From positions 1 to 64,000 of the forward strand of contig JAOEUK010000002.1 in NCBI GenBank assembly GCA_028382965.1: a stretch of 64,000 nucleotides of DNA, given 5' to 3'. The translations under genes and the position numbers were made by a program. Positions 1 to 64,000 of this stretch are shown here, piece by piece. Origin of the DNA: Candidatus Puniceispirillum sp. (GTDB taxonomy: Bacteria; Pseudomonadota; Alphaproteobacteria; Puniceispirillales; Puniceispirillaceae). Positions within the stretch are counted from its first letter, which is position 1. Each line of letters begins with the position of its first letter. The notes beneath the pieces are model-generated. The model saw only the letters and a list, made by a program, of their open reading frames with translations, was not told the DNA's origin and searched no databases.

Positions 1-1
1 A

Positions 2-421
2 AAACATAACCTAAAATTTAACTCTCCTGCGACCAAAGCCATTCATGACCCAGACGTGAACAGTATGTCGCTTTTTGTTGGTATGGATTTAAATGAAACC
101 TTTGCAATCGAAGGCTTTTATGCAGACCACGGCAAGAGTACGTTTACTGGCACAACCGAGACAGTCATAGGGTCAACCATGGGCATTGCAGCTAAAGCGG
201 GTACTGACCTAACAGATGACTTCAGAGCATTCGTCAAAGTGGGCTACCACTTTTGGAAGACAAAGGCGGACGTGAAGGATGATGGTACTAATCTCCTGTA
301 TGGAATCGGTGTAGAATATAAGCTGAGCGAGAATACTGCAATTGTCACTGGGTATGACCGCTTTACCTATGACAATTCGAACGTCACTGATATGAGCATT
401 GGCATAAAATATCGTCTCTAA
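2..421 (+). CDS. Outer-membrane beta-barrel protein, 3' end (5' end outside window)
   Basis: The frame is open from the left edge, so the true start and any signal peptide lie upstream; about 139 residues are visible. Alternating polar and hydrophobic strands with aromatic girdle residues (SLFVGMDLNETFAIEGFYAD, FVKVGYHFW, LYGIGVEYKL, MSIGIKYRL) and a last strand ending the protein are typical of OmpA/OprF-type or small porin barrels (OMP_b-brl). The role is probably structural or a small pore in the outer membrane; no substrate can be read from the sequence. A GTG at 56 gives an apparent shorter start but is inside the barrel. A hairpin follows the stop. The family assignment is by strand pattern only. 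Confidence 0.6.
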   Translation, partial: KHNLKFNSPATKAIHDPDVNSMSLFVGMDLNETFAIEGFYADHGKSTFTGTTETVIGSTMGIAAKAGTDLTDDFRAFVKVGYHFWKTKADVKDDGTNLLYGIGVEYKLSENTAIVTGYDRFTYDNSNVTDMSIGIKYRL

Positions 422-438
422 CAACAGTGCAAAAATAT

Positions 439-472
439 GCGGATAACAACTCACCGGTTGCTTGTTGTCCGC
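439..472 (+). terminator. Hairpin after the barrel protein gene
   Basis: GCGGATAACAA (439-449) pairs with TTGTTGTCCGC (462-472) with one G-T wobble, leaving a loop of about 12 bases. It lies 18 bases after the stop codon. No T-run follows, so it may be a processing or stability hairpin instead of a strong intrinsic terminator. Confidence 0.45.
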
Positions 473-738
473 AATCTCACACAAATTTTGCGAATGGCTT
501 ATTTTAGCCTAATCCAATAACAAAACCCGGCTCCTTAGCCTCTTTTCTTGAAGACGTGAGATTTTGATGGGTAGTGGGGTGTGATTTTTTGGAGCATGGA
601 ACCAAATCACTGAATACAGGGTGATTAGTTCAGATAATAGTGGCTATTTTGTACCAAACTTTGTACCAAATCATATTCTTAATTATATGATATTATTGAT
701 TTAATTGACAATTAGGTTACCAAGGAAGACTTTTCGAG
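473..738. other. Intergenic stretch left of the att repeat
   Basis: No convincing gene is visible here. It contains the 11-bp direct repeat described separately (648-670) and an AT-rich run around 672-710, then enters the tRNA-end-like repeat at 739. Confidence 0.5.
648..670. repeat. Tandem 11-bp repeat TTTGTACCAAA
   Basis: TTTGTACCAAA occurs at 648-658 and again at 660-670, a 12-bp period. A related ACCAAATC occurs near 601. It lies 69-91 bp left of the att-like repeat and about 160 bp from the integrase start. Such pairs can be integrase arm-type or excisionase sites, but this is an inference. Confidence 0.5.
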
Positions 739-767
739 TCTCTCCGCCAGCACCATTTCCCCCATTG
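739..767. repeat. Left att-like direct repeat (attL)
   Basis: Bases 739-767 match 3799-3827 at 28 of 29 positions; the only difference is T758 versus G3818. The core TCTCTCCGCCAGCACCATT begins with CTCTCCGCCA, which is the acceptor strand, discriminator G and CCA of a typical bacterial tRNA-Ser, a common tyrosine-integrase target. The repeat lies 57 bp upstream of the integrase reading frame, the usual int-attL arrangement. No complete tRNA-Ser is present in the window, so this copy is a tRNA 3'-end relic or a tandem island junction. Confidence 0.7.
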
Positions 768-824
768 CATCATGTGTTAACATATTAATTTGTATGCATA
801 TCATATGTCTACAGGTGATGACTG

Positions 825-1487
825 ATGCACAAACTGATGTACACAAATACCTCCCAATATGTCTCCAATAGGGATGGTGTCTTCTATTATATTCGCCGTG
901 TTCCACATGATGTTAGGCAGCATTACGCCTTCTCACGCATATCTTTCAGTGTTCGAACCAAGTCACAGAGGAGTGCTGCACGCGCTGCCAGTTCTGTGAC
1001 ACAGCGTTTGGAAGATTATTGGCTTGGCCTGCGTCTTCAGCAGATGGACATTCCTGCTATTCACCTTGTGAAAGCAGATGATGTGGGGGACAACTCCCCT
1101 CTTCTCCTTGATGCCGCTGAGATGTATCTCAAAACCAAAGGCAAAACAGATAAGACGTTTGTGAGGACTGCAAGGCGCAATGCGGCTTATGTAGCCAAAG
1201 TGTTGGGAAATAAGCCCATCACATCATATGCCACATCCGAAGCTGCCAAATTCCGTGATTGGTGTTTTGAGCAAGGTATGAGCCTCAATACAGTGAAACT
1301 TGTGTTCACAGCTGTTAGGTCAATCATTAACCTGACGATGCGTGAACATGGTATCACAGGAACCAACGCATTCAGCGGCACCTTCATGCCAGACAAGTCG
1401 GATGCTTCGCCAAGGCCACCCATTCCAAATGAAACTTTAAAACTCATTCAAAAACATAAATGCAGACGCCGTCTGACGTTGACATAA
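825..1487 (+). pseudogene. Truncated tyrosine recombinase (integrase), N-terminal half only
   Basis: The 220-aa product starts with the N-terminal segment common in proteobacterial phage-type integrases (YVSNRDGVFYYIRRVPHDVR at about 12-31, then a basic SVRTKSQRSAARAA stretch). A SAM-like core-binding domain follows at about 88-185 (LDAAEMYLKTKGK, then TVKLVFTAVRSIINL). It stops shortly after PIPNETLKLIQ, where full-length relatives of 350-450 aa enter the catalytic domain; no Arg-His-x-x-Arg...Tyr residues follow. The last residues (CRRRLTLT) look like out-of-frame filler. The gene is adjacent to the left att-like repeat. It probably could bind DNA but not recombine. A second ATG at 837 is possible as the start. 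Confidence 0.8.
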
Positions 1488-1581
1488 TCTGCAGTGACAA
1501 GCTTGAGTAAATATTGGTTCGTTACTTATATGAAATTTAACGTCACCCTAAGAACACCTGCCCTGATAAAAATTCATTTAC

Positions 1582-1755
1582 TCATCTCCTAAACAGCAAC
1601 AGCCTAATCAACCTCCACAATCCTCTGAACAGAATTGCTCGCACGAATGGGTTTTGCAATAGCCGTTGAATAAGGAAGCGTAATCTTGGCAGGAAGCGTA
1701 TTGCGAACATTACGAGTGCGATAGCGAATATAGATATGATGATTATTTTTATCAT
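1582..1755 (-). CDS. Small cationic membrane protein, 57 aa, downstream of the polymerase-like gene
   Basis: This ORF starts with ATG directly abutting the TGA stop of the polymerase-like gene (TGA-ATG, no gap), so translation is probably coupled. The product has one hydrophobic segment (IKIIIISIFAIALVMFAI, residues 2-19) and then an Arg/Leu-rich amphipathic tail (RFLPRLRFLIQ, GLWRLIRLLLFRR) with no acidic residue at all. Such composition fits a membrane-anchored peptide with a positively charged cytoplasmic side. There is no recognised family. An alternative frame over the same bases is also open but has no start, so the membrane frame is preferred. Confidence 0.55.
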   Translation of the reverse strand: MIKIIIISIFAIALVMFAIRFLPRLRFLIQRLLQNPFVRAILFRGLWRLIRLLLFRR

Positions 1756-3108
1756 TCAGGAGTTTCTGTTTTCCCACTGACTGTATTCAGGTGGCCCATG
1801 CACCTGTTCTTCAAAAGATAGCTCGCCCCAATCTTTCCCATCAAAAGATGATGGCAGCATTAAACCTATCTCTTCCTTGACTTTGATGTCCTTTTTGAAG
1901 TGACCATAAAATGCTCTCCGCATGTCCTCTTCCAGTTCACTTAACTCTCCATGACCATGGTGAATGATAAAGCTATCATGCACTGGTAATACAGGCACAA
2001 AATCAGTTTTAACAAATTTAAGCATTATGTCTTCAGCCATGACACTATCAATATAATGTAGATAATTGCCATGCCCGTTAAAGAACATGTCCTGAATAGG
2101 CTTGTGAGAATCTAATATGGCTTGCCTAAGAAAAGGCCAGTCAAAGTCAACTTCACTCAAATCAATGTCTTTAGGCTCTTTTAATAAAGGTGTTTTAGCT
2201 TGTATCATTGCATTAAATGCCTCTTTTACTAAGTCGCGATGCTCTCCATCAAATACCCTGCCGTAGGCATCCTCGCTGCCCAATTCCTTGCTCCTGAGAA
2301 TATAAACCATGTGCGGATTTAACTGCGAGTAGTCGTATTCATTTGTACGCTTGCCATCGATAGTGATGTACTTACGATATTCTCTTGGGACATTCTCCCA
2401 CCAACCACGATAAAATCGGCCCCCCTTATCGAAGCGGCCTTCTGAAAATATTCGAACTAATTTCCGTCGTGTAAGGTCTATTGGTCGCTTGTCTGGGTCG
2501 GCCATTATCCGCTTTTGCACCGGAAGCCATTCCTCATCCTTTATTCTGATGTCTGGGTAATGTGCTTTGAGGCATTTATTAATTACTAAAAGATTATCCC
2601 GCATCCCGTTGACGTGGGGAGTGTTTAAATAATCGATTTGCTTCTTTTGACCATCTACTTTGTCTTGTAGAACTATGAACTGAGAAGAAAGGTCAGGCAG
2701 AATAGCTTTAAAGGGGTCTTCTTTAATCTCCGAAAGGATTGAGAGCAGTTCATCATTGGCGACAAACCGTGTGATACTGCCTTCAAGTGTTTCTCGATTG
2801 AAATAGCCCTGCTGGGTTTGCCGAATCATACCTAGTTTAATCAAACCATCATAAGCAGCCATAGTCTGTTTGAAGGTAAAGTTGGGGTCTCTGTAACTTG
2901 AGCTTTCAGAGTACCAACCAGACCTTTTATTTACACCACCCTCATAGCCCTCATGTATTTCGGTGCCTTTCCAAAGCTGAATAATAAGGTGTTCAATTCC
3001 ATTTAGAAAATGAGCTTGGGCCTCACTGGTACGCCTACGGTCACGACTTGCGTCCTCAGTTATCTGTGCCGCCAGCTGATTGACTATATCTATAAGGTGT
3101 TCGTTCAT
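1756..3108 (-). CDS. Polymerase-like protein with family-A/T7-type palm motifs
   Basis: The 450-aa protein has no family I can name. Its C-terminal half shows three motifs in the order and spacing of single-subunit nucleic acid polymerases. Motif A is EYDYSQLNPHM at 257-267, close to the DYSQIELR of DNA polymerase I, with D259 as the metal ligand. A motif B-like helix RDLVKEAFNAMIQA lies at 291-304, with R291 and K295 placed like the RRxxK of the O-helix. Motif C is PVLPVHDSFII at 372-382, like the HDSF of T7 RNA polymerase, with D378. A helix LHYIDSVMAEDIM (350-362) precedes motif C as in both families. The N-terminal 225 residues look helical and have no exonuclease motifs. GRFDKGGRFYRGWW (224-237) precedes motif A. 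The start ATG overlaps the TAA of the upstream membrane protein gene (TAATG). The motifs are visible; the catalytic role (primer, template, DNA or RNA) is unknown. Confidence 0.8.
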   Translation of the reverse strand: MNEHLIDIVNQLAAQITEDASRDRRRTSEAQAHFLNGIEHLIIQLWKGTEIHEGYEGGVNKRSGWYSESSSYRDPNFTFKQTMAAYDGLIKLGMIRQTQQGYFNRETLEGSITRFVANDELLSILSEIKEDPFKAILPDLSSQFIVLQDKVDGQKKQIDYLNTPHVNGMRDNLLVINKCLKAHYPDIRIKDEEWLPVQKRIMADPDKRPIDLTRRKLVRIFSEGRFDKGGRFYRGWWENVPREYRKYITIDGKRTNEYDYSQLNPHMVYILRSKELGSEDAYGRVFDGEHRDLVKEAFNAMIQAKTPLLKEPKDIDLSEVDFDWPFLRQAILDSHKPIQDMFFNGHGNYLHYIDSVMAEDIMLKFVKTDFVPVLPVHDSFIIHHGHGELSELEEDMRRAFYGHFKKDIKVKEEIGLMLPSSFDGKDWGELSFEEQVHGPPEYSQWENRNS

Positions 3109-3302
3109 TAAAGTTCCCGAAAATTTGGCAACAGCTTTTCTGCACTTACTGCAAATTTAAACTCGTTGCAGTAGTCAATGCCTTCAGCAAAGTAGGCTAT
3201 GCCTACAGCCGTGCCAATCAGCATCATCAACGCTAGATAAAGACCAATCGCCATTTGTATCGGCATCTTAAAAAATCTAAATATTCCAAAAACAAACCCC
3301 AC
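3108..3302 (-). CDS. Small membrane protein upstream of the polymerase-like gene
   Basis: The product of about 64 aa has a hydrophobic segment MAIGLYLALMMLIGTAVGIAY in its middle and a polar tail ending LLPNFREL. Its stop overlaps the start of the polymerase-like gene by one base, so the two are almost certainly co-translated. The start is uncertain: a GTG at 3302 sits about 9 bases after a GAGGGGG Shine-Dalgarno-like run; TTG at 3320 extends it to 70 aa; ATG at 3266 shortens it. There is no recognised family. Together with the 57-aa protein it flanks the polymerase-like gene with membrane proteins on both sides. Confidence 0.55.
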   Translation of the reverse strand: MGFVFGIFRFFKMPIQMAIGLYLALMMLIGTAVGIAYFAEGIDYCNEFKFAVSAEKLLPNFREL

Positions 3303-3382
3303 TCTGCTGCGCCCCCTCAAATTAAATGTAAAATATAAAACCTAAACCACTATCTCCATCAGTATCCATTATTGTAACAAAT

Positions 3383-3418
3383 TAGCCTCCACAATTATAT
3401 CGGAGTGTATAGAGGCTA
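3383..3418. repeat. Inverted repeat TAGCCTC / GAGGCTA
   Basis: TAGCCTC (3383-3389) is matched by GAGGCTA (3412-3418) with a 22-base spacer. On the minus strand it lies upstream of the membrane-protein and polymerase-like cluster, so it could form a leader hairpin. Confidence 0.45.
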
Positions 3419-3436
3419 TTCTACTTTAATTATTAC

Positions 3437-3487
3437 AACATACTTATCACAGTCCTCACGTCATTTAAGTGACCCGCTAAGTATGTT
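3437..3487. repeat. Perfect 10-bp inverted repeat AACATACTTA / TAAGTATGTT
   Basis: AACATACTTA (3437-3446) and TAAGTATGTT (3478-3487) are exact inverted copies separated by 31 bases. Just inside, TCAC (3447-3450) can pair with GTGA (3469-3472 region), extending the fold with a bulge. It lies between the polymerase-like cluster and the right att repeat. It could be a structured RNA leader, an operator or a replication or priming hairpin; the sequence alone does not decide. Confidence 0.5.
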
Positions 3488-3798
3488 TGCAAAGGCAGCT
3501 ATAAACCACCCACTTACCTTACTCTCCTTATATTTGTAACGATAAGCAATTAACCCGCTACAATCCTTGTGTAGTCAACCACTCGAATCAAACATAAGTT
3601 AGTACACCCAACACAGCTAATGCCTGTCCTGAGTCAAAATAGAGCGATTAAGGATGGTTCTGTGCGGAAAACAAGGTGATTCTATCTGGGTAGGCACTGG
3701 GTTGACCAAAACGTTGCATTGACGAGTACAGTTACGTGTGAGATTCTACAGATAGCTTGAATTGTGTGATGAGTTGATGCTCATACAGAGAGGCTACC

Positions 3799-3827
3799 TC
3801 TCTCCGCCAGCACCATTGCCCCCATTG
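3799..3827. repeat. Right att-like direct repeat (attR)
   Basis: This is the second copy of the 29-bp repeat, differing from the left copy at one position (G3818). It has the same CTCTCCGCCA tRNA-Ser-like 3' end. Upstream bases GAGAGGCTACCTCTCTCC form a short hairpin but not a tRNA, so the tRNA gene itself is not reconstituted here. Confidence 0.7.
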
Positions 3828-4124
3828 GGATCCTAGTTACTTTTTGTTTGTTTTGCTTTCGGAGAATCAGCATTAAGTTCACTAAAATCCGTTTATTGTT
3901 GTCATTTGAGATAAAACCATTATCTTTGCTGACTTTGCTTCGGCCTAAGTATTGGATTCTAATTAGATTTTGGTTTTTTATTGATTTTTACTACAGTTCC
4001 GATAAAAGTTGCATGGAAGTCTGACTAAAAAAATTAATGTCTAGGTGGCGTTTAGTGGGCGACTATGGCAAACGAAGTTATACTAGAAAATGCTTTTAGC
4101 AGGAGAGATAGGGAGTTCGCAATT

Positions 4125-5294
4125 ATGCTTAAGCCAATAAGGTGGATGATTATTCCAAGCATGTTGAGCGTTTCAACGTTAGCGTTAGCTGGTGGCATGG
4201 AGCAGCCTAAAGTTGTTGACGCAGACTTATCCGGAACTACTGGGGCTAGCGCGTCACAGGTTTCTGCCGAGGTTTCAAAAGCAGCAAAAGCTAGAGCAAT
4301 GAAGGCAGCAAAAAAAATCAAAAAAACTGCGAAAAGCAGTGCAAAACAGGCTCAACAAGCGAAGCAAAGCAGAAACTCCCGCTCACCTGAGGGCTTTCGG
4401 GCCGTGGAAGATGAACAACTTGTTATCGACACATCTCAACTTAGAGATGGTGATGGACTTGGTGCAGTGCAAACCCAATGGCAAATATCCGCTAACGGTG
4501 ATGACTGGATGGTCATACCAGGTGCAGTTTCTGATGCGTTTACTCCCCGTGATCAGCAAGTTGGCAAATATTTACGTGTTCAAGTTTCTTACATAGATGG
4601 TCAAGGCAACCCTGAGTTAATGTATAGTCCTTCGTCCCTAGCTGTTGAAAACGTGAACGACAGCCCAGTTGGATCACCTGCGATACTTGGTGACGCCCGG
4701 GAGGGCTCTGTTTTATCAGTGGATACTAGCCGAGTAAATGATGAGGATGGTTTGGGCCCTATCGGCTACGCATGGCAGCGGTCCTCAACAAAAATAGACT
4801 GGGAACCAATCACTGATAAGATGATCAAAAGTTATCGTATTACCCAAGCTGATGTGGGTTATAGTTATCGCGCATCCATAAGTTATCTTGACGGTTTTGG
4901 AACACGTGAAACGCTGACAACTGAGCCAACAGAAATAATAGCTAACGTTGACAACCCTCTTGAAGGTGATTTGATCATGCGTGGCCAAGCTGTTGAGGGT
5001 AGTGAACTAGTTGCGAGCACCAGTGATCTTACTGACTATGACGGTATTGCCAGTATCAATTTACACTGGGAAGCCTCAATTGATGGTCAAACTTGGGATA
5101 GAATACCTCTTCCTGCAAATGCAGACAGAGTTTTATTAAAGCAACCTCTCGTAGGGATGAAAATTCGTACACGAGCTACTGTAATGGATAATTTTGGTAT
5201 TGAAACAGTTGCTTACGGTCCTACTACTGACCCTGTTAGAAACATTAATAATAAGCCTGTGGGTGTTTTAACAATAAAGCGTGTAGGCAATTGA
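4125..5294 (+). CDS. Secreted protein with three Ig-like/cadherin-like repeats and a Lys-Ala-rich linker
   Basis: The 389-aa product starts with a signal peptide (IRWMIIPSMLSVSTLALAG, cleavage near residue 22). Next is a Lys/Ala/Gln-rich segment (about 47-82, e.g. KAAKARAMKAAKKIKKTAK), then three repeats of about 95 residues. Each repeat has DTSxLxDxDGLG, a QWQ/AWQ/HWE strand, a (D)VGxxxRxxxSYxDGxG strand and an NxNDxPxG linker. Such repeats occur in large bacterial adhesins and surface proteins. The last linker (NINNKPVGVLTI) starts a fourth repeat but the gene stops, so the protein may be the cut front of a longer adhesin. The ATG at 4125 fits the signal peptide better than the upstream ATG at 4065. 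Exact function unknown. Confidence 0.65.
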   Translation: MLKPIRWMIIPSMLSVSTLALAGGMEQPKVVDADLSGTTGASASQVSAEVSKAAKARAMKAAKKIKKTAKSSAKQAQQAKQSRNSRSPEGFRAVEDEQLVIDTSQLRDGDGLGAVQTQWQISANGDDWMVIPGAVSDAFTPRDQQVGKYLRVQVSYIDGQGNPELMYSPSSLAVENVNDSPVGSPAILGDAREGSVLSVDTSRVNDEDGLGPIGYAWQRSSTKIDWEPITDKMIKSYRITQADVGYSYRASISYLDGFGTRETLTTEPTEIIANVDNPLEGDLIMRGQAVEGSELVASTSDLTDYDGIASINLHWEASIDGQTWDRIPLPANADRVLLKQPLVGMKIRTRATVMDNFGIETVAYGPTTDPVRNINNKPVGVLTIKRVGN

Positions 5295-5335
5295 GTTTTA
5301 ATTCTTTTAAAATAATTTTTTTGCATTGTAAAAAA

Positions 5336-5902
5336 TTAGGTTTTCATCTTTGTTAACTGCAGACTGACTGGGACTTGGCGTGTAAGATCATCAAGTACGG
5401 GGCAATACCTATCAACCAGAACTTGTAATTCTTTCAACTCCTTGGTCGTTGCTTCAGTTTCTATTTGCACTTCACCCTCTATGCTCACAAAACCAACTGG
5501 AACTTCTTCATCCAAAGACATGAACCCTCGCAAGTCCTGTTTGCCAGTGAGTGTGACAGCAATCATATCAATATTTACACCCATTGCCTCCGCATAAATG
5601 CGGTAGGTGGTTTCCTGACATGCGGCCAAAGCTGCAAGCAAAAGTTCGCTCGGTTTTGGTCCTTGGTTTGTTCCATCAAAGCCAAACGGTTGATCAGATG
5701 CAATTAGGTGGTCACGAATTGACACTTTTGTGTGAAACCCTCCCTGATTGAGGCTCTCAACCACTACAGTAATTGGGTTAATAGCACTTCCATCTCTGAG
5801 TTTGGCTTGCACTCGTTTTAACAATCCTTGATTTTGTGTTTCCAAAGCAGCGCTCCTAGATTTTTCTGCGTTCATTACTTTTAAAATGGGTTTAAATTTC
5901 AC
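5336..5902 (-). CDS. OsmC/Ohr-family protein
   Basis: The 188-aa protein has the OsmC fold signatures: PKPSELLLAALAACQETTY with a cysteine at 95 and VDRYCPVLDDL with a cysteine at 167. These two cysteines reduce organic or fatty-acid hydroperoxides in OsmC and Ohr enzymes through a disulfide cycle. The 30-40 residues before the domain are longer than usual. It is a single gene, convergent with the Ig-like gene, and an 11-bp inverted repeat lies about 65 bp upstream of its start. A role in peroxide detoxification in the cytoplasm is inferred from the family; many OsmC paralogues have no known substrate. Confidence 0.85.
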   Translation of the reverse strand: MKFKPILKVMNAEKSRSAALETQNQGLLKRVQAKLRDGSAINPITVVVESLNQGGFHTKVSIRDHLIASDQPFGFDGTNQGPKPSELLLAALAACQETTYRIYAEAMGVNIDMIAVTLTGKQDLRGFMSLDEEVPVGFVSIEGEVQIETEATTKELKELQVLVDRYCPVLDDLTRQVPVSLQLTKMKT

Positions 5903-5966
5903 AGGTTTACTACATCCTTGCCATCAAATAACTTACCTTTGGATAACAGGCCTAATAAAGTTTGAC

Positions 5967-6006
5967 TTAGCATGTGTTTTTCTGAAGTAAAGGCAACACA
6001 TGCTAA
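5967..6006. repeat. Inverted repeat upstream of the osmC-like gene
   Basis: TTAGCATGTGT (5967-5977) and ACACATGCTAA (5996-6006) are perfect 11-bp inverted copies 18 bases apart. The site is 65-104 bp upstream of the osmC-like start and 175-214 bp upstream of the cupin gene, in the divergent region. It may be an operator or a hairpin. Confidence 0.5.
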
Positions 6007-6180
6007 ATGCAGATGATTTACTTTAACACTTGTTTTCACCCAAACTATCCGCACTTAATATTTCAACAATTTCTGATCTGCCACATTTTATAACCGAGTA
6101 GTAAACAAATATAGATCTTGGTGAACTTGATCTTCTCGTCCATAAGAAAATTATACATCTGATTAAAAAGAGGTGCATCC

Positions 6181-6468
6181 ATGAAACGTAAATCAGCAAT
6201 TCCCAAAATACAAATTGATGATACAAGGATAAAAGTTACCCGTTGGGATTTTTCATCCGGCGCAGAAACAGGATGGCACAAACATAACATGGATTATGTG
6301 ATCATTCCCTTGTCTAATGGCACACTGACCGCAGAATTGTCAGGCGGAAAAACCATTGAGAATGAGTTAACTATTGGTGAAAGTTACGCAAGAGCAGCTG
6401 GTGTTGAGCACAACATAATCAACAACAACAATAGCCCTTTCAGTTTTATCGAAATAGAACTGAAATAA
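6181..6468 (+). CDS. Small cupin-domain protein
   Basis: This 95-aa single-domain protein shows cupin motif 1 (ETGWHKHNMDYVIIPLSNGTL, with H34 and H36 as probable metal ligands) and motif 2 (ARAAGVEHNIINN, with a further His near 80). Such small cupins bind a metal ion and act as isomerases, dioxygenases or sugar/ligand sensors. It stands alone between the osmC-like and FkbM genes, transcribed away from osmC-like. The specific substrate cannot be inferred. The fold call is secure; its function is open. Confidence 0.8.
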   Translation: MKRKSAIPKIQIDDTRIKVTRWDFSSGAETGWHKHNMDYVIIPLSNGTLTAELSGGKTIENELTIGESYARAAGVEHNIINNNNSPFSFIEIELK

Positions 6469-6620
6469 AATAAACGCTTCATTGCCTTAAAATTAACCTC
6501 AAGCTTTCTTTAAATAAGGAATAAAATAAACAACTTTTAGACCATCAAAATAAAAAAATTTACTGCCTGTTCTTTTAACAACGTTTTAGGACTTATTGAG
6601 TCAACGAAGGATTATATTTT

Positions 6621-7430
6621 TTGCAAAAATTTGGAACATTCAACCCTACTGGGGTAGGCCGTATCTTATTAACACTAGCCAAGCTTGGTTTTGGGCGCGG
6701 CAGGTTAAAAAAGATATTTGCACAAATCTGGAACCAAGTACACGGTGATGAACCCGTAGACATCTGCTATCACGGGTTGAATTTTCGACTTCTCCCAAAA
6801 AAAAACACCATCGAATCCAAGATGATGTTCAGCGCAAGGCGGCGCGAAGGCGCTGAACTAAAGATGATAAGTCATTATTTAGGCTCTGGTGGTGTATTTG
6901 TCGATATTGGAGCTAATATTGGCTATTATGCTCTTAATGTTGCTCATCTTGGCGCTAATCGAGTGCTTGCTGTTGAACCAAACCCTATAATTTTAGCGCG
7001 TCTACAAGACAATATTGCATTAAATAAATTGTCTTCAAAGATTGCAGTACATGAGGTTGCAGTTGGCGCAACCCAAGGTGTTGCTGACCTAGTCATCTCA
7101 GAAAATGATTTTGGAAGCAGTTCTATCGTGAATAAGGCCGTTGGTACACGACACATTACTGTTCAGGTCATGCCGCTTGTTGGGGTTCTGAAGAAGGAGG
7201 GAGCAAAAATGGCAGACGTGATTAAAATTGATATTGAAGGTATGGAAGACCGAGCATTATTTCCCTTTTTTGAAACAATTAAGCCCAAACATTACCCAAA
7301 ATTAATTATTATGGAGGACGGTGTCAACGCCCATTGGGAACGTGATATTTTGAGCTGGTTGTTAACTAATGGCTATTGTAATGTGGGACGAACACGAGGT
7401 AACGTTATGCTGGCATTAAAACAAAAGTGA
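6621..7430 (+). CDS. FkbM-family SAM-dependent methyltransferase
   Basis: The 269-aa protein contains the SAM-binding motif VFVDIGANIGYYAL (92-104), the acidic loop VLAVEPNP, and the FkbM signature VIKIDIEGMED near 200. These are typical of FkbM methyltransferases that O-methylate sugars, glycolipids or secondary metabolites. The start is TTG (6621) after a GAAGG run 11 bases upstream; no ATG occurs until residue 68, inside the domain boundary. Its neighbours give no pathway, so the acceptor is unknown. The N-terminal about 45 basic residues may contact the membrane or substrate. Confidence 0.85.
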   Translation: MQKFGTFNPTGVGRILLTLAKLGFGRGRLKKIFAQIWNQVHGDEPVDICYHGLNFRLLPKKNTIESKMMFSARRREGAELKMISHYLGSGGVFVDIGANIGYYALNVAHLGANRVLAVEPNPIILARLQDNIALNKLSSKIAVHEVAVGATQGVADLVISENDFGSSSIVNKAVGTRHITVQVMPLVGVLKKEGAKMADVIKIDIEGMEDRALFPFFETIKPKHYPKLIIMEDGVNAHWERDILSWLLTNGYCNVGRTRGNVMLALKQK

Positions 7431-8148
7431 CACAGCTATTTTTGCTAAGCTGATTTTATTACACTTGCTTCGCAACGCTACCAAGCCAATTCTAGATGTC
7501 TCAAAATCGCGATCAATAGCCAAAATATCGTCAGTGATTTAAGCAAATCTTATGGGTAAAGCTCGTGATCCAAGAATCGAAACATCATTGACAATATTAC
7601 CTTAAGACTTTTTCAGGGTACTAAGCACAAAGACGGAAGAACAACCACTAAACAAGAACCAGTTGTTACACTCCGCACCACATGAAAAAAACATAAATCG
7701 CGACATAATGAACACTCAACTCATAATCAATTCATCTTTTTTTTTGGCTAGCCTTTGTTATCCAAAAACATTAAATGACCATCGGTCATTGATTTATATT
7801 TCCAACCACCTACTTCAGCCCAGTTACCGGGTGGCAATTCCCGCAAAGCAGTAAAAAATGCTTTGCTAAATGTCAAAAATGGCACAGGCACCTGCACCCA
7901 TAACTAAAAGCTACCAGCTCGACATAGCATCTACCCAATCATTTAAATTTTTCACCGAAACAACAAAGTGACTAATTAAATTACGCTGCTTTCTAGTTAA
8001 ATTTTAGTTTTATAAACTAATAATCAGCGACAAAAGCCAACAACCATAAGAAGTAGTGAGTGTTGATCAACAACATGGCCTTATCTCGGCTTATCAGATA
8101 CTCTGCAGTTGACTAACCAATAGAACCATTTTTGCAAGGTTAAAAAAC
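7431..8148. other. Gene-poor intergenic region
   Basis: A 63-codon open frame exists near 7663 but has no Shine-Dalgarno and reads like chance. The only structured signal found is the 17-bp palindrome at 7774-7790. Confidence 0.5.
7774..7790. promoter_or_regulatory. 17-bp palindrome AATGACC-ATC-GGTCATT
   Basis: AATGACC and GGTCATT are perfect 7-bp inverted half sites around a 3-base centre. The size and symmetry suit a dimeric repressor such as a TetR or GntR family regulator. It lies about 360 bp upstream of the Xre-type gene and is not adjacent to any clear start. Function inferred only from symmetry. Confidence 0.35.
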
Positions 8149-8523
8149 ATGCCCAACCAGACAATTTTTCAATCAAATGAAGAAGACACAACACTTGGTG
8201 GACGTATTTCGTTGGCGCGTGAAGCTTCAGGGCTAAGCATTAGCCAAGTTGTAAAAAGGCTTGGTGTTAAATCAATAACTTACAAAGCTTGGGAGGCCGA
8301 CCGGTCCGAACCGCGCGCAAACAAACTTGTAGCACTTGCTGGAATTTTAAACGTTTCCCCACCATACCTGCTTAGCGGGCTTGGCGAACAGCCAATCAAA
8401 ATAAGCCTGCCAGAACAGCAAATCAATCAGTTGACTTTACAGGTTGAACAATTAGAACAAAGTCTTGAGACCGCCACAACAAGCCTGCGCCAAATAAAGC
8501 GTGTTATGGCAACAATGACATAA
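8149..8523 (+). CDS. Xre-family helix-turn-helix regulator
   Basis: The 124-aa protein has an HTH_3 domain at about 16-75: LGGRISLAREASGLSISQVVKRLGV, ITYKAWEADRSEPRANKLVALAGILNVSPPYLLSG. The C-terminal 40 residues (INQLTLQVEQLEQSLETATTSLRQI) form a heptad-like coiled coil, probably for dimerisation. It is monocistronic. Proteins of this layout are common single-copy regulators in marine alphaproteobacteria. The target is not evident; the following SDR-like gene is 160 bp downstream on the same strand. Confidence 0.8.
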   Translation: MPNQTIFQSNEEDTTLGGRISLAREASGLSISQVVKRLGVKSITYKAWEADRSEPRANKLVALAGILNVSPPYLLSGLGEQPIKISLPEQQINQLTLQVEQLEQSLETATTSLRQIKRVMATMT

Positions 8524-8684
8524 AACCAGCGTTTACAACCTAACATTCGATTAATAATCACTAACAGAAAACACAATAATCCAACTCAAATTATAAAACA
8601 CGCGTTAACTTATTATTGACAACGTACTAAGTGACGTAAAATAGCGTGCACTCAAGTGAAACAACTAAAAGGATGAAAAGTATC

Positions 8685-9392
8685 ATGAATATTACTGGTA
8701 AAAAAGCGGTTGTTATTGGTGGAACCTCAGGTATTGGCCTTGAAGCAAGTCTTTTGCTTGTCAGCAAAGGAGCATCCGTTGTTGCTGTAAGCCGTGACCC
8801 AAAGAAAGCTGGAACTGTCCCAAATGGCATTCGCCTAGAATCACTTGATACCAGAGATGGAGCAGCAGTTGAAAAATTTTTTAATGCTGAGGATGATATA
8901 GATATCCTTGTCAACTCTGCAACAGGTGGTTCACGGGCTCGAGGGGCATTCATGGAAATGGATGAGAAAAGTTTTCAGGCCTCGTTTGACAAATTATGGG
9001 GCTATGCGAATGTCATCCGGCATGGGGTTCCATGCTTGAAAGAAAATGGAGCTGTTGTTTTAGTAAGTGGGAGTCCTGCACGAAAGCCCAAACCTGGACA
9101 AATCGCTCTATCAAGTGTAGGCAGTGCAGTGGAAGCGTTTTCCCGTGGTATTGCTGCAGAGATTGCACCCAAAAGGATAAATGTAATTTCACCCGGTATA
9201 ATTGATACTCCGATGGTGGCACTTACAGGAGATGAAAGAGAAAAGCATTATCAAAATGTAACTAAGACACACCTTATAGGCCGTGCAGGTCATTCGGCAG
9301 AAGTCGCCCAAGCCATTATCTTTGCCATTGAAAATGACTTCCTAACGGGAACTACCATTGATGTTGATGGTGGCTGGCTCGCAGCACAATAA
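8685..9392 (+). CDS. Atypical short-chain dehydrogenase/reductase-fold protein
   Basis: The 235-aa product has a Rossmann fold with the nucleotide motif GGTSGIGLEA (residues 12-21), the DxxD-type loop SLDTRDGAA, NSATGG in place of NNAG, and the C-terminal ISPGIIDTPM and TIDVDGGWL. The usual catalytic YxxxK is missing: the segment aligned to it is IALSSVGSAVEAF, with Leu and Gly where Tyr and Lys belong. The catalytic-Ser strand reads VVLVSGSPA. It may bind NAD(P) without standard reductase chemistry or use other residues. The start at 8685 follows an AAAGGA run and matches the family N-terminus; a GTG at 8646 would add 13 residues. Confidence 0.75.
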   Translation: MNITGKKAVVIGGTSGIGLEASLLLVSKGASVVAVSRDPKKAGTVPNGIRLESLDTRDGAAVEKFFNAEDDIDILVNSATGGSRARGAFMEMDEKSFQASFDKLWGYANVIRHGVPCLKENGAVVLVSGSPARKPKPGQIALSSVGSAVEAFSRGIAAEIAPKRINVISPGIIDTPMVALTGDEREKHYQNVTKTHLIGRAGHSAEVAQAIIFAIENDFLTGTTIDVDGGWLAAQ

Positions 9393-10272
9393 TCTACCTC
9401 ACTCCCCTTTAAGCGCTCGCTGGGCTGCTTTAGCCTATGTAGCTCTGGCGATCTTTCAGACCTTAACTATCATGCCAAACAAAAAACCAGCTGTTTTTAG
9501 AAACACCACACTGCTCAACCTCCTCTTCTTGCCACATGTCAGAAGCATTACTGCCACTTGGATGACTGGCTCTCATGCTATATTTCTGCTTATAGCTGTC
9601 CCTTCTCTTATTTACTTTATGCTGATTCACAATTTTATTAAATTCACTTAATCTGACTTTGGAAGAGTTGTTATTGGGGCGTCTTGCGCTCCTACCACCT
9701 TTGAATGAAATTTAGTTTCACATTAACTTTTAGCGGCAATATGTTGGCATTATGATTTGTAATACATTGGTTTTTGTTAGGCGGCTAACCTCAGTATCAA
9801 ATTCTTTTTTGTGCTTTCTTTTTGGAGAAGAAACCTCCCCTCAAAGACGTTTTTAACATTTAAACACGGCTCATTATTGGCAATGTGATGGGACTTATGA
9901 TACAAGAACGCAATTCTTAATTCACAAAGATATCTGTTAAATAAGTAGGGTCACTCAAAGCCCTTTGAAGCCTTCGTACTAGCTTTGTTGGCTGACACTT
10001 TCTTGAAATAAGATTCATTATCGTAAAGCAGTTTTTCTAAATGTATTTTAGGTTGATTTTTGCTAGTTTATAGCCCTTGATACTTCAAAAATCATGAAAG
10101 ATATATGTCTTTTAAAATTGAATTTTACAAAGCTGAAATTTGCCCTTTGAGTTGTCTAAACTTTATGTTTAAATCGTGGAAGAGATTTATTTGTCTCGTT
10201 AAAATCCGAAAAATTCAGTTCTGAGTTTTACAGCTTTGCTATCCCAATGAAGCTTGAAAGAGTGCTACATCC
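9393..10272. other. Gene-poor intergenic region upstream of comD
   Basis: This is 880 bp of AT-rich sequence. A 97-codon frame overlapping the SDR-like end (9358-9651) has low-complexity composition and no ribosome site, so it is not called. No repeat, tRNA or strong terminator was recognised. Confidence 0.5.
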
Positions 10273-10770
10273 ATGTCGATTAACCAGAAAATTGTTAATG
10301 ATTTTATAAAAAACAAAATCAAATTTGTTACCACTGTACCCTGTAAACAGTTAGCTGGAGTAATTGAGGAAATTGATTCATCTGAGGACATTTTCCATAT
10401 TCCCTCCAATAAAGAAGATGAAGGAATGGGACTGTGCGCTGGCGCCTACATGGGTGGAAAACGTTCAGCAATAATTATGCAGAACACTGCTATAGGTGTA
10501 ACTATAAATACTTTGGTAACATTAATTCAATATTATAACATTCCTTTGCCAATGCTGATTAGCTATCGTGGAGAAATTGGCGAGCCAGTTGCGTGTCAGG
10601 TTGAAATGGCTGTTCACACCAAGGCACTGTTGAACCAATTGAATATCCCAACTTATCATTTCCATTCACAAAATGATGCTGAGGAACTTGATTTAATTTT
10701 AAACCATAGCTTTATGGCTAAAAAACCTGTCGCTATTCTTACCGATGCTAACTTTTGGCAGGGGCCATAA
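10273..10770 (+). CDS. comD: Sulfopyruvate decarboxylase, alpha subunit
   Basis: The 165-aa protein matches the Pyr-type half of a split thiamine-diphosphate decarboxylase. It has the conserved TTVPCKQLAGVI start, NKEDEGMGLCAGAYMGGK with the glutamate that activates the cofactor, and MQNTAIGVTINTLVTL. With ComE it decarboxylates 3-sulfopyruvate to sulfoacetaldehyde. In methanogens this serves coenzyme M synthesis; in marine alphaproteobacteria it belongs to sulfolactate/sulfopyruvate breakdown. Phosphonopyruvate decarboxylase is a close relative and cannot be excluded. The beta subunit gene follows after 3 bases. No xsc, suy or transporter genes are seen in the window. Confidence 0.8.
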   Translation: MSINQKIVNDFIKNKIKFVTTVPCKQLAGVIEEIDSSEDIFHIPSNKEDEGMGLCAGAYMGGKRSAIIMQNTAIGVTINTLVTLIQYYNIPLPMLISYRGEIGEPVACQVEMAVHTKALLNQLNIPTYHFHSQNDAEELDLILNHSFMAKKPVAILTDANFWQGP

Positions 10771-10773
10771 ATA

Positions 10774-11337
10774 ATGATTAGAAGCGAAGTTCTCAAAACA
10801 TTGATTCCCATTATTTCTGATCAATTAGTTGTTTCCAACATTGGCTTGCCATCGCAGGAATTACACTCACTTGACGATCAACCAACAAATTTTTACATGC
10901 TTGGTACAATGGGCTTGTCGTCATCAATTGGCCTTGGCCTTGCCTTAGCCCAAAAAGCAAAAGTTATCGCAATTGACGGTGATGGATCAGTTCTAACCAA
11001 CCTTGGCACATTGCCAACAATTGCAAACAACCCTGCCAATAATTTTACCCTATTGATCATTGACAATGGCAGCTATGGATCAACTGGTGACCAACCAACC
11101 TATGCAGGCTTAAAAACATCTCTTTCCAAAGTTGCTGAGGCTTGTGGCTGCGATAACGTTGTTGAATGCGCTGCAGAGTGCACGGCTGCTGCCGTTCAGG
11201 CTGCACTCAATGGGAACAAAATGACCATCATTGTAAGCAAATGTGAATCCGGCAATATCAAAGTCCCAGTTATTGAGATGGATGCGCCAGTTATTCGCCA
11301 TCGGTTTATGGCCGAGGTGACACGCCGCAACATTTAA
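10774..11337 (+). CDS. comE: Sulfopyruvate decarboxylase, beta subunit
   Basis: The 187-aa protein is the PP-type half of the enzyme. It contains NIGLPSQELHSL, MLGTMGLSSSIGLGLALAQ and the thiamine-diphosphate/Mg motif GDGSVLTNLGTLPTIANNP...IIDN (GDG to N spacing as in the family), then NGSYGSTGDQPT. It pairs with ComD to form the catalytic interface. The stop overlaps the start of the next gene (TAATG), suggesting that the phosphatase-like gene is co-translated. Separate subunits of this size are the archaeal-type arrangement; fused phosphonopyruvate decarboxylases are about 370 aa. Confidence 0.8.
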   Translation: MIRSEVLKTLIPIISDQLVVSNIGLPSQELHSLDDQPTNFYMLGTMGLSSSIGLGLALAQKAKVIAIDGDGSVLTNLGTLPTIANNPANNFTLLIIDNGSYGSTGDQPTYAGLKTSLSKVAEACGCDNVVECAAECTAAAVQAALNGNKMTIIVSKCESGNIKVPVIEMDAPVIRHRFMAEVTRRNI

Positions 11338-11963
11338 TGACAAGAAATCAGACCAAAATATACCAACCATCTTTTTGCTTATGGTTTTCTTTTTTTTCGT
11401 TCTGCAGGCATTGGTGTTTAATTGGGCTGTTAGTTTTGACTGCATCACTTTATAGCCTTCCAGCTTCTGCCAACAATGATCCATTTAGCGGAACAGTAAT
11501 ATTCTTGCGCCATGCACTTGCGCCGGGCAATGGTGACCCAAAACATTTTGACCTAAAAAACTGTAAAACTCAGCGAAATCTTGATGAAGCTGGGCGCCAA
11601 CAGGCACGCACCATTGGCAAACGCATAGCCGCCGCTAACAAACACATTTCTGAAATTTACTCGAGTGAATGGTGTCGCTGCCTTGAAACAGCTTTGTTGC
11701 TTGATATTGGGACAGTAACCCCATTCAGCGGGCTGAACTCATTTTATCAAAATCACGTTCCACGAGAGGCTACGTTAGCCAAATTGGCGGCAAAACTGAA
11801 CAGCCTTCCACACAACGGAGCTCCAGTGATTATGGTAACTCATTATGTGACCATTCAAGCAATCACAAATATTTCTGTTCGGTCTGGGGGTGCTGTTTTA
11901 TATGATCTTGCCAGCCGTCATTCTCTCGAATTGTCCCTTTCGGCTTTTGTCCCTGCCCAATAG
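11337..11963 (+). CDS. Exported histidine-phosphatase-family protein
   Basis: The 208-aa protein has a basic start, a hydrophobic segment (WCLIGLLVLTASLYSLPASA) ending in a likely signal cleavage site, then a histidine phosphatase domain. The phospho-accepting motif is FLRHALAPG, the second conserved arginine is in SSEWCRCLETA, and the C-terminal histidine is in MVTHYVTIQ. It probably acts in the periplasm on a small phosphate ester or is a SixA-like remnant; no substrate is evident. The one-base overlap with comE ties it to that operon. A strong hairpin follows the stop. Confidence 0.75.
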   Translation: MTRNQTKIYQPSFCLWFSFFSFCRHWCLIGLLVLTASLYSLPASANNDPFSGTVIFLRHALAPGNGDPKHFDLKNCKTQRNLDEAGRQQARTIGKRIAAANKHISEIYSSEWCRCLETALLLDIGTVTPFSGLNSFYQNHVPREATLAKLAAKLNSLPHNGAPVIMVTHYVTIQAITNISVRSGGAVLYDLASRHSLELSLSAFVPAQ

Positions 11964-12772
11964 ATTCTCATTTTTATCAGACCCAATAGGACCATCACCA
12001 AAATTGGTGATGGTCAAAACTGAGAGAGGCTCAACAATTCACTACGCCGTAATTAGCGGCTCGCATGCTTATCCATTAGTTAAAAAAAAATACAGCTTTC
12101 TCACTAAACCAAAAGCTCAGTTTACGTTCACGACAATTTACCATTACAACTAATCCGCTTTGATAGAATAATAAGGCGCTTGAAAAATGTTGTTTCACTT
12201 TGCATCGCCTCCAACATCCATCAATCAAAAAAAGCACCACATGAAAGCCAAATACGTGTGTCAATTGCATCTGCTCAAGTCGAGACATTAAAATGTTTGA
12301 ATAAGCAGTTGTTGCAAACATTCAGTAGTATGTTTTTAAATGAATTTCTTCAACCTCAGTTGCATGTGCCAGGAGAATAGATGACAATTCTGGAACTTCA
12401 TTATCAGGTATTTTAATTTTTTAGCCGAATCATTTTTCGGGGATTAATCACACCTTCAATTCATCAAAGGCGGCCTAAAAATTCAATTACTATTGTAAGT
12501 CCCAACCATGCGTTGGACTGCATATCCCATTCGCGACGATTAAGTATCCTAATTAAAAAAGATTGCCCGTGAAAAACCAGCTTTAGCTATTTCAAACGTG
12601 AAGTTGACCCGTGATTCACCACTGCTGAAATTATTTTATGCAACAGACCTACCATCTGGAACTTCTGACGTGGACACTTGCAATCAACCTCGTAATGGCT
12701 AGAATTTTTCCTGTATTGGAATTGGCTTCAATGCCTGCCAAATGTTTAAACACCAATAATATCTCAACATGT
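11964..12772. other. Gene-poor intergenic region
   Basis: The region holds the hairpin at 11990-12015 and otherwise nothing that I can support. Several 60-90 codon frames overlap each other on both strands without ribosome sites. Confidence 0.5.
11990..12015 (+). terminator. Hairpin terminator of the comDE-phosphatase operon
   Basis: GACCATCACCA (11990-12000) and TGGTGATGGTC (12005-12015) form a perfect 11-bp stem with a 4-base AAAT loop, 27 bases after the stop codon. The trailing bases are CAAAAC, so the T-run is missing on the plus strand. Confidence 0.55.
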
Positions 12773-13615
12773 TTAAGCCATTCGTAATACAATAAGCCCA
12801 AGAAAGATTGCCATTGTAATACCAATCTTTAGCCAAGTTATTTTTTCTTTCAAGAAAACCACTCCCAAACCAACTGCAAAAAGAACAGAGGTTTCACGAA
12901 GTGATGAGACCACTGCAACAGGTGTCGACAAACAGGCCCACAAAACTGCGACATAGGCAAAATATGAGGCGTTTCCGCCAATAATAAAAGTGCGCGGCGC
13001 ATCGCGGTACATTCGACCAAGCACTGTGGGATGAAACATTGACATATAAAAGGCTAGCAAACCGGCATTGACGGTGGTCGATGCACCATAGAAACTGATA
13101 GCACTTTGCGTAATACGGGCGCCACTGGCATCAACAATTGAATAGCTGGCGATAAAGAAACCAGCAACAAAAGCCAATGCAATGCCAGTAACCCCAATGT
13201 CTTTATGCCGATATTGAATAATCCCGTAAGTCATTATTGCTCCCGAGACCACGACTACTCCAATCACTTCCATAGGCTTTAAAACACCTGGAACTGTGAA
13301 CATTGTAAATAGAGTAATCAACATTGGTGATGCACTGCGGGCGACAGGATAAATTTGGGTCAATTCTCCAAATTTATAAGCGTTTAGCAGAAACACTTGG
13401 TAGCCAAGATGAAGCACAGCGCTAACCATAACGTAGGGCAAGGATTCTAAAGAAGGCAGTCCAACATATAAAAGGCCAACAACAGCTAATGGCAAATGAC
13501 CGAACATAACGGCCGCCATGCCGAGCGCCTTATCCTCAGTGCCGCGAACCAGAAAATTCCAGAACGCATGTAAAAAAGCCGCGCCAAGCACGACAAAAAA
13601 AACGCTGATTTCCAT
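12773..13615 (-). CDS. EamA/DMT-superfamily transporter
   Basis: The 280-aa membrane protein has about ten hydrophobic segments in two EamA-like halves. Examples are EISVFFVVLGAAFLHAFWNF, YPVARSASPMLITLFTMF and TPVAVVSSLRETSVLFAVG with the KEKITWLKIG loop near the end. The SLRETSVLFA segment before the last helices is the typical EamA signature. It is predicted to export or import small metabolites at the inner membrane. The start is placed at 13615 (MEISVFF), because the upstream extension is charged and has no family counterpart. Confidence 0.8.
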   Translation of the reverse strand: MEISVFFVVLGAAFLHAFWNFLVRGTEDKALGMAAVMFGHLPLAVVGLLYVGLPSLESLPYVMVSAVLHLGYQVFLLNAYKFGELTQIYPVARSASPMLITLFTMFTVPGVLKPMEVIGVVVVSGAIMTYGIIQYRHKDIGVTGIALAFVAGFFIASYSIVDASGARITQSAISFYGASTTVNAGLLAFYMSMFHPTVLGRMYRDAPRTFIIGGNASYFAYVAVLWACLSTPVAVVSSLRETSVLFAVGLGVVFLKEKITWLKIGITMAIFLGLIVLRMA

Positions 13616-13812
13616 TAAACACCCAGCTCTTTTCCTTTTATGGTTGGCGTACCTGTTTCTAGCAATGATGACGGTATAAGAGACTAATTTGCGAGCAGAA
13701 GTAATCAAACCATTAATGCAACCCTAGCACAGATTGCGCAGGCAACTAATCAAATAGGCGGCTAACTGGGACTGATGATTTGGGATATTTGATGTGAGGA
13801 GGATACAGCCAG

Positions 13813-14388
13813 CTATTTTGAGGACGACCTTTTGGCAAGGGCTGTTTCAATAGCGTTGATGAGCCGATTGTTTTTTGGACTTGTTGTTGAAGCAAACCAG
13901 TCCACCAACTCGCCGTTTGCATCAATCACATGTTTATGAAAATTCCAGCGCGGCACCGCAAGGCGGCCATGCGTATCTGCAATCCATTTATAATAGGGGT
14001 GCGCGTTCGGCCCCTTTACCGAAACAATATCGGACATTGGAAAATTGATATCATAATTAAGTTTGCAAAAGGCTTTGACCTGTTTTGCATTATCAAGCTC
14101 CTGACCGCCAAAATCATTGCTTGGAATGCCCAGCACAACAAGCCCACGATCCTTATAATCCGCCCACAAGGTTTGCAGTCCTTCATATTGGCCAGTAAAA
14201 CCGCACATGGAAGCCGTATTAACAAGCAAAACGACCTTTCCCTCATAATTTCCTAAAGGCAAATCACCACCATCAATGCTAATGAAACTAAAATCATGGG
14301 CGGTAGTAGCGTTTGCGGGCATCACGGCCCCTTTCCCAATGAACAAGAAAATACACAAGACAAGGATGAGGCACAGTTTTTCTTTCAT
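13813..14388 (-). CDS. Glutathione peroxidase family protein with signal peptide
   Basis: The 191-aa protein starts with a signal peptide (LCLILVLCIFLFIG..PANA, cleavage near 27). The GPx domain follows, with the active cysteine in NTASMCGFT (C62), the catalytic glutamine in SNDFGGQE (Q96) and the Trp-Asn pair in PRWNF (W148, N149). It lacks the dimerisation insert, so it is likely a thioredoxin-dependent thiol peroxidase that acts in the periplasm on lipid or organic hydroperoxides. The DMT gene lies 197 bp downstream on the same strand. The chemistry is assigned from conserved residues. Confidence 0.9.
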   Translation of the reverse strand: MKEKLCLILVLCIFLFIGKGAVMPANATTAHDFSFISIDGGDLPLGNYEGKVVLLVNTASMCGFTGQYEGLQTLWADYKDRGLVVLGIPSNDFGGQELDNAKQVKAFCKLNYDINFPMSDIVSVKGPNAHPYYKWIADTHGRLAVPRWNFHKHVIDANGELVDWFASTTSPKNNRLINAIETALAKRSSSK

Positions 14389-14456
14389 AGGAGCTTATGT
14401 GGTAACCCAATTTGGCTTAAACAACCCTATTTTTTACATCCGTCCAAAAAAACCTA

Positions 14457-14485
14457 ATGACAGGCCTGTATTTTATTTCTATAAA
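14457..14485 (+). promoter_or_regulatory. Promoter of the 26-aa peptide unit
   Basis: ATGACA (14457-14462) and TATAAA (14480-14485) are separated by 17 bp and close to the sigma-70 consensus. Transcription would start near 14492, about 33 bases before the ATG. Confidence 0.55.
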
Positions 14486-14524
14486 TAAATTGTAATTGCA
14501 ACAAATTAAAAAGGAGGTGATCTA

Positions 14525-14605
14525 ATGTCTAGTGATAAACGGTTTGGTTCGAAAGACTTGGTTTCTGATGAGCAAACTTTGGAGCAGCCTTCTGAGTGCG
14601 GCTAG
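14525..14605 (+). CDS. 26-aa peptide with near-perfect Shine-Dalgarno, C-terminal Glu-Cys-Gly
   Basis: The ORF encodes MSSDKRFGSKDLVSDEQ followed by TLEQPSECG. Its ribosome site AAGGAGGTGATCT (14511-14523) is an almost complete complement of the 16S rRNA 3' end and sits immediately before TAATG; no other gene in the window has a site this strong. A promoter lies upstream and an intrinsic terminator starts 25 bases after the stop, so it is a self-standing transcription unit between two minus-strand genes. The peptide is highly polar with one cysteine as the penultimate residue. It has no recognisable family. It might be a regulatory or metal/thiol-binding peptide, a precursor peptide, or a ribosome-binding decoy RNA. 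Confidence 0.55.
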   Translation: MSSDKRFGSKDLVSDEQTLEQPSECG

Positions 14606-14629
14606 TGCAGAAATTGACAGGACGTTGAT

Positions 14630-14648
14630 CCTGTAAAACAGGTTTTTT
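14630..14648 (+). terminator. Intrinsic terminator of the peptide unit
   Basis: CCTGT (14630-14634) and ACAGG (14638-14642) form a stem with an AAA loop, followed directly by TTTTTT (14643-14648). An upstream ACAGGA (14617-14622) can alternatively pair with TCCTGT (14629-14634), which would break this stem. Confidence 0.7.
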
Positions 14649-14662
14649 GATGACCTATCACG

Positions 14663-14687
14663 AAAGGGAGGCTGTAAGCCTCCCTTT
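14663..14687 (-). terminator. Terminator of the rhodanese gene (possibly bidirectional)
   Basis: AAAGGGAGGC (14663-14672) and GCCTCCCTTT (14678-14687) form a perfect 10-bp stem with a 5-base loop. It lies 40-65 bp after the rhodanese stop and also after the peptide unit. The plus-strand trailing bases are TAATTT; A/T-rich ends are present on both sides. Confidence 0.6.
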
Positions 14688-14727
14688 TAATTTAAAATAA
14701 CCAGTTTTTGTTTCTGGTCAAAAACGC

Positions 14728-15102
14728 CTAGGCTTCAGATTTGCCACCAGCAGCCACCCAGTCAGAGATGCCACCAACATTAAAGACATTATCGTAACCC
14801 ATATCTTTCAAAGTTTTGCCAGCAAGGGCAGCCTGCCCACCCGCAGCACAAACAAGTACAATATCTGCATCTTTGCTTAGATTTGAATTGAAAGAGGGGA
14901 GATCTGCATCCGCGGCAAATTCCAGAAAACCACGCGGAATACGAAGTGCACCATCAATCGTACCACTTTTAGCAATGTCACTACTATCCCGTACATCGAT
15001 AAAAAGACTTTTGCCAGAATCATATTTGGCGATGCCATCAGTAGACGAAATACGGGGAACGACTGCATTGGCTTCGGTAAGGTACTCTTTAGCAGTTTTC
15101 AT
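14728..15102 (-). CDS. Rhodanese-like domain protein
   Basis: The 124-aa single-domain protein has the rhodanese elements SLFIDVRDSSDIAKSGTIDG (31-51), a basic IPRGFLEF and the active loop VCAAGGQAA with cysteine 85 positioned to carry a persulfide. The ending VGGISDWVAAGG is typical of single-domain sulfurtransferases. No signal peptide, so cytoplasmic. It may deliver sulfane sulfur or act in thiol stress; the peroxidase and the Cys-containing peptide are neighbours, which is suggestive only. The start is the ATG at 15102, 8 bases after an AAAGGC run. Confidence 0.88.
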   Translation of the reverse strand: MKTAKEYLTEANAVVPRISSTDGIAKYDSGKSLFIDVRDSSDIAKSGTIDGALRIPRGFLEFAADADLPSFNSNLSKDADIVLVCAAGGQAALAGKTLKDMGYDNVFNVGGISDWVAAGGKSEA

Positions 15103-15197
15103 AAGTTAGCCTTTCAATAATGTTGATATTAATTGGTAGATAGATAACACTAAATTCTCCCGTTTCAAGGATGCGTTTTCCAAGATAATTTACTAAA

Positions 15198-16091
15198 TCA
15201 GTTGGGAAAGTAGGCTTTTAACAATTTCAGATGATCTGGCGTAATACCACAACAACCGCCAATCATTCCTGCCCCCGATGCTGCCCACTGAACAGCAAAA
15301 TCGGCATAGGCCTGAGGCGTTATATCTTCACGTAAGCTATGCAAGGTTTCATTTGCCCCTTTATAATTTTTTTCCATCAATGGGAACGCATTTGCCAAGA
15401 CCCCCACCTGAGGCGGATTCGCTTGGTCTGCAAAATACGCCACAACCATTCGCACGGCGTCGTCCATCACTTCAGGCTGACTACAATTGAACAGGATTGC
15501 CGCTGGAACATTAGCACTAAGCGCCAGCAGCAACTCACTCAGCGGTTCACCTGACCGAAGAATAGGCTGGCCAGCAACAGGATCTGTATCCTCCAGCGTA
15601 AGCGACAGCCATACCGGTTTTCCACAACTGGCAAACGCATCTAAAAAACACTGCGCTTCCACGATCGAACTCTGAGTTTCAGCCATAAAAAAATCAACAT
15701 ACAGAGTAAGATGATGGCGAAACAGGCTCAGCATATCCCTCGCAACGTGCAGGTCAAATTTGTGTGGCTCGTAAGAACCAAACATGGGTGGCACACCACC
15801 AGCCACCCGAACCTTAGAGGGAGATGCATCAGCGGCCGATCGCGCTAATTGGCCTGCCAATTCCAATAATTCACCAGCACGACCCCAAAATGCGGCCTCG
15901 CCAATGTGAAACGGTACAATAGCATAACTGTTAGTGGTGATAATATCAGCGCCAGCCGCGATAAAATCATTATGTACAACACGCACAAAATCAGGACTTT
16001 CCATAAGCGCCAGTGCCGACCATTCTGGCTGACGGAATGGTGCCCCCATTGCTTTAAGTTGGCGACCAAGTCCCCCATCAAGAATAATCAT
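15198..16091 (-). CDS. Homocysteine S-methyltransferase family protein (BHMT/MmuM-like)
   Basis: The 297-aa TIM-barrel protein starts IILDGGLGRQLKAMG. It has the zinc-binding cysteines in FNCSQPE (C203) and GGCCGITPDHL (C280, C281), the set that activates the thiol acceptor in MmuM, BHMT and MetH N-terminal domains. It likely methylates homocysteine or a similar thiol from S-methylmethionine, a betaine or a sulfonium such as DMSP-derived donors; the donor is not readable. It stands alone on the minus strand; small genes upstream may be co-transcribed. The family is secure, the donor is inferred. Confidence 0.82.
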   Translation of the reverse strand: MIILDGGLGRQLKAMGAPFRQPEWSALALMESPDFVRVVHNDFIAAGADIITTNSYAIVPFHIGEAAFWGRAGELLELAGQLARSAADASPSKVRVAGGVPPMFGSYEPHKFDLHVARDMLSLFRHHLTLYVDFFMAETQSSIVEAQCFLDAFASCGKPVWLSLTLEDTDPVAGQPILRSGEPLSELLLALSANVPAAILFNCSQPEVMDDAVRMVVAYFADQANPPQVGVLANAFPLMEKNYKGANETLHSLREDITPQAYADFAVQWAASGAGMIGGCCGITPDHLKLLKAYFPN

Positions 16092-16235
16092 TCTTTAACC
16101 CTTTTTAAAAAAATCGCACGTTAATTTTTTTAAGAATTAACGGCTGGCAAGAATTCTTACAAATACCAGCTCCGGTTAAACCCGACTTGGCGCCTTATGT
16201 CTTCTGAGGTCCGTTTATCAAAAAGAGAAAACATA

Positions 16236-16412
16236 TTAGTTGATTGTAAAACCACACATGGCAGCAATCTGACGAACAACTTCACTATTTCGAATAGTGA
16301 ATGGTAAAATCGCAATCACCACCAGAACTAAAGTCAGCCAGATAAACCAGACCGAATAATCCGCGTGCCAACGTGGGCGGGCCTGTTGCTCCTTATGCTT
16401 AATTCCAGTCAT
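16236..16412 (-). CDS. Small single-pass membrane protein, 58 aa
   Basis: An ATG at 16412, 6 bases after a GAGG motif, opens a 58-codon frame. The first 20 residues are polar (MTGIKHKEQQARPRWHADYS); a hydrophobic helix WFIWLTLVLVVIAILPF follows, then a tail with RNSEVVRQIAAMCGFTIN. This layout suggests an inner-membrane peptide with its N-terminus in the cytoplasm. It lies 25 bases after the stop of the next upstream minus-strand gene, so they probably share a transcript. I do not recognise a family. Confidence 0.55.
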   Translation of the reverse strand: MTGIKHKEQQARPRWHADYSVWFIWLTLVLVVIAILPFTIRNSEVVRQIAAMCGFTIN

Positions 16413-16436
16413 TACATCCTCGATAATTATCCGATG

Positions 16437-16634
16437 TTATATTTTCATCACAAATTCAAGCCCCGACTGGCTCCCGATGTAAAGACCAGCTTTTTTCATG
16501 TAAAGTGAGACCATCAACCCACCCTGATCAAGAGCCACATCAACGCGGTTTCCTCTAATTCTGACAATGGTACCAGGGGCAACCTGATCGGTTTCAACAC
16601 AAGTCAAATTAACTTTTGCGTCTAAACTTAGCAT
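16437..16634 (-). CDS. Small hypothetical protein, 65 aa
   Basis: The product has beta-rich patterning: SLDAKVNLTC, PGTIVRIRGNRVDVALDQGGLMVSLYM, then GLYIGSQSGLEFVMKI. The VRIRGNRVDVAL stretch looks like a small SH3- or PilZ-like barrel, but key PilZ motifs are not complete. The start at 16634 follows AAGGATG; an ATG at 16667 would add 11 residues. It lies between DUF2237 and the 58-aa membrane protein genes, all on the minus strand. Function unknown. Confidence 0.5.
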   Translation of the reverse strand: MLSLDAKVNLTCVETDQVAPGTIVRIRGNRVDVALDQGGLMVSLYMKKAGLYIGSQSGLEFVMKI

Positions 16635-16697
16635 GGAGTTACATCCTTTTCCATTTGACAGAACCATCCCGCGAGATGTGCTGCCAAATTTGTTGGG

Positions 16698-17090
16698 TTA
16701 ATTTAGGTCAATCGCATGCATCTTCAAATCATTTAATTGGCAAATTGTTAAAGTTGCTTGGTTTGTCGCAGCTAGCCTGACCTTGGGCGCCTTGCCGGCT
16801 TCACGCGCCTGTTCCCACCTTGCCGCACATAGACACCACTGATCGCCTGCTTTAAGTCCAAGAAAGCCAAATTCAGGATGCGGTGTTGACAAATCATTGC
16901 CAGCTGCCTTGCTATAAGCTAAAAAATCATCAGTTATTATCGCACAGACTGTATGCAACCCAACATCAGATGGAGCTGTATTGCAACAACCATCACGAAA
17001 AAAACCAGTGATCGGATCATGCGAACAACTCGCAATTGGATCACCAAGCACATTCATCTGTCCTTGAGGGCGGCCACTTGTTCCATCCAT
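16698..17090 (-). CDS. DUF2237 family protein
   Basis: The 130-aa protein matches the DUF2237 pattern almost throughout: NVLGDPIASCSHDP, TGFFRDGCCNTAPSDVG, HTVCAIITDDFLAYSK, NDLSTPHPEFGFLGLK and DQWCLCAARW. Conserved cysteines suggest metal binding or redox structure. The function of the family is not established; it is widespread in proteobacteria, algae and plants. The gene precedes the small beta-rich protein and follows plsC with a 31-bp gap on the same strand, so an operon with plsC is likely. Confidence 0.85.
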   Translation of the reverse strand: MDGTSGRPQGQMNVLGDPIASCSHDPITGFFRDGCCNTAPSDVGLHTVCAIITDDFLAYSKAAGNDLSTPHPEFGFLGLKAGDQWCLCAARWEQAREAGKAPKVRLAATNQATLTICQLNDLKMHAIDLN

Positions 17091-17121
17091 TCTAGTTTAC
17101 CTCAGTTTTATAGTTTATAAA

Positions 17122-17820
17122 TCATTTTTCCAGATAAAACATTCGATCTTCAATACGCTGTTTGAGCGTTGTCATGAAGTGTTTTCGGTCCAAACCCGGC
17201 TCGATCGGTTTCAAAAATTCAACAGTAACTTTCCCTGGATATTTTAGCCAGCTATTACGTGGCCAGACATGACAGGAGTTCAGCGCAACAGGCACCACTG
17301 AAAGGCCAGTTGCCTGATAAAGCGAAAAAACTCCAATTTCATATGGGTGGTCTGTCCCATGTGCCACTCGAGTTCCTTGCGGAAAAATTAGCATCGAGCG
17401 ACCCTTTTTAACTAAATCCTGCCCCGCCGCACGAATATCACGAAGTGCTTTCATACCAGCCGAACGATCAACTGGAATGCAGCCAGTCTTCAAAAAAAAC
17501 CACCCAATGATCGGCAAGCGCAATAGTTCACGTTTCAGCACAAAGGCCGGCGCATCCAATAACCAGCAAAGAATAATCGTCTCCCACGCCGATTGATGCT
17601 TCACCGCATATAGAACCTGCTGATCAAGACGGCGATCACCAATAACAGTCTGCGTAATACCAATCATGCCAAGCAGCAAATAGGTCATATAGCCCCAGAA
17701 TTTGGCCACCAATCGTGCGTAACGCGACGGGAATAGCAAAATTGGCCCCATTACAAACACCAAAATACTGGTACCTATGTAGAACAGGCTGTTAAAAAAA
17801 AGTGATTTCAGATAAATCAT
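17122..17820 (-). CDS. plsC: 1-acyl-sn-glycerol-3-phosphate acyltransferase
   Basis: The 232-aa membrane-bound acyltransferase has two N-terminal hydrophobic segments and the acyltransferase boxes. Box I is AVKHQSAWET (H with E four residues later instead of the usual D, common in alphaproteobacteria), box II is the TGCIPVDRS region, box III is LIFPQGTR and box IV is VVPVALNS. It transfers an acyl group to lysophosphatidic acid in phospholipid synthesis at the inner membrane. It could serve another lysolipid such as ornithine lipid. The upstream gene at 17940 is divergent. Confidence 0.85.
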   Translation of the reverse strand: MIYLKSLFFNSLFYIGTSILVFVMGPILLFPSRYARLVAKFWGYMTYLLLGMIGITQTVIGDRRLDQQVLYAVKHQSAWETIILCWLLDAPAFVLKRELLRLPIIGWFFLKTGCIPVDRSAGMKALRDIRAAGQDLVKKGRSMLIFPQGTRVAHGTDHPYEIGVFSLYQATGLSVVPVALNSCHVWPRNSWLKYPGKVTVEFLKPIEPGLDRKHFMTTLKQRIEDRMFYLEK

Positions 17821-17939
17821 ATTCGGATGTTAGGCACAAAGTGGCCCAGCTTCAATAGTCAAAACAATAGAAAACTAGAAAATATACCGCTGGTTCTCGG
17901 TGATAAGCTCCAACCTATTTGCCATTAGAGGACACAACA

Positions 17940-18329
17940 TTGTCAGACCCTTCACCAGATCAATTCCAAAATCAGGATAATTCCAATATTTCATGGCAAC
18001 AACGTGCCACAATGATCCTTGCCAACGCATGCCAAGCCAAACAGACCATCACCTATACTGAATTGGTCCATTCTGCAAATGTACCAAAACCGCACCGGAT
18101 TGATAAGTTGACCACATGGTTAGAAAGCACAATGTGCGAAGATAACGCAGCAGGAACCCCCCTAAGGGCAGCTTTGGTAATCTCGCGCAATCGAGGTGGA
18201 ATTCCGGCCCCCGGATTCTTCATGCTGTGTGATGAGCTTGGTCTTTATCATGGCCCCCCAAATGGGCCAGAGGCAACCCAATTTCATAACGCCACGATAA
18301 CTGATCTGTTTTTTGGCTCTAATTCTTAA
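17940..18329 (+). CDS. Conserved hypothetical protein, 129 aa
   Basis: The start is taken as TTG at 17940 because AGAGGA (17927-17932) lies 7 bases upstream; TTG at 17919 has no such site. After a polar leader the protein has a helical segment with ITYTELVHSANVPKPHRIDKLTTWLE, which resembles a winged-helix-like fold. Next come TPLRAALVISRNRGGIPAPGFFMLCDELGLYHGP and GPEATQFH. The well-ordered Gly/Pro motifs suggest a real conserved family of alphaproteobacteria, but I cannot name it or assign a role. It is divergent from plsC and convergent with tusA. Confidence 0.6.
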   Translation: MSDPSPDQFQNQDNSNISWQQRATMILANACQAKQTITYTELVHSANVPKPHRIDKLTTWLESTMCEDNAAGTPLRAALVISRNRGGIPAPGFFMLCDELGLYHGPPNGPEATQFHNATITDLFFGSNS

Positions 18330-18346
18330 CCTTTAATTGGCTATCT

Positions 18347-18622
18347 TTATTTGGCCACCTTGGAAATGCGCATGGTATAAACCCCATTTTTTTCAGTGCT
18401 TTCCAACAATTGATGGCCACCGTTTTGGCAAAAATGATCGAAATCAAGTGGTGATGCTGGATCATCAGCCATTACCACAAGCACAGCGCCAGCTAACATT
18501 TGGCCAATCTGGCGACGCGCTTTTAATACTGGTAACGGACATTGTAAACCTGTAAGATCGAGTACAACAGGTTCAGCCTGCATTATACTGCCAAGTTTTA
18601 TATTATTATTTGTTTTTTCCAT
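18347..18622 (-). CDS. tusA: TusA/SirA-like sulfur carrier protein
   Basis: The 91-aa protein has the TusA core: VVLDLTGLQCPLPVLKARRQI with the active cysteine in the CPLP motif, then VLVVMADDPASPLDFDHFCQ and a final short beta strand. TusA-like proteins carry sulfur as a persulfide for tRNA thiolation or molybdenum cofactor synthesis. The start at 18622 is preferred because GGTGAG lies 6 bases upstream; an ATG at 18634 is four codons longer. The N-terminal extension before the domain is short and polar. Confidence 0.85.
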   Translation of the reverse strand: MEKTNNNIKLGSIMQAEPVVLDLTGLQCPLPVLKARRQIGQMLAGAVLVVMADDPASPLDFDHFCQNGGHQLLESTEKNGVYTMRISKVAK

Positions 18623-18749
18623 AGTTCTCACCATAAATCTAGTAGCCTTGAATTGCCAGCTCCATTTTACGAATTCGTATAATGGTAATTGCCATTAAAT
18701 TCATTTTATAAACCTTGCCTTTAATACCCGAAGCCAGCTAGATAAGGCC

Positions 18750-19472
18750 ATGAGCATTTGGGGTATTATTATTGGCGGCACTGCGGGGTTTGCCTTTGGA
18801 GGACCAATCGGTGGGCTGCTTGGTGCGATGGCCGGTCATGCAGTTGAATCAAAGTTAGTGCCATCCGGCCCTGTTCCACAAGCAACAAAACGGGTTGCCT
18901 TTACAGTTGCCGTGATCGCTCTGTCCGCGAAAATGGCAAAAGCTGATGGGGTTGTATCCCGCGATGAAATTAAGGCTTTTCGTGCCCGAGTTCATATTCC
19001 ATCTGCTGAAGTTAGACAGGTTGGTCGTTTTTGGGATCTAGCGAGGCAAACCCCAGACGGATTTGAAGAGTATGCCAAACAGGTGGCACGATTATTCGAA
19101 CCACGCACACCAGTCCTTGAACAATTACTTGATCTGCTATTTCATATTGCACAATCAGATGGTGACATTACCACACCAGAATTATCCTACCTTTACAAAG
19201 TTGCAGAAATTTTTGGTTTTAATCAGACTGATTTTGATCGGTTGTTGGCATTGCATCAATCAAATGGTCCAAATCCATATGAGATTTTAGGGGTCCGTGA
19301 TGACGTTAGCGATCGGGCACTTCACAAACATTGGAAACATCTCGCACGCACCCATCACCCTGATACTCTGACCGCTGATGGCATGCCTGAAGAATTTATC
19401 GTGGCGGCTAATGACAGGCTTGCAAAAATAAACGCTGCATATGATGCTATCATGCGTCATCGTAGCCTCTAA
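18750..19472 (+). CDS. djlA: DjlA-like co-chaperone (TerB domain plus J domain)
   Basis: The 240-aa protein starts with a glycine-rich hydrophobic segment (WGIIIGGTAGFAFGGPIGGLLGAMAGH) that may span the membrane as a glycine zipper. A TerB-like helical domain follows at about 50-165 (AKMAKADGVVSRDEIKAFR, AQSDGDITTPELSYL). A C-terminal J domain (NPYEILGV, then the HHPD motif near 212-215) can stimulate DnaK. This order is that of DjlA. The gene is followed after 17 bp by an ABC-F gene on the same strand, so both may share a transcript. Confidence 0.85.
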   Translation: MSIWGIIIGGTAGFAFGGPIGGLLGAMAGHAVESKLVPSGPVPQATKRVAFTVAVIALSAKMAKADGVVSRDEIKAFRARVHIPSAEVRQVGRFWDLARQTPDGFEEYAKQVARLFEPRTPVLEQLLDLLFHIAQSDGDITTPELSYLYKVAEIFGFNQTDFDRLLALHQSNGPNPYEILGVRDDVSDRALHKHWKHLARTHHPDTLTADGMPEEFIVAANDRLAKINAAYDAIMRHRSL

Positions 19473-19489
19473 CTAGCAAGGCTAGGCGA

Positions 19490-21376
19490 ATGGCACCTCC
19501 CCTTTTGACAATTATCAATGCTGGTATAAATCTTGGTGATCGGTGGCTACTTCGAGGCGCTAATTTATCACTGCGTTCAGGTGATCGGCTAGCACTTGTT
19601 GGCCCCAATGGTGCTGGAAAATCAACCCTAATGAAGCTACTAACAGGGTCTGGCGAAATGGATGAAGGCTCGATATGGGTATCACCAGGATCTGAAATCG
19701 CCTATTTGCCTCAAGCACCAAAAATCGTTCCCGGAATGACACTTCGCGCTCTTGTAACAGCAGGCATGGACGACACCAAAATTGGCCATAAAGCTGATGC
19801 GATGCTGACACAAATGGGGCTTGATCCAATGCGTATTAGTGATGGTTTGTCCGGCGGTGAAGCTCGCCGTGTCTCCCTCGCGCGGGCAATTTACACAAAG
19901 CCTGACATTTTGCTTCTTGACGAGCCTACCAACCACATGGATTTACCAACTATTGAATGGATGGAAGACTTACTACGCCAACACAGCGGAGCATTGTTGG
20001 TGGTTAGCCATGACCGAACATTTTTGCGCAACCTTGGCACAGGCATTATCTGGCTGCACGACGGTAGGTTACGTCGGCGTGACGGCCATTTTGACGGGTT
20101 TGAGACCTGGTCAGATGGCATTCTTAACGAAGAAGCAGTGGTGCTTCACAAGATGGACCGGCGCATTGTCAGCGAAACCAAATGGTCCCGCGAGGGAATC
20201 TCCGCCCGGCGCAAACGAAATCAGGGCCGATTGCGGGAACTGGCCACCCTGCGGAATGCGCGCGTGAGCGCTGGTGGTATTAGTAAACGGACCATGCGTA
20301 TGGAAACTGGCCCTGCCGATGGAGGCGGTCAACTTGTCCTTGAAGCTATCGATCTTTGTGCGAGTGTTCCTGTGATACAACCTAATGAGATCAGAACGTT
20401 AGAAAAACCAGAAAACAGAACGGAGCATTTACCCCTCCCCGGACAGCAGCGACAGCTTCTTCAACACTTTAACCTACTGGTCAGGCGCACAGACAGAATT
20501 GGCATTGTTGGACCAAATGGCGTTGGAAAATCAACATTAGTGCGCTTACTTCTTGGAATTACCAAACCAGATAGTGGGCGCGTACGGCATGGCTTTGGCC
20601 TAACACCAGCCTATTTTGATCAAAAGCGTGAAGCGCTTGACCACAACAAATCACCCTGGACCACTCTCAGCGAAGATGGTAGTGATATGATTCAAGTTGC
20701 CGGACAAACCAAGCATGTGACAAGCTATCTTCGCGATTTCATGTTTGATGATGTGAAAATGACACAACGAGTTTCCATTCTTTCAGGTGGAGAGCAAAAT
20801 CGTCTATTACTTGCTAAATTATTTGCCCAATCACATAATTTCTTAGTACTTGACGAGCCAACTAATGACCTTGACATAGAAACATTGGAATTACTGCAGG
20901 AGGTAATTGCTAATTATGACGGGACCGTTCTGATCGTTAGCCATGACCGTGATTTTCTAGATCGAACTGTTACCGGTATTATCGCTTTTGAGGGAAATGC
21001 CAAAATTGTCACCCATGCTGGTGGCTACTCTGATTATCTGACAAGGAAAAAAGCCACAAAAGTGAGGCAAATTGAAAAATCATCAAATAAAAAATCACTG
21101 AGCTCTAATACAGAAAAATCTAAAAGAAATCGAGCAGCAAGGCTAGGCTTTCGCGATCGACACCTTCTTGAAACCTTGCCCCTTGAAATTGAAATGTTGG
21201 ACGTCAATATCGCCAATATCGAGACACAATTGGCGGCTCCCAATTTTTTTCAAGATAATGCTAACCAATTCAATGAGCTAGCCCAGACCCTGATCACCAT
21301 ACGCCACAGCAAGGAAAATAAGGAGCAGCAATGGCTAGACATTGCCCAAAAAGCTGAAGCATTGGATCAGTTCTAA
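19490..21376 (+). CDS. uup: ABC-F ATPase, Uup-like
   Basis: The 628-aa protein has two ABC domains and no membrane segment. The first Walker A is GPNGAGKST (38-46) with signature LSGGEARRVSLARA and Walker [12 protein letters not shown]. The second Walker A is GPNGVGKST with signature LSGGEQNRLLLAK and [13 protein letters not shown]-terminal region after 520 is rich in Lys and helical (KRNRAARLGFRDRHLLETLPLEIEMLD), as in the coiled DNA- or ribosome-binding tail of Uup. ABC-F proteins act on the ribosomal E site. A second ABC-F gene, ettA, occurs later in the window. Confidence 0.88.
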   Translation: MAPPLLTIINAGINLGDRWLLRGANLSLRSGDRLALVGPNGAGKSTLMKLLTGSGEMDEGSIWVSPGSEIAYLPQAPKIVPGMTLRALVTAGMDDTKIGHKADAMLTQMGLDPMRISDGLSGGEARRVSLARAIYTKPDILLLDEPTNHMDLPTIEWMEDLLRQHSGALLVVSHDRTFLRNLGTGIIWLHDGRLRRRDGHFDGFETWSDGILNEEAVVLHKMDRRIVSETKWSREGISARRKRNQGRLRELATLRNARVSAGGISKRTMRMETGPADGGGQLVLEAIDLCASVPVIQPNEIRTLEKPENRTEHLPLPGQQRQLLQHFNLLVRRTDRIGIVGPNGVGKSTLVRLLLGITKPDSGRVRHGFGLTPAYFDQKREALDHNKSPWTTLSEDGSDMIQVAGQTKHVTSYLRDFMFDDVKMTQRVSILSGGEQNRLLLAKLFAQSHNFLVLDEPTNDLDIETLELLQEVIANYDGTVLIVSHDRDFLDRTVTGIIAFEGNAKIVTHAGGYSDYLTRKKATKVRQIEKSSNKKSLSSNTEKSKRNRAARLGFRDRHLLETLPLEIEMLDVNIANIETQLAAPNFFQDNANQFNELAQTLITIRHSKENKEQQWLDIAQKAEALDQF

Positions 21377-21478
21377 TCTCCAAAATAAAATAGCCAACCT
21401 CGATCAAGTGCAAATTACGCTGATCAGTTTACATAGTTCTAATGACCTTGTAATTCCTTGTCGCTAACTAGACCAGCC

Positions 21479-21508
21479 TTGACCCATCCCCAGAACCAGC
21501 TTTATAAC
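21479..21508 (+). promoter_or_regulatory. Promoter of rnpB
   Basis: TTGACC (21479-21484) and TATAAC (21503-21508) are 18 bp apart, and the -10 box ends 6-7 bases before the predicted RNA 5' end at 21515. Confidence 0.7.
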
Positions 21509-21514
21509 CTTAAT

Positions 21515-21903
21515 TCTGTCAGATGGTCAGGTGACTGCTGCCTCAGATTGCACAATGTGAGGGAGAGGAAAGTCCGGGCTCCACAGGATCAGGATGCCGG
21601 GTAACGCCCGGCGGGGGCAACCCTAGGGAAAGTGCCGCAGAAAAAATACCGCCATGGCAAGCCATGGTAAGGGTGAAAAGGTGCGGTAAGAGCGCACCGC
21701 CGGACTGGCAACAGAACGGGCATGGTAAACCCCATCCGGAGCAAGACCACATAGGGACATGAGAACGGCATGCCGTTCAGATGCGATCCTGCATCATGTC
21801 CGGGTAGGTTGCTTGAAGCGGCTGGTAACAGCCGTTCTAGATGAATAGTCACCAATGCTGTTAACAGCATTACAAAACCCGGCTTATCGATCATCTGACA
21901 GGA
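21515..21903 (+). ncRNA. rnpB: RNase P RNA component (class A)
   Basis: The sequence has the universal 5' core GAGGAAAGTCCGGGCTCC (21563-21580 region), GGTAAGGGTGAAAAGGTGCGGTAAGAG-type P8-P9 elements, the ACAGAA loop near 21711, and the 3' core AAACCCGGCTTATCGATCAT. The ends TCTGTCAGATG (21515 on) and CATCTGACAGGA (21892 on) pair as helix P1. Length near 389 nt fits class A bacterial RNAs. It processes the 5' ends of tRNA precursors. It stands alone just upstream of the dcw cluster. Confidence 0.96.
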
Positions 21904-22086
21904 TTTTCCTCCATAAATCCTCCACTCTAACCATTGAAATCACTCTTTAACGAACTGATTTAAAGAAGAAAAAATTACCATTAAATTAATATATATTAAA
22001 ATAATTCAATATGTTGGTGCGTATTCTTTATTTTTAATATTAATCAACTGAAAAGATTGGCTTTTTCCACAAAGAACCAAGTAAAA

Positions 22087-22130
22087 CCCATTGACGTCCA
22101 TAAATTCCCATGGTATCCCATAATAGCCCA
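22087..22130 (-). promoter_or_regulatory. Tandem TGGG ladder, probable MraZ operator
   Basis: On the plus strand CCCA occurs at 22087, 22107, 22117 and 22127 (each 4 bases) with TCCA at 22097. Read on the minus strand this is five TGG(G/A) units at an exact 10-bp period, one per helical turn. MraZ of E. coli binds tandem TGGGN repeats with 10-bp periodicity upstream of its own gene. Here the ladder is 136 bp upstream of the mraZ start and in the opposite orientation. Autoregulation is inferred from the match in motif, spacing and location. Confidence 0.6.
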
Positions 22131-22265
22131 GTTTTGGTTTATCTTGTGAATCTAGCTTATCTCCCTGGCTAGAACTCGCTGAAATCCAACAAAAGCTGGG
22201 CCGGGTAGTTTTAACAACCTTGACCCGGATTGGTCGGCACGGGACGAATTGGAGCTTTAGGTATC

Positions 22266-22745
22266 GTGGATCTATTTCTATCCACATTTGAGCATCGTAT
22301 AGACAAGAAGGGGCGCCTATCCGTGCCGGCCCCTTTTCGATCTGTACTTGAGCGCCGCCGTGACCAACTTTATCTATTCAAATCTTTAACCGAGCCATGC
22401 CTTGAGGGATGTGGGCCTGAGCGCATTGGCCAGATTGTCGATGCCATTGACTCAATGGACAGCCTTTCAACTGAAGTTGCAACTTTACAAACCATGCTCT
22501 CAAGTGCTCAAGAAATGAAACTTGACTCTGAGGGACGCATTATGTTGAACGCTGACTTCATAGCATTTGCTGAGTTAGATAATGCTGCGCTCTATGCCGG
22601 CATTGGTCGGTCTTTTCAGATTTGGTTGCCCGGCAGGTATCGCAGTCGCGAAGCCGATGCCCGTATTCGCGCGAAAACCAATGGCCTGCCAAGCCTGCGC
22701 CTTAATCAAAGTAGCCGAAATCCCTCTGAAAATGGGGATTGCTGA
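22266..22745 (+). CDS. mraZ: Transcriptional regulator MraZ
   Basis: The 159-aa protein has two SpoVT/AbrB-like MraZ units. The first is FLSTFEHRIDKKGRLSVPAPFRS (near 4-26), the second QEMKLDSEGRIMLNADFIAFAEL with IGRSFQIWLPGRY after it. MraZ binds DNA as a ring-shaped oligomer and regulates the dcw operon. The GTG start at 22266 gives the family N-terminus; the frame is open further up to a TTG at 22230. It opens the division and cell wall cluster and overlaps rsmH by one base (TGATG). Confidence 0.9.
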   Translation: MDLFLSTFEHRIDKKGRLSVPAPFRSVLERRRDQLYLFKSLTEPCLEGCGPERIGQIVDAIDSMDSLSTEVATLQTMLSSAQEMKLDSEGRIMLNADFIAFAELDNAALYAGIGRSFQIWLPGRYRSREADARIRAKTNGLPSLRLNQSSRNPSENGDC

Positions 22746-23773
22746 TGTCAGGACAAATGCTTCATCAATCTGTCCTGTTGAACGAGGTTGTGGAGGCGCT
22801 TGCTCCTATTAACGGTGCCTGTTATCTCGATGCAACATTCGGTAATGGTGGCTATAGTCAAGCTATTCTGGACGCAGCAGACTGCACACTTCTCGCAATT
22901 GACCGAGATCCTGATGCGATAAAGCGTGGGGCACTGATGCAGGCAAAATATGCTGATCGTTTTCATCTTACTGAAGGTTGTTTTTCCAACATGACGTCTT
23001 TGCTTAAAGCGTCCTTGCCAAGCTTTGACGGTTTGCAAGGCGCGGCTTTTGACCTTGGTGTTTGCTCTACTCAACTCGACCAGCCAGAACGTGGCTTTTC
23101 ATTTCGCTCAGATGGTCCCCTTGATATGCGCATGTCCAAATCTGGTCAAAGTGCAGCCGATGTTGTGATGCAAAGTGACGAAACTGAAATTGCCCGTATT
23201 TTATGGGAATATGGTGAAGAGAGAGCATCACGTCGAATTGCTAAAGCAATTTGCAGCGCTCGCAACGAGGCAAATATTAGCAGCACTAGCCAGCTTGCAT
23301 CTATTATACGTAGAGTGATGCCAGCTAAAAAACCTGGCCAAATTGATCCGGCAACGCGTAGCTTTCAAGCATTACGTATTTTCGTTAATCGTGAACTGGA
23401 CGAATTAACAGCTGGGCTTAAGGCTGTAGAATGCCTCTTGCGTCCTGGTGGCATTCTTGTGGTGGTGTCCTTTCATTCACTTGAAGATCGGATCGTTAAG
23501 CGCTTTTTGGCAACGCGTAGCCAGCATGCAGCGCAGCCATCAAGGCACCAGCCAGTTCTTGAAAAACCTGCTCCTACTTTTAAGCTGCTCTCTCGTAAAG
23601 CAATTCTGCCAATTGAAAAAGAACTCGCTAATAACAGTCGCGCCCGTTCAGCAAAGTTACGTGTTGCTCGCCGGACTAATTCACCTATTCCAGAATCAGC
23701 AAATGAAGAAAAGTTTCACAAATATGCAGCTGATCCAAGCTCATCATTAAAGGAGACAAAATTATGCGGTTAA
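22745..23773 (+). CDS. rsmH: 16S rRNA (cytosine1402-N4)-methyltransferase
   Basis: The 342-aa protein begins HQSVLLNEVVEAL and has the SAM motif LDATFGNGGYSQAIL, DLGVCSTQLDQPERGFSFRSDGPLDMRM (the MraW signature), and IDPATRSFQALRIFVNRELDEL. It methylates N4 of C1402 in the 16S rRNA decoding centre. The ATG start shares its A with the mraZ stop. Its 3' end overlaps the ftsL start by 10 bp. The C-terminal Ser/Lys tail is slightly longer than usual. Confidence 0.95.
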   Translation: MSGQMLHQSVLLNEVVEALAPINGACYLDATFGNGGYSQAILDAADCTLLAIDRDPDAIKRGALMQAKYADRFHLTEGCFSNMTSLLKASLPSFDGLQGAAFDLGVCSTQLDQPERGFSFRSDGPLDMRMSKSGQSAADVVMQSDETEIARILWEYGEERASRRIAKAICSARNEANISSTSQLASIIRRVMPAKKPGQIDPATRSFQALRIFVNRELDELTAGLKAVECLLRPGGILVVVSFHSLEDRIVKRFLATRSQHAAQPSRHQPVLEKPAPTFKLLSRKAILPIEKELANNSRARSAKLRVARRTNSPIPESANEEKFHKYAADPSSSLKETKLCG

Positions 23774-24111
23774 TTCTGCTCAGCGCTCTGATTCTTTCTG
23801 GTTTAGGGACCACATTATACCAGGTAAAAACCAGCATTGATGACCGTCAACGTAATTTACGCAACTTAAAGTTTCAGATCTCTAATACAAAACGCGATAT
23901 TGCTGTTTTAGAAGCTGAGTGGGCATACATCTCTCGCCCTGACAGAATTATGAAACTTTCAAATGATCTTTTGCAAATGACTCCAATTGGTCAAGACCGG
24001 ATTTTGGAACTTGATTCAATTCCAATGCGAATTGAACTGAACGAGATGGACCTTGAAAGGGCCAGCTTTAGTCCAAAGAAGCAAGGCTTGGACATAAGGG
24101 TCAAAGAATGA
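23764..24111 (+). CDS. ftsL: Cell division protein FtsL
   Basis: The 115-aa protein has the FtsL layout: a short start, one transmembrane helix (LILLSALILSGLGTTLYQ), then a periplasmic coiled coil with heptads (IDDRQRNLRNLKFQISNTKRDIAVLEAEWAYISRPDRI). FtsL bridges FtsB/FtsQ with the FtsWI synthase at the septum. Sequence conservation is low in this family; position between rsmH and ftsI supports the call. GGAG at 23753 provides the ribosome site inside rsmH. Its end overlaps ftsI by 4 bases. Confidence 0.88.
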   Translation: MRLILLSALILSGLGTTLYQVKTSIDDRQRNLRNLKFQISNTKRDIAVLEAEWAYISRPDRIMKLSNDLLQMTPIGQDRILELDSIPMRIELNEMDLERASFSPKKQGLDIRVKE

Positions 24112-25817
24112 CTATGCTTTTGAACAAAATTAAGAATCTCATTCTACCTACTCATCCAGATCCTGCGCAGTCTCTTCGTGTAGCTGAGGCACGCCTGGTA
24201 ATTGGTTTGTTTCTTGCCTTGGCTGTTTTTGTTAGCATTGGAGTCAGGGTCGTGGAACTTGCCGATGATGGCGCGAGCGCTCGTCTTGCGTCAAAAGGAA
24301 TAACAGAAAAAACTAAACGTGGCCGAATATTGGATCGTGAAGGTCGATTATTGGCTGGTAATTTGCCCATTACATTGCTCCACGCAGATCCAAGTGAAAT
24401 CATGAACTTAAATGATACAATCGCAAAATTGGCGCCATTGCTTAAACATCATGATAAAGAAAGTTTGCAGAAACTGCTGACTAAGAAAACACGCTATGTA
24501 GAGCTTAACTCTCAATTACCTCCAAAACTGCACTCAAAGATCCTGCACCTTGGAATTCCTGGGGTCTATTTTTCCAACGGTGCCGTCCGCATTTATCCCC
24601 GAGACAATGCCGCAGCTCATATTCTTGGGCATGTTGATGTTGACAATAATGGTATCGCTGGCATTGAAAAATCCATGAATGCAACGTTGACTAGTGGCGT
24701 CGATGTAACCCTTTCAGTTGATCTTGGCCTACAGGCTGTTGTCCGGCATGAAATTCAGAAACAAATCAGCTCATTTGAAGCAATTGGTGGCGCTGGTGTT
24801 TTGCTCGATATTAAAAGTGGTGAGATACTGGCAATGGTTTCATTGCCTGACTTCAACCCCAATAAATTTTCACTTGTTAATGATGATGTCCGATTCAATC
24901 GTGCCGCCAAAGGTCTTTATGAAATGGGGTCGACCTTTAAAGTATTAAACACTGCGATTGCTCTGGAAACTGGTGCGGCCACAACAAGCCAGCGCTTTGA
25001 AGTTTCAAAGCCGCTCCGTGTTTCACGCTTCACCATCACCGACTATCATCCCCGTAAAAAGCCACTGAACGTCCCAGAAATTTTAGTTTACTCTTCTAAT
25101 ATTGGATCCGCATTGATGGCTGAATCCATTGGGGCTCAAACCCAGCGCGCCTACATGGAAAAATTGGGATTGCTCAGTCGGCTCGAGCTTGAAATACCTG
25201 AAACATCTCGTCCACTTTCACCGAAGCGTTGGCACCGAACCACAACTGTAACAGTGTCTTATGGCCACGGCATCTCAGTTTCCCCTGCACATCTTGCCAG
25301 CGCCATAGCCGCTGCATCTGGTACTGGCCAGTGGATTCAGCCAACTCTTCTAAAGCGCCACATAAGCGATACACCGCTCAGATTACGTGTGTTTTCCAGC
25401 GAAACTGCCCGAGCAGTACGCTCGATGATGCGTTTAGTTGTTTCACATGATGACGGCACTGGAAACTTTGCCGAAGCAAGAGGATATATGGTTGGAGGAA
25501 AAACTGGAACTTCTGAAAAAATTCAAGCTGGGAGTTATAACAAAAAAGCCAACATTGCCACCTTTGTGGCCACCTTCCCAGTCCATGACCCACGCTATGT
25601 ACTTGTAGTATTGGTAGATGAGCCTAAAGGGCAAAAGCACTCTTATGGATATGCAACCGCTGGCTGGGTTGCCGCACCGGCCATTCGCCGGATCATCCAA
25701 CAGATTGCGCCAATACTTGGCGTTTTTCCTGTTGACGAAACATCGCCCTCAATTCGTCAAAGCCTACTACTTGACTTCACTATTGGTGACAAGGAGGCGA
25801 CCCTTGTATCTTACTGA
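24108..25817 (+). CDS. ftsI: Septal peptidoglycan transpeptidase FtsI (PBP3)
   Basis: The 569-aa class B penicillin-binding protein has a membrane anchor at about 25-47 and the PBP dimerisation start KRGRILDREGRLLAGN. The transpeptidase motifs are STFK (near 275, nucleophile Ser), SSN (near 330) and KTGTS (near 465). It crosslinks septal murein together with FtsW, which is also in this cluster. It overlaps ftsL by ATGA and extends 14 bases over the proposed murE start. The C-terminal tail after the domain is about 70 residues. Confidence 0.95.
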   Translation: MTMLLNKIKNLILPTHPDPAQSLRVAEARLVIGLFLALAVFVSIGVRVVELADDGASARLASKGITEKTKRGRILDREGRLLAGNLPITLLHADPSEIMNLNDTIAKLAPLLKHHDKESLQKLLTKKTRYVELNSQLPPKLHSKILHLGIPGVYFSNGAVRIYPRDNAAAHILGHVDVDNNGIAGIEKSMNATLTSGVDVTLSVDLGLQAVVRHEIQKQISSFEAIGGAGVLLDIKSGEILAMVSLPDFNPNKFSLVNDDVRFNRAAKGLYEMGSTFKVLNTAIALETGAATTSQRFEVSKPLRVSRFTITDYHPRKKPLNVPEILVYSSNIGSALMAESIGAQTQRAYMEKLGLLSRLELEIPETSRPLSPKRWHRTTTVTVSYGHGISVSPAHLASAIAAASGTGQWIQPTLLKRHISDTPLRLRVFSSETARAVRSMMRLVVSHDDGTGNFAEARGYMVGGKTGTSEKIQAGSYNKKANIATFVATFPVHDPRYVLVVLVDEPKGQKHSYGYATAGWVAAPAIRRIIQQIAPILGVFPVDETSPSIRQSLLLDFTIGDKEATLVSY

Positions 25818-27312
25818 TCTCTGCCATGAGTTAATTGAGATAACTGAGGGCGCTGGCACCATTTTTGTGACTGGTCTTTCTGTTGACTCCAGGCGAGTCA
25901 AGGTTGGTGATCTATTTTTTGCCCTAAAAGGTGCCCATAGAGATGGTCGCGACTTTATTGAAGATGCAATCACTGCAGGTGCAATTGCGATTATAACTGG
26001 TCAACAACCGCTCGCACAGTCATTAGCAACCATAGCACTTGATAACTCAACACCTATCATCCAATGTAAAAACCCCCGCAAAATTATGGCGAAAATAGCA
26101 GCCAGACATTGGCCATTCCAACCCGACATGGTTGCCGCAGTTACCGGCACCAATGGCAAGACTTCAACTGCAGAATTTTTGCGCCAGCTTTGGCAAAGGG
26201 CAACGTGGCCAGCAGTTGCGATTGGAACACTTGGTATTACTGGCAAAGAAATCATTAAAACTGAAGGTGCGATTTTTAGCCTACCACCTCTGACGACGCC
26301 TGACAGCATCAGTCTCCACGGAGCTATTAATCCACTCACAAAGGCGGGGGTTACTCATCTTGCGATTGAGGCCAGCAGTCATGGTCTTGAACAGTTTCGA
26401 CTTGATGGAATGAACATTCATATTGCAGCTTTTACCAATCTCAGCCGCGACCATATTGATCATCATATTGATATGGAAAACTATCTAGCTGCAAAAATGC
26501 GGTTATTCACCGATTTGTTGAGCGAAGGTGGAAGTGCAGTGGTGAATTTAGATGACCCTTATGGCACTGAAATCATCAAATGCCTCAAAGGCCAGAGCGT
26601 AGTGGTTAAAACATTTGGCTACGCGAAAAATGCTGATTTTCACATCACATCAATCACTCCATCAGGTAATGGCCTGGACATGCAAATCACCTATCAAAAA
26701 CAAAAATGGGATATTCCACTTGCACTATCTGGAACATTTCAAGCGATCAATGCTTTAACAGCTGCCGTTATGGGCCACCTTGGTGGCTTACCTTTGCATG
26801 ACTCACTTGGCGCCTTACCCTATTTGAAAGCGGCACCAGGGCGAATGCAAACCATTCACGGGCATCCACGTGGAGCCCGCGTAATTGTTGACTATGCCCA
26901 TACACCTGATGCACTTGCCGCAGCGCTTAGTGCGCTTCGCCCAGAAGCCACTGGTAAACTTGTTGTATTGTTTGGTTGTGGTGGCGATCGTGACCGAGGT
27001 AAACGCAAGTTAATGGGGCAAGTGGCCTGTGAAATTGCTGATAGCGTGATCGTTACTGACGACAACCCCCGCACCGAAGATCCTGCGGCTATCCGCAACA
27101 CCATCTTAAATGCTTGTCAAAATGCCATAGAAATTATTCCGCGTGATAAAGCCATTGCTACAGCACTTGCCCAGCTTAATTTGGGCGACGTGCTGCTTAT
27201 TGCTGGCAAAGGTCATGAAACCGTTCAGTTAATTGGTAGTGAAACTTTGCCATTTGACGACGCATCTGTCGCTAGCAATCAGGTTCGGGCCATGAGTGAG
27301 GCAGAACAATGA
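25804..27312 (+). CDS. murE: UDP-MurNAc-tripeptide synthetase MurE (meso-DAP adding)
   Basis: The 502-aa Mur ligase has the N-terminal SVDSRRVKVGDLFFAL motif, the ATP loop TGTNGKTSTAEF (near 112) and the DAP-recognition motif DNPRTEDP (near 420). DNPR is diagnostic of ligases that add meso-diaminopimelate rather than lysine. The start is a TTG at 25804 behind the strong AAGGAGGCG run at 25791-25799; the frame is open further upstream inside ftsI, but those codons are in the shadow of ftsI. It overlaps murF by ATGA. Confidence 0.94.
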   Translation: MYLTDLCHELIEITEGAGTIFVTGLSVDSRRVKVGDLFFALKGAHRDGRDFIEDAITAGAIAIITGQQPLAQSLATIALDNSTPIIQCKNPRKIMAKIAARHWPFQPDMVAAVTGTNGKTSTAEFLRQLWQRATWPAVAIGTLGITGKEIIKTEGAIFSLPPLTTPDSISLHGAINPLTKAGVTHLAIEASSHGLEQFRLDGMNIHIAAFTNLSRDHIDHHIDMENYLAAKMRLFTDLLSEGGSAVVNLDDPYGTEIIKCLKGQSVVVKTFGYAKNADFHITSITPSGNGLDMQITYQKQKWDIPLALSGTFQAINALTAAVMGHLGGLPLHDSLGALPYLKAAPGRMQTIHGHPRGARVIVDYAHTPDALAAALSALRPEATGKLVVLFGCGGDRDRGKRKLMGQVACEIADSVIVTDDNPRTEDPAAIRNTILNACQNAIEIIPRDKAIATALAQLNLGDVLLIAGKGHETVQLIGSETLPFDDASVASNQVRAMSEAEQ

Positions 27313-28751
27313 GAGCGCCGTTATGGTCATGTGACGATGTTTTGACAGCCTGTGGTGGCACGATATTTGACCCCACTCTGACTTTTAAGCCAATTCAAGA
27401 CATCAAAATTGATAGCCGCAGCTGTATATCTGGTGATTTATTTGTTGCACTTGCTGGTGGTCAGCAAGATGGCCATCACTTTCTTGACAAGGCCGCTAAA
27501 GCCGGGGCCGCTGCGTGCCTTGTTAACCGCCCACAAAATAATTTAGCCATCTCACAGATTGTTGTTAGTGATACCCTCATGGGCCTCACCAGTCTTGGAG
27601 TTGCTGGCCGCAACCGATTTGGCGGCAAAATGGTTGGAATTACTGGTTCAGTAGGCAAAACAGGAAGCAAAGATATGCTTGCGCATGTGTTGTCAAAATT
27701 TGGTCATACACATGCTAGTAAGCTAAGCTATAACAACCATATCGGGGTACCTATTACCCTGTCCACCCTGCCCGCAGATTATAAGTTTGCGGTGCAAGAA
27801 ATGGGAATGAATTCTACTGGTGAAATTGCCACCTTAACTGCGATGGCACGGCCCGATATTGTAATGATTACCCGTGTTGCCAATACACATAGTAGTTTTT
27901 TTGAGTCAATGGATGATATTGCAGCTGCCAAAGCCGAGATTTTTCAGGGTTTATGCAAGGGTGGCACCGCAGTTTTAAATCTTAATGACCACTACTTTCC
28001 TCTGTTTGCCAAAGCTGCAAAAAAATCAGGCGCAGGACGCATTATTACCTTTGGTCAACATGATGAAGCTGAGTTTTCGCTTATGGAAACTCTTCAACAT
28101 GGCACTGGCATGACAGTTTTGGCAAAAATTTTTGGCCAAAAATTACGATTTGAAATGAAAATGCGCGGTGCGCATTGGGCTCAAAATGCGCTCGGTGTTC
28201 TTGCTTGTGTTGAGGCACTTGGCCTGGGTGTAGCTGAAGCAGCAACGTATCTGACTACTTGCCCCACACCAAAAGGTCGTGGTGATCATATGTCAGGCAG
28301 CTATCAAGATTGTGTTATCACTCTGATTGATGACAGCTATAACGCAAGTCCAGCGTCAATGACTGCTGCCTTTGCAAGCATGGGAGCACACCCACCAAAC
28401 ATTATGATCTTAAGTGAAATGCTTGAACTCGGAAGCGCTTCCGCTTTTGAACATGATGCGCTAATACCTCAAATCAATAAATTATCCCCGCGGCTTGTTA
28501 TTGGACTTGGGCATGCGATGCATGAGGCTATCCAAAAATTGGATAACAAGATAATTGCTTTAAAAGCTATTGACACACAAGTTGCTTTAACGGCTTTCAA
28601 AGCTGGTGTCGAAGATGGTGATGTTGTTTTTATTAAGGGTTCACTGGGGTCAAAGGCGTGGAAAATTCGAGATGCTGTTCTAGCTGATCTCACCATCAAC
28701 CACTCAGTCAAAAGACCATTAAAAAATGAAGGAAACAATCATGTTACCTGA
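27309..28751 (+). CDS. murF: UDP-MurNAc-tripeptide-D-alanyl-D-alanine ligase MurF
   Basis: The 480-aa protein has the MurF layout: [17 protein letters not shown], the ATP loop [15 protein letters not shown] (near 112), [11 protein letters not shown], and [15 protein letters not shown]. It adds D-Ala-D-Ala, made by Ddl in this cluster, to complete the pentapeptide. The 4-bp overlap with murE supports translational coupling. The C-terminal tail ([17 protein letters not shown]) runs past the mraY start region by a few codons. Confidence 0.94.
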
Positions 28752-29829
28752 TTTACTTGTTCCATTGTCTGATCAGTTTCAGCCATTCAATTTGTTTCGT
28801 TACATCACCTTTCGGACAGGTGGTGCAACAATCACTGCCCTACTCATTGCACTGATATTTGGCCCATCATTTATTCGTTGGCTGAAGACACATCAAGTCG
28901 CAGGTCAACCAATCAGAAATGATGGACCACAATCGCACCTTCTTACAAAAATTGGCACGCCAACAATGGGTGGGCTCCTGATTCTCATCGCATTTTTGGT
29001 TTCAACTCTATTGTGGATGCCCTTATCAAACCCCTACCTTTGGCCAGTCTTGCTGATCACCTTAAGTTTTGGAGCAATTGGTAGCATTGATGACTGGATG
29101 AAATTACGCAAACGATCACATAATGGCATGTCAGCGCGAATGAAAATGTTGTTACAACTTTCGATTGCATTCATCAGCACACTAATTTTTATTGAATTAT
29201 CACCTGCCCAACTCCGCTATGGCGTCGCAGTACCTTTCTTTAAGGACACATTATTAAGTATGGGCCTATTATATGTGCCATTTGCAATGCTTGTTATAGT
29301 AGGTGCATCTAACGCAGTCAATTTGACCGATGGTCTCGACGGGCTAGCGATTGTACCTGTGATGATTGTCGCTGGTTGCTTTGCACTTATAGCTTATCTA
29401 GCCGGAAATTATAATTTTGCAACATACCTACAAATCAATTACGTGCCGGGCACTGGTGATTTGGCAGTAATGTGTGGCGCCTTGATTGGTGCAGGGCTTG
29501 GGTTTTTGTGGTTTAACGCACCACCAGCTCGAGTTTTCATGGGCGACACTGGATCTCTTGCACTTGGTGGAACGTTGGGAGCAATATCTGTTGCAACACG
29601 CCATGAGTTAGTACTGGCAATAACTGGTGGATTATTCGTGGTCGAGACCCTTTCAGTGATTTTGCAGGTGGCTTCATTCAAATTAACTGGTAAGCGGATT
29701 TTTCTGATGGCACCCTTGCACCATCATTTTGAGAAAAAAGGCTGGGCAGAACCAACAATTGTCATTCGTTTTTGGATCATTGCGGTAGTGCTGGCACTTG
29801 CTGGCCTCTCGTCACTGAAACTGCGCTAG
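28741..29829 (+). CDS. mraY: Phospho-MurNAc-pentapeptide-transferase MraY
   Basis: The 362-aa integral membrane protein has about ten helices. Family motifs include [46 protein letters not shown] (Asp-Asp near the active site), [13 protein letters not shown], and [13 protein letters not shown]. It forms lipid I from UDP-MurNAc-pentapeptide and undecaprenyl phosphate. The ATG at 28741 follows GAAGGA; an ATG at 28726 would add five residues. It overlaps the end of murF by 11 bases. Confidence 0.95.
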
Positions 29830-29840
29830 GAGTTTTGCAG

Positions 29841-31178
29841 ATGCTGATTCCTCATAACTTCAAAGGACAAATGATTGGGGTGCTGGGCCTCGGTCGGTCT
29901 GGCGTGGCCGCGATAGCTACCCTTCAGGCTGCAGGCGCTCACGTCTTTGTCTTTGACGATGAGAAGAGCCAACAGGATATCCTTGAAATAACTATGATCA
30001 ACTGGATGGAATGGCCTTGGCACAAGCTGAGTGCCCTAGTCATAAGTCCCGGTATTCCTCATCATTATCCCAAGCCACACCCTGCCGCTGCGTGGGCCTA
30101 TAGCCATAATGTTGAAGTGATTAGCGAGGTTGAGCTCGCATTACGCTCGAAGCCAAAAGCTAGGCTTATAGCCGTCACTGGTACCAACGGAAAATCTACA
30201 ACCACCGCACTAATTGGCCATTGTTTAAAAACTGCAGGATACCCTGTTGCCATTGGTGGCAATCTTGGTGATCCAGCTTGTTCGCTCATCGACCCCGGTA
30301 AAGATGGCGTATTGGTTTTAGAATTATCATCCTATCAATTAGAAAACACGCCATCACTTGCACCATCAATTTCAATTTTATTAAATATCAGCCCAGACCA
30401 TCTTGACAGGCACGGTGGCATGGCTGGCTATATTGCTGCCAAAACCATCGTTATTGACCGGCTTGACAAAACTGGCATCGCTATTATTGGTGCTGGAGAT
30501 GAACATGTTAAAAACATTGCCAAAAGAACCGTAGCTAGGGGCATAAGAACGCTGATTGCAAGCCCTAAACTATCGCCAATTGCACAGAAACGATCAACAG
30601 CGCTTGCAGGAGCGCATAATGCAGAAAATGCTGCCGCAGCAGCAATGGCGCTTCAAGCCATTGGGCTCAAAGATCAGATGATTAATCGTGGCATTGACAG
30701 TTTTGCTAACCTACCCCACCGCCTTCAGCCGGTTGCCAGCTGCGGTAACGTGCAATTTATCAATGACTCAAAAGCAACAAATGGTATAGCCGCGGCCAAA
30801 GCACTGGCATCTTTTCAAGATATTTACTGGGTTGCTGGCGGGCTTGCCAAACAGGATGGATTAACGCCGGTAATGCCATATCTAGGTGCAGTCAAAAAAG
30901 CCTATTTGATTGGCACCTCAGCCAGTGCATTTGCTAAAAGCCTGTCAGGCATCTGTCCAGCAGCTGTTTGTGGCGATCTGAAAAGGGCAACACAAGCCGC
31001 CTTTGATGATGCCAGCACAGATCCCAAAGGTGGTACGATCCTGCTGGCTCCAGCAGCGGCCTCATTTGATCAGTTTCTTGATTTTGGCGCACGCGGCGAT
31101 GCGTTCGCTAAGCTGGCACGTGATCTTTGCGCTACCGGACATGACACACAAAACGGAGGAAGGAGCAATCATGCTTGA
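29841..31178 (+). CDS. murD: UDP-MurNAc-L-alanine-D-glutamate ligase MurD
   Basis: The 445-aa protein starts with the Rossmann motif GVLGLGRSGVAAI. It has the ATP loop VTGTNGKSTTTALIG (near 112), ELSSYQLENTPSL, NISPDHLDRHG, and the C-terminal NDSKATNGIAAAKAL. It adds D-glutamate to UDP-MurNAc-Ala. The ATG at 29841 sits 7 bases after AGGAG; a longer frame begins in mraY but lacks family homology. It overlaps ftsW by 8 bases. Confidence 0.94.
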   Translation: MLIPHNFKGQMIGVLGLGRSGVAAIATLQAAGAHVFVFDDEKSQQDILEITMINWMEWPWHKLSALVISPGIPHHYPKPHPAAAWAYSHNVEVISEVELALRSKPKARLIAVTGTNGKSTTTALIGHCLKTAGYPVAIGGNLGDPACSLIDPGKDGVLVLELSSYQLENTPSLAPSISILLNISPDHLDRHGGMAGYIAAKTIVIDRLDKTGIAIIGAGDEHVKNIAKRTVARGIRTLIASPKLSPIAQKRSTALAGAHNAENAAAAAMALQAIGLKDQMINRGIDSFANLPHRLQPVASCGNVQFINDSKATNGIAAAKALASFQDIYWVAGGLAKQDGLTPVMPYLGAVKKAYLIGTSASAFAKSLSGICPAAVCGDLKRATQAAFDDASTDPKGGTILLAPAAASFDQFLDFGARGDAFAKLARDLCATGHDTQNGGRSNHA

Positions 31179-32295
31179 CCGCACTGACCGTTCTCTGGTT
31201 GGCATCTGGTGGTGGACCGTTGATAAATGGTTACTTGCTAGTGCACTATTATTAATGACAATTGGTATGATTTTAGTGATGGCTGCAAGTCCTGCTGTAG
31301 CTAACCTGATTAATTTGTCTTCGCAGCACTTCATAGTGCGTCAAGTTATCTATCTGGTGCCAGCACTTGTTATCATGCTGTCAGTTTCCATGCTAGAACC
31401 ACGCCCAATCCGGACTTTGTCCCTTTTTGGGCTATTCATGGTGATTGGCCTTATGATTCTGGCTATTGTGTCTGGTAGCGAAATCAAAGGAGCAACACGG
31501 TGGATTTCTTTCGCCGGCTTTACTCTACAACCATCTGAACTAGCCAAACCGTTATTTGCCATTGTATCTGCATGGCTTTTAACACTTTGGCGTGAAGGCG
31601 AAGACTTCCCTGGATGGGCCTATGCGTCAGGACTTGCTGCAGTCATTATAGCTATTCTTGTAGTTCAGCCAGATATTGGCATGACTGTCTTAATTTTAAT
31701 GACGTGGGGTTTTCAAATGTTCCTTGCCGGCATGCCAATGCTATTTGTTATTGGTGCCGCCACAATCGCATCGTTTGGATTTTACCTTGCATATCTGAAT
31801 TTATCGCATGTTCACCTAAGAGTAGATAAATTTTTTAAGGGTGGATCATGGCAAGTTGAGCGCGCTAAAGAGAGCTTTGCCGAGGGTGGATATTTTGGAG
31901 TTGGGCCCGGTGATGGCGTGGTAAAACTTCACCTACCTGATGCACATTCCGACTTTATTTTTGCGGTTGCTGCTGAAGAATATGGTGCAATTGCTTGTCT
32001 TGCGCTTCTTGGGCTTTACGGGTTTGTGGTTGTTAAAGGATTTGCGAGGGCTTTATCAGGTGAAGGATTGTTCTGTTTAATTGCAACTGCCAGTCTAGTG
32101 ATGCAATTTGGTATTCAGGCCAGCATTCACATGGCTTCATCAGTTGACCTAATCCCAACAAAAGGCATGACCCTTCCATTCATCAGCTATGGTGGATCAT
32201 CACTATTGGCTAGCAGCCTTACCATGGGATTGATTCTTGCCCTGACTCGCAAGCGCACCAATGGCAATCCTCTCTCAGATGGAGGCCGCGCATGA
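31171..32295 (+). CDS. ftsW: Septal peptidoglycan glycosyltransferase FtsW (SEDS)
   Basis: The 374-aa membrane protein shows the SEDS family: about ten helices, GATRWISFAGFTLQPSELAK, the loop AHSDFIFAVAAEEYG with the catalytic Asp, and PTKGMTLPFISYGGSS near the end. It polymerises lipid II at the septum with FtsI. GGAGGAAGGAG immediately upstream of the ATG at 31171 is a strong ribosome site. It overlaps murD at its start and murG (ATGA) at its end. Confidence 0.94.
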   Translation: MLDRTDRSLVGIWWWTVDKWLLASALLLMTIGMILVMAASPAVANLINLSSQHFIVRQVIYLVPALVIMLSVSMLEPRPIRTLSLFGLFMVIGLMILAIVSGSEIKGATRWISFAGFTLQPSELAKPLFAIVSAWLLTLWREGEDFPGWAYASGLAAVIIAILVVQPDIGMTVLILMTWGFQMFLAGMPMLFVIGAATIASFGFYLAYLNLSHVHLRVDKFFKGGSWQVERAKESFAEGGYFGVGPGDGVVKLHLPDAHSDFIFAVAAEEYGAIACLALLGLYGFVVVKGFARALSGEGLFCLIATASLVMQFGIQASIHMASSVDLIPTKGMTLPFISYGGSSLLASSLTMGLILALTRKRTNGNPLSDGGRA

Positions 32296-33407
32296 ACAAT
32301 GGCAAAATTTATCTGGCAGCAGGTGGCACAGGGGGACATGTTTTCCCTGCACTTGCCGTGGCTGAGGCAATTAATGCTAAAGGCTATCAATCCGTTCTGT
32401 TTACTGACCAGCGCGGCGCAAAAATTTTGGCAGACATGGATAAATTACCTGTAAGTATGAAGGTGATCAGCGCTGCCTCGCCATTCCAATCAGGATTGCT
32501 ACGCCAGATCATAGCTGTGACTAAGTTGGGGCTGGGCACACTATCCTGCCTTTGGTATATTGCTACCAAACGGCCCAATGTAATGATTGGTTTTGGTGGA
32601 TATCCGTCCTTCGCTCCACTTATTGTCGCCGACTTGTTTAATGTACCGGTCATGGTGCATGAACAAAACGCCTTTCTAGGCCGCGCCAACTACGCTATTG
32701 CTACGCGCGCGAAAGTACTTGCTCTTAGCTGGCCACAGACAAAAAACTTGCCAGATGGCGTACAAACTCGTGTCACCGGCATGCCAGTGCGAACAGCATT
32801 TTTTGTCAAAAAAAGTCTACGCTGTAAGCATGAAAAGCTGGTGCTTACTGTCTTGGGTGGTTCACAAGGGGCTAGCATTTTGGGCAACCTGGTTCCTGAT
32901 GCCATTGCCATGATTGAAGCCCCACTGTTATCAAAGATCAAAATCTATCAGCAAGCACGATCGGAACAAATTGACCAGCTGAGAGCACGCTATAAGGAGC
33001 TTGGCATTAACGCAGTAATCAAACCATTTTTCGCCAACATACCAGACTTGTTGGAGAAAAGTGATCTTGTAATCAGCCGTTCAGGTGCCTCATCCATCGC
33101 CGAATTAGCAGCCTCAGGAAGCCCCTCGCTGATGCTGCCATTATCAATTGCGATGGACAATCATCAAAAGGCCAATGCCACCCAAATGGAACAAGTGGGC
33201 GGAGGCTATTGTCTTGATGAAGCAACTGTTAGCCCAGCATTTCTAGCGACCCGCATCATGCAGCTTTTTGAGGCGCCTGAGCACTTACGCGTAATGGCCA
33301 AAAATGCAACCGCACTTGCTAGCCCAGCTGCTGCAAATGACATAGCAGATCTCGCGGAAAGCTTGATCATTAAACAAAATTTAACGCATCCAGGAGCCAT
33401 CACGTGA
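32292..33407 (+). CDS. murG: UDP-GlcNAc transferase MurG
   Basis: The 371-aa GT28 glycosyltransferase begins AAGGTGGHVFPALAVAEA, has GFGGYPSFAPL, VHEQNAFLGRANYA, GGSQGASILG and the donor-binding RSGASSIAELAASG. It adds GlcNAc to lipid I to give lipid II at the inner face of the membrane. The gene overlaps ftsW and murC by 4 bases each, so it is translationally linked to both. Length is within the usual range. Confidence 0.95.
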   Translation: MNNGKIYLAAGGTGGHVFPALAVAEAINAKGYQSVLFTDQRGAKILADMDKLPVSMKVISAASPFQSGLLRQIIAVTKLGLGTLSCLWYIATKRPNVMIGFGGYPSFAPLIVADLFNVPVMVHEQNAFLGRANYAIATRAKVLALSWPQTKNLPDGVQTRVTGMPVRTAFFVKKSLRCKHEKLVLTVLGGSQGASILGNLVPDAIAMIEAPLLSKIKIYQQARSEQIDQLRARYKELGINAVIKPFFANIPDLLEKSDLVISRSGASSIAELAASGSPSLMLPLSIAMDNHQKANATQMEQVGGGYCLDEATVSPAFLATRIMQLFEAPEHLRVMAKNATALASPAAANDIADLAESLIIKQNLTHPGAIT

Positions 33408-34825
33408 GTGAACTACCCCTTTCTATTGGAACAATGCATTTTACTGGCATAGGCGGTATTGGCATGAGTGGTATTGCCGAAATTCTTTTTGAGCTAGGTT
33501 ATGCCGTTCAGGGTAGCGACATTTCAGTTAATGCCAATGTCCGCCGACTGCAGAAAAAAGGTATTCCCATTGTTACCAGCCAAAGCGCCGAAAATATCAA
33601 TGGTGCAACATTGGTTGTAATTTCTTCTGCCATTAAACCTGATAATCCAGAAGTGATTGCCGCCAGAGCAAGATTTTTACCTATTGTGCATCGCGCTGAA
33701 ATGCTGGGAGAATTAATGAGATTACGCTGGTCCATCGCGGTTGCCGGCACCCATGGTAAAACCACCACAACTAGCCTTATTGCAACCCTTCTTAGCAGTG
33801 CAAATATTGACCCAACAGTAATTAATGGAGGCATCATCACTGGTTGGGGCAGCAATGTTCGCCTTGGAAAGGGCAGGTGGATGGTTGTTGAGGCAGATGA
33901 GAGCGATGGATCTTTTGCCAAATTAAAACCAACCGTTGCTGTGGTGACCAATATTGATCCAGAGCATCTTGACCATCATAAGACCTTTGAAGCTTTAGAA
34001 GCTGCCTTTTTAAACTTTGTCGCATCAATTCCATTTTATGGCTTCGCCACTTTATGTATTGATCATCCATCAGTTCAGCAATTAATGGCGGGAATCAAAG
34101 ACCGACGGATCATCACTTATGGAATGAGCACAAAGGCGGATATTAGAGCAATTAATCTTCAGGTTCAAAATAGAACAATGCTGTTTGATGTAAAGCTGTC
34201 CAGCCGCATTCAAGGCAATGAAACTACTTTAAGGAATGTAAGTTTTCCAATGCTTGGTGAGCATAATGTGCAAAACTGCCTTGCCTCTATTGGGGTCGCG
34301 CTTGAGATGAATATAGATCCAGCGCAGATTAAAAAAGCGCTGGCTACATTTGGCGGTGTTAGTCGCCGTTTTGAAGCCAAAGGAGTTAGCAATGGCGTAA
34401 CCATTATTGATGATTATGGTCATCATCCAGTAGAAATCACAGCTGCACTGAAAGCGGGCAGAATGCTATGCGGTAATCACAAGCTGGTGGCCGTTGTTCA
34501 ACCCCACCGATATAGTCGCCTTGCTAATCTATTTGCTGATTTTTGTAGCTGTTTCAACGAAGCCGATGAAGTGCTGATTGCAGATGTCTACGCCGCTGGT
34601 GAGGCGCATATTCAAGGTGCAGACAGGGAAGCCTTGGTCGCAGGACTTCGGGACTATGGACATAAAGCTGCAGTGAGCCTTGAAGATCAAAAAAAATTGG
34701 CTATTGAAATTGCAGCTCGGACCAGCCCTGGAGATGTTGTGATGTGCCTTGGTGCGGGTGATATTACGGGCTGGGCCACGGCCCTTCCAGCAGAGCTGGA
34801 CAAGCTCGGAAGCACTCCGTCATGA
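33404..34825 (+). CDS. murC: UDP-MurNAc-L-alanine ligase MurC
   Basis: The 473-aa Mur ligase has the N-terminal HFTGIGGIGMSGIAEI loop for UDP-MurNAc, the ATP loop GTHGKTTTTSLIA (near 115), EADESDGSF and DDYGHHPVEI. It adds the first residue, L-alanine, in the cytoplasm. The ATGA overlaps with murG and murB indicate coupling. The C-terminal GAGDITGWA motif is present and the protein looks complete. Confidence 0.95.
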   Translation: MSELPLSIGTMHFTGIGGIGMSGIAEILFELGYAVQGSDISVNANVRRLQKKGIPIVTSQSAENINGATLVVISSAIKPDNPEVIAARARFLPIVHRAEMLGELMRLRWSIAVAGTHGKTTTTSLIATLLSSANIDPTVINGGIITGWGSNVRLGKGRWMVVEADESDGSFAKLKPTVAVVTNIDPEHLDHHKTFEALEAAFLNFVASIPFYGFATLCIDHPSVQQLMAGIKDRRIITYGMSTKADIRAINLQVQNRTMLFDVKLSSRIQGNETTLRNVSFPMLGEHNVQNCLASIGVALEMNIDPAQIKKALATFGGVSRRFEAKGVSNGVTIIDDYGHHPVEITAALKAGRMLCGNHKLVAVVQPHRYSRLANLFADFCSCFNEADEVLIADVYAAGEAHIQGADREALVAGLRDYGHKAAVSLEDQKKLAIEIAARTSPGDVVMCLGAGDITGWATALPAELDKLGSTPS

Positions 34826-35745
34826 ATTCTATCTTGAAACAGCTCCCAAAAGTCCGCGGCAGCTATACACCAAATGCCCCCATGGCACGCCACACTTGGT
34901 TTGGAGTTGGGGGCCCTGCAGATGTTCTCTTCAGCCCGGTTGACGAAGGTGACCTAGCTAATTTTCTAGTAGCTTGCCCACTTAATATCCCCATAGTTAC
35001 GGTGGGCGCTGGATCAAACCTGCTGGTTCGTGATGGCGGGATTGCCGGTGTTGTTATCAAGCTTGGCACCCATATCAAAAATATTCAGCATAATGGCACC
35101 TGTATCATTGCCCAAACTGGTGCCACCGATGCTGATGTTGCCCGCTACGCACAAAAGGTAGGTATCGCTGGTCTAGAATTTTTGATTGGAATTCCTGGCA
35201 CTATTGGTGGCGGCTTGCGGATGAATGCCGGTGCGTATGGCAGCGAGTTTAAGGATATAACTATTCTTGCCAACGGATTTGACCGGCGTGGCAACAGGTT
35301 TACCGCCACAACAGCAGATATGGGTATGGCTTACCGTCACAGTGATGCCCCGGCAGAATGGATTTTTACTTCAATTGAACTGCAAGGAACAAAGGGCGAC
35401 ATCACAGCCATTCGAATGCGTATGAAAGAAATTATTGCCAATCGGAGTAACGCCCAGCCTCGGGGTGTTCGCACGGGCGGCAGCACCTTTGCCAACCCTA
35501 AAGGCAGTAAAGCATGGTTGGAAATTGATAAGGCTGGTTGTCGGGAGCTAAGAGTTGGAGGTGCTCAAGTTTCCCAAAAACATTGTAACTTCTTGATTAA
35601 TAACGGCGATGCTACTGCCACTGACATTGAGACACTTGGCGAAACGTTAAAGAAAAGGGTTAAAGCGGCCGGAGGCCCATCATTGCGCTGGGAAATCCAT
35701 CGAATTGGACGCAGCCAAAATGAAGGGACACAAAATGACCAATAA
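34822..35745 (+). CDS. murB: UDP-N-acetylenolpyruvoylglucosamine reductase MurB
   Basis: The 307-aa FAD enzyme has VGAGSNLLVRDGGIAG, the type-II-like FLIGIPGTIGGGLRMNAGAYG, and GGSTFANPKGSKAW with the catalytic Ser. It reduces the enolpyruvyl ether to form UDP-MurNAc. The start overlaps murC by 4 bases; the last 11 bases overlap the chosen ddl start. Its length and motif set are complete; nothing unusual was seen. Confidence 0.94.
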   Translation: MNSILKQLPKVRGSYTPNAPMARHTWFGVGGPADVLFSPVDEGDLANFLVACPLNIPIVTVGAGSNLLVRDGGIAGVVIKLGTHIKNIQHNGTCIIAQTGATDADVARYAQKVGIAGLEFLIGIPGTIGGGLRMNAGAYGSEFKDITILANGFDRRGNRFTATTADMGMAYRHSDAPAEWIFTSIELQGTKGDITAIRMRMKEIIANRSNAQPRGVRTGGSTFANPKGSKAWLEIDKAGCRELRVGGAQVSQKHCNFLINNGDATATDIETLGETLKKRVKAAGGPSLRWEIHRIGRSQNEGTQNDQ

Positions 35746-36646
35746 TAGGGATCGTGTTGCCGTTCTAATGGGCGGCTGGACATCTGAGGCCGCCGTAAGC
35801 CGCGTTTCGGCAAGCTTCTGTGCACAGGCAGCTCGCAATGTTGGTTGGGATGCCATTGAAATTGAGGTCGACCGAGATATAGCCACTAAACTAAAAGACC
35901 TCGACCCAGGGCGAGCATTTAATGCACTTCATGGGCAGATTGGTGAGGATGGTAATATTCAAGGCCTCCTAAATATTATGAACATTCCTTATACTCACAG
36001 CGGTCTTACTGCATCGGCAATCGCGATGGACAAACTACTCGCAAAATCACTTCTCTCAGGAGCTGGTATATTAGTTCCACCAACAATACCCCTCATTGAA
36101 GATTCCCATGTTTACCCAGAGGATCATACTGGTGCTCATGTGATCAAGCCGAGAAATGATGGTTCCAGTTTTGGAGTTGTAATTGTTCCTGAAAATACTA
36201 AGCAACCACCTTCTCGCAGCACTTGGCTGCCGGGTAGCCAGTTAATTTGTGAACCTTACATTTCTGGGAAAGAACTCACAGTCTCAGTTCTTGATGGCAC
36301 AGCACTTTGCGTAACTGAAATCACTTCAGAACGAGAGTTTTATGACTTTGATGCCAAATATGCTGTTGGTGCATCAACACATACGCTGCCTGCCAAAATT
36401 CCTCAACCGGTGAGCCTAAAGGCTTGTCTTTGGGCTGAGAAAGCCTATCGCCAACTTGGCTGCCGCGGCGTAATACGCGCTGATTACCGCTGGGATGACA
36501 GGAATGATCAGCTGTTTATGCTTGAAGTCAACACTCAGCCAGGCATGACCGCAACATCACTCGTTCCTGAACAAGCAAACTATGTTGGAATGTCCAGTGA
36601 GGAATTAGTCAACCATCTTTTGGAGGTTGCACAATGCGACGATTGA
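35735..36646 (+). CDS. ddl: D-alanine-D-alanine ligase
   Basis: The 303-aa ATP-grasp enzyme has AVLMGGWTSEAAVSR at the start, HGQIGEDGNIQGLL, KPRNDGSSFGV, and the C-terminal ADYRWDDRNDQLFMLEVNTQPGMT with metal and ATP ligands. It supplies D-Ala-D-Ala to MurF. The ATG at 35735 follows GAAGGG; an in-frame ATG at 35705 adds 10 residues inside murB. The typical HG(x)xGEDG and NTxPGMT motifs leave little doubt. The 3' end overlaps the ftsQ start by 13 bases. Confidence 0.94.
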   Translation: MTNNRDRVAVLMGGWTSEAAVSRVSASFCAQAARNVGWDAIEIEVDRDIATKLKDLDPGRAFNALHGQIGEDGNIQGLLNIMNIPYTHSGLTASAIAMDKLLAKSLLSGAGILVPPTIPLIEDSHVYPEDHTGAHVIKPRNDGSSFGVVIVPENTKQPPSRSTWLPGSQLICEPYISGKELTVSVLDGTALCVTEITSEREFYDFDAKYAVGASTHTLPAKIPQPVSLKACLWAEKAYRQLGCRGVIRADYRWDDRNDQLFMLEVNTQPGMTATSLVPEQANYVGMSSEELVNHLLEVAQCDD

Positions 36647-37434
36647 TTGACTGGATACATTTTGGAAAACCATCGCGCAAAACCCTTTTGCAAAAAATCA
36701 AGATTTGCTCAATCAGCTTTTTTTGTGTTTCGGCCTTGAGCACAATTGGCATGGCGATGATGGACCATAAAAAACTACACCATGATTTGCTGAAATTAAC
36801 TGCTAATGCTGGCTTAGAACTGAAAAAGACACTGGTACATGGACGCTCCCACACCCCCAAAGAAACATTGGCAAACGCAGCTAACCTGATAATTGGCACG
36901 CCAATTCTTGGAATAGACTTGTACAAACTTCATGCCAACATCAGCAAAATTGGGTGGGTTGAAGATGCGATCGTTGAGCGCCGTCTTCCCAACACCATTC
37001 GTATCACCCTTCGTGAACGTATTCCTATTGCCCTGCTGCAAAATAATGATAAGCACAAATTAATTGACCGTAAAGGTGAGATTATTAATGGCGCTGACCC
37101 AAGTAAATTTACTCATCTAACCGTTATCACTGGAATGGATGCAGCGCCACATGCAGCCAACATCCTGTCAATTCTAAAAACCGAACCTGAATTATTTAGC
37201 GAAGTCTGGGCAGCAAGCTATCGATCCAAACGACGTTGGGATGTGCATCTTAAAAATGGTATGGAAATCCGCCTTCCCGAAACTGATCCAATATCAGCAT
37301 GGTCACGCCTTGCCATGATAGACCGTGAAAAAAATATTACGGATCGTGATTTGGCTGTTATCGACCTCCGTGTCCCACGACAGCTCGTTGTAGAGCCAAA
37401 TATTCCGGTCAGAGGCAAAGGAAGCAGAACATGA
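36634..37434 (+). CDS. ftsQ: Cell division protein FtsQ
   Basis: The 266-aa protein has a basic cytoplasmic start, a transmembrane helix (ICSISFFCVSALSTIGMAMM), then a POTRA domain (IIGTPILGIDLYKLHANISKIGWVEDAIVERRLPNTIRI) and the FtsQ beta domain (RRWDVHLKNGMEIRLPETDP). It recruits FtsB/FtsL and later division proteins. GGAG at 36619-36625 lies upstream in ddl. It overlaps ftsA by 4 bases, the classic ftsQA order. Confidence 0.92.
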   Translation: MRRLIDWIHFGKPSRKTLLQKIKICSISFFCVSALSTIGMAMMDHKKLHHDLLKLTANAGLELKKTLVHGRSHTPKETLANAANLIIGTPILGIDLYKLHANISKIGWVEDAIVERRLPNTIRITLRERIPIALLQNNDKHKLIDRKGEIINGADPSKFTHLTVITGMDAAPHAANILSILKTEPELFSEVWAASYRSKRRWDVHLKNGMEIRLPETDPISAWSRLAMIDREKNITDRDLAVIDLRVPRQLVVEPNIPVRGKGSRT

Positions 37435-38729
37435 TTTTAAGTAGGACCAAAGCTATAACACGGCGGCCTTTTGCCGTTCTTGACATCGGTTCATCCAAGA
37501 TATGTTGCATGATTGGGGAAACTGATGGAACTGGTAGTGTTCGCCTCCTTGGTCATGGCACACATGCTTCTGCTGGCATTCGAAATGGTGAAGTTAGCGA
37601 ACTGGATGCGTTGAGCACAGTAATTGGTAAAACCGTTCAAGCAGCTGAAAATGATGCTGGCATATCTATTTCGTCAGTCACCGTTATTGCGCCTGGCGGA
37701 ACCCCCTTTTCAAAAATTTGTAAAAATTCAGTTAGGCTAGGTGATACCACTGTAAAACGACGTGATATGAACCGACTGATAGCGCGCAATGATGCCAACA
37801 ATATCCCAGAAAATTATCAGCCAATGCATGTTCAAACCTTGCAATATAGCCTTGATGATGTTCGCGGAATTGCAGACCCGCGCGGCATGCGGGGTACCAA
37901 TCTTTCAGTTGATTATACACTTGTTTGCGGTTTACGCACTTCACTTGCCAATCTGCGTGAGGCGTTAGCATTAAACCACCTCGAGACAAAAAGATTTCTG
38001 CATTCCGCCTATGGAAGTGGCCTCGCCTGCCTGAGCGCTGAAGAACGGGACCTAGGAAGTGTTGTTGTTGACATGGGAGGCGGCACAACATCCATCGCAA
38101 TCTTCATGGAAGGCAGGCTAGTATACGTCGACACCATTAAGATTGGCGGCAACCGTGTTACCACCGATATCGCTCGCGTTCTATCTACACCCATTGCAGA
38201 TGCTGAAAGATTAAAGGCGATTGATGGATCTGTGATGCCAGCTGAAATAACTGGCTTTGCCCCTGATCCATTAAGGGAAGTAGTCCGCCTTGGCCGCAGT
38301 GATAACATTACTATCCCTACATTGGATCGTACAAACGAAATTACAGGGCAAACGATTGAACGAAATTTATTAAGTGCAATTATTCGTCCTCGCATTGAAG
38401 AAATTCTAGAAGTGCTTCATAGCCGCATGGAGCGTGCGCGCATGGAACATACTGCAGGGAGTCGCTATATTCTCACAGGCGGCGCGAGTCAATTAACGGG
38501 CCTTGCCGACTTATTTGCTAAGCAGTCAAAAAAGTCAGTTGCTCTCGGCAAACCCATTGGCATTTTAGGCCTTGACGAAGACAGCTGTGGGCCAGGCTTT
38601 GCCGCCAGTATTGGCGCACTAATGCATGTCAGCCAAATTGAGGAAAATGATCCTTCAGACTGGCAAACCCGTACTCCGCCATATGGACCCTTTCAACGCA
38701 TTGGTGCGTGGCTTCGTAACAATCTTTAG
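37431..38729 (+). CDS. ftsA: Cell division protein FtsA
   Basis: The 432-aa actin-like ATPase has AVLDIGSSKICCMIGE (phosphate 1), VVVDMGGGTTSIAIF (phosphate 2), IKIGGNRVTTDIA, and ILTGGASQLTGL (adenosine). The C-terminal PFQRIGAWLRNNL is the amphipathic helix that binds the membrane and tethers FtsZ polymers. It precedes ftsZ with a gap of 171 bp; that gap is AT-rich and may carry a separate ftsZ promoter. Confidence 0.95.
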   Translation: MILSRTKAITRRPFAVLDIGSSKICCMIGETDGTGSVRLLGHGTHASAGIRNGEVSELDALSTVIGKTVQAAENDAGISISSVTVIAPGGTPFSKICKNSVRLGDTTVKRRDMNRLIARNDANNIPENYQPMHVQTLQYSLDDVRGIADPRGMRGTNLSVDYTLVCGLRTSLANLREALALNHLETKRFLHSAYGSGLACLSAEERDLGSVVVDMGGGTTSIAIFMEGRLVYVDTIKIGGNRVTTDIARVLSTPIADAERLKAIDGSVMPAEITGFAPDPLREVVRLGRSDNITIPTLDRTNEITGQTIERNLLSAIIRPRIEEILEVLHSRMERARMEHTAGSRYILTGGASQLTGLADLFAKQSKKSVALGKPIGILGLDEDSCGPGFAASIGALMHVSQIEENDPSDWQTRTPPYGPFQRIGAWLRNNL

Positions 38730-38900
38730 ACAAGGACTTTACAGTGATGACCGTCTATCAAAATTATTTTTTTCGTTGGCAATCAAGTCAGCAAAATCAG
38801 GGGGCTAGCAATTGAAATTTTCTATTCCCCACAAAGCCTTGTCCTCCAGGCAACCAATGTTTATCCAAAATATTATAACTCAAAATAAAGGGGCTCAATC

Positions 38901-40673
38901 ATGACCATTAATCTTACCGTTCCACAAAACATGCAGGAACTTCGTCCTCGAATCACAGTTGTCGGTGTTGGGGGCGCCGGCTGCAACGCAGTCAATAATA
39001 TGATCAACGCCAATCTTGAAGGTGTTGATTTTCTTGTTGCCAATACGGACGGTCAAGCACTGGCACATTCACTTTCAAGCAGAAAAATTCAACTTGGCAG
39101 CGCTATCACGCAAGGCCTTGGGGCTGGCTCAAAGCCAGAAATTGGGCGCGCTGCTGCAGAAGAAAGCATGGAAGACTTGATGGTTGAACTAGCAGATTGT
39201 AATATGGTGTTTATTACAGCAGGAATGGGTGGTGGCACCGGAACCGGTGCGGCACCAGTAATTGCCCGGGCGGCGCGTGAGCGCGGCATTCTCACCGTTG
39301 GAGTTATTACCAAGCCGTTTGAATTTGAGGGTCAACGGCGGATGAAACAGGCTGAAGATGGTATCGAAGAATTGCAATCCTATGTCGACACGTTAATTGT
39401 TATTCCAAACCAAAACCTATTTAGACTAGCAAATGAACGCACAACATTTGCCGATGCTTTCCACATGGCAGACGCTGTTCTTCATCAAGGTGTTTGTGGT
39501 GTAACTGACTTGATGATCAAACCTGGCCAAATCAACCTTGACTTTGCTGATATTCGAGCCGTTATGGCTGAAATGGGCAAAGCCATGATGGGAACAGGTG
39601 AAGCATCCGGTGAGACGCGTGCCACACAAGCTGCTGAAGCAGCAATTAATAATCCACTTTTAGATGATACGACCATGAAAGGGGCCAATGCAGTTCTCAT
39701 TAACATAACAGGCGGCCTTGACATGACATTGTTTGAAGTCGACGAAGCCGCTAACCGAATTCGGAAAGAAGTCGACCCTGATGCAACCATTATTTTTGGA
39801 TCAGCATTTGATGATAAATTGGATGGGGTCATGCGTGTTTCGGTTGTTGCAACTGGTATTAGCAGTTCGACCCAGTTTAACAATCGTCCAAAGGCTGCAA
39901 CAACAAAGTCAAACTTTATATCAGCAAGCCAAGAAAAAATTGAAGTGGAACCTGTAACAAGTTTTCTAGACAAAAAAGATGTCGTATCAGTAGGCGAAGA
40001 AATTGTTAACACATTCAATTCCAAAGACATCAATGAACCAACACCAAACCTAGAGGAGAAGACTCATGATCTTGTAAGTCAGATCAGTAATGAGCTCGCA
40101 AATGAAGCAATTGCCAACCTCGCTGAAACCCCAGATAACAATAAGACGCAGATGAAAATTACCGCTACAATTGATACTACAATCAAAAATACAGAAATCG
40201 AGTTCAATCAAAATATGCCGAAAAAAATCGGCGATCCGTTCACTGAAACAAAAAGTGTCACCAATGAGATGGAAGAAAATGAAGGACTCTTAACATCACT
40301 GACAAATAACAAAGAGGAAAGGGGTCAATTGAAGGCCGGTTTTATTCCGCGTGTGGCTACAAACATGCCTGATGACGAAACTGTTATCAAATCATTCGAG
40401 ACGACTGTCAAACACCCTTCAGGCTTAATGAACCGCATTTCAGGACTGTGGTCAAGCAAACCAGCCAACAAACCACCCGTCAGCATTGACGAAAGCTCGA
40501 CTGATTTTAGCCCTAACGAAAAAGAAACAAAGGAACAAATTGCTGCCTCAATTCTTGACTTGGGCCGATCCGATTTCATTAAGAGCGAAACAAACGTCCC
40601 AAAAGAGCCTAATATAAACGCTCATGATGAAGAATTAGATATTCCAGCATTTCTTCGTCGCCAGGCTAATTAA
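38901..40673 (+). CDS. ftsZ: Cell division protein FtsZ
   Basis: The 590-aa tubulin homologue has [17 protein letters not shown], the GTP-binding [15 protein letters not shown] (near 108-122), [13 protein letters not shown], and the T7 loop region [11 protein letters not shown]. The polymerisation core ends near 320; a long disordered linker of about 255 residues rich in Asn, Glu, Lys and Thr leads to the C-terminal peptide [11 protein letters not shown] that binds FtsA and other partners. Alphaproteobacterial FtsZ often has long linkers, but this one is at the long end. AAAGGGG precedes the ATG. Confidence 0.97.
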
Positions 40674-40735
40674 GGCAAATTCAATTACACCAAAAAACAT
40701 TGCTACAAATTGTAACTAAATGTGATTTGGAATGA

Positions 40736-40764
40736 CCTGAGGGAAAGCGTAAGATTCCTTCAGG
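40736..40764 (+). terminator. Hairpin between ftsZ and lpxC
   Basis: CCTGAGGGAA (40736-40745) pairs with TTCCTTCAGG (40755-40764), 10 bp with one G-T pair and a 9-base loop. No T-run follows directly, so partial termination or mRNA processing is as likely as full termination. Confidence 0.45.
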
Positions 40765-40878
40765 TTAGGATTTATCCAACTACCTAGTTTATGTGGATTA
40801 TTAAGAGATTAAAAACCTCGAACAGATGGCTTGTTCAGCCAGCACTGTTTGAAAACAATGAAAGATTTATAGCGGCAC

Positions 40879-41841
40879 ATGCCCGACACACTAACCCACA
40901 ATATGTTTGTTGAGCAGCCGTTTCAAACAACGGTTCAACGAAACGCCTGTCTTGACGGAATTGGGTTACATTCTGGACGATTTGTTAGAATGGTAATTTG
41001 CCCAGCCCCCGCCAGCACCGGTATAAAATTTTGCCGAACTGATGTTAATCGTCAGCTCCAGACTGTAATCGCCCACGCCAGCTACGCTCAGCGTGCACGT
41101 TTGTGTACACGTATAATGAATAATGATGGCATCACACTTGAAACCATTGAACATTTAATGGCAGCTTTTTCGGGGGTCGGTCTAGACAACGCAATTATCC
41201 AAATTGACTCATCTGAGGCGCCAATCTTGGATGGTAGTAGCCAACCCCTTTTGGAATCACTCACAAATGCTGGTCTTGAAATTTTACCAGCTAAACGAAA
41301 ATATATGATTGTAACTAAACCTGTTGAAGTTAGACTTGAATGCGGTGCTTGGGCTCGGCTTGAACCCGCTAAAAAGCTTCAAATTGATGTTGAAATTGAA
41401 TTCGAAGATTCGGCAATTGGAGCTCAAAAATATAGTTATACGCACAGGGATGGCAGTTTTGCCGCAGAAATTGCTTACGCGCGTACATTTTGTCAGTTAC
41501 GTGATGTTGAATTAATGCACAATGCCGGGTTAGCACTTGGTGGCTCATTAAACAACGCCATTGTCGTTAACAACGGTGAAATCCTAAATAAAGGCGGACT
41601 GCGTGATGAAAGAGAATTTGTGAAACATAAGGTTTTAGACTGCCTCGGTGACTTATTTCTAATTGGCATGCCAGTCAAAACTAAAATGACGACGTTTCGT
41701 CCTGGCCATGCACTAAGCTTACAATTAGTTCAGACATTATTGAACGATCCAACCGCTTATAGGATTGTTGGGGCTCTCAACGAGTATGGACAGTCAGATA
41801 ACTTTGTTATTCCGGATCGCGCTGCAGCTTCAATGGCGTGA
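40879..41841 (+). CDS. lpxC: UDP-3-O-acyl-N-acetylglucosamine deacetylase LpxC
   Basis: The 320-aa zinc enzyme has GIGLHSGRFVRMVICPAP, ETIEHLMAAFSGVGLDNA (first zinc His), DEREFVKHKVLDCLGDLFLIG (second zinc His and Asp) and a C-terminal GHALSLQLVQTLL with a catalytic His. It commits UDP-acyl-GlcNAc to lipid A synthesis, so the cell makes lipopolysaccharide. It sits 205 bp after ftsZ, the standard ftsZ-lpxC order. Start codon: ATG 40879, with a second ATG at 40903 possible. Confidence 0.95.
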   Translation: MPDTLTHNMFVEQPFQTTVQRNACLDGIGLHSGRFVRMVICPAPASTGIKFCRTDVNRQLQTVIAHASYAQRARLCTRIMNNDGITLETIEHLMAAFSGVGLDNAIIQIDSSEAPILDGSSQPLLESLTNAGLEILPAKRKYMIVTKPVEVRLECGAWARLEPAKKLQIDVEIEFEDSAIGAQKYSYTHRDGSFAAEIAYARTFCQLRDVELMHNAGLALGGSLNNAIVVNNGEILNKGGLRDEREFVKHKVLDCLGDLFLIGMPVKTKMTTFRPGHALSLQLVQTLLNDPTAYRIVGALNEYGQSDNFVIPDRAAASMA

Positions 41842-42009
41842 ATGCGGCGCAATTGAAGTGATTTCACGCACCAAAACAGTAACTTCAACGCATTGAATCA
41901 CCAGTAGTCTGTATCATGCTCTTTTCAGCAAGCTTTTATCAGGCTAACATAGTCCGCTCGGGACCTAAGGGCTCGTGTTGCCCTAATAATTCTGTCAGCG
42001 GAGTCGCAT

Positions 42010-42822
42010 TTGACTATTAAAAAGAAAATTTTATTGTTTGCCGTTTTTTTTCAAATGGCGGGATGTTCATCAAGCACTGAAACAGTGGAACAGGTTGAAA
42101 AGCCAGACACCATTCTATTTCAGGAGGCTCTTGACAATGCTATAGGCGGCAACCCAGAAGAAGCGGCACCAAAATTTGAAGAAGTTGAACGCCAGCATCC
42201 TTACTCTGAACTTGCCACTCGCGCCCAAATAATGGCTGCTTGGGCATTTTACCAAAGTAATAAATATCCTCAATCTGTTGCTGCTCTTGAGAGATTTGTT
42301 GAACTCAATCCTACGGATCAAATGGTTGAATACGCCTACTACTTGAAAGCCTTGTGCTACTACGAACAGATTCTCGATGTTGAGCGCGACGCAGATATGA
42401 CAAAATTAGCCCTCATAGCTTTTGAAGAGTTAATTCGTCGCTTTCCAAACGGAAGCTATGCACGAGATGGCCAGCTTAAAATTGACTTGACTAAATCGCA
42501 ACTTGCAGGCAAGGAAATGGCCGTTGGCCGATTCTATTTGCAGCGTGAACAGTATGTTGCAGCATTACGCCGATTTGATATTGTGATAGAAGATTACAAC
42601 ACAACAAATCAAGTGCCTGAAGCACTTTACCGAAAGGCTGCAGTTTTTTTTACCCTTGGGTTAGCTGATCAATCTGATAGAGTTTATGAAGTAGCTAAAT
42701 ATAATTACCCAGACTCACCTTGGACTGACCGCTTAACTATATTGCGCAGAGCCCCAGAAAAGCTGGCAGACCAGGGTTTGTTCAAAAGCACAAAAGACCT
42801 AGTCACTAATATTTTTGATTAA
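42010..42822 (+). CDS. bamD: Outer-membrane assembly lipoprotein BamD
   Basis: The 270-aa protein has a lipoprotein signal ending FQMAGC (lipid-modified Cys 19). Five TPR-like helical pairs follow (LFQEALDNAIGGNPEEAAPKF, PYSELATRAQIMAAWAFY, QMVEYAYYLKALCYYEQI, RRFPNGSYARDGQLKIDL, EALYRKAAVFFTLG). BamD is the essential partner of BamA in beta-barrel insertion. The start is TTG at 42010, 7 bases after CGGAG. The lpxC-bamD-recN order is common in alphaproteobacteria. Confidence 0.92.
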   Translation: MTIKKKILLFAVFFQMAGCSSSTETVEQVEKPDTILFQEALDNAIGGNPEEAAPKFEEVERQHPYSELATRAQIMAAWAFYQSNKYPQSVAALERFVELNPTDQMVEYAYYLKALCYYEQILDVERDADMTKLALIAFEELIRRFPNGSYARDGQLKIDLTKSQLAGKEMAVGRFYLQREQYVAALRRFDIVIEDYNTTNQVPEALYRKAAVFFTLGLADQSDRVYEVAKYNYPDSPWTDRLTILRRAPEKLADQGLFKSTKDLVTNIFD

Positions 42823-42824
42823 TC

Positions 42825-44486
42825 ATGCTTCATAGCCTTACTGTCTCAAATATTGTTCTAATAGAGCAATTAAGCTTAAAATTTTCATCTGGTTTGACGG
42901 TGTTGACTGGCGAGACTGGGGCAGGAAAATCAATTCTACTTGATGCTCTTGGACTAGCACTTGGCAGCCGCGCTGATTTTAGTCTAATTCGACAAGGACA
43001 TAGTCAAGCTCATGTTAGCGCAAGCTTTATTCTACCCTCCTCCCATCCCGCTTGGATCCTTGTCGAAGACGCGGGAATAGAAGTTGAAGATCAAATGATT
43101 TTACGCCGCCGTTTAAAAAGTGATGGCAAATCAATTGCTAGCATTAACGACGTTGCTGTTTCAATCGGTCTATTGAGGTTGGTGGGTGATTCGCTTGTGG
43201 AAATCCAGGGCCAATTTGAAGGTCGAGGTCTCCTTGATACATCTACACACATTATCCACCTTGATCGCGCAGCAGGGCATCCTGATCTCTTGGCTAAAAC
43301 TAAAACTGCGTGGAATGAATGGGATATGGCACGCACGGCCCTTACTAGAGAAGAAAAAGCGCTTAATATTGTTAAAGCCGAGGAACACTGGCTTCGCGAT
43401 GCAGTAGAAGCTTTAGACCAGCTAGCGCCACAGACTGGAGAGGAGGACAGGTTAAACGGCCAACGCACTATGCTTGCTAATATATCCAAGATCGGTGAAG
43501 GTCTGTCAATGGCCGAGGATTCCATTTACAATGAAGTGGGGGCACAGGCAAGCCTTAGCAGGGCTTTGGTTGCTCTCGAAAAAGTGGCTCCACTTGCTGG
43601 TGGGCAACTTGGTAAGGCATTAGATGCGCTGATGCGGGCCGATGCCGAGCTTAGTGAAGCTGGCAACGCCATCAGCGCGGCTGGACACGCACTAGAGGCC
43701 GATCCCAACCAACTACATCACCTGGATGACCGGCTTCATGAACTGCGCCAACAAGCCCGCAAACACGGATGCAACCCTGATGAATTGCCAGCCATTCATC
43801 AAGATCTGGCAGCACAGCTTTCAGCAATTGAAGATACGTCAAGTGCAATTGGAAAACTAAGAGAAAATGCTCAGAAATGGCTGGATCATTACATTGATAT
43901 TGCTAGTCAACTTGACGCCAACCGCAAGCAGGCCGCAAGTAACCTAGATAACGCTGTCCTCAAAGAACTGTCGCCACTAAAGCTTGAGGGCGCAATCTTT
44001 ATTACTTCTGTGACGCCCCTTGCCGAACAACAATGGGGTCCGCGCGGAACCACCGCAGTAAGTTTTGAAGCTAGCACAAATAAGGGCATTGATGCCGGAC
44101 CAATTGATAAGATTGCTTCAGGTGGAGAATTAGCCCGCTTCTTACTGGCGTTAAAAGTTTGTTTAGAAGAAAACAGGCATCCACGCAGCTTAATTTTTGA
44201 CGAGGTTGACTCAGGTGTTGGTGGAGCAGTCGCAGCAGCAGTTGGTGAGCGTTTAAGCCGCCTAGGAGAATCAACGCAGACACTTGTTATCACACATTCA
44301 CCACAGGTGGCCGCCCGTGCTCACCAACATTTGCAGATTACCAAAATCAGCAGTGCGACCGGTATTGTTAGCGTTACCCACGTCCTTGATAATGAGGAAC
44401 GGACTGAAGAAATTGCCCGTATGCTGGCTGGGGAGACCGTTACCACTGAGGCACGTGCGGCGGCGGCTATGTTGTTGGGAGGCTAG
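42825..44486 (+). CDS. recN: DNA repair protein RecN
   Basis: The 553-aa SMC-like ATPase has Walker A GETGAGKSILLDALG (29-43), a central coiled-coil hinge region with many Glu/Lys heptads, the signature ASGGELARFLLAL, and Walker B LIFDEVDSGVGG (near 459). RecN holds DNA ends during double-strand break repair. It starts 2 bases after the bamD stop and is followed by ligA after 3 bases, so the three are one operon. Confidence 0.94.
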   Translation: MLHSLTVSNIVLIEQLSLKFSSGLTVLTGETGAGKSILLDALGLALGSRADFSLIRQGHSQAHVSASFILPSSHPAWILVEDAGIEVEDQMILRRRLKSDGKSIASINDVAVSIGLLRLVGDSLVEIQGQFEGRGLLDTSTHIIHLDRAAGHPDLLAKTKTAWNEWDMARTALTREEKALNIVKAEEHWLRDAVEALDQLAPQTGEEDRLNGQRTMLANISKIGEGLSMAEDSIYNEVGAQASLSRALVALEKVAPLAGGQLGKALDALMRADAELSEAGNAISAAGHALEADPNQLHHLDDRLHELRQQARKHGCNPDELPAIHQDLAAQLSAIEDTSSAIGKLRENAQKWLDHYIDIASQLDANRKQAASNLDNAVLKELSPLKLEGAIFITSVTPLAEQQWGPRGTTAVSFEASTNKGIDAGPIDKIASGGELARFLLALKVCLEENRHPRSLIFDEVDSGVGGAVAAAVGERLSRLGESTQTLVITHSPQVAARAHQHLQITKISSATGIVSVTHVLDNEERTEEIARMLAGETVTTEARAAAAMLLGG

Positions 44487-46583
<2,097 letters not shown>

Positions 46584-46596
46584 TAACTCCATGCTG

Positions 46597-48381
46597 CTAA
46601 AGCGGATGGCAAGCGTTTCTTAGCCACAACTTAGCTGCATCAGACAAATGATGCAGCAATTCTGCTTTGACGGTGCAGTGGTACTGATCAACCCAACTAA
46701 TTTCATCAGCATTCAGCAATGCTTTATCAATCAAACGCCGATCAAATGGGCAAAGGGTGATTGTTTCCAAGTGCAGGAAACCTGCATTGTTTGCAGCACC
46801 AACAACAACCAAATTTTCAATACGGATACCCCACTCGCCATTCTGGTAATAAGCTGGCTCATTCGATAAAACCATGCCCGCCTCAAGGGCAATTGTGCCG
46901 CGTTTGGAAATGCTGGCCGGACCCTCATGTACCGATAACAGGTGGCCAACACCATGCCCAGTGCCATGTGCAAAATCCATATTAGCCGCCCATAGGGGCG
47001 CACGAGTAATGGCATCAAGCTGTTGACCCGTAGTGCCATATGGAAAGTTTGCCTGTGCCAAGCAGATATGAGCACGCAGTACATGGGTAAACGCTGTTAC
47101 AGCGCGATTGGGCGGCGTGCCAGTTGCAATGGTGCGAGTAATATCAGTTGTGCCATCAAAGTAATGTGCGCCAGAATCCAGCAACAACATATCGTCAGCC
47201 AGCAACTGCCGATCTGCACCAGCAATTGCCTGGTAATGCACAATGGCCCCATTTGGCCCCGATCCGGCGATGGTATTAAAACTAGGGCTTATGAATCCTT
47301 CCTGTCGCTGACGAAAAGCCAGTAACCTTGTAGCAATCTCGCTCTCAAAAAAGCCAGTGTCTGGCATTTGCATTGCGTGATCTAGCCAGCAAAGAAATTC
47401 AACCATAGCGACACCATCTCGGCGTTGCGCTGCCCGGAAACCCTGAAGTTCAGCTTCGTTTTTACAGGCTTTTGTAGTGCTGATCAGACATGTGGCTTGG
47501 ACAATTTTAACTGGACTTACCAAAATTTGTTCAAATAACATCTTTGGCAAGCTTGCCGGATCAACCATAACATTGCCTTGCCCAATCCTCTCGAGCAAGC
47601 TAGGCAGGCTTGCAAGTGGCGATACCATAACACAATCGCCAAGCACCTTGGAGAGCATTGGACAAGATTCCATCTCATCAAGCAGAATATGAAGGCCAGT
47701 CTGCGGATGGAACAAGGCAAAGCATAGTGTGATTGGCGTACATGGCAAATCAGCACCACGCATATTTACAAGCCAATTTACCGAATCTACACGTGTAATC
47801 AGGACCGCCTCGCAATCATTATCCTGCAGTTGGGTAGCAAGATCATCCAGCTTTTTAGCCACCGTCTTACCGGAAAATTCGTACGGCATCTGCCAGGTTT
47901 TGGCAGACGGCATTGGCGGACGATCCTGCCAGAACGCATCAACTAGATTTTCAGAATGGCTAAGCAGCTTGCCACCTGCGGCAAGGACCGCACCTTCAAA
48001 CCGCTCAAAGCCTGATTTAGTGACAAGCCAGGCATCAATCCCGATTGTAAAGCCTTCAGCCAATTGCTTCGCTTTCAGCCAATTTTCGAAGGTCATATCG
48101 GAAATTGTATTGCACTGCCAGTCGGACTGACTAGTCTGTGTTTCCATTTGAAGGCTATAGCGGCCATCACTAAAAAGACCGGCTGTTTTGCCAAGAATAA
48201 CCGCAAATCCAGCTGAGCCTGTGAAACCGGATATATAAGCCAGACGTTCCTCACCAGCTGGCACTTCTTCGCCCTGGTACATATCTTCGCGACCAACAAT
48301 CCAGCCATCAAAGCCAACTTTAACCATTAATTGGCGGAGCGTGGCAAGGCGTAGCGATTGGCTATCAGTTTCCGCGTTCAT
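46597..48381 (-). CDS. pepP: Xaa-Pro aminopeptidase (M24B family)
   Basis: The 594-aa protein has two creatinase-like N-terminal domains and a pita-bread catalytic domain. That domain shows the metal ligands LLLDSGAHYFDGTTDITRT (two Asp), GHGTGHGVGHLLSVHEGP (His), and VLSNEPAYYQNGEWGIRIENL (Glu). The length matches the large three-domain aminopeptidase P of proteobacteria and eukaryotes, not the short 440-aa form. The ATG at 48381 overlaps the prmA stop (ATGA) and follows GGAG; a longer frame runs into prmA. Confidence 0.9.
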   Translation of the reverse strand: MNAETDSQSLRLATLRQLMVKVGFDGWIVGREDMYQGEEVPAGEERLAYISGFTGSAGFAVILGKTAGLFSDGRYSLQMETQTSQSDWQCNTISDMTFENWLKAKQLAEGFTIGIDAWLVTKSGFERFEGAVLAAGGKLLSHSENLVDAFWQDRPPMPSAKTWQMPYEFSGKTVAKKLDDLATQLQDNDCEAVLITRVDSVNWLVNMRGADLPCTPITLCFALFHPQTGLHILLDEMESCPMLSKVLGDCVMVSPLASLPSLLERIGQGNVMVDPASLPKMLFEQILVSPVKIVQATCLISTTKACKNEAELQGFRAAQRRDGVAMVEFLCWLDHAMQMPDTGFFESEIATRLLAFRQRQEGFISPSFNTIAGSGPNGAIVHYQAIAGADRQLLADDMLLLDSGAHYFDGTTDITRTIATGTPPNRAVTAFTHVLRAHICLAQANFPYGTTGQQLDAITRAPLWAANMDFAHGTGHGVGHLLSVHEGPASISKRGTIALEAGMVLSNEPAYYQNGEWGIRIENLVVVGAANNAGFLHLETITLCPFDRRLIDKALLNADEISWVDQYHCTVKAELLHHLSDAAKLWLRNACHPL

Positions 48382-49304
48382 CGTCCACTCCATAGTCGCG
48401 GTATGGTGCCAGCACCGGCTGGTCGCAAAATGATCGTTGTCCAATCACAAAGGCATATCCGGTGCCATACGCGCAGATTTTGCGCCCGATACGCTGCCTC
48501 AACCATAAGCGCCTGCGTATTCAAAATACCAGATAAAACAAGCCAGCCATCAGCCTGTAATCGCGGCGTAAGATCAGGTGCCATGTGGGTTAATGGTTTA
48601 GCCAGGATGTTCGCCAAAACAAGATCATACGGTGCGTTATTATTTACCACCCGGCTGCCAAACCCTTCCGAGACAACCAGCCGCATTCTGGCAGGCGCAA
48701 TCTGGTTCAAAGAACGGTTTTTTGCTGCAACCCGTATTGCAACAGGATCATTATCGACAGCAATGATCCTGCTTGATGGCCATAGCTTTGCTGCCGCCAT
48801 GGTCAAAATAGCAGACCCACATCCCATATCCAGAATTTTCCCTGGTGAAGTTCGTCGTATCAACTGAATAGCCCGCAGACAACCATCAGTTGTTGGATGT
48901 GTTCCAGAACCAAAAGCCAGCGCAGCGTCAATCAGCAATGGCAGGCTTGCTGCAGGACAAGGCGTTGTCACATGGCTGCCATGTACCCAGAACCGGCCAA
49001 TACGTAAGGGCGGAAAGGAAGACCGGTTTTCTGCCAACCAATCACGCTTTTTCAGTGTATTAACAAGAGTGGGAACAGCAGTAATTTGTTCCTGCTGGTA
49101 AAGCGGAACCAGCAGCTGATCGATCAAACCAGCATCAGGAATAAATTCAAACAAGGCCTCAATTTGCCAATTGCCATCCTTGTCCCGTCCGTGCGATGTT
49201 GCCGCGCTATCCAGAAGCTCGCTAAATACGAGCTCAAAACGGGACATGGCCCCTTCGCCAAGCCGCGCAGGCAATGTCACTGCAACTGATTGAAGCGCCG
49301 TCAA
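48378..49304 (-). CDS. prmA: Ribosomal protein L11 methyltransferase PrmA
   Basis: The 308-aa methyltransferase has ALAFGSGTHPTTDGCLRAIQ, the SAM motif ILDMGCGSAILTMAAAKL and LVLANILAKPL, the signature set of PrmA. It trimethylates ribosomal protein L11. The N-terminal L11-docking domain is present (about 1-110) but less conserved. It overlaps uvrD and pepP by 4 bases each, giving a minus-strand uvrD-prmA-pepP operon. Confidence 0.9.
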   Translation of the reverse strand: MTALQSVAVTLPARLGEGAMSRFELVFSELLDSAATSHGRDKDGNWQIEALFEFIPDAGLIDQLLVPLYQQEQITAVPTLVNTLKKRDWLAENRSSFPPLRIGRFWVHGSHVTTPCPAASLPLLIDAALAFGSGTHPTTDGCLRAIQLIRRTSPGKILDMGCGSAILTMAAAKLWPSSRIIAVDNDPVAIRVAAKNRSLNQIAPARMRLVVSEGFGSRVVNNNAPYDLVLANILAKPLTHMAPDLTPRLQADGWLVLSGILNTQALMVEAAYRAQNLRVWHRICLCDWTTIILRPAGAGTIPRLWSGR

Positions 49305-51547
49305 GGCTTTCTCACAAAGCCAGAAACAACCTTTTTGTTTCCGGCTTTGTCAAATGAAATTAACAATTTACTTCCATCAATTGTTAAAATATTCCCCATG
49401 CCAAATTTCTGATGGAAAACCCGATCGCCAGGTGTAAACTCTGTTTTATCATTTGCCGGTTCCCATCCACTTTCGACCCCCTCAACCCGCCTGGTTACCA
49501 TGCGCCGCCGCCCCGGACCATAGCCACTCTCACTGTAACCTTGTTTAAAACCATTGTCGCCGACCCCTTCAAAGCGCGTAACTGAAACCCTGCCAAGCCT
49601 TATGCCCTGCGCCATATCTTCGACAATATTATCAGCGGGTAACTCCTGCACAAAGCGGGATGGGATCGAGGATTGCCATTGCCCATGAATACGTCGGCTA
49701 TTTGCAAAGCTGATAAACAGATTGCGCCGGGCTCGAGTAATACCCACATAGGCAAGTCGGCGCTCTTCTTCCAGCCCAACTGCGCCATTTTCATCCATTG
49801 TGCGCTGACTTGGGAACACACCCTCCTCCCAACCGGGCAGAAACACCGTATCAAACTCTAACCCCTTAGCGGCATGCAAGGTCATTAGCGTCACCTCACC
49901 ATGTTCAGGGTCGCTATCACCATCGGTGACTAACGAAATATGTTCTAAAAATCCAGGAAGTGAATCAAAATCCTGCATCGCATTGACAAGCTCAATAAGG
50001 TTTTCCAATCGGCCTTCAGCATCCGGTGATTTATCCTGCTGCCACATTTGTGTATAGCCAGATTCATCAAGTACCATTTTTACAAAATCAGCCTGATGCA
50101 TAGTTGTAACAAGATTACGCCACCGTTTTATATCATTAAGGAAAGTGCCTAGCATATTGCGGGCTGAAGGACGCAGATCTTCAGTTTGCACCAAATCAAT
50201 AGCAGCCGCAAGAAGCGGCTTATCAGATGATCGAGCCTGAATATAGATGGTTTGCAAACTGGCAGTGCCAAGGCCACGTTTTGGCGTATTGATAATCCGT
50301 TCAAACGCAAGATCATCAGCCGGCTGCGCGATTAGCCGCAGATAGGCAATCGCATCACGAATTTCAGCACGTTCATAAAAACGAGCACCAACTACGCGAT
50401 AAGGTAATCCAATAGCAATGAATCGTTCTTCAAATTCACGCGTTTGAAAGCCTGCCCGTACTAAAACTGAAATTTGCGATAGATGTGCACCATCTCTCAT
50501 CAGCGACTCAATCTGGGCAGCAATGCTCCGGGCCTCTTCTGGGCCGTCCCAATACCCATTAACACGCAGTTTTTCTCCATCACCCGCTGCCGTGAAAAGG
50601 GTTTTGCCAAGCCGTTTTTCATTGTGCGCTATGATTTTGGACGCGGCTGCCAAAATGTGACCTGTAGACCTATAATTTTCTTCAAGTCGCACTGTTTTTG
50701 CACCACTAAAATCACTTTCAAAACGCAAAATGTTGCCAACCTCAGCTCCACGCCAGCCGTAAATAGATTGGTCATCATCACCAACACAGCAGAGATTATT
50801 TCGATTGCCAGTCAGCAGCCTTAACCAAAGGTACTGCGCCACATTCGTATCCTGATATTCGTCAACCATGATATGAGTGATCCGGTTTTGATAATCCGCC
50901 AACACATCAGGATGTTTGGTAAAAACTTGCAACATGTGCAGCAGTAAATCACCAAAATCGACTGCATTTAGTGTGATAAGCCGTGCCTGATACCGTTCAT
51001 AAAGCGCACGAACCCGGCCGTTGGCAATATCACCAGCTTCAGCAACATCCACTTTTTCCGGCGGAAGACCTCGATCTTTCCATCGTGAGATTGCGCCACC
51101 AAGCAGACGTGGTGGCCAACGTTTAGGATCAATATCTTCAGCATCCATCAACTGTTTTAGCAACCTGATCTGATCGTCAATATCAAGAATAGTAAAGTCC
51201 GAGCGTAGTCCAACAAGATCGGCATGTCGCCGGAGCATTTTGGCAGCTAATGAGTGAAAAGTTCCTAACCAAACCTGTTCAACCATTGGCCCAACCAGGC
51301 TAGCAACCCGCATTTTCATCTCACGCGCAGCTTTATTGGTAAATGTCACAGCCAAAATATTCCAGGGCTTTGCAATGCCATTAGACACCAGCTCTGCAAG
51401 TCGCGACGTCAAAACGCGTGTTTTCCCAGTACCTGCACCCGACAAAACCAAAAGTGGGCCATCTAAAGTTTTCACAGCTTCTTTTTGAGAAGCATTCAAA
51501 TCCTCAGTCCAAGTGTTAGTATTTATATTTAAAAGATCATTGCTCAT
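49301..51547 (-). CDS. uvrD: ATP-dependent DNA helicase, UvrD/PcrA family
   Basis: The 748-aa SF1A helicase has motif Q and I (LNASQKEAV, SGAGTGKTRVL with Lys near 42), motif II DEYQDTN, motif III GDDDQSIYGWRGAEV, motif IV VRLEENYRS, motif V TLHAAKGLEFDTVFLPG and motif VI YVGITRAR. A C-terminal PcrA-like barrel (PGDRVFHQKFGMGNILTIDG) is present. It unwinds DNA in excision repair and replication conflict. It starts 163 bp from the divergent mlaA. Confidence 0.93.
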   Translation of the reverse strand: MSNDLLNINTNTWTEDLNASQKEAVKTLDGPLLVLSGAGTGKTRVLTSRLAELVSNGIAKPWNILAVTFTNKAAREMKMRVASLVGPMVEQVWLGTFHSLAAKMLRRHADLVGLRSDFTILDIDDQIRLLKQLMDAEDIDPKRWPPRLLGGAISRWKDRGLPPEKVDVAEAGDIANGRVRALYERYQARLITLNAVDFGDLLLHMLQVFTKHPDVLADYQNRITHIMVDEYQDTNVAQYLWLRLLTGNRNNLCCVGDDDQSIYGWRGAEVGNILRFESDFSGAKTVRLEENYRSTGHILAAASKIIAHNEKRLGKTLFTAAGDGEKLRVNGYWDGPEEARSIAAQIESLMRDGAHLSQISVLVRAGFQTREFEERFIAIGLPYRVVGARFYERAEIRDAIAYLRLIAQPADDLAFERIINTPKRGLGTASLQTIYIQARSSDKPLLAAAIDLVQTEDLRPSARNMLGTFLNDIKRWRNLVTTMHQADFVKMVLDESGYTQMWQQDKSPDAEGRLENLIELVNAMQDFDSLPGFLEHISLVTDGDSDPEHGEVTLMTLHAAKGLEFDTVFLPGWEEGVFPSQRTMDENGAVGLEEERRLAYVGITRARRNLFISFANSRRIHGQWQSSIPSRFVQELPADNIVEDMAQGIRLGRVSVTRFEGVGDNGFKQGYSESGYGPGRRRMVTRRVEGVESGWEPANDKTEFTPGDRVFHQKFGMGNILTIDGSKLLISFDKAGNKKVVSGFVRKP

Positions 51548-51710
51548 ACCTTCAAATTCGCAAATACAGCAAGACGGGTCAATCTCAATGCGCCATCTGC
51601 AACACTTATTTTTTAAAAATTTATCAATTAGCTGCGATTTGTTTGTTGAATCATTTTTGCAAACAGACTTTATTAAGATATGTTAGCTTTTTATGGTACC
51701 GCAGGATTAA

Positions 51711-52490
51711 ATGAATATGTTTGCAAGTCTTCACATTTTCAAGCCCATCCAGATTATTGGGCTGTTATTAGTCCTCATTTTTTTGTCGGCTTGCAGTACT
51801 GCTAAAGAAATGGATCGTACAGACCTGCGCGACCCATACGAAATATCAAACCGCAAGGTTTTTGCCCTTAATACTGCACTTGACACGAAGGTTATAGAAC
51901 CTGCCGCCAATATGTATCGTCAATCAATCCCTGATGTGGGACGGCATGCTGTCAATAATCATATTGATTGGGCAGGTTTACCAGCAACAACATTTAATTC
52001 TTTAATGCAGGGTCGTTTTGAAAATGCCGGCCTTTCAGTTTTACATTTTGTAGTTAATGGCCTCACACTTGGACTGGCTGATTTAACTGAGGATCCAAAG
52101 GCAGTTAATAGTCAGGATTTTGGCCAAACGCTTGCATATTTTGACGTACCCGAGGGCAGTTTCTTAATGGTGCCCATTTTGGGTCCTAACACCAGTAGAA
52201 GTTTGACTGGTCGTATTGTCGACAATGTCACAAATCCGATGTTGTTTCTAAAGAGTGGCGCATCTGTTCAAGCAATTCAATCGATGCGAGCTCCGGCAAC
52301 AGTTGTATCTTTTCGTTCAAACATGTTTGAAGTACTTAATGATATAAAGTACAACTCACTGGACCCATATGCCCGCACCCGTTCATTCTACTATCAAAGT
52401 CGGGCTGGACGCATTAATGCCGTTATTGGCAAGCCAACAACTAACCAGAAGAATGACGATCAGTTTGAATCATTCCTAGAGGGCCAATAA
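51711..52490 (+). CDS. mlaA: Phospholipid-transport lipoprotein MlaA (VacJ)
   Basis: The 259-aa protein has a lipoprotein signal ending FLSAC (Cys 28) and the VacJ core: DPYEISNRKVFALNTALDTKVIEPAANMYRQSIP, INGLTLGLADL-like VVNGLTLGLADLTED, QDFGQTLAYFDVPEGSFLMVPILGP and SLDPYARTRSFYY. MlaA sits in the outer membrane and removes surface phospholipids. It overlaps mlaC by one base (TAATG). TTGCAA at 51657 and TATGTT about 16 bp later may be its promoter. Confidence 0.93.
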   Translation: MNMFASLHIFKPIQIIGLLLVLIFLSACSTAKEMDRTDLRDPYEISNRKVFALNTALDTKVIEPAANMYRQSIPDVGRHAVNNHIDWAGLPATTFNSLMQGRFENAGLSVLHFVVNGLTLGLADLTEDPKAVNSQDFGQTLAYFDVPEGSFLMVPILGPNTSRSLTGRIVDNVTNPMLFLKSGASVQAIQSMRAPATVVSFRSNMFEVLNDIKYNSLDPYARTRSFYYQSRAGRINAVIGKPTTNQKNDDQFESFLEGQ

Positions 52491-53152
52491 TGATCCATTC
52501 ATGTAAACAAGAAAACCTTTTATACAGAACTTTTTTATCAAGCCGGTATTGGTTTTCCATTGTCTTTCTGCTAATTCTTTTATTAGGAAACATTCCAGCC
52601 CAATCCTCAACACAAGTTGAGTCGGCAAATCAACTAATCAATAATATGATCAAAGATGTTGAGAGCTATCTCGATTCAGATTCTGGCGATATAAATAAAC
52701 GGACAGCAAATATCACTAAGTTGTTAGACAACCATTTTGATCTTCCTGGCATTGCGCGATTTTCAGCTGGACCTTATTGGCGTGCAGCAACCAAAGGCGA
52801 GCGCATTACCTATACCCTAACCATGCGTGACGTGCTTATCGGAACCATTGTTCGAAATTTTGATCAACTTGCGGGTTTAAGTTTCACAATAACCAGCAGC
52901 CAAGCCAAGGGTGACAAGATGGTTTTGGTGCGTGGCACATTTGAGGATAAAATGGGAAACCGCTCACCAATATCGGTTGGATGGAGAATAACTACGCCTA
53001 ATTCATCGCCTGCAAAAGTTCTTGATGTGGAGATTGAAAACATTTCAATGCTGGTAACTCAGAAGCAAGAGAACATTGCCATCATACGTAAAAATGCAGG
53101 CCGCTTTGCAGCTCTAATTGAAACAATGAAAAAACGCCAAAAAACTCAATAA
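52490..53152 (+). CDS. mlaC: Periplasmic phospholipid-binding protein MlaC (Ttg2D)
   Basis: The 220-aa exported protein has a signal segment (FSIVFLLILLLGNIPAQS) and the MlaC fold: a helix VESANQLINNMIKDVESYL, the pair HFDLPGIARFSAGPYWRAATKGERITYTLTMRDVL, and C-terminal beta strands ending with the conserved hydrophobic ISMLVTQKQENIAIIRKNAGRF. It shuttles phospholipids between MlaA and the inner-membrane MlaFEDB transporter; mlaFEDB are not in this window. The gap to convergent ettA is 77 bp. Confidence 0.92.
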   Translation: MIHSCKQENLLYRTFLSSRYWFSIVFLLILLLGNIPAQSSTQVESANQLINNMIKDVESYLDSDSGDINKRTANITKLLDNHFDLPGIARFSAGPYWRAATKGERITYTLTMRDVLIGTIVRNFDQLAGLSFTITSSQAKGDKMVLVRGTFEDKMGNRSPISVGWRITTPNSSPAKVLDVEIENISMLVTQKQENIAIIRKNAGRFAALIETMKKRQKTQ

Positions 53153-53229
53153 ACGCTAATCGGCTTCTGAAAAAACTCTCGAAAGATAGTCAAATCCTCA
53201 TAAAAGAATGGGATGGCCTCAAATATCAT

Positions 53230-54909
53230 TTAACGTGATATCGGCTTGTATTTGATACGCCTAGGCCTATCAGCATCGGAACCCAAGCGGCTCTTTTTAT
53301 CAGCTTCATAAGCCTCATAATTACCCTCAAACCATTCAACATGGCTATCACCCTCAAATGCCAAAATATGGGTCGCAATCCGGTCAAGAAACCAACGATC
53401 ATGACTGACAACTACCGCACAGCCCGCAAACTCTAGAAGTGCTTCTTCCAGTGCTCTGAGCGTATCGACATCTAGGTCATTTGTTGGCTCATCGAGTAGC
53501 AATAGGTTAGCACCTGATTTAAGCATGCGCGCAAGATGAACACGGTTTCGTTCACCACCAGAGAGTTGACCAACTTGTTTTTGCTGATCACCACCTTTAA
53601 AATTAAACTGACCAACATACGCTCTTGATTGCATTGCTCGTTTACCAAGTTGAATTTCTTCCATTCCATCTGAAATTACTTGCCAAACAGTTTGCTTGTC
53701 ATCTAGCGCATCGCGGGATTGGTCTACGTACCCAAGCTTCACAGTGTCGCCAACGACAAACTCACCGGCATCTTGGGTCTCAACACCAGTAATCATCTTG
53801 AAAAGTGTGGTTTTACCAGCGCCATTTGGGCCAATGACACCAACAATGCCACCTGGCGGCAACTGGAAAGACAAGTCATCAATCAATAACCTCTCTCCAA
53901 AGGCCTTACTAAGACCATTTGCATTAATAACCACATCACCAAGACGCGGGCCAGCTGGAATTGAAATTCTTGCCACATCAACCTGCCTATCTTGATCTTC
54001 GGCAAGCAGTTTTTCATATGCATTGATCCGGGCTTTTGATTTTGCTTGCCTGGCTTTTGGTGCAGATCGTACCCAGTCAAGCTCGCGCGACAATGATTTA
54101 ACACGTGCATCATCGGCACGGCCTTCCTGTACCAACCTCTTCTGTTTTTGCTCAAGCCAGCCTGAATAATTACCTTCGTAAGGAATGCCAGCGCCACGAT
54201 CCAGCTCAAGAATCCAACCAGCCACCTCGTCCAGGAAATAGCGATCGTGTGTAATGGTAACCACGGTGCCCGGAAAATCGTGCAAGAATTGCTGCAACCA
54301 TGCAACAGATTCAGCATCCAAATGGTTTGTCGGCTCGTCCAAAAGCAGCATATCTGGCGCACTTAACAGTAACTGGCAAAGTGCAACTCGCCGTTTTTCA
54401 CCTCCTGATAATTTTGTTACATCTGTATCACCTGCTGGCACCCGCAGCGCATCCATGGCAATTTCAGCTTTTCGTTCAAGATCCCAAGCGTCTATTGCGT
54501 CAATTTCTTCCTGTAATTCGGCCTGCTCAGCAATGACGGCATTCATTTCATCGTCGTTCATTTCTTCAGCAAACTTCGCACTTATCGCGTTAAACTGGTC
54601 AACGAGCTGTTTTGCACGTCCCATCCCAGCAAGCACATTTCCAATCACATCCAGTGAAGGGTCAAGTTCGGGTTCTTGAGCGAGATAACCAACTTTAATC
54701 CCATCGGCTGCCCAGGCTTCACCCTGAAACTCAGTCTCAATACCAGCCATGATTTTCAACAAAGTTGACTTTCCAGAACCGTTTAGGCCCAAAACGCCAA
54801 TTTTTGCACCAGGCATAAATGATAGGTTAATATTTTTTAAAACTTCCTTACCACCGGGCCATGCCTTGCTTAAGCGGTTCATTACATAAACATACTGATG
54901 GCTTGACAT
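53230..54909 (-). CDS. ettA: Energy-dependent translational throttle protein EttA (ABC-F)
   Basis: The 559-aa protein has two ABC domains with Walker [10 protein letters not shown] and GPNGAGKTT, signatures [13 protein letters not shown] and [13 protein letters not shown], and Walker [12 protein letters not shown] and [15 protein letters not shown]. The arm and linker regions ([23 protein letters not shown]) are typical of EttA. It gates the ribosomal E site in response to ATP/ADP ratio. The length is close to the E. coli protein (555 aa). Convergent with mlaC. Confidence 0.95.
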
Positions 54910-55159
54910 GATTTTTTAGTCCTTTTTCCATGGCTCGTTCCGGTTATGTGTCCAGCAGGATGCTGCCTGTTGGCCACATGCTGGGTTTGGCAATGACAAG
55001 TCTATCAGACCCATTGGTTTTGATATTCAATTTGTATCGTTTTTTATCGCAATAGGCCAGCCCCCGATCGTGCAAATGGGGAAATCAAAATAAAACACAA
55101 ATGACCTTAGGCTTGCATCAGTCCCTGTATTCGGTTTTATTATATTTTATGTTGCTAGC

Positions 55160-55534
55160 GTGGTTCTTAATGATCCGGAAAAAAAATTGATGATAACCGC
55201 CATTCCACCAATGGGTATATTGATTGATTTTGTCTTTGGCGCACTCATGTGGACAAGCCTAGCGCATTTTCTGCTTATTATGGTGCTAAAAGAAGATAGC
55301 GCTTTCATCTTTTTGTGGGCATTACGTAATATAAATGCGCCAATCCATATGGCAATTAATCTGATAAAACCAAACTCTATTATGAAGCGTTTAGAACCGC
55401 TTTATGCGGCATTCGTTCTTTTCATTTTACGGTATTATCTTTTGCCATTGCTGATTGGATTCGATGTTTGGCATTTCTACGACATGCCGCTAGAGCGTCT
55501 TTTTTTATCAGTCAAATCTGATCTGGGCTTTTAA
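55160..55534 (+). CDS. Small membrane protein, possibly YggT-like
   Basis: The frame starts with GTG at 55160 (ATG at 55190 is an alternative) and encodes up to 124 aa. The protein has two or three hydrophobic helices (MGILIDFVFGALMWTSLAHFLLIMVL, LYAAFVLFILRYYLLPLLIG). Between them is a loop ALRNINAPIHMAINLIKPNSI that resembles the NPxxxPxRxxIP-type loop of YggT proteins, but the match is weak. No function is assigned. Confidence 0.5.
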   Translation: MVLNDPEKKLMITAIPPMGILIDFVFGALMWTSLAHFLLIMVLKEDSAFIFLWALRNINAPIHMAINLIKPNSIMKRLEPLYAAFVLFILRYYLLPLLIGFDVWHFYDMPLERLFLSVKSDLGF

Positions 55535-55592
55535 TCAACCACCTATTTGGCAATTTTCTCTTGTAAATGTCTATGATGGAAACCTGTATTAA

Positions 55593-55970
55593 TTAGGGGG
55601 TCTGTGCAATGCGAGTTTTTTGCCGAATTTTGCCAGCAGGACCGACCTTCCATAGCTGCTGGCCAACTTTATCATCGATCACTAACAGCATCTCACCCTT
55701 ATGGCCGTAGCTGGCACTAGTGACCCGGCTATTAAACGGGATAACCAGTTTATTCTGCTGAATAGATCTAACAACATTTGCGTCAGTAAGGCGGCTATAA
55801 ATTGTAACAACAATAACAGATAGTGTGGCAACAATTAACACCGCCATGACGATAGCCATTGCTTTTATAAGACCCAAGTGGCGCACAGTCAAAGATGGGG
55901 TGCTACCCGTCATTTCTAATGATTGCGGGGCTGTTCCATCAGCTGTTTTTACGCTATTACTCTGAATCAT
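55593..55970 (-). CDS. Small single-pass membrane protein divergent from rluD
   Basis: The 125-aa protein has a polar start, one membrane helix (LIKAMAIVMAVLIVATLSVIVVTIY, near 34-58), and a periplasmic beta-rich part (SRVTSASYGHKGEMLLVIDDKVGQQLW). Small proteins of this type sit beside rluD and rpoH in many alphaproteobacteria (DUF6476 is a possible match from memory). Its ATG is well supported by AAAGGA 7 bases upstream. That start codon overlaps the start of rluD on the other strand by two bases (CATG), so the two ribosome sites lie within the opposite gene. Confidence 0.65.
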   Translation of the reverse strand: MIQSNSVKTADGTAPQSLEMTGSTPSLTVRHLGLIKAMAIVMAVLIVATLSVIVVTIYSRLTDANVVRSIQQNKLVIPFNSRVTSASYGHKGEMLLVIDDKVGQQLWKVGPAGKIRQKTRIAQTP

Positions 55971-57006
55971 GACTTATTCCTTTGACGATAAATCAACCGT
56001 TCATGCCGTGATGGCTGCCGCCAATACGCCAGCCGACCGCATTGACCGGTTTCTTGCAGCCAATATTGGCACACCCAGTCAACCCTTGTCACGAAGCCGG
56101 ATCAAGGCTTTGATTTTAGCTGGCCAGTTAAACGAAGATGATCATACTTTAACTGATCCATCAGCAACGGTCAAACCCGGCTCAAATTATGTTTTGATGT
56201 TGCCTCCGCCAGTAAACGCGTTACCCAAAGCAGAAAACATCGCGTTGGACATTCTCTTCGAAGATCAACATTTGATTGTACTGAACAAACAGGCCGGGCT
56301 TGTTGTGCATCCTGCCCCTGGCTCGTTGACCGGCACCCTCGTCAACGCATTGATTGCACATTGTGGGCCATCATTAACTGGTATTGGCGGGGTCATGCGC
56401 CCAGGCATTGTTCACAGGCTTGACAAGGACACATCAGGAACAATGGTCGTGGCAAAAACTGATGCGGCGCATCATAGGCTAACAGAAATGTTTGCTGCAC
56501 ATGATCTTGACCGGCGGTATCAGGCACTTGTTTGGGGCAACAGCGTTGAGCGTGCCGGCATTGTAAACCAACCAATTGGCCGCGCCAGTTATGACCGAAA
56601 ACGCCAAGCCATCACAACAAAAGGCCGACACGCGGTAACACATTGGCGATTATTGCGCCTATTCCCTCCATTTGGCTCGCATATTGAATGCCGGTTAGAA
56701 ACAGGCCGAACTCACCAAATTAGAGTTCATATGGCGCACATTGGTCACAGTGTAATCGGCGATCAGCTTTACGGCCGAGCGCCACGTTTAGGTCAGATGC
56801 CAGATAATTCTGCCCGAACTGGCCTTTCACAAATGAGAAATTTTGGAAGACAAGCTTTACACGCATCACATCTCAGCTTTGCGCATCCGATCACCTCTGA
56901 ACCAATGAGCTTTAAGACACCATTTCCTCGAGATATTGCATCCTTACTAGTTTTAATAGAGCTTAATGTTGCGCGGCGCGCCAAAGGTAGTCATTACTCC
57001 CAGTAG
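55969..57006 (+). CDS. rluD: 23S rRNA pseudouridine synthase, RluA/RluD family
   Basis: The 345-aa protein has an N-terminal S4 RNA-binding domain (DRIDRFLAANI, SRSRIKALILAGQL) and the RluA catalytic domain with GIVHRLDKDTSG (Asp 152 nucleophile), then RRYQALVWG and ECRLETGRTHQIRVHMAHIGH. It converts uridines of 23S rRNA helix 69 or a related site. The ATG at 55969 has no visible Shine-Dalgarno; an ATG at 56011 would shorten it by 14 residues and avoid the overlap with the divergent gene. Confidence 0.92.
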   Translation: MTYSFDDKSTVHAVMAAANTPADRIDRFLAANIGTPSQPLSRSRIKALILAGQLNEDDHTLTDPSATVKPGSNYVLMLPPPVNALPKAENIALDILFEDQHLIVLNKQAGLVVHPAPGSLTGTLVNALIAHCGPSLTGIGGVMRPGIVHRLDKDTSGTMVVAKTDAAHHRLTEMFAAHDLDRRYQALVWGNSVERAGIVNQPIGRASYDRKRQAITTKGRHAVTHWRLLRLFPPFGSHIECRLETGRTHQIRVHMAHIGHSVIGDQLYGRAPRLGQMPDNSARTGLSQMRNFGRQALHASHLSFAHPITSEPMSFKTPFPRDIASLLVLIELNVARRAKGSHYSQ

Positions 57007-57227
57007 ATAAATCCTATTTTTGCGTTAAACGTTGGTAATTGGGTGGCTTTAAGGTCCTATATATGCTAAAATTAGAATTATTGAAAAACAGTTTTGCTAA
57101 ATCTAGTCTTAATTTTAGTACAATTTGGTGCTTGTATAGTCCCAAGTTAAATCGACTTTATTCATTTATTGGTCAATATAGCAATGACACACAACCACAA
57201 ACTGATTAGCTGATAGGAAATTATTTA

Positions 57228-58133
57228 ATGGCTATAAAATCAATGCTTCCTGCATTAAGTCCTGACGGGAATTTATCACGCTATTTCGAACAAATACGTG
57301 CCTTTCCGATGCTAGAGCCTAACGAAGAATACATGTTAGCAAAGTCTTGGAGGGACAAAGAGGACATCAAAGCAGCACACAAGCTTGTCACTAGTCATTT
57401 GCGACTCGTTGCAAAAATTGCTATGGGTTATCGTGGCTACGGCCTACCAATTGCAGACCTCATTTCTGAGGGCAACCTGGGAATGATGCACGCAGTTAAA
57501 AAATTTGAGCCTGAGAAGGGTTTTCGCCTGGCCACTTATGCCATGTGGTGGATAAAAGCAGCGATACAGGAATACATTCTACGGTCTTGGTCACTGGTAA
57601 AAATAGGGACAACCGCGGGACAAAAGAAATTATTTTTCAACCTTCGGCGTATCAAAGGGCAAATACAAGCTATAGATGACGGTGATTTGAAACCTGAACA
57701 AGTTACAGAGATAGCCACCCGCCTTGACGTATCAGAAGCTGAGGTAATGTCAATGAATCAGAGGATGGCGGGCAACGACCGCTCGCTTAACGTACCCCTG
57801 AGCCGGGATGCTGAGGGCAGTGGTGAATGGCAAGACTGGTTAGAAGACGATAGTGTTGATCAAGAAACTAACTTTGCTGAACACGAGGAGTACAACGCTC
57901 GCCGCGATCTCATGGTTGATGCCATGCATGCTCTAAATTCACGTGAACAACGTATTCTTGAAGCACGACGCCTTGCCGAACCACCTTTAACGCTAGAAGA
58001 CCTTGCAGTAGAATTTGGAGTGAGTCGAGAACGCATTCGACAAATTGAAGTGCGGGCATTTGAAAAACTGCAAAAAGCAGTTCGGGACAAGGCAACCGAA
58101 CTACAGCTCCTGCCTCATCATATTGTACCTTAA
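57228..58133 (+). CDS. rpoH: RNA polymerase heat-shock sigma factor RpoH (sigma-32)
   Basis: The 301-aa sigma factor has region 2 (LRLVAKIAMGYRGYGLPIADLISEGNLGMMHAVKKFEPEKGFRLATYAMWWIKAAIQEYI), the RpoH box QKKLFFNLRR (132-141) that distinguishes it from RpoD, and region 4 with ALNSREQRILEARRLAEPPLTLEDLAVEFGVSRERIRQIE. It directs transcription of chaperone and protease genes. The 220-bp leader upstream is AT-rich and contains no other gene. It is convergent with purA. Confidence 0.96.
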   Translation: MAIKSMLPALSPDGNLSRYFEQIRAFPMLEPNEEYMLAKSWRDKEDIKAAHKLVTSHLRLVAKIAMGYRGYGLPIADLISEGNLGMMHAVKKFEPEKGFRLATYAMWWIKAAIQEYILRSWSLVKIGTTAGQKKLFFNLRRIKGQIQAIDDGDLKPEQVTEIATRLDVSEAEVMSMNQRMAGNDRSLNVPLSRDAEGSGEWQDWLEDDSVDQETNFAEHEEYNARRDLMVDAMHALNSREQRILEARRLAEPPLTLEDLAVEFGVSRERIRQIEVRAFEKLQKAVRDKATELQLLPHHIVP

Positions 58134-58222
58134 ATTTAAGTTTTAAAGCCAAATTGTGCTTATTGACATATTGATGATGACGCCAGGTTAGGTCTAATAT
58201 TATTTATAGACATATAAAAATA

Positions 58223-59527
58223 CTACTGTCGCTCCTCAAAGGGATCCTTAACTAGGATCGTATCATCGCGCTCTGGACTAGTTGATAAAAGCGCCACAGT
58301 AAGTTTAGTCAATTTCTCCACTCGGCGAACATATTTTATAGCATTAGCCGGTAATTTGTCCCAACTACGTAAACCATAAGTGCTGTCCATCCATCCAGGC
58401 ATTTCCTCATAAACGGGCTTGCATGATTCCTGACCATCTGCATCAGACGGGAAATAATCAAGCACAGTGCCATTATTACCAATTTGATACCCAACGCATA
58501 TTTTTAGCGTTTTAAAACCATCCAACACATCCAGTTTTGTCAATGCCATACCAGTTATACCCGACAAAAGGCCGGCTTGACGCACCATAACAGAGTCGAA
58601 CCAGCCACAACGGCGTTTACGGCCTGTGACAGTGCCAAATTCACGCCCTCGATCACCCATACGGTCCCCGTCAGCATCAAAGGCTTCAGTGGGAAATGGT
58701 CCACTACCAACGCGGGTTGTATATGCTTTGGTAATACCAAGAACAAACCCAATTTCTGTTGGGCCAGTCCCCGATCCTGTAGCTGCTTGACCAGCAACCG
58801 TGTTACTGGACGTTACAAACGGGTAAGTCCCATGATCAATATCAAGCATCACACCTTGCGCACCCTCAAACAAAATCCGCTTTTTAGCTTCACGCGCATT
58901 TGCCAGACAACGCCAACTCTGACCAGTAAATGACAAGAGTTCATTGCGCATACTCAGAAGTTCAGCTTTCATTTTATTGGCATCTGCCAGTTCATGCTCA
59001 GCGGCACTAAGCCAAATATTGTGATGAGCGACAAGCGCATCAAGTTTTTTTGTAAGTAGCGAGTCAGACGCTAAATCACCAAAACGGATTGCGCGGCGAG
59101 CCACCTTATCTTCATACGCGGGTCCAATTCCACGGCCAGTAGTGCCAATTTTATCCTCACCACGTAATAACTCACGCGCAGCATCTACAGCTTGATGAAC
59201 TGGTAATATTAATGTCGCAGCATCCGAAACCAGGAGACTGGCCGGACTGATAATGGCTCCCTGACTGCGGAGAACGCCAATCTCTTTTAGCAAATGCGCT
59301 GGATCGATCACAACCCCATTGCCAATGACTGACAGTTTGCCGGGGCGTACAATACCTGACGGGAGCACCGATAATTTGTATTCAACACCATCAATGACCA
59401 AAGTGTGTCCAGCATTGTGCCCACCTTGAAACCGAACAACAACATCGGCGCGGCTAGACAGCCAATCAACAATCTTGCCCTTCCCCTCATCACCCCATTG
59501 AGCACCAATTACTGCTACATTTGTCAT
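58223..59527 (-). CDS. purA: Adenylosuccinate synthetase
   Basis: The 434-aa enzyme has the GTP-binding loop [16 protein letters not shown] (GDEGKGK 12-18), [22 protein letters not shown], and [23 protein letters not shown], with [11 protein letters not shown]-like [14 protein letters not shown]. It makes adenylosuccinate from IMP and aspartate. The length is standard. No serA or hisZ, its frequent alphaproteobacterial neighbours, lies between it and serC. Confidence 0.96.
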
Positions 59528-60074
59528 GAAAAAACCTTTGTTTCAAAAAAAGATCGACAAGATCAATAGACCCCAGCGCGCTGCAGCAGCACATCTAGTC
59601 TGCCAAAAAAATTTAATGCATGCCAACGGGCCAAATAAATCAGTAAGGATCATAACAGATGTCTTAAGGGAAAGGCAACGGTGCCATAGTGTGCCTCGCA
59701 GGTTAGTGTTGTAGGGACAGTTTATTCAATAAGAGCAAAAAAGGGATCAGAATGACTTTTTGTAACTATTCAACAAGACGTAAAACATGAAAGGCATCGG
59801 CATAAACATCAAGCTAAGGAGTACAAATTTCAGGTAACATAGAATGTGGCAATCCACCACCAATCTCAACCAGGGTAATGGCTTCATCACCAGCCTTACA
59901 CCGCCAAAAATGATAGGTAGAAATATCTATATCATGCTTGCGTCACAGAATTCAAAAGTCACCAACAAAGCTCCTTTTTTCATACTTTTATATATACAAA
60001 AAATAAGGTGGAAAGCCCCAAATTGATGTCGGAATTAACACCACCTTCTTCAAAAACAAAGGCTACTTACGGGC
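59528..60074. other. purA-serC intergenic region with decayed coding traces
   Basis: No intact gene. On the minus strand between about 59945 and 59770 a frame reads a protein-like stretch, with AGDEAITLVEIGGGLPH followed by an in-frame stop and then LDVYADAFHVLRLVE. It looks like a degraded gene, but I cannot fix the family (a hydrolase or decarboxylase C-terminus is possible). On the minus strand a GGTGG/CCACC hairpin near 60010-60050 could end serC transcripts. The rest is featureless. Confidence 0.35.
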
Positions 60075-61235
60075 TTAGCTTGTTTGTAAGATTCTTGCAT
60101 AGGCCCAGTCCAGCCATGGCAAGAGTGCTTTAACATCAGTTGTTTCAACAGTTGGGCCCACCCAAATCCGAATGCCAGGGGGCGCATCACGGTATGAGGC
60201 AACGTCAAAGGCGACACCCTCTTTTTCAAGGCATTTAATAAGCTTGGATGCAATGTTTGCTTTTTTGGCACCATCTAACTTAACAAACCATGGATCGACA
60301 ATGGACAAGGCAACACTTGTATTCGATATAGTTGTAGGATTTTCAGCAAGGAAACCAAAATAAGGTGTTTTTTCAACCCATGATTTGATTGCAGCTAAGC
60401 TGGCATCAGAACGCGCAATCAACGCAGGCAAGCCACCGATTGACTTTGCCCAATTCAGCGCATCAATCGCATCCTCAATAACCAGCATAGATGGAGTGTT
60501 GATGGTTGCAGCGCCAAAAATTCCCTCATTCAATTTACCCTTTGTGGTTAAACGGAAAAGTTTTGGTAATGGCCAATTCGGGACATATGTCTCAAGCCGC
60601 TTAACAGCTCGTGGGGACACGATTAGCACACCATGGCTTCCTTCACCACCAAGAGACTTTTGGAAACTAAAGGTCACAACATCAAGCTTGCGCCAAGGTA
60701 AATCCATAGCAAAACAAGCAGACGTTGCATCAGCGATTGTTAATCCAGCACGGTCATCACGAATCCAATCACCATCTGGCACCTTCACGCCAGAAGCGGT
60801 GCCGTTCCAAGTGAACACAACATCATTATTGAAATCAACGGCGCCAAGATCTGGCAACTGCCCATAAAGAGCAGTACGAATTATAGGGTTTATTTTCAGC
60901 TGATTCGCAACATCATTTATCCAATCCTTGCCAAAGGACTCCCATGCTAGAACTTCAACGCCGCGCGCTCCAAGCAATGACCACATCGCTATTTCAACTG
61001 CACCAGTGTCAGATCCAGGAACAATGCCGATGCGGTAGTCAACTGGTAAGCCCAGAATATCTCTAGCAAGCGTTGTAGTTTGATTTATTTTCTGTTTTGC
61101 CAGCTCTGATCGATGCGACCGACTGGTGCATGCACCATTAAGAGATGCTGAAGACCATCCAGGGCGTTTCTTTGTCGGACCAGAAGAAAAATAGGGCATA
61201 ACCGGACGAATAGCTGGTTTAGCATATGTTGGCAT
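60075..61235 (-). CDS. serC: Phosphoserine aminotransferase
   Basis: The 386-aa PLP enzyme is of the alphaproteobacterial/archaeal-like type: YFSSGPTKKRPGW, SHRSELAKQKINQ, VPGSDTGAVEIAMWSLLG, and the PLP lysine in FSFQKSLGGEG (K193). It makes phosphoserine from phosphohydroxypyruvate in serine synthesis and related steps of vitamin B6 synthesis. The next enzyme-coding gene serA, often adjacent, is not in the window; SerC stands alone. Confidence 0.93.
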   Translation of the reverse strand: MPTYAKPAIRPVMPYFSSGPTKKRPGWSSASLNGACTSRSHRSELAKQKINQTTTLARDILGLPVDYRIGIVPGSDTGAVEIAMWSLLGARGVEVLAWESFGKDWINDVANQLKINPIIRTALYGQLPDLGAVDFNNDVVFTWNGTASGVKVPDGDWIRDDRAGLTIADATSACFAMDLPWRKLDVVTFSFQKSLGGEGSHGVLIVSPRAVKRLETYVPNWPLPKLFRLTTKGKLNEGIFGAATINTPSMLVIEDAIDALNWAKSIGGLPALIARSDASLAAIKSWVEKTPYFGFLAENPTTISNTSVALSIVDPWFVKLDGAKKANIASKLIKCLEKEGVAFDVASYRDAPPGIRIWVGPTVETTDVKALLPWLDWAYARILQTS

Positions 61236-61384
61236 ACCACATTCTCGCGCTCAATTGTTGTCATCCGTCGGGGGATAACTGCCCAATTAAAGTGTTCGCA
61301 TAAAACAATAGCTCAAGTCAACGTGCTGTCTAAGCTAGACAACAAATTGATTAAATAAATATTAAAGCGTTGATTTAATTTTAT

Positions 61385-62737
61385 TTATTTTGATTCCTCA
61401 GTAATGCACAAAATTAAGGCATCCATTGCAACGGTTAATAATGGTTTGGATTCCGCCTCGACCATAACTCGGACTAATGCTTCGGTTCCTGACGCTCGGA
61501 CTACAACACGGCCCCTCCCCTCCAATTCCAATTCAATTTTCTTAATAGCCACTTGCAGGGATTTACTTTCCAAAATTGTTGGATCAATGCCATGTAAATT
61601 TTCTAGCTGCTGCGGATTTGGTGCAAAGCTGTTAAATATAGTACTGGCCTTCTTCTTGCATCCTTGCAACAAGGTCAGCATTTGCAGGGCGGTTAGCAGC
61701 CCGTCACCAGACCTCGCAAAATCAGTCATCAACACGTGGCCTGAAGGTTCGCCACCAATATTAAATCCACCGTTGCGCATTTTCTCCAGAATATAGCGAT
61801 CCCCAACAGCAACTCGGTGCAGATCAATTCCCGCTTTCAGAAGCATTGTCTCAAGGCCACAATTACTCATAACAGTACCAACCACACCATTGTTGATTAA
61901 TGTTCCTTTTTCAAACATAGCTAGAGCAAGGCAACCCAAAATTTGATCACCATCAATAATGGCGCCAGTTTCATCTGCCATGATCAAGCGGTCAGCATCT
62001 CCATCAAGGCAGATACCCGCATCAGCGCCATGAGAAACAACAGCTGCGGCCATTCTCTGCGGGTGCACAGCACCACAATCCTTGTTTATATTGAATCCAT
62101 CCGGCGTTACCGACAGCGGAACCACTTCTGCACCGAGCTCATAAAGTGTGTCTGGTGCGGTGCGATAAGCAGCACCATTGGCGCAATCAACTATTAACTT
62201 TAGACCGTCAAGGCGCGCCCGACCTGGTAGAGTTGATTTGGCAAATTCAACATAGCGGCCAACAGAATCTAGCATCCGGCGTGCACGACCCAGTTCATTA
62301 GGATCAGCAAGCGCTATTGAACCCGCAGCAAGAGCAGAAATTTCACTTTCAATTTGGTCATCAAGTTTAAATCCATCCGGGCCAAAGAGTTTAATCCCAT
62401 TATCATGGTGCGGATTGTGGCTGGCCGATATCATCACACCCAGTTCCGCCCGAAGCGATCGCGTTAAATGAGCGACAGCGGGCGTTGGAATGGGGCCAAG
62501 CAATTTACAATCAAGCCCAATCGAAGTAAAACCAGCGACCATTGCAGACTCCAGCATATAGCCTGACAGCCGTGTATCCTTGCCAATGACAACCTGAGGA
62601 CGTGCATTACTGGGCCGGGCATTGTGATCTGCAAACCAACGACCCGCCGCTAAGGCCAATCGCACAACAGCTTCTGCTGTCATAGGACCTGTATTGATGC
62701 GCGCGCGCACACCATCAGTGCCAAATAATCCTGCCAT
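61385..62737 (-). CDS. glmM: Phosphoglucosamine mutase
   Basis: The 450-aa protein has the start LFGTDGVRARIN, the phosphoserine loop ISASHNPHHDNGIK (104-109 core), the metal loop LDGDADRLIMAD, and GGEPSGHVLMTDFA. The C-terminal RASGTEALVRVMVEAE binds the sugar phosphate. It converts glucosamine-6-phosphate to glucosamine-1-phosphate, feeding UDP-GlcNAc for murein and lipid A, which ties it to the dcw and lpxC genes upstream. The folP-glmM order is conserved in proteobacteria. Confidence 0.96.
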   Translation of the reverse strand: MAGLFGTDGVRARINTGPMTAEAVVRLALAAGRWFADHNARPSNARPQVVIGKDTRLSGYMLESAMVAGFTSIGLDCKLLGPIPTPAVAHLTRSLRAELGVMISASHNPHHDNGIKLFGPDGFKLDDQIESEISALAAGSIALADPNELGRARRMLDSVGRYVEFAKSTLPGRARLDGLKLIVDCANGAAYRTAPDTLYELGAEVVPLSVTPDGFNINKDCGAVHPQRMAAAVVSHGADAGICLDGDADRLIMADETGAIIDGDQILGCLALAMFEKGTLINNGVVGTVMSNCGLETMLLKAGIDLHRVAVGDRYILEKMRNGGFNIGGEPSGHVLMTDFARSGDGLLTALQMLTLLQGCKKKASTIFNSFAPNPQQLENLHGIDPTILESKSLQVAIKKIELELEGRGRVVVRASGTEALVRVMVEAESKPLLTVAMDALILCITEESK

Positions 62738-62886
62738 AGTTATCTTCCAATCGTCCTAATGGCGCTACGGTAATGAAATTCACTATCGTAAGTTAGAATT
62801 CACCCAAAATTAACTTTTGACTAAGAGAATAGCATACTCTCATTTTACAAGAGCAAAAAAAGACCAGGCTTTCTAGCATCAGCGGA

Positions 62887-63978
62887 TCAGCCCTCTGCTG
62901 CCCACAATGCTGCTTCCACTGCTAATGCCTGCGCAGTCGCAGCAACATCATGTACACGTATTATATGCACTCCCTGCCGCCATGCAGCAGCAGCCAAAAT
63001 TAAAGAACCAGCAAGACGGTCTTCCACTGGCTCGCTTTTTGATATTTTTGCAATTGACGATTTGCGGCTTGCTCCAAACAAAACAACCACACCAAGCCCC
63101 TGAAAAAGAGACAGCCAGTTTACAAGCTGCAAATTATGCACCACATTTTTACCAAAGCCAAAGCCCGGGTCAACCGCAATCTTAGACGTTGGAATACCAG
63201 CATCAATTGCGGCTTCAATACGCATTTTCAAGAACTCATAGATTTCAACGGGTGCAAATTCATAATGCGGATCCTGTTGCATAGTTTCGGGCGTACCCTT
63301 CATGTGCATAATGACCACCGGCGCCTTACTCGCTACTACTGAGCCAATCACCCCATCCCCTTGAAGACCACCAACATCATTGATGATTGTAGCCCCAGCC
63401 CCAATCGCCCGTTCCATTACCGCAGCATGGCGTGTATCAACAGATACGCGAATATCATCTCGCGAAAGGCCTGTAATTGGCGGCAGGATACGGGCTAGTT
63501 CCTGATTACGACTAACTAGTGCCGCGCCTGGGCGTGTTGATTCTCCACCAACATCGATGATAGAGGCACCTTCAGCCCACATTGCCTTGCCCGAGGCAAT
63601 GGCTTTAGCAGGAATGACATTAATGCCGCCATCCGAAAAACTATCTGGCGTAACGTTCAAAACCCCCATCAAATGGGACCGGCTCATTTCAAGGCCAGCG
63701 AAATCTGGTCGTGACACCATAATTTTATCAAGAGCGGTACTGGCAAGATTTCGATCATCGACAGAAGCCATGAATTCATCAAAATGCATGCGGGCCACAA
63801 CATAACCACTATTCTGGCTCAGCATTACAACATCAAGCCGGTCAAAATGAACACGGCCACCAGCGATCTGGTGCTCACCCAAAGGCGTAACAACAGGGCG
63901 CAACCATGTTAATTGGGAAAAAGGCGGCACCTCTGGTGTCGCCTTATAAACTAGTTTCGAATTACCCTTTTCACCCAT
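62887..63978 (-). CDS. folP: Dihydropteroate synthase with N-terminal extension
   Basis: The 363-aa protein carries the DHPS TIM barrel from about 103: MGVLNVTPDSFSDGG, IIDVGGESTRPGA, INDVGGLQGD, VIMHMKGTPETMQ, VDPGFGFGKNVVHN and GASRKSSI. It condenses p-aminobenzoate with dihydropterin pyrophosphate in folate synthesis. The first 100 residues are extra compared with 280-aa enzymes; similar extensions are seen in alphaproteobacterial DHPS. It lies 150 bp upstream of glmM on the same strand; the next gene upstream (often ftsH) is cut by the window edge. Confidence 0.93.
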   Translation of the reverse strand: MGEKGNSKLVYKATPEVPPFSQLTWLRPVVTPLGEHQIAGGRVHFDRLDVVMLSQNSGYVVARMHFDEFMASVDDRNLASTALDKIMVSRPDFAGLEMSRSHLMGVLNVTPDSFSDGGINVIPAKAIASGKAMWAEGASIIDVGGESTRPGAALVSRNQELARILPPITGLSRDDIRVSVDTRHAAVMERAIGAGATIINDVGGLQGDGVIGSVVASKAPVVIMHMKGTPETMQQDPHYEFAPVEIYEFLKMRIEAAIDAGIPTSKIAVDPGFGFGKNVVHNLQLVNWLSLFQGLGVVVLFGASRKSSIAKISKSEPVEDRLAGSLILAAAAWRQGVHIIRVHDVAATAQALAVEAALWAAEG

Positions 63979-64000
63979 GAAATTGAACGCTACGCGGGTT

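Follow-up and report, generated by a model that had tools for sequence, protein, structure and literature searches.

Predicted exonuclease-less polymerases of the Pol I/T7 RNA polymerase superfamily in phages and in small integrative elements at bacterial tRNA genes

Several small polymerases related to DNA polymerase I (Pol I) have been described in mobile DNA. The TV-Pols are recognised from their thumb helices, the Arg of a hairpin, a pair of Asp residues in the palm and, in the fingers, an Asp and an RxxxK motif. They are encoded next to integrases, resolvases and RM operons in mobile elements, many of which are from Rhodobacterales, and are predicted to be primase-polymerases (Iyer, Abhiman and Aravind 2008, Biol Direct, PMC2579912). 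According to the accessible text of Bebel et al. 2020, CCPol-MP of SCCmec synthesises DNA primers de novo, and CCPol, a dNTP-using primase, retains the Pol I residues E710 and F762. The OB-fold SSB partners of PolA-SSB primases are said, in the portion of the source available, to escape sequence searches, and a defence role for PolA-SSB pairs is raised in the accessible part of Rice 2023. In the PICMI satellite, which carries int, alpA and prim, deletion of prim lowers copy number, as given in the available text of PMC10803314. A phage family, divPolA2, was named by Yutin et al. 2024 (Virol J, PMC11348598). The accessible part of that paper describes its function as unknown and places it in 110 barbavirus genomes and others, in variable neighbourhoods and with up to three paralogues; barbaviruses with divPolA2 also have a regular DNA polymerase, and repair and RNA polymerase are among the options that are listed. 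In the available parts of the literature on Charybdis elements and tycheposons (on Methylophilaceae), no polymerase of the kind described below appears.

We analysed a window of 64,000 nucleotides at the start of contig C12 of a Candidatus Puniceispirillum assembly (2.38 Mb). The features of interest are listed in Table 1. The polymerase contains EYDYSQLNPHM with D259, R291xxxK295, and PVHDSF with D378, with 119 residues from motif A to motif C; GGR (with R231) and R245 lie upstream of motif A. A preliminary description had read motifs A, B and C from the protein, and we confirm them at those residues and in the correct order; they are also conserved in homologues gathered by similarity. No Pfam or NCBIfam profile matches the window protein at E <= 1, and its sole strong PHROG match is phrog_4756 (E 5.8e-36), which is labelled 'unknown function'.

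Table 1. Positions of the element, its genes and the polymerase residues discussed in the text (window coordinates)
Feature	Position	Strand	Remarks
Left direct repeat (att-like)	740..767	+	28 bp
Tyrosine integrase fragment	825..1487	+	N-terminal half only, 220 aa; DUF6538 7.5e-15, weak SAM-like matches
Polymerase ORF	1756..3108	-	450 aa, intact, ATG start; A-superfamily, divPolA2 / phrog_4756 family
Catalytic part, residues 143-418	1855..2682	-	candidate two-helix thumb, Arg hairpin, palm, small fingers
H377-D378 codons	1975-1980	-	
Q303 codon	2200-2202	-	
K295 codon	2224-2226	-	
R291 codon	2236-2238	-	
D280 codon	2269-2271	-	
N264 codon	2317-2319	-	Pol I E710 position
D259 codon	2332-2334	-	
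R245 codon	2374-2376	-	
R231 codon	2416-2418	-	
N177 codon	2578-2580	-	
N-terminal domain, residues 1-142	2683..3108	-	helices and beta hairpins; weakly winged-helix-like
Small ORF	3108..3320	-	70 aa, TTG start, one hydrophobic stretch; stop overlaps polymerase start (TAATG)
Right direct repeat	3800..3827	+	27/28 bp identical to left repeat

The active site is conserved across the family. We aligned 52 homologues gathered by protein similarity and not by motif (alignment A1; 19-77% identity to the window protein; three of the 52 rows are phage genes picked from tblastn matches, and 6 of the 58 rows first aligned were excluded). N177, G230, R231, R245, D259, K295 and D378 are invariant, and R291 (51/52), H377 (51/52) and D280 (48/52) are nearly so. 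A larger alignment, A3, from which 12 of 97 intact references were excluded, also contains loci retrieved with peptide patterns around GGR..W and HDS; for this reason all counts are taken from A1. Among seven further members that were checked singly, D259, R291, K295 and D378 are present in every one, R231 in six and H377 in five; the position of R231 is Lys in the copy of phage ICP1. The preliminary description had made conservation of the putative metal ligands D259 and D378 a test of its reading, and both hold throughout the 52 and the seven. It had also proposed testing the invariance of R291 and K295; K295 is invariant, and so, with a single exception, is R291. The gene is under purifying selection: dN/dS is 0.11-0.12 at dS 0.43 in two of 21 close-relative pairs, 17 of the 21 being saturated. 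The values of 0.046 (window against L126) and 0.089 (L128 against L127) were both obtained at dS near 3.

The nearest named relatives are SAR116 alphaproteobacteria. Family matches occur in 50 of 151 genomes of close relatives (fragments included) and in 22 of 385 genomes of the class; with phrog_4756 added, they occur in 25 of 398 sampled genomes of the phylum, fragments included, and in none of 14 control genomes. One related genome (G071) has three full-length copies, on contigs C34, C53 and C63, that are 49-51% identical to the window protein. All 52 members match phrog_4756. No fitting Pfam or NCBIfam model was found for them when scanned, and DNA_pol_A and RNA_pol are not among the 18 Pfam families matched by any of the 52 at E <= 0.1. 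The family is thus common despite having no fitting model in either collection.

The AlphaFold2 model of the window protein, built with 86 sequences (pLDDT 91.8, pTM 0.89), contains a palm, the presence of which had likewise been set as a test. When compared with the PDB by VIA-align, the model scores Z 11.8-13.2 across 234-264 residues at rmsd 3.6-4.5. The 50 matches listed consist entirely of family A DNA polymerases and yeast mitochondrial RNAP (mtRNAP), the latter with Z 12.1. With Foldseek, none of the PDB matches to the full-length model reached E <= 0.001; Pol I-type enzymes and mitochondrial RNAPs fill the eleven top rows. The order of elements in the model is helices 164-182 and 191-202, strands 218-221 and 229-233 (R231), strand 253-260 (D259), helix 291-303 with R291 and K295, and strands 373-383 around D378. 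The predicted fold and the motifs together support the earlier assignment to the Pol I/T7 RNAP superfamily with a compact palm. They also agree with it that an exonuclease is lacking; its statement that there is no recognisable thumb needs amending, as helices 164-182 and 191-202, which precede the Arg hairpin, could form a short one. Modelled alone, the N-terminal 142 residues reach pLDDT 92.0. Ribosomal proteins and winged-helix regulators such as MarR, CodY and TubR top their PDB rows, with a best Z of 6.4; Foldseek gave no match at E <= 0.001 and no confident fold. The likeness of this modelled domain to matched folds that we label 'winged-helix' is suggestive only.

Much of this architecture recalls the TV-Pols. 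Both have a minimal Pol I-superfamily core with no nuclease, exist in standalone forms, and are found in mobile elements with integrases and RM operons. The beta hairpin with a conserved Arg (R231, 52/52) and the palm with two conserved Asp (D259 and D378, each 52/52, with the family A palm match) are found here, and so are the fingers residues D280, R291 and K295. In the model, helices 164-182 and 191-202 lie where the two antiparallel helices of the thumb would be expected and are a candidate for it. There are also differences. The N-terminal domain of TV-Pol is predicted to be all-helical, whereas that of the window protein consists of helices and beta hairpins, and no D5-type helicase is present in the 14 complete elements described below, unlike in the D5-linked TV-Pols. 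From the motifs and the model, we suggest that the window polymerase probably works like a TV-Pol and is one.

Direct comparison with individual proteins added little to this. The only TV-Pol genome compared, that of Microcystis phage Ma-LMM01, has no significant HMM match. Its protein MAP_030 aligns in the motif A/B region only, and weakly (E 0.1). MAP_030 (L212:22746-24266(-)) is a hypothetical protein of 506 aa with two adjacent transposase genes and, by eye, a polymerase-like motif order; it may be the TV-Pol of Ma-LMM01. Ma-LMM01 thus gave no proof of TV-Pol membership: the RxxxK of MAP_030 is not intact, and the relatives found are at least 84% identical. Two virophage proteins, which we take to come from TV-Pol carriers, match the model by fold with E 7e-3 to 9e-3, no better than Pol I does. 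Single sequences of T7 RNAP, T7 DNAP and E. coli PolA gave no significant match to the window profile. Kinship to N4 RNAPII was rejected, because hhalign shows a match at motif C only (E 0.021).

The relation to the phage proteins is firmer. Using hhalign, the window profile aligns with AUR84708, the divPolA2 protein that was modelled by its describers, over 248 columns (prob 99.3, E 5.1e-20), and GGR, the motif A Asp, RxxxK and the motif C Asp are in register. A tblastn match in MG592441.1 (E 2e-3) falls within AUR84708, and a Barba31A protein ranks fifth in a BFVD fold search (E 4.9e-19). By sequence, then, the window protein belongs to the same family as phage divPolA2. Both lack an exonuclease, and both have an N-terminal globular domain of their own with no assigned fold, as far as the accessible description of divPolA2 goes; that description is from phages, whereas our copies are in bacterial integrase elements at tRNA genes. 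The window protein finds 33 phage records by tblastn and the Shewanella phage KASIA protein finds 69, some with two or three places; viral contigs searched with the window protein alone gave no match. The copy in ICP1 isolate 1992_Ind_M4 (L205:4803-6107), the only ICP1 record among the best 60 of the 69, lies amid unannotated ORFs. Phage and bacterial members are mostly apart in a tree (6 label changes, against 25.9 in shuffles), which is a quick tree with long branches and weak deep forks. The preliminary description could name no family for the protein. In fact its phage relatives had already been published as divPolA2, and the class is probably the TV-Pol of 2008. The protein is a real, conserved polymerase that belongs to a family already in print, and its context is close to one reported in 2008.

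In the window, the gene lies between two direct repeats that enclose about 3.1 kb. The region of the left repeat matches the 3' end of tRNA-Thr(TGT) and its downstream flank over 733-782 with one mismatch (758). The first 18 bp of the repeat occur at three places in the assembly, C12:740, C12:3800 and C6:40946, and the copy on C6 is the 3' end of an intact tRNA-Thr(TGT). The repeat sequence is also present at the tRNA-Thr of L125 and L126. No tRNA gene was detected in the window itself, and tRNA-Ser was ruled out as the source of the repeat, since the match is to tRNA-Thr. Integrases of 315-415 aa align to 822-1472 up to about residue 230. No catalytic-domain profile matches the fragment, the C-terminal half is absent from window positions 1-4200, and there is no other long ORF within the window element. 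Judged from these data at the sequence level, the window copy resides in a decayed element with its integrase cut in half, which would limit this copy to acting on a related element or being moved by another integrase. The small tRNA-targeting element that had been proposed is thus borne out by the repeats, but what remains of it is a remnant. A polymerase in such an element had been called unusual; it is less so, because TV-Pols have been described in comparable mobile elements with integrases and RM operons (PMC2579912). The gene had further been placed between two membrane proteins. A small ORF of the upstream kind precedes the polymerase gene in L125, L126 and L170, which makes the membrane ORF common only to the closest relatives and not to the family. 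As a general partner the small membrane protein was rejected: a hydrophobic small ORF lies upstream in 29 of 107 loci, compared with 80 of 324 random positions.

Intact relatives reveal what such elements look like when complete. The genome loci studied are the best 80 of 318 and lean to SAR116 and Rhodobacterales; neighbouring ORFs were called with a simple ORF caller. Among the 24 genome loci with more than 7 kb on each side, 21 hold an ORF of one integrase-type cluster, which is missing in L125, L172 and L181. For background, the genomes of 31 relatives (about 63.6 Mb) give 202 Phage_integrase matches, or about 0.05 per 16 kb, where the 63.6 Mb are summed from rounded sizes and many of the 24 loci come from taxa other than the background genomes. 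Fourteen loci have the gene enclosed by exact direct repeats (18-71 bp), which makes elements of 6.4-13.9 kb; 13 of these are among the 26 genome loci with more than 7 kb of left and more than 5 kb of right flank. Thirteen of the elements have one repeat copy that shares bases with a detected tRNA gene (Leu twice, Thr, Arg, Gly three times, Pro, Val twice, Ala, Ser and Cys); the repeat is internal to the tRNA gene in L138 and L141, and the overlap in L129 is of a few bases only. The fourteenth element, L203, has a core in common with the tRNA-Cys site of L204. A further locus, L174, with an 18-bp repeat and no tRNA, was left out of the 14. None of 32 viral-contig loci, 15 of them with comparable flanks, has a direct repeat.

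Besides the polymerase, only the integrase-type ORF recurs in all 14 elements, and every other ORF cluster is present in three at most. Thirteen of these integrase ORFs coincide with a PF00589 (Phage_integrase) match; the one in L141 belongs to the cluster, with no PF00589 match there. The integrases of L129 and L203 are split into two ORFs, and some integrases of the 14 look broken. Genes of these elements are on both strands. Their cargo varies. It includes type III RM systems (L186 and L200), a methylase with a specificity subunit (L204:3679-7130(+)) and a NACHT-like protein (L203:3813-7811(-)) at the tRNA-Cys site, an AAA protein (L201), and resolvases, proteases, transposases and Sel1 repeats. 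Matches to the EruA (one), MAD2 and MAD5 models turn up among the 88 cargo ORFs; they are probably the cargo genes of L203 and L204, and these two elements look like carriers of defence genes. The family tallies for the 88 ORFs cover the matches listed, 25 of 37 Pfam and 25 of 56 NCBIfam families. In family searches with coordinates compared, no D5_N, DUF5906, DUF3987 or SSB match falls inside the 14 elements; elsewhere in the 14 genomes, D5_N is found in 2, DUF5906 in 5, DUF3987 in 1 and SSB in 12. A Walker A search found 3 of the 88 cargo ORFs, and as the pattern missed ResIII proteins it excludes no helicase. A Sphingomonas plasmid copy is preceded by an integrase and an HTH gene and followed by Vsr, HNH and cytosine methylase genes, and several SAR116 loci have Sel1-repeat, MAPEG or other proteins as neighbours. 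A protein of about 131 aa, the same (cluster 5) in eight loci and with no Pfam match at E <= 0.01, precedes the polymerase on its strand in L146, L151, L153, L160, L161, L164, L166 and L167.

In the nucleotide pocket, at the sugar-gate position of Pol I (E710 in DYSQIE of E. coli PolA; 264 here), the 52 members have N (28), H (20), Q (2), S (1) or L (1), and none has Glu; five other members checked outside the 52 have His. At the F762 position (299), 33 members have N, 12 L, 4 M and one each A, I and V, with Phe in none; Y766 is replaced by Q or N in 49. Aligned by motif, T7 RNAP has Gly, Met and Tyr at these three positions. Motif C is mostly H-D-S as in T7 RNAP (S in 48/52), where Pol I has H-D-E. 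Two phage proteins outside the 52, AUR84708 and the ICP1 copy, differ from this pattern: they have Glu at the gate, Tyr, and D-E in motif C, and so are Pol I-like. The pocket of the bacterial-element clades fits neither Pol I nor T7 RNAP, so these may use dNTPs or NTPs.

On balance we lean, if only slightly, towards a predicted active, exonuclease-less polymerase of the Pol I/T7 RNAP superfamily that serves as the element's own primer-making replication enzyme. Computation shows a polymerase fold, a conserved active site, purifying selection and a place in tRNA-bounded integrase elements, 14 of which lack D5_N, DUF5906, DUF3987 and SSB-family genes; from there we infer catalysis, de novo initiation, a role in element replication and DNA binding by the N-terminal domain. 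Polymerase and tyrosine integrase would be the common core of small elements which integrate at tRNA genes. The integrase would excise the element, or the element would transfer as a single strand; the polymerase would then start a new strand on the element DNA, which host enzymes would extend. It would hold the place where satellites keep a primase. By analogy, CCPol-MP, PICMI prim and the prediction for TV-Pol argue for primer making. CCPol-MP, in the accessible account, is similarly an A-family polymerase acting as the replication enzyme of an integrating element with genetic-conflict genes. That account also shows CCPol to be close to Pol I, with the E710 and F762 that none of the 52 has here, and to have an OB-fold partner and a helicase, neither of which was recognised beside the window family. 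PICMI, as far as its available description goes, is a tiny marine element with an integrase, a small regulator, one replication gene and defence cargo, as these are; its primase model is DUF3987 plus DUF5906 and its prototype site is beside fis, and the likeness is one of gene content.

Two objections to a replication starter weigh most: a helicase is missing, and in phages the gene is variable in status and sometimes present in several copies. CCPol and the D5-linked TV-Pols have a helicase or SSB next to them; none of the families searched accompanies this polymerase, and a helicase would have to be supplied from outside the element, where DUF5906 proteins exist in 5 of the 14 genomes. The phage copies have variable neighbourhoods, up to three paralogues and, in barbaviruses, a regular DNA polymerase beside them, and are thus unlike a core replication gene. 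The pocket, and the integrases that look broken, also count against replication. A bolder reading, which we consider unlikely, is that a single protein suffices: the winged-helix-like N-terminal domain would recognise element DNA, and the core would make and extend a primer without an element-borne helicase or SSB. With the pocket of the bacterial clades (H/N for the gate Glu, Q/N for the fingers Tyr), it may build RNA or mixed RNA-DNA strands. Integrase and polymerase would then make one of the smallest integrating elements able to replicate, and the gene would also be carried by phages, in part with a Pol I-like pocket.

The pocket also raises the idea of a single-subunit RNA polymerase, like N4 RNAPII or mitochondrial RNAP, that transcribes element or phage genes. 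The HDS of motif C in most members, the lack of a gate Glu in all 52, matches to phrog_2051 (RNA polymerase) in 6 of the 52 (best E 0.0059) and to phrog_414 in 4, and the fold match to yeast mtRNAP are consistent with it, and the accessible part of Yutin et al. 2024 includes it. We find it improbable, since Pfam RNA_pol is matched by none of the 52 at E <= 0.1, whereas N4 gp16 scores 3.9e-14; the fingers Tyr of T7 and N4 RNAP is replaced by Q or N in nearly all members; AUR84708 and the ICP1 copy have the gate Glu and the D-E of Pol I; no promoter-recognition domain was recognised; and the genes of the elements lie on both strands. The cargo suggests instead that the polymerase could act in defence or competition, against phages or rival elements, through nucleotide polymerisation. 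RM, methylase, NACHT-like and AAA genes accompany it, with the EruA, MAD2 and MAD5 matches and the Vsr, HNH and cytosine methylase genes of the Sphingomonas copy; some phages have multiple places per record, and the accessible part of Rice 2023 offers the idea for PolA-SSB pairs. Yet cargo changes between elements while polymerase and integrase stay, the neighbours in several SAR116 loci do not look like defence proteins, and no nuclease or sensor domain was recognised in the protein, which makes this distinctly unlikely. A gap-filling or repair polymerase that works without priming, for example in second-strand completion after single-stranded transfer, would suit a small enzyme that lacks an exonuclease and the presence of another polymerase in barbaviruses, and repair is among the options in the available text of PMC11348598. 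The link to an integrase and to tRNA-bounded elements suggests an element-specific task, however, and no repair partner was recognised; we regard repair as very doubtful.

The connection of phage divPolA2 with integrase-polymerase elements of bacteria provides the family with a testable job and points to an alternative to the primases that are usual in small marine elements. In the accessible portions of the related literature that we found, neither this link between divPolA2 and bacterial tRNA elements, nor the two-gene core, nor the two pocket types is stated. The enzyme is compact, and its two types of pocket may reveal how the superfamily selects dNTPs or NTPs. Elsewhere in the window, two adjacent ORFs of 165 and 187 aa at 10273-11337 (+) resemble, by eye, the subunits of a sulfopyruvate/phosphonopyruvate decarboxylase.
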